Part shown: one piece after another, positions 1-7,132 of the stretch | Layout of the letters: each line of letters begins with the position of its first letter | Position numbering within the stretch: the first letter of the stretch is position 1 | Assembly (NCBI GenBank): GCA_021129445.1 | Contig: JAJOLG010000033.1 | Span: 1-7,132 of the forward strand | Length of the DNA: 7,132 nucleotides | From: Candidatus Altimarinota bacterium | Lineage (GTDB): Bacteria; Patescibacteriota; Gracilibacteria; GCA-2401425; JAJOLG01 | Reading direction: 5' to 3' | Made by a program: the position numbers and the translations under genes | The notes under the pieces: model-generated | The model's input: only the letters and a program-made list of their open reading frames with translations | The model's database searches: none | Told to the model about the DNA's origin: nothing

Positions 1-992
1 CTAAAACCTCATCATCAATGAAATATATTTTCTACAAACGAAATAACTTTTGGAATCACTCAATCTTCTCAATCATTTGTAAAAATTGAAAAATGATTTG
101 TTTTAAATTTTATCAATCAATCTTCACAAAAAACATCAGAAATTCAATCATCTTTCCACTCTCAATTATCAAAATATTTTATAAAATTTCTATCAAAACA
201 TTTTTCAACATTAAATTCAACATCTGCTGGTTGCGATAAATAAATATGATTTTCAAAACCTCAAATTGAGATAATTTTTGATTCTGGTTTTAAATTTTTT
301 GATAAATTTTTAAAAACTTCTTTGTTTAATTCCTTTGGCGGTAAAAACATTCAAGTAAAATTTTTAAATTCAAGTCATTTTGGAAATTTTACTTTTGATC
401 AAGTTGATGAAATTTCTAAATCAAAATTTAATTTTTTAGATTCAATTAAAACAGGTATGTCCACTGCAACAAATCAAGTTTTTGAAGAAATTTTTACAAT
501 ATTTTTAATATTTTCTCAAATCTTTTCTCAAAAATAATTTCAAAAAATTTGGTTTTCTGTTGAAAAATTTCAATCTAAAATATTTTCTTTTTTAGAAAAA
601 ATTATTTTTAAAAAAATTTCATTATTCGGAATTTCTAAAAAATTTTTATCCAAATCAGAAAATTTTTTATGCCATATAAAAAAAATTTTATCATCCTTTT
701 CAAAAAAATTTTCTAAATGCAAAAATTTTTCATTTACAAAAACTCATTCAGTTTGAACGTTTTCAAAAATAAATTTCGAATTATCAAAAAACAAATCAAA
801 TTGAAATCATGCAATTTGATTTTCAAGATTAAAATTTTGTGCTCTTAAATTTAAAATAAAATTTCAATCTTCAATTTCTTTTTCTAAAATTATCTTTGGA
901 GAAAAATCAACTTGAACAAAATCGTCAGCAAAAACTTTTTCTTGCATAAATCAAAAAATTATTACAAAAAATAAAATTTTAATTCTCCACAT
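1..992 (-). CDS. Secreted cohesin-like surface protein, C-terminus beyond the window
   Basis: Translated with UGA as glycine, this frame is open for 330 codons from ATG at 992 to the window edge. Residues 1-22 form a signal peptide: basic start WRIK, hydrophobic core, and a VFA cleavage site before DD. Residues 25-150 look like a cohesin beta-sandwich, with IAGFQFDLFFD at 60-70 and later KIFFIW, the pattern of the cohesin GGFQFxLxYD strand and its following 'I-S-F-x-W' strand. Residues 165-310 are a second, unassigned beta-rich part that ends in TNHFSIFT (298-305), a closing strand often seen in bacterial surface proteins. A glycine run (326-329, three encoded by TGA) begins what may be a linker. 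The start overlaps the end of the upstream gene by 14 bases, which suggests translational coupling. Export and beta-sandwich character are solid; the cohesin assignment is my reading of motifs. The missing C-terminus could hold a dockerin or an anchor. Confidence 0.72.
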
Positions 993-2070
993 TTCACATT
1001 CTAACTTTTGTAAAAATTAAATTTCAGGTAGAAGTTTGTAAATTATTTAAATCAAAAGATGTTTTTACATTTCATAAATTTTGACAAGACACATTTCAAA
1101 GTAAAAACTTAAAATTTCATGACGGCAAAGGTGTATTTTGAGACAAATATCTTCTAATTTTTATAATATCTAAAACTGAAATTTTTCAATCTCAATTTAC
1201 ATCAGAAGCTACACAATTATATCAATTTGTGAATTCCTCAGATTTTATAATATTTTTTTGAATTTTCAAAATATCGCCTGTTCAAACCGTATTTTCCTCA
1301 TATCAATCAATAATTCAAGCGGTTAATTCAAAATTTTGTCATTTAACAAGATATCAAAACAAATATCATACTGAATTTGAAATTTCTTCTAAAATGGAAT
1401 TATCTGTTTTATTTTTCAAAAAAATTTTTCATCATGTAAAAATTGTTCAATCTGGATTTAAAATTTTTCCTCAAATTGTTAAATTTTCTTGAATAAAAAA
1501 TGTTTTTACATCTTCCAAATTATTTGATAAATCATTTCAATTTCAATCTCAAAGCTCATTAATTTTTAAAACCAAATTTGATCAATCTCAAATATTTCCA
1601 ATAACAGAACAATTAAAATCAAGAATTTTTCACGATCAAAAACTCAAAACTCAATTATTATTATCGTCCCAAACTAAGGAAATAAATCATGTTCAAAAAT
1701 TTACCTCTGAGCTTCATAAAGTTAAAACAGCTTTTTTATCCAAATTTTGACAATTTAATTGAGAACTATCATAATTTAATTCCAATTCAAATCATCAGAT
1801 ATTATTGAAATTTTCTACTAAAACTGGAATTTTAATATTTGTTCAATTAAATCAAATTAAATTTTTTTCTATTTGAATTGATGTACAAGTTCATCAAGAA
1901 CAAGCGATTTCTTCATAAGTTCAATAGAAAACTTTTAATGCATCATATTCAGAAAAATCAGATGTTAAACTTAAATCAATTTCATTTCACGCTAAATCTT
2001 TAATTCAAATTCAAGCATTATTTTTCACTCTTAAATCAGAATTTATTCATTTATTAATGGTTAATCCAGT
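979..2070 (-). pseudogene. C-terminal part of a split surface protein: cohesin, CarboxypepD_reg-like and dockerin domains
   Basis: This is the continuation, in the same frame, of the gene that starts at 2430, after an in-frame TAA at codon 120. Numbered on the whole frame: residues 121-160 finish the N-terminal Ig-like domain (ending GIKDLAGNEIDL). Residues 178-315 are a cohesin-type domain with IKIPVLVENFNNIGGFELEL around 200-218, then a YD and an 'ISLVWDD' strand. Residues 317-374 resemble a carboxypeptidase-regulatory-like fold (TIGGKILNPDGTIFTGGKI). Residues 383-425 are a dockerin: a degenerate first half GDILKIQKNII and a canonical second half DVNGDGKISVLD (410-421) followed by IIKIRRYL. 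The tail ends NVEN. No ATG follows the stop until four codons before the end; a GTG at codon 135 could start translation but would give no signal peptide. So this part is probably not exported unless the stop is read through or is a sequencing error. Domain calls rest on visible motifs. Confidence 0.75.
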
Positions 2071-2430
2071 TTATGTTTTATAAAAATTTGTAATTGTGAC
2101 TTTTAAAATATTTCATTGAATTATTTCTGAATTTAAAATATCAGAAGAAATATCAGCGGCCGACGAAACAGAGTTTTCTTTAAATCATCAAGCTTGCGAA
2201 GCAATCCTAAAAACAGATTTTACCAAAGTTCAAGTTAAAGTTTCATTAAATTTTATATAAATCGTATCTATCTTATTATTTCAATCTGAATCAAAAAATC
2301 TTAATTCCTCTGCTGTGGGTGGTGTAGTATCATCTGCATTTACAAAAAATATTCATTGAAAAATGAGAATTCAAGTAATAATTCATCAAAAAAATTTCTT
2401 AAAAAAATTTTGTTTAAACACTATTTTCAT
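2071..2430 (-). CDS. N-terminal fragment of the split cohesin-dockerin protein (119 aa, signal peptide)
   Basis: ATG at 2430 opens a 119-codon frame that ends at TAA 2071-2073. Residues 1-32 are a signal peptide: a basic N-region with two KK/FKQ stretches, a hydrophobic core GIITGILIFQGIFF and a VNA cleavage site before DDTTPP. The mature part contains DSDGNNKIDTIYIKFNETL (48-66), the pattern of Ig-like surface domains with a 'D-x-D-x-N-x-x-I-D-x-I' loop followed by a beta strand. The domain is cut at FYKT and resumes as TGLTI directly after the stop in the same frame, so this is half a fold and not a natural end. The start lies about 33 bases downstream of a good sigma-70 type promoter. Expressed alone, the fragment would be exported but probably would not fold. 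It could also be the start of one intact protein if the TAA is an assembly or sequencing error. Confidence 0.65.
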
Positions 2431-2469
2431 GGAAAAATAATTAATGTTTTTATTTTAAAATCTTTAAGT

Positions 2470-2498
2470 ATTATTTAAGGTAATTTCTTTGTAGTCAA
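2470..2498 (-). promoter_or_regulatory. Promoter of the surface-protein genes
   Basis: On the minus strand, TTGACT (2493-2498) is a -35 element matching five of six consensus bases. It is followed after exactly 17 bases by AATAAT (2470-2475), a -10 element matching five of six. Initiation would fall near 2462-2464, giving a leader of about 33 bases before the ATG at 2430. The site lies between the terminator of the ribosomal operon and the first surface gene, so that pair is probably a separate transcription unit. Confidence 0.6.
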
Positions 2499-2577
2499 AT
2501 TTTTATTTATCTTTAAAATTTTATTTAAAAACCTTTTTGATTTTTTAAAATTTATTTTAAATCAATATAGCATTAAT

Positions 2578-2604
2578 AAAAAAAACCTCCATCAGGAGGT
2601 TTTT
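2578..2604 (-). terminator. Intrinsic terminator of the ribosomal protein operon
   Basis: AAAAACCTCC (2581-2590) and GGAGGTTTTT (2595-2604) form a perfect 10-bp stem with a four-base loop. On the minus strand the stem runs directly into a further run of U before ATTAATG. It begins 9 bases past the rpsI stop codon. Its GC-rich core stands out in very AT-rich surroundings. The shape is symmetric, but no plus-strand transcript is evident that would need it. Confidence 0.9.
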
Positions 2605-2612
2605 AATTGTAA

Positions 2613-3074
2613 TTATCTCTTAACCCAAGTAGAAGCTTTTCTCGCTCTTTTTAATCAAGGTTTTTGTCTTTCTTTTGTTCTATCATCTCTTGTAATTTGA
2701 TCTTCCTTTTTCAAGATAGATTTTAATGATTCATCAGAAACTAAAAGCGCTCTTGCAATTCAGTGTCTCACTGCATCAGCCTGTGAAAACATTCATCATC
2801 ATTTCACTTTAACTGTAAAATTAAAATCTTTTACTTTTCAAGTTTGAACAAGTGAAGATTTAATTAATTCAAGTAAATGAACAACTGATTGAAAATATTT
2901 TTCAACTGATAATCAGTTTACAATAATTTCTCATTTTCATTTTTCATACATTCTAATTCTTGCAATTGAAGATTTTCTTTTTCAAGTTGCATTGTAATAT
3001 TTTCAAGAATACAAAGAATGCATATCTTTTGACTCTTTTCTGTCTACTATTTTTATTTTTTTAACTGTTTTCAT
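2613..3074 (-). CDS. rpsI: 30S ribosomal protein S9
   Basis: S9 is a component of the small-subunit head; its C-terminal tail reaches the P-site tRNA. With UGA as glycine the protein has 153 residues. The conserved blocks are YYNATGKRKSSAIRIR (26-41), TVKVKGGG ending at 94, QADAVRHGIARALL, TRDDR and the basic tail KPGLKRARKASTWVKR. All three glycines of KGGG, and those of RHG (105) and KPG (140), are TGA codons, which are the strongest recoding markers in the window. The ATG at 3074 lies 2 bases after the rplM stop, pointing to coupled translation of the usual L13-S9 pair. The alternative ATG at 3023 would give 136 residues, nearer the usual family length of about 130, so the first 17 residues are uncertain. 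It is the last gene before the terminator. Confidence 0.96.
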
Positions 3075-3076
3075 AA

Positions 3077-3505
3077 TTAAATATTTAGCATTTCTGGTTT
3101 TTGAGCTTCAAATTTGTGATCTGTTCAAGTAACAAGTTTTAATCTTAACATTATTCATTTTTTCAACTTATTATTTGGAAGCATTCACGCAACAGCATGT
3201 TCTAATGGGAAAGTTGGAATTTTTTCTAGTCTATCTTCAAGAGTAAATGTTTTTAAACCATCTTTTGCATATCTCGAATGTCTGTAGTATTTTTTATCTA
3301 ACATTTTATTTCATGTAACATGAAATTTATCAGCATTTTGTACTATAACATAATCTCAAGTATCAACATGAGGTGTAAAATCTGCTTTATTTTTTCATCT
3401 TAAAACTTTTGCAATTTCCACTGCAAGTTTTCATAGAGTTTTTCATTCAGCATTAACAATATACCATTTTCTATTTTCCGGTTTTTTAGCTACGAAAGTT
3501 TTCAT
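3077..3505 (-). CDS. rplM: 50S ribosomal protein L13
   Basis: L13 is an early-assembly protein of the large subunit that binds 23S rRNA. The 142-residue product has the usual family length and blocks: KWYIVNAEGKTLGKLAVEIA (13-32), GDYVIVQNADKFHVTGNK (50-67), KKYYRHSRY, the L13 signature HAVAGMLPNNKL (103-114) and the ending FEAQKPEMLNI. Gly107 in the signature and Gly65 are TGA codons; Trp14 is TGG, which rules out UGA as tryptophan. The start is 21 bases after the rplQ stop, and the stop is 2 bases before rpsI. The usual 'HSGYPGG' loop reads HSRYAKDG here, a mild divergence. No Shine-Dalgarno sequence is visible before the ATG. Confidence 0.96.
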
Positions 3506-3526
3506 CTATTTTTATATATTAATGTT

Positions 3527-3880
3527 CTAAACTAATTGTAATACAACTTTTTCTGCACCATCTCATGGCCTTGCTCAAAGTTTAACAATTCTTGTAAATC
3601 AAGACTGTCTATCTTTATATTTATCATGTAATTCATCCAAAATAATTTTAGATGCATCTTCTCAATAAAGATGTTTTTTAAGATAACGAATAGCATTCAT
3701 TTTATCTTTTCATTTTGTTCTTGCAATCATTTTATCAACAGCAGAAGCAGTTACCTTTGCTTTTACTTTTGTTGTTTCTATTGTTCAAGATACAATTAAA
3801 GCAGTAGATAAAGATCTAATTAAAGCTTTTAATTGAGCTGAATTCCTATTAATTCTTGTATTTTTAACTTGGTGTCTCAT
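3527..3880 (-). CDS. rplQ: 50S ribosomal protein L17
   Basis: L17 is a large-subunit protein near the peptide exit tunnel and normally follows rpoA, as here. The 117-residue product opens MRHQVKNTRINRNSAQLKAL, the family's N-terminal block, then has IETTKVKAK (34-42). It ends RPGDGAEKVVLQLV, matching the 'RxGDxAxxxxxELV' end of the family. Gly106 (the GD glycine) is TGA. It is the only gene here that ends in TAG, which shows that both UAG and UAA still terminate. The 61-base gap from rpoA includes a TATAAT hexamer at 3891-3896 on the minus strand but no convincing -35 element, so an internal promoter is only possible. Confidence 0.95.
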
Positions 3881-3941
3881 AATTTTTATATTATACTAAC
3901 TGTATAAAGTAATTTATAAATAAATTTTTTACAAACTTATC

Positions 3942-4907
3942 TTAATCTCAAAGTAATTTCATTCATTTTTTTGCAAGTGCATCTGAAACTTCATCCATTG
4001 CTTTCTTTCAGAAACCTCTAAATGTTCATAGTTTTGCTCTTGAACATTTTAATAATTCTTCAACTGATCAAATCTCTGCATTCAATAAAGCATTTAACGA
4101 TCTTGGTGATAAATTAAGAATTTCAATTGGAGTATAAATTTCTTTTTGTTCTTCTTGTTCTACCATTCAAGTTCTAGAAAAATCACTTACAAAATCTTCT
4201 TCAATAATCTCTTCTTCTTCATTAAATAAAGCAAAATATGAATTTAAAATATTTGAAGAAAATTTTAATGCATCAATTGATTCCATCGATCAATCAGTTT
4301 CTATTTCAATTTTCAATTCATCAAGGTTCATCATATCTCATACCCTGATTTGATCTACATCATATTTAACTTTTTGAACTGGAGAAAAGTTTGCATCAAT
4401 AAATATAAATTCAGATAAATCATCGTTTGTATTATTTTTTCTTTCTTTAACTGGAACATATCAAACTCATTTTTCAACCAATAAAGTCATTTCAAAATCT
4501 GTATTAGATGAAATTTCTGTAATTACAAAATCTTTATTTAAAACTTCAATATTTGCAGATGTTTCTATATCTCATGCAGTTATTGTTCAAGCTCATTTTT
4601 TCTTTATTGTCACAAATTCAGCATCTTTTCAAGATTTTTTAAATCTAACAAGTTTTAAATTTAAAATAATATCTAAAAGTGAATCTTTTATTCAATCAAC
4701 TGTTGAATAATCATTAGTAGCTCATTTTAATTTTACTGCAGTAATAGCAACTCAAGGAAGTGATGATAACAAAACTCTTCTTAAAGAATTTCACAATGTC
4801 ATTCAATATCAATTTGGAAGTGGTGAAAGTGTAAACAAAGAAGTATTATTTCATAAGTCTTCTGTATTAAACTTTGGTTTACCTATTGTTTCTTGAATTA
4901 TATGCAT
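3942..4907 (-). CDS. rpoA: DNA-directed RNA polymerase subunit alpha
   Basis: Alpha dimerises to scaffold RNA polymerase assembly; its C-terminal domain contacts UP-element DNA and activators. The 321-residue protein has the N-terminal domain block SPLPNGYGMTLGNSLRRVLL (28-47), GATNDYSTVDGIKDSLLDII, the insert strand GAGTITAGDIE, VEKGVGYVP and VDQIRVGD. A C-terminal domain follows (about 258-321: LNLSPRSLNALLNAEIGSVE, GFGKKAMDEV). Arg269 and Asn272 fall where E. coli alpha has the UP-element contacts Arg265 and Asn268. Glycines of GYG, LGN, LPG and VDG are TGA codons. The linker (229-257) is strongly acidic. The ATG at 4907 fits the family N-terminus, lies 48 bases after rpsD and has no Shine-Dalgarno sequence. 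The order rpsK-rpsD-rpoA-rplQ is the standard alpha operon. Confidence 0.97.
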
Positions 4908-4955
4908 AATAAAAGTGGTTTAATGTTAGTAAATTATATTTAATTTTATAATTTA

Positions 4956-5546
4956 TTATCTTGAATAATACTCAATTATTAAATGTGTTTTAATAGATTG
5001 TTCCATTTCATCAGCATTTGGAATTTCTACAATTTCTACAGATTTTCATTTATTATCTCATTTTAACCATTTAAACATTGGTTTAATATCTAAATTTTCA
5101 AATAAAGATGATTTTTTTAATTTATCTCTTAAAGATAAAACATCTCATTTTTTTACTTGAATTGATGGAATTGTAATTTTTCTTCAATTTAATAAAAAAT
5201 TTCAATGTGAAATCATTTGTCTAGCTTGTGTTCTAGAAACAGCTAATCAAGCTCTATAAATAATATTATCAACTCTTAACTCAATTTGTCTAATAAGCTC
5301 TTCTCATGTAATATTTGCAGATTTAACTGCTTTTTTATAATACATTTTGAATTGTTTTTCAGAAAGTCAAAAAGTATGTCTTGCAATTTGTTTTTCTCTT
5401 AATTGCATTCAATATTCTGATCTTTTTTTGAAAAACTTATTTTTTCAAGCTCTTTTTGCTATTATATTGTCAATCTTTGGAAGTCAAAATACATTAACTC
5501 ATAAAGATCTTGAAAGTTTTGCCTTTGAACCAAGAAATCTTGCCAT
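4956..5546 (-). CDS. rpsD: 30S ribosomal protein S4
   Basis: S4 is a primary 16S rRNA-binding protein that nucleates assembly of the small-subunit body; in many bacteria it also represses its own operon. The 196-residue product has the N-terminal GSKAKLSRSLGVNVFG segment and REKQIARHTFGLSEKQFKMY (50-69). The S4 RNA-binding domain reads RVDNIIYRAGLAVSRTQARQ (91-110), HGNFLLNGRKITIPS and VKKGD, and the protein ends HLIIEYYSR. At least 13 glycines are TGA codons, including those of RAG, SHG, LNG and KKG. The N-terminus lacks the four-cysteine zinc motif found in some S4 proteins. The start at 5546 lies 12 bases after the rpsK stop. The plus-strand open frame at 5347-5562 is only its antisense shadow. 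Confidence 0.97.
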
Positions 5547-5558
5547 ATTTTTATATTA

Positions 5559-5942
5559 TTAAATTCTTCTTACTCATTTTTGTCTACAACCATTATGAGG
5601 AATTCATGTAACATCAATTATTCAATTAAGTTCAAGTCATCATAAAATTAATCATCTAATTGCTTGCTCTCTTCATGGTCATATTCATTTTACATATACC
5701 ATTGCATCTTCAAATCAAAATGCTTTTGCTTTTTCCATTGCATTTTGTGCTGCAACTTGTCAAGCATAAGGAGTTGATTGCCTTGCTCATTTAAATCAAG
5801 AAGCTCAAGCTGTTGACCAAGTAATAACATCTCATTTTTTATCAGTAATTGTTACAATTGTATTATTGTAAGATGCATAAATATACACTCTTCAAGAACG
5901 AATATTTTTCTTTACTCTTTTTTTAGTATTTTTAATTCACAT
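5559..5942 (-). CDS. rpsK: 30S ribosomal protein S11
   Basis: S11 lines the small-subunit platform near the mRNA exit and the E site. The 127-residue product has RSGRVYIYASYNNTIVTITD (15-34), VITWSTAGASGFKGARQSTP (39-58), GQVAAQNAMEKA, VYVKGIGPGREQAIRGL and the family ending DVTGIPHNGCRQKGVRRI. TGA encodes glycine in SAG-like turns and in both glycines of GPGRE, and is even the second codon (ATG TGA). Trp42 is TGG. Gly113 replaces the proline common in 'DVTPIPHNGC'. Two TAA codons in a row end the gene (5556-5561), a tight double stop. It follows rpsM by 18 bases. Confidence 0.97.
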
Positions 5943-5960
5943 ATGTATTTTTTAAAAATA

Positions 5961-6338
5961 TTATTTTTTCTTTCAAGCTATTGCAACTCATCTTCTTCAA
6001 GATTTTTTCTTACGAGTTTTTGCATTAGTTTTAGTGTTTTGTCATCTAACAGGTAGTCACATTTTGTGTCTTCTTCATCTGTAAGATCAAATTTGTTGAA
6101 GTCTTTGAATATCCAAAGCTACAGATCTCTTTATATCAGATTCTGTATCAACTTTATCAAGTTCTCATCTGATTTTATCTAAATCAGCTTCACTTAACTC
6201 TTTAACTCTTAATTCTGGATTAACTTTAGTAGTTTCTAAAATTTTTGCAGATGTAGTTTTTCAAACTCACATAATATATGTAAGTGAAAATAAAACTTTT
6301 TTATTATCCGGTATATTTACTCAAGCTATACGAGCCAT
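5961..6338 (-). CDS. rpsM: 30S ribosomal protein S13
   Basis: S13 sits at the top of the small-subunit head, contacts 16S rRNA and the P-site tRNA, and forms bridges to the large subunit. The 125-residue product opens MARIAGVNIPDNKKVLFSLT, then YIMGVGKTTSAKIL (helix-two-turn-helix segment). The C-terminal block reads GSYRGRRHKMGLPVRGQNTK (84-103), followed by the usual RGQ-NTKTNAKTRK tail and a basic end AGKKK. The glycines of IAG, MGVG, YRG, MGLP and VRGQ are TGA. It starts 23 bases after rpmJ and precedes rpsK, the conserved order. No Shine-Dalgarno sequence precedes the ATG. Confidence 0.97.
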
Positions 6339-6361
6339 AATATATAAATATTAAATATTAA

Positions 6362-6475
6362 TTAGATTTGTCTTTGTTTGTGCTTTTTAGTTGCACAAAT
6401 AACTCTAACAACTCATTTTCTTTTTATCACTTTGCATTTTGGGCAAATTTTTTTTACTGATGCTCTTACTTTCAT
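6362..6475 (-). CDS. rpmJ: 50S ribosomal protein L36
   Basis: L36 is the smallest large-subunit protein, a zinc-ribbon that packs against 23S rRNA. The 37-residue product is MKVRASVKKICPKCKVIKRK followed by GVVRVICATKKHKQRQI. It keeps the full zinc set Cys11, Cys14, Cys27 and His32, so it is the zinc-binding type. Gly21 is TGA. Length and start match the family exactly. It lies 23 bases before rpsM and 133 bases after infA; that spacer is about 95 percent A+T, with seven G or C bases by my count. Confidence 0.97.
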
Positions 6476-6608
6476 AATTTTCTGATTAGTAATTTGAAAA
6501 TTTATTTTATTAAAAAAATTTTTTATTATCTAAATTTTTTTAAAATTATTTTTTTATTTTATAAAAATTTTATTTATACAATAAAATTTTTAAATAACTA
6601 AATTTTTT

Positions 6609-6896
6609 TTATTCTGTTAAAAAATCTTGTAAATCTTGATCATCTTTTAATTTTTGATCATTCCATCATCTAAATCTAGTGCTTATCCTTCATTTATCTA
6701 AACTATATGGAGAAATTTCAACTTTTACCAAATCTCATAATAAGATTTTTATGTAATGCATTCTCATTTTTCAATTAATTTGACATAAAATTTCTAGTCA
6801 TTCAACTGCTCATTTTAAAACTTTAACTTTAAAAGATGCATTTCATAAACATTCTATAACCTCTCAAAGTACAATAATTGAATCGCTTTTTGCCAT
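6609..6896 (-). CDS. infA: Translation initiation factor IF-1
   Basis: IF-1 is an OB-fold protein that binds the 30S A site and helps IF-2 and IF-3 select the start codon. The 95-residue product shows the family core in order: VLGEVIECLGNASFKVKVL (9-27), CQINGKMRMHYIKILLGDLV (38-57), KVEISPYSLDKGRISTRFR (58-76). Glycines of LGE, LGN, NGK, LGD and KGR are TGA codons. Most IF-1 proteins have about 72 residues and end near 'RITYRxK'. This one continues with GWNDQKLKDDQDLQDFLTE (77-95), an acidic extension. The ATG at 6896 gives the standard MAKSDSI N-terminus. It is the first protein gene after the 5S rRNA, 85 bases downstream. Confidence 0.95.
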
Positions 6897-6932
6897 TTAG
6901 TTTTGATATTAAATAATTTTTAATTTAAAATA

Positions 6933-7128
<196 letters not shown>

Positions 7129-7132
7129 ATAA

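Follow-up and report, generated by a model that had tools for sequence, protein, structure and literature searches.

A cohesin and a dockerin in one predicted chain of a UGA-glycine bacterium: a possible non-cellulosomal surface adaptor with an in-frame TAA inside its gene

The window analysed in this study, a whole contig of 7132 bases from a genome of 673 kb (77 contigs, 94.8% complete), carries on its minus strand a gene, P0001, whose product is predicted to consist of a signal peptide, an Ig-like domain, a single cohesin, probably a carboxypeptidase-regulatory-like domain, and a single dockerin. We give a probability of roughly 45% to the reading that this product is a secreted, monovalent and non-cellulosomal surface adaptor, whose dockerin would sit in an anchored cohesin and whose own cohesin would take another dockerin protein; from the sequence we infer its secretion, its partners, the direction of assembly and a role in cell contact. 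All of these parts share one frame (2430-979), but a TAA in this frame cuts the cohesin and the dockerin off from the signal peptide, and the full-length protein may not be made at all.

P0001 and the next gene, P0003 (992-3), are both encoded on the minus strand and overlap by 14 nt. A perfect 10-bp hairpin (AAAAACCTCC-ATCA-GGAGGTTTTT, 2581..2604), seen directly in the sequence, stands between this pair and a ribosomal protein operon, identified from its translations, which together with a 5S rRNA occupies 2613-7100. The original prediction that UGA is read as glycine was right, as TGA accounts for 2596 of the 3096 glycine codons in the long ORFs of the ~165 kb of the genome surveyed.

The whole P0001 gene spans 979..2430 as a single frame of 484 codons under code 25, with the TAA (2071..2073) at codon 120. 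The stretch 979-2070 had been taken as the whole protein, which proved wrong, because the gene starts at 2430: the ORF 2070-979 (-) opens right behind the TAA and is in frame with an upper ORF of 119 residues, which comprises the signal peptide (MKIVFKQNFFKKFFGGIITGILIFQGIFFVNA, 2335..2430, predicted by eye from the translation) and the first part of the Ig-like domain (1942..2319). Near the beginning of the lower ORF the sole candidate start among ATG, GTG and TTG codons is a GTG at codon 15, and a product started there would lack a signal peptide. The Ig-like domain, so named from its appearance and with no Pfam match in P0001, has matches with E values of 7e-11 to 1e-7 in four genomes of the same class (G033, G065, G090 and G078), where it is unbroken and the TAA column is occupied by Leu or Lys. 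Behind the TAA the frame stays open for 363 codons, and such a run has a chance probability of ~1e-8 at this base composition (24% GC), so the lower frame is not a chance frame; the codon-position composition is alike before and after the TAA. All other in-frame coding ORF pairs one stop apart in the ~165 kb surveyed have an ATG at most 37 codons from the second start, which leaves the TAA of P0001 as the sole split of a coding frame with no start codon nearby. A second stop-separated frame (L047:193) was set aside as a shadow ORF. Judged from their sequence, the ORFs above and below the TAA are one gene that has been split, because the domain is continuous over the TAA position in four relatives, no start is near the lower ORF and the split is unique in the survey. 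The case also serves as a warning that, in recoded genomes, an ORF call may begin in the middle of a gene.

Because the rest of the frame is intact, the TAA would be a very recent nonsense mutation, a strain variant, an assembly error or, least likely, a site of readthrough. Read as assembled, the gene would yield no more than its first 119 residues. It is possible, though doubtful in our view, that the gene is truly broken, so that only a secreted Ig-like fragment is made and the cohesin-dockerin part is a young pseudogene; the position of the TAA in a domain that the four relatives keep unbroken, a second half with no nearby start except a GTG that leaves no signal peptide, and the lack of a second such split in the ~165 kb all agree with this, but the 363 further stop-free codons at 24% GC with cohesin and dockerin intact speak against it, and a minor strain allele or an assembly error would look alike. 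An assembly or consensus error, with the gene intact in the organism, would fit the fragmentation of the assembly into 77 contigs, the codon-position composition common to both halves and the undamaged state of the remaining frame; substitution errors are, however, uncommon in an assembled consensus, and we consider this explanation possible but doubtful as well. Programmed readthrough of the UAA, by which a little full-length adaptor would be made alongside the short secreted form, appears very improbable: the TAA is in frame and the frame downstream is intact, but UAA is normally the least leaky stop, it lies here within a folded domain, it is a single occurrence and no relative retains a stop at its position.

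The original prediction of a cohesin (1471..1884) was confirmed. Against Pfam PF00963 the ORF scored 28.1 bits and the isolated module 31.8 bits, both above the cut-off of 24.1, and a structure model built on an alignment with 25 relatives (query residues 1-150) folded into a nine-stranded jelly-roll with pLDDT mostly 75-92. In searches with this model by Foldseek and VIA-align, cohesins ranked first and the best matches were scaffoldin cohesins, with 4uyp_A as the best structural match (Z 15.1, rmsd 2.4 over 132 residues); the Archaeoglobus cohesin 2xdh reached Z 13.6. The alignment-based model is reliable for the cohesin only, the dockerin and the linker being of low confidence, and a single-sequence prediction of the ORF was discarded (pLDDT 31). 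The Pfam cohesin appears in the shorter ORF or in the module alone and is missed in the full joined protein and in a relative of 1307 residues, so its absence from such full-length scans was not counted as evidence. Searches of genome_contigs and viral_contigs yielded no close relatives of the ORF.

The dockerin (1138..1308, Pfam Dockerin_1 26.9-27.2 bits) scored 25.7-27.2 bits over all scans with PF00404, above the cut-off of 22.9. The original prediction held for its second loop, DVNGDGKISVLD (1168..1203), which is canonical. The first loop, DGYEENTVGTGD (1273..1308), is degenerate: positions 1 and 12 are kept, and positions 3 and 9 have lost their usual residues. The dockerin region of the model forms two helices at low confidence. 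The carboxypeptidase-regulatory-like domain (1309..1488) had also been proposed before and has no Pfam match in P0001 itself, but a relative supports it indirectly: a subtilase of the same class (G085) aligns with residues 355-482 of P0001 (29% identity, E 1.3e-6) from a point inside the proposed domain, and the subtilase has a CarboxypepD_reg match (~1e-10) at the corresponding place, just ahead of its dockerin-like region. This C-terminal region common to both proteins overlaps the domain, which we call tentative to probable. The tail behind the dockerin (982..1137) ends in KVRMGNVEN, to be compared with KMGDVNKSW in the subtilase. Neither a catalytic domain nor a cellulose-binding module was seen in P0001.

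P0003 (3..992 on the minus strand) is predicted to be secreted and runs off the contig. It carries a weak cohesin module (483..923), recognised by Pfam at 18.7-20.8 bits, below the cut-off of 24.1, and by a profile that includes P0003 itself. The dockerin that had been attributed to the neighbour was not seen: the part of P0003 before the contig end has the weak cohesin and no dockerin. Any anchor of P0003 would lie beyond that end, and no contig continuing it was found; there were no close relatives of P0003 among 192 relatives. A profile of twelve sequences, with P0001, P0003 and a protein on contig C12 all among them, found these same three cohesins in the genome. The C12 protein has an fn3-like domain and a C-terminal tail composed of QTGP, a membrane helix and RKK, and its cohesin is also below the Pfam cut-off (21.7 bits). 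The dockerin search gave two candidates, P0001 and, on contig C5, the last part of an Ig-repeat protein of 1164 residues, which scored 14.4 bits, below cut-off, and has two loop-like stretches. Neither of the two lies in a glycoside hydrolase in this 94.8% complete genome, and because the search revealed no dockerin-bearing glycoside hydrolases, the system does not count as a cellulosome. The earlier suggestion of surface assembly in place of cellulose breakdown is supported by both dockerin candidates and by the lack of a visible catalytic domain in P0001.

If P0001 is an adaptor, its dockerin would most likely plug into an anchored cohesin, either that of P0003, which is probably co-transcribed, or that of the membrane-anchored C12 protein, and its cohesin would take up the dockerin of a further surface protein, for which the Ig-repeat protein on C5 is a candidate. 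Linked in this way, the proteins would form a short chain at the cell surface that depends on calcium and plays no part in cellulose degradation. The adaptor reading is favoured by a cohesin and a dockerin that both exceed their Pfam cut-offs, by the Z score of the cohesin fold (15.1), by the 14-nt overlap of P0001 and P0003, by candidate anchored partners in the genome (the C12 membrane tail), by the gene pair in relatives and by the protease with a dockerin-like end beside an anchored cohesin in G085. Against it stand the degenerate loop 1, the scores of P0003 (20.8 bits) and C12 (21.7 bits) under 24.1, the loss of the end of P0003 at the contig end, the fact that P0001 is no orthologue of the chains of its relatives, and the TAA in the gene.

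Two other readings of the dockerin were weighed against the adaptor. The dockerin might bind the cohesin of its own chain and cap it, or that of another copy and so form a head-to-tail polymer. This would make sense of both partners on one chain and of the small number of candidates elsewhere in the genome, which holds three cohesins and two dockerins in all, but relatives of the same layout usually have a membrane-anchored neighbour as a possible receptor, the known adaptor scaffoldins have differing specificities in their own cohesin and dockerin (PMC4959524), and the structure model is confident for the cohesin only; we think self-association unlikely. Rather unlikely, too, is a dockerin-like module that acts together with the carboxypeptidase-regulatory-like domain as a calcium-stabilised C-terminal fold and not as a ligand of cohesins. 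The degenerate loop 1 points that way, as does a similar module in proteins of two genomes (G113 and G114) that carry a type IX secretion sorting domain outside a cellulosome context, but in G085 the gene for an anchored cohesin comes directly after that for the protein with the similar module, and a gene with a weak cohesin lies next to P0001 on its downstream side. The adaptor remains our preferred reading of P0001.

The original prediction had looked to related genomes for the same architecture, and there the two modules do share one chain. At an E value of 0.001, cohesins were found in 150 and dockerins in 99 of the 353 genomes of the class, and a common architecture was a lamin-tail domain (LTD), a cohesin, an fn3-like domain and a dockerin. 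Among 22 aligned members of this lamin-tail family, Pfam recognised LTD and cohesin in all, fn3 in 12 and the dockerin in 4. We also inspected 25 loci of the family from named Peregrinibacteria, Peribacteria, Abawacabacteria and Gracilibacteria genomes, which partly overlap the 22 aligned members, and all of them (25/25) encode a lamin-tail-cohesin-(fn3)-dockerin chain with two canonical 12-residue dockerin loops. The next gene, present at 24 of these loci, encodes 159-300 residues, lies at most 250 bp away in 22/24 and ends in a C-terminal membrane helix, again in 22/24. Pfam saw a cohesin in 7 of 21 such small neighbours, and their profile resembled P0003 weakly (probability 60%); a PDB search with the profile gave no match, so their cohesin nature rests on the Pfam matches and on the weak profile similarity. 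In the relatives the next gene usually encodes a small protein with a C-terminal membrane helix, in which the cohesin is weak where Pfam recognises one, so the dockerin may naturally pair with this neighbour rather than with the cohesin on the same chain.

The lamin-tail family resembles P0001 in its chain of ~500 residues, which is predicted to be secreted and bears a single cohesin and a single dockerin near the C-terminus; the gene downstream is small and of the cohesin type, though weakly so in P0003, whose C-terminus falls beyond the contig end. The family differs from P0001 in the N-terminal and linker domains and in having two canonical dockerin loops. In a profile comparison only the cohesins aligned, and P0001 had no LTD match and no fn3 domain; lacking the N-terminal and linker domains of the family, it is not a member or an orthologue. 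The C-terminal module of P0001 is rarer and was found in three other genomes of the class. In G085 (L149:3825-10359 (-)) a cohesin gene lies 40 bp downstream of the subtilase, which has CarboxypepD_reg and a dockerin-like end; the product of the cohesin gene has three S-layer homology stretches, which are anchoring domains.

Several further arrangements were observed in the class. In the genomes of family f6 (e.g. G258:C4, G246:C19, G245:C7 and G026:C5) a dockerin frame of ~110 residues lies within ~0.5 kb of a cohesin frame of ~500 residues, so the modules also occur as neighbouring genes. A cohesin-fn3 protein with a membrane tail recurs together with a Q-S-G-P protein at three loci (L051:4998-7083 (-), L053:4493-7042 and L052:4019-6654), two of which also have a small cohesin-like lipoprotein; the Q-S-G-P motif plus membrane helix in which the second protein ends looks like an anchoring tail of the sortase type or a similar kind. 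At L147:1086-4505 and L148:4766-7534, in two genomes where nearby genes read UGA as glycine, the gene for a dockerin protein that has a type IX secretion sorting domain is free of TGA codons, whereas several to many TGA occur in the superoxide dismutase- and thioredoxin reductase-like genes on its flanks. This gene looks like an acquisition from Bacteroidota that has stayed at the same place in both genomes.

Many bacteria of the class are presumed epibionts or predators with small genomes. The class may use a two-tier scaffold of anchored cohesin, adaptor and dockerin-bearing cargo, by which host-contact proteins would be assembled on the surface without covalent links, a proposal that we regard as speculative. 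The class-wide gene pair is of more interest than the single protein P0001, and the conserved pair, a possible anchored receptor with a plug-and-socket adaptor, offers concrete modules for binding tests on how such ultra-small bacteria build their host-touching surface.

The literature searched contained no paper on a cohesin/dockerin system of Gracilibacteria or Peregrinibacteria, although an earlier description may exist. The combination of the two modules is not unusual in itself, as it is found in adaptor scaffoldins (PMC4959524, PMC3413522) and in ANME archaea, where a dockerin occurs with up to five cohesins on a single chain (PMC9012536). Like P0001, the proteins of ANME archaea and Archaeoglobus are cohesins and dockerins outside cellulose degradation (PMC9012536, PMC9705933), whereas P0001 is bacterial and has a single cohesin and different partner domains. 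Non-cellulosomal dockerins of Omnitrophota have been proposed as adhesins (PMC10066038). The dockerin protein SEML1_0315 of an epibiotic Patescibacterium is described as envelope-associated and essential; that organism belongs to a lineage different from the source of P0001, and the parts of the report considered here describe no cohesin partner (PMC10633639). A close parallel in layout is offered by the adaptor scaffoldins, which are defined by a cohesin and a dockerin on one chain (PMC4959524, PMC3413522). Unlike them, P0001 has no cellulose-binding module, no dockerin-bearing glycoside hydrolases were seen in its genome, its anchoring partner is a predicted one and one of its dockerin loops is degenerate. 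Like A. cellulolyticus ScaB and the monovalent adaptors, P0001 would combine a cohesin and a dockerin in one secreted, non-catalytic chain (PMC4959524, PMC3413522), and the layout of adaptor scaffoldins would then reach into a lineage in which no role in cellulose degradation is apparent.

Follow-up and report, generated by a model that had tools for sequence, protein, structure and literature searches.

The window, by which we mean the whole stretch of 7,132 nucleotides analysed here, carries all its recognized features on the minus strand. Nine conserved genes occupy its central and right-hand part, each interrupted by TGA triplets when read with the standard code: rpsI (S9; 2613..3158, 12 in-frame TGA; Pfam PF00380, 5e-36), which probably starts at an internal Met at about 3074, directly after L13, rather than at 3158; rplM (L13; 3077..3505, 8 TGA; PF00572, 3.8e-38); rplQ (L17; 3527..3880, 6 TGA and a TAG end; PF01196, 6e-23); rpoA (3942..4907, 21 TGA; PF01000, PF01193 and PF03118); rpsD (S4; 4956..5546, 12 TGA; PF00163 and PF01479); rpsK (S11; 5559..5942, 17 TGA; PF00411, 1.9e-38); rpsM (S13; 5961..6338, 11 TGA; PF00416, 4.5e-30); rpmJ (L36; 6362..6475, whose sole glycine is a TGA; PF00444, 1.7e-17); and infA (IF-1; 6609..6896, 8 TGA; PF01176, 1.2e-18). 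A 5S rRNA lies at 6983..7098 (Rfam RF00001, 93.2 bits). At the other end are found a secreted-protein-like frame that leaves the window edge (3..992, 21 TGA) and for which the Pfam search gave no match, a protein with cohesin and dockerin domains (979..2028, 39 TGA; PF00963 and PF00404), and an N-terminal part with a signal-peptide-like start (2071..2430, 9 TGA); the cohesin/dockerin frame extends upstream across the TAA at 2071-2073, and it is this in-frame TAA that separates the two. Since these three frames at 3-2430 also need TGA as a sense codon, the use of UGA as glycine extends past the interval 2613-6896.

The original prediction held that the nine conserved genes are intact only if TGA is sense, and comparison of translation table 25 with table 11 bears this out: with table 25 all nine proteins match their Pfam families, the conserved proteins stop at their expected ends and every gene in the window ends in TAA or TAG, while with table 11 no ORF of at least 60 amino acids survives within the nine genes and the only two of that length in the window lie on the plus strand, antisense to real genes. 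In the 11 window frames that were counted, TGA occurs 164 times (94% of the glycine codons), GGN 11 times and TGG 9 times, with neither CGA nor CGG. Across 20 sampled contigs, the long table-25 frames end in 148 TAA and 19 TAG, a count in which TGA as a terminator is ruled out beforehand by the table-25 reading itself.

That these codons mean glycine, as had been claimed for the window, is strongly supported, here and genome-wide, by alignment with standard-code relatives, the counts taking in rpoB and rpoC from another contig of the genome. Among conserved columns (cut-off at least 80%) that hold a TGA, 172 of 180 are glycine; in columns that are at least 90% glycine in the relatives, this genome has TGA 155 times and GGN 8 times. 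The glycine motifs named beforehand are all present in the window. A mycoplasma-type code (code 4), in which UGA is read as tryptophan, would leave the frames open just as well; however, conserved tryptophan columns hold TGG in 12 of 13 cases and TGA in none, so that the alignment rules this reading out and it is scarcely conceivable. The further claims, that TGG is kept for conserved tryptophans and that this is not the mycoplasma code, thus stand.

The genome as a whole behaves in the same way. It is reduced (an assembly of 0.67 Mb, with about 25% GC), and UGA is its dominant glycine codon, at about 84%; the sample comprised 34 contigs (461 kb including the window). It might be objected that the contig of the window strayed into the bin from a different organism, so that its code would be uninformative on the lineage of the genome, and the bin does contain at least one contaminant with the standard code (contig C21, L279). 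This is nevertheless very improbable, because TGA makes up the same share of glycine codons (78-95%) in 33 of the 34 contigs sampled, and because the same sister lineage is obtained from the ribosomal genes of contig C42 alone and from these together with rpoB and rpoC of contig C27.

The placement of the genome relied on RNA polymerase, ribosomal proteins and IF-1, the main tree comprising 11 proteins, 27 genomes and 3287 columns; the lineage is represented by one genome and its order by one other, Candidatus Peregrinibacteria NORP126 (G001). In this tree the window and NORP126 are sisters with support of 100/100, and the pair is nested with the standard-code families f3 and f16 (99/98), although the branch leading to the window is long (0.61). 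The Absconditabacteria or Gracilibacteria identity that the original prediction implied is therefore not retained: the genome is sister to a standard-code genome of the Peregrinibacteria, and the AU test rejects a single clade for all genomes with UGA as glycine, both with the 11 genes (p=0.018) and without the long, Absconditabacteria-like f12 branch (p=0.004).

A long branch could, of course, belong to a fast-evolving member of the Absconditabacteria and Gracilibacteria group, misplaced by an artefact of the tree, in which case there would have been one origin only. The meaning of UGA is identical in both, both have low GC, the apparent reading of CGG as tryptophan, treated below, is found in Absconditabacteria too (PMC8629427) and could hint at common descent, and with the nine markers alone the AU test does not reject a single origin (p=0.179), a non-significant result that led to the addition of rpoB and rpoC. 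We consider this nonetheless quite improbable, firstly, because of the two rejections and of a sister, joined at full support, that has the standard code and 37% GC at this locus; secondly, because RpoA of the window is 53-60% identical to the closest proteins of standard-code Peregrinibacteria, as against 45-53% to families f15 and f22 and 31-36% to f12; and finally, because the window shares its AT-richness with the f15 genomes, and such a bias should attract it towards the AT-rich UGA clades and not repel it, so that composition opposes the placement that is observed. In named genomes, the best 80 matches to RpoA come almost entirely from records of Peregrinibacteria, Peribacteria and other Patescibacteria, and the search of viral contigs with RpoA gave no match.

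The relatives themselves show the standard code without exception: in 626 genes of 80 named relatives there are 7369 GGN codons and not one in-frame TGA. NORP126, which belongs to the same order, is the closest relative sampled and has the same gene set around rpoA, differs from this genome in its 0 TGA in the nine marker genes, in its size (1.3 Mb) and in its GC content at the locus; it possesses an RF2-range homologue besides RF1. The position among the Peregrinibacteria-side lineages is thus shared, the standard code is not. In the papers of 2026, UGA as glycine is confined to one clade, JAEDAM01, with a single origin (PMC13293708, PMC13092985), this being the GTDB class of the Absconditabacteria (SR1) and Gracilibacteria (BD1-5) that use code 25. 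With that clade the present genome has in common UGA as glycine, UGG as tryptophan, UAA and UAG as stops, and a low GC content; unlike it, this lineage sits among standard-code Peregrinibacteria, and it relies on UGA more heavily still (TGA accounts for 95 of about 100 glycine codons in the nine window markers, whereas genomes of the sampled families with this code have 0-75 TGA each).

As the nearest relatives have the standard code, the genome lies outside the known group and the reassignment has been published for that one clade only, the same change seems to have evolved twice. It is very likely, in our judgement, that a host on the Peregrinibacteria side, with UGA as its dominant glycine codon, UGG as tryptophan and UAA and UAG as stops, acquired this code independently of the Absconditabacteria and Gracilibacteria (BD1-5). 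If so, the reassignment of UGA to glycine would be repeatable, having arisen a second time beside standard-code relatives; this genome and NORP126 would form a comparison pair for codon capture, the loss of RF2 and the change of tRNA; and the code of a Patescibacteria genome could not be assigned from taxonomy alone. In practice, almost all genes of such a genome are overlooked or mistranslated by standard gene callers.

The most likely route would have begun with AT mutation pressure, under which the stop function would have shifted from UGA to UAA, leaving UGA empty; RF2 would then have been lost, a tRNA-Gly would have gained the anticodon UCA, and the same pressure would next have converted GGN codons to UGA until the latter dominated. 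The tRNA, the disappearance of RF2 and the succession of the steps are all inferred. Searches for tRNA-Gly(UCA) (covariance models with E limits of 0.001 and 10, matching to two DNA patterns, and ARAGORN with and without introns) did not find it among the 26 tRNAs of the sampled genome, which also lack required tRNAs for Met, Glu, Leu-UAA and Arg-UCU; likewise, neither RF2 nor RF1 was found in the sampled contigs (NCBIfam, Pfam, phmmer). With RF1 and indispensable tRNAs missing too, the absence of RF2 and tRNA-Gly(UCA) says nothing. Two Trp-CCA tRNAs were considered as readers of UGA and rejected, as they have five-pair anticodon stems and are without the U73 discriminator base of the glycine tRNA of this genome.

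The tRNA-Gly(UCA) might instead have been gained by horizontal transfer, a phage of Absconditabacteria being one conceivable source, so that the code itself would have been carried into the Peregrinibacteria lineage. Such a phage is known to encode tRNA-Gly(TCA) (PMC13059738), the f22 genomes carry a tRNA-Gly(UCA) of a possible donor type, and the apparent meaning of CGG, common to Absconditabacteria, could hint at the transfer of tRNA genes; against this, the searches of this genome yielded no tRNA-Gly(UCA), and we hold the transfer to be unlikely.

There remains the second codon. To judge from alignment, CGG appears to have been reassigned to tryptophan in this genome: it falls on conserved tryptophan positions in LeuRS, LigA, Elp3 and a lamin-tail protein, and in PDB alignments it faces Trp in LeuRS, in PcrA/UvrD and in LigA of E. 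coli. The difference between the scores for tryptophan and arginine at CGG sites favours the former in LeuRS (+7.0 bits), LTD (+6.5), LigA (+6.4), Elp3 (+6.1) and ComEC (+2.8), less so in PilD (+1.2), Der (+1.0) and M23 (+0.3), and favours arginine in DnaG (-0.5), UvrD (-0.6), AlaRS (-1.3) and YkuD (-2.2). Contig C5 carries a tRNA-CCG in which A1-U72 and G73 agree with tryptophan tRNAs and whose unusual D-arm obscures A20. In Absconditabacteria both CGA and CGG are reported to have been reassigned to tryptophan together (Shulgina and Eddy, 2021; PMC8629427); in the present genome CGG does lie on conserved tryptophan positions, whereas CGA does not seem tryptophan-like, its few cases leaning to arginine (MurF-like -3.4 bits, RecG -0.6, Mfd +1.0) and giving no support to CGA as tryptophan. 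It is rather probable that the Peregrinibacteria lineage independently evolved UGA as glycine together with CGG as tryptophan, with CGA kept for arginine, thereby repeating the Absconditabacteria pair; if both reassignments were independent, changes of the bacterial code would take a predictable, AT-driven path. In the same comparison of scores, the CGG of DnaE suits arginine better than tryptophan (-2.4 bits), which is counter-evidence to the tryptophan reading.

Under the bacterial code, the longest open frame in the window is only 71 aa, at a GC content of 18-28% in sliding windows across the 7,132 bp. With TGA read as glycine (table 25), the minus strand carries infA, rpmJ, rpsM, rpsK, rpsD, rpoA, rplQ, rplM and rpsI, then secreted-protein genes, with a 5S rRNA upstream of the run from infA to rpsI. 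The original prediction that nine conserved genes are intact when TGA is sense was borne out, as 9/9 match their own Pfam family above the cut-off, and the eleven frames of the window hold 164 TGA and 11 GGN codons. The longest frame of rpsI (S9) overlaps L13 by 82 bp (3074-3158, minus strand), and the S9 start is likely the internal Met at about 3074, directly after the L13 stop. Separately, a cohesin and dockerin protein (979-2430, minus strand) is interrupted by an in-frame TAA (2071-2073); its halves apparently belong to one frame that opens at 2430 with a signal-peptide-like sequence, and the TAA looks like a nonsense mutation, a sequencing error or the mark of a pseudogene.

The meaning of UGA was read from eleven alignments, those of the nine window genes and of rpoB and rpoC from another contig of the same genome (G000), with standard-code relatives only as the yardstick. 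Where a column is at least 80% conserved and holds TGA, it is a glycine column in 172 of 180 cases, the remainder being scattered, and columns at least 90% glycine hold TGA 155 times and GGN 8 times. The alternative of a UGA-Trp code, which the original prediction had also set aside, is ruled out by the same alignments, in which TGG keeps to tryptophan in 12 of 13 conserved columns; UGA therefore encodes glycine. AGA, AGG and CGT fall on arginine columns.

This usage extends through G000 (672,893 bp, 77 contigs, estimated completeness 94.8%, the window being on contig 42), the most extreme in UGA use among the genomes compared. TGA makes up 79-95% of the glycine codons in 14 contigs, or 620 per 10,000 codons, and 78-91% in the next 20, with one exception: contig 21 (12,623 bp), in ordinary standard code with TGA at 3% of glycine codons, is most likely contamination of the bin. 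It bears lipoprotein-like genes. TAA or TAG ends the long frames.

The code itself is already known (NCBI table 25; Campbell 2013; Rinke 2013), and 2026 reports limit it to JAEDAM01 (PMC13092985; PMC13293708), the latter citing a single origin. No report of it in Peregrinibacteria was found in the open-licence papers searched. The reassignment is the same as in JAEDAM01 but the lineage is different, and it would thus be a known reassignment in a new lineage, apparently independent of the earlier one. Membership in one of the two known UGA-Gly groups, which the original prediction had implied, is not supported: among 242 genomes of the class, the best matches of the window RpoA (53-60% identity) are Peregrinibacteria-type standard-code genomes, against 45-53% for the UGA-Gly families f15 and f22 (Gracilibacteria-like, as is f24) and 31-36% for f12 (Absconditabacteria-like), these labels being inferred from the genomes' code and position. 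Eighty named relatives have no in-frame TGA and 7,369 GGN in 626 marker genes. The only other genome of the order examined, Ca. Peregrinibacteria NORP126, likewise lacks in-frame TGA across the nine marker genes, and carries RF1 and a second homologue scoring in the RF2 range; in the same search, six UGA-Gly genomes have TGA within RF1 and no full-length RF2-range match.

The window and NORP126 group together with support of 99 (nine markers, 61 genomes), 100/99 (nine markers, 40 genomes, careful search) and 100/100 (with rpoB and rpoC, 27 genomes, 3,287 columns); in the eleven-gene tree, on which the UGA label changes at least twice, the pair is nested with the standard-code families f3 and f16 at 99/98. 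On nine markers, uniting the window with all UGA-Gly genomes is not rejected (AU p=0.179) and lowers the fit by 19 log units; the cost rises to 64 with eleven genes (p=0.018), and to 74 when the long f12 branch is left out (p=0.004). Since f15 genomes are AT-rich, AT bias would be expected to draw the window to them, and the placement obtained opposes that artefact; in view of this, of the placement beside NORP126 and of the costs of union, an independent origin of UGA-Gly in this lineage is the best reading.

By analogy with Absconditabacteria, UGA in G000 would be read by a tRNA-Gly(UCA) and RF2 would have been lost; the order of events is likewise inferred. Neither was found in the G000 sequence searched, which cannot serve as evidence, because indispensable components were not found there either: RF1, though UAA and UAG stops are in use, and the tRNAs for Met, Glu, Leu-UAA and Arg-UCU, though AUG, GAA, UUA and AGA are common and the completeness score is 94.8%. 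Genomes of f22 carry tRNA-Gly(UCA) with G1-C72, C2-G71 and U73. Those represented by L067, L069, L068 and L051 have the glycine-type UCA-anticodon tRNA yet 0-1 in-frame TGA across nine marker genes; at their higher GC they may represent UGA-Gly usage at an early stage or in reversal.

An apparent second REASSIGNMENT concerns CGG. This codon does not occur in the window, but the first sample of G000 has about 6 in every 10,000 codons, and there it often occupies conserved tryptophan positions, as in LeuRS (SRQRY[CGG]GEP, L208:11337-13829), LigA (SPR[CGG]AVAYKFP, L218:6367-7644), a lamin-tail protein (EIQ[CGG]MGT and LNG[CGG]V, L214:12848-13945) and Elp3 (ETRPD[CGG]I, L278:3211-4983). When CGG is taken as tryptophan rather than arginine, the profile scores of 13 proteins together shift by about +24 bits net; four gain +6 to +7 each, and those favouring arginine show small effects, the largest being DnaE at -2.4 bits. 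This sum is indicative and not a formal likelihood, because the proteins were chosen partly for informative-looking context and because Elp3, Der and DnaE were each scored with whichever of two libraries gave the higher value. By profile scores CGA leans to arginine, and the CCG-anticodon tRNA has Trp-like A1-U72 and G73. The positions of CGG suggest that it has been reassigned to tryptophan, with CGA leaning to arginine; this would be a partial parallel to Absconditabacteria, where both codons are reported as tryptophan (PMC8629427). There are also two CCA-anticodon tRNAs (L005:1589-1664 and L023:1498-1572), one Trp-like (G1-U72, G73) and the other with an odd C1-G72 acceptor end and A73.
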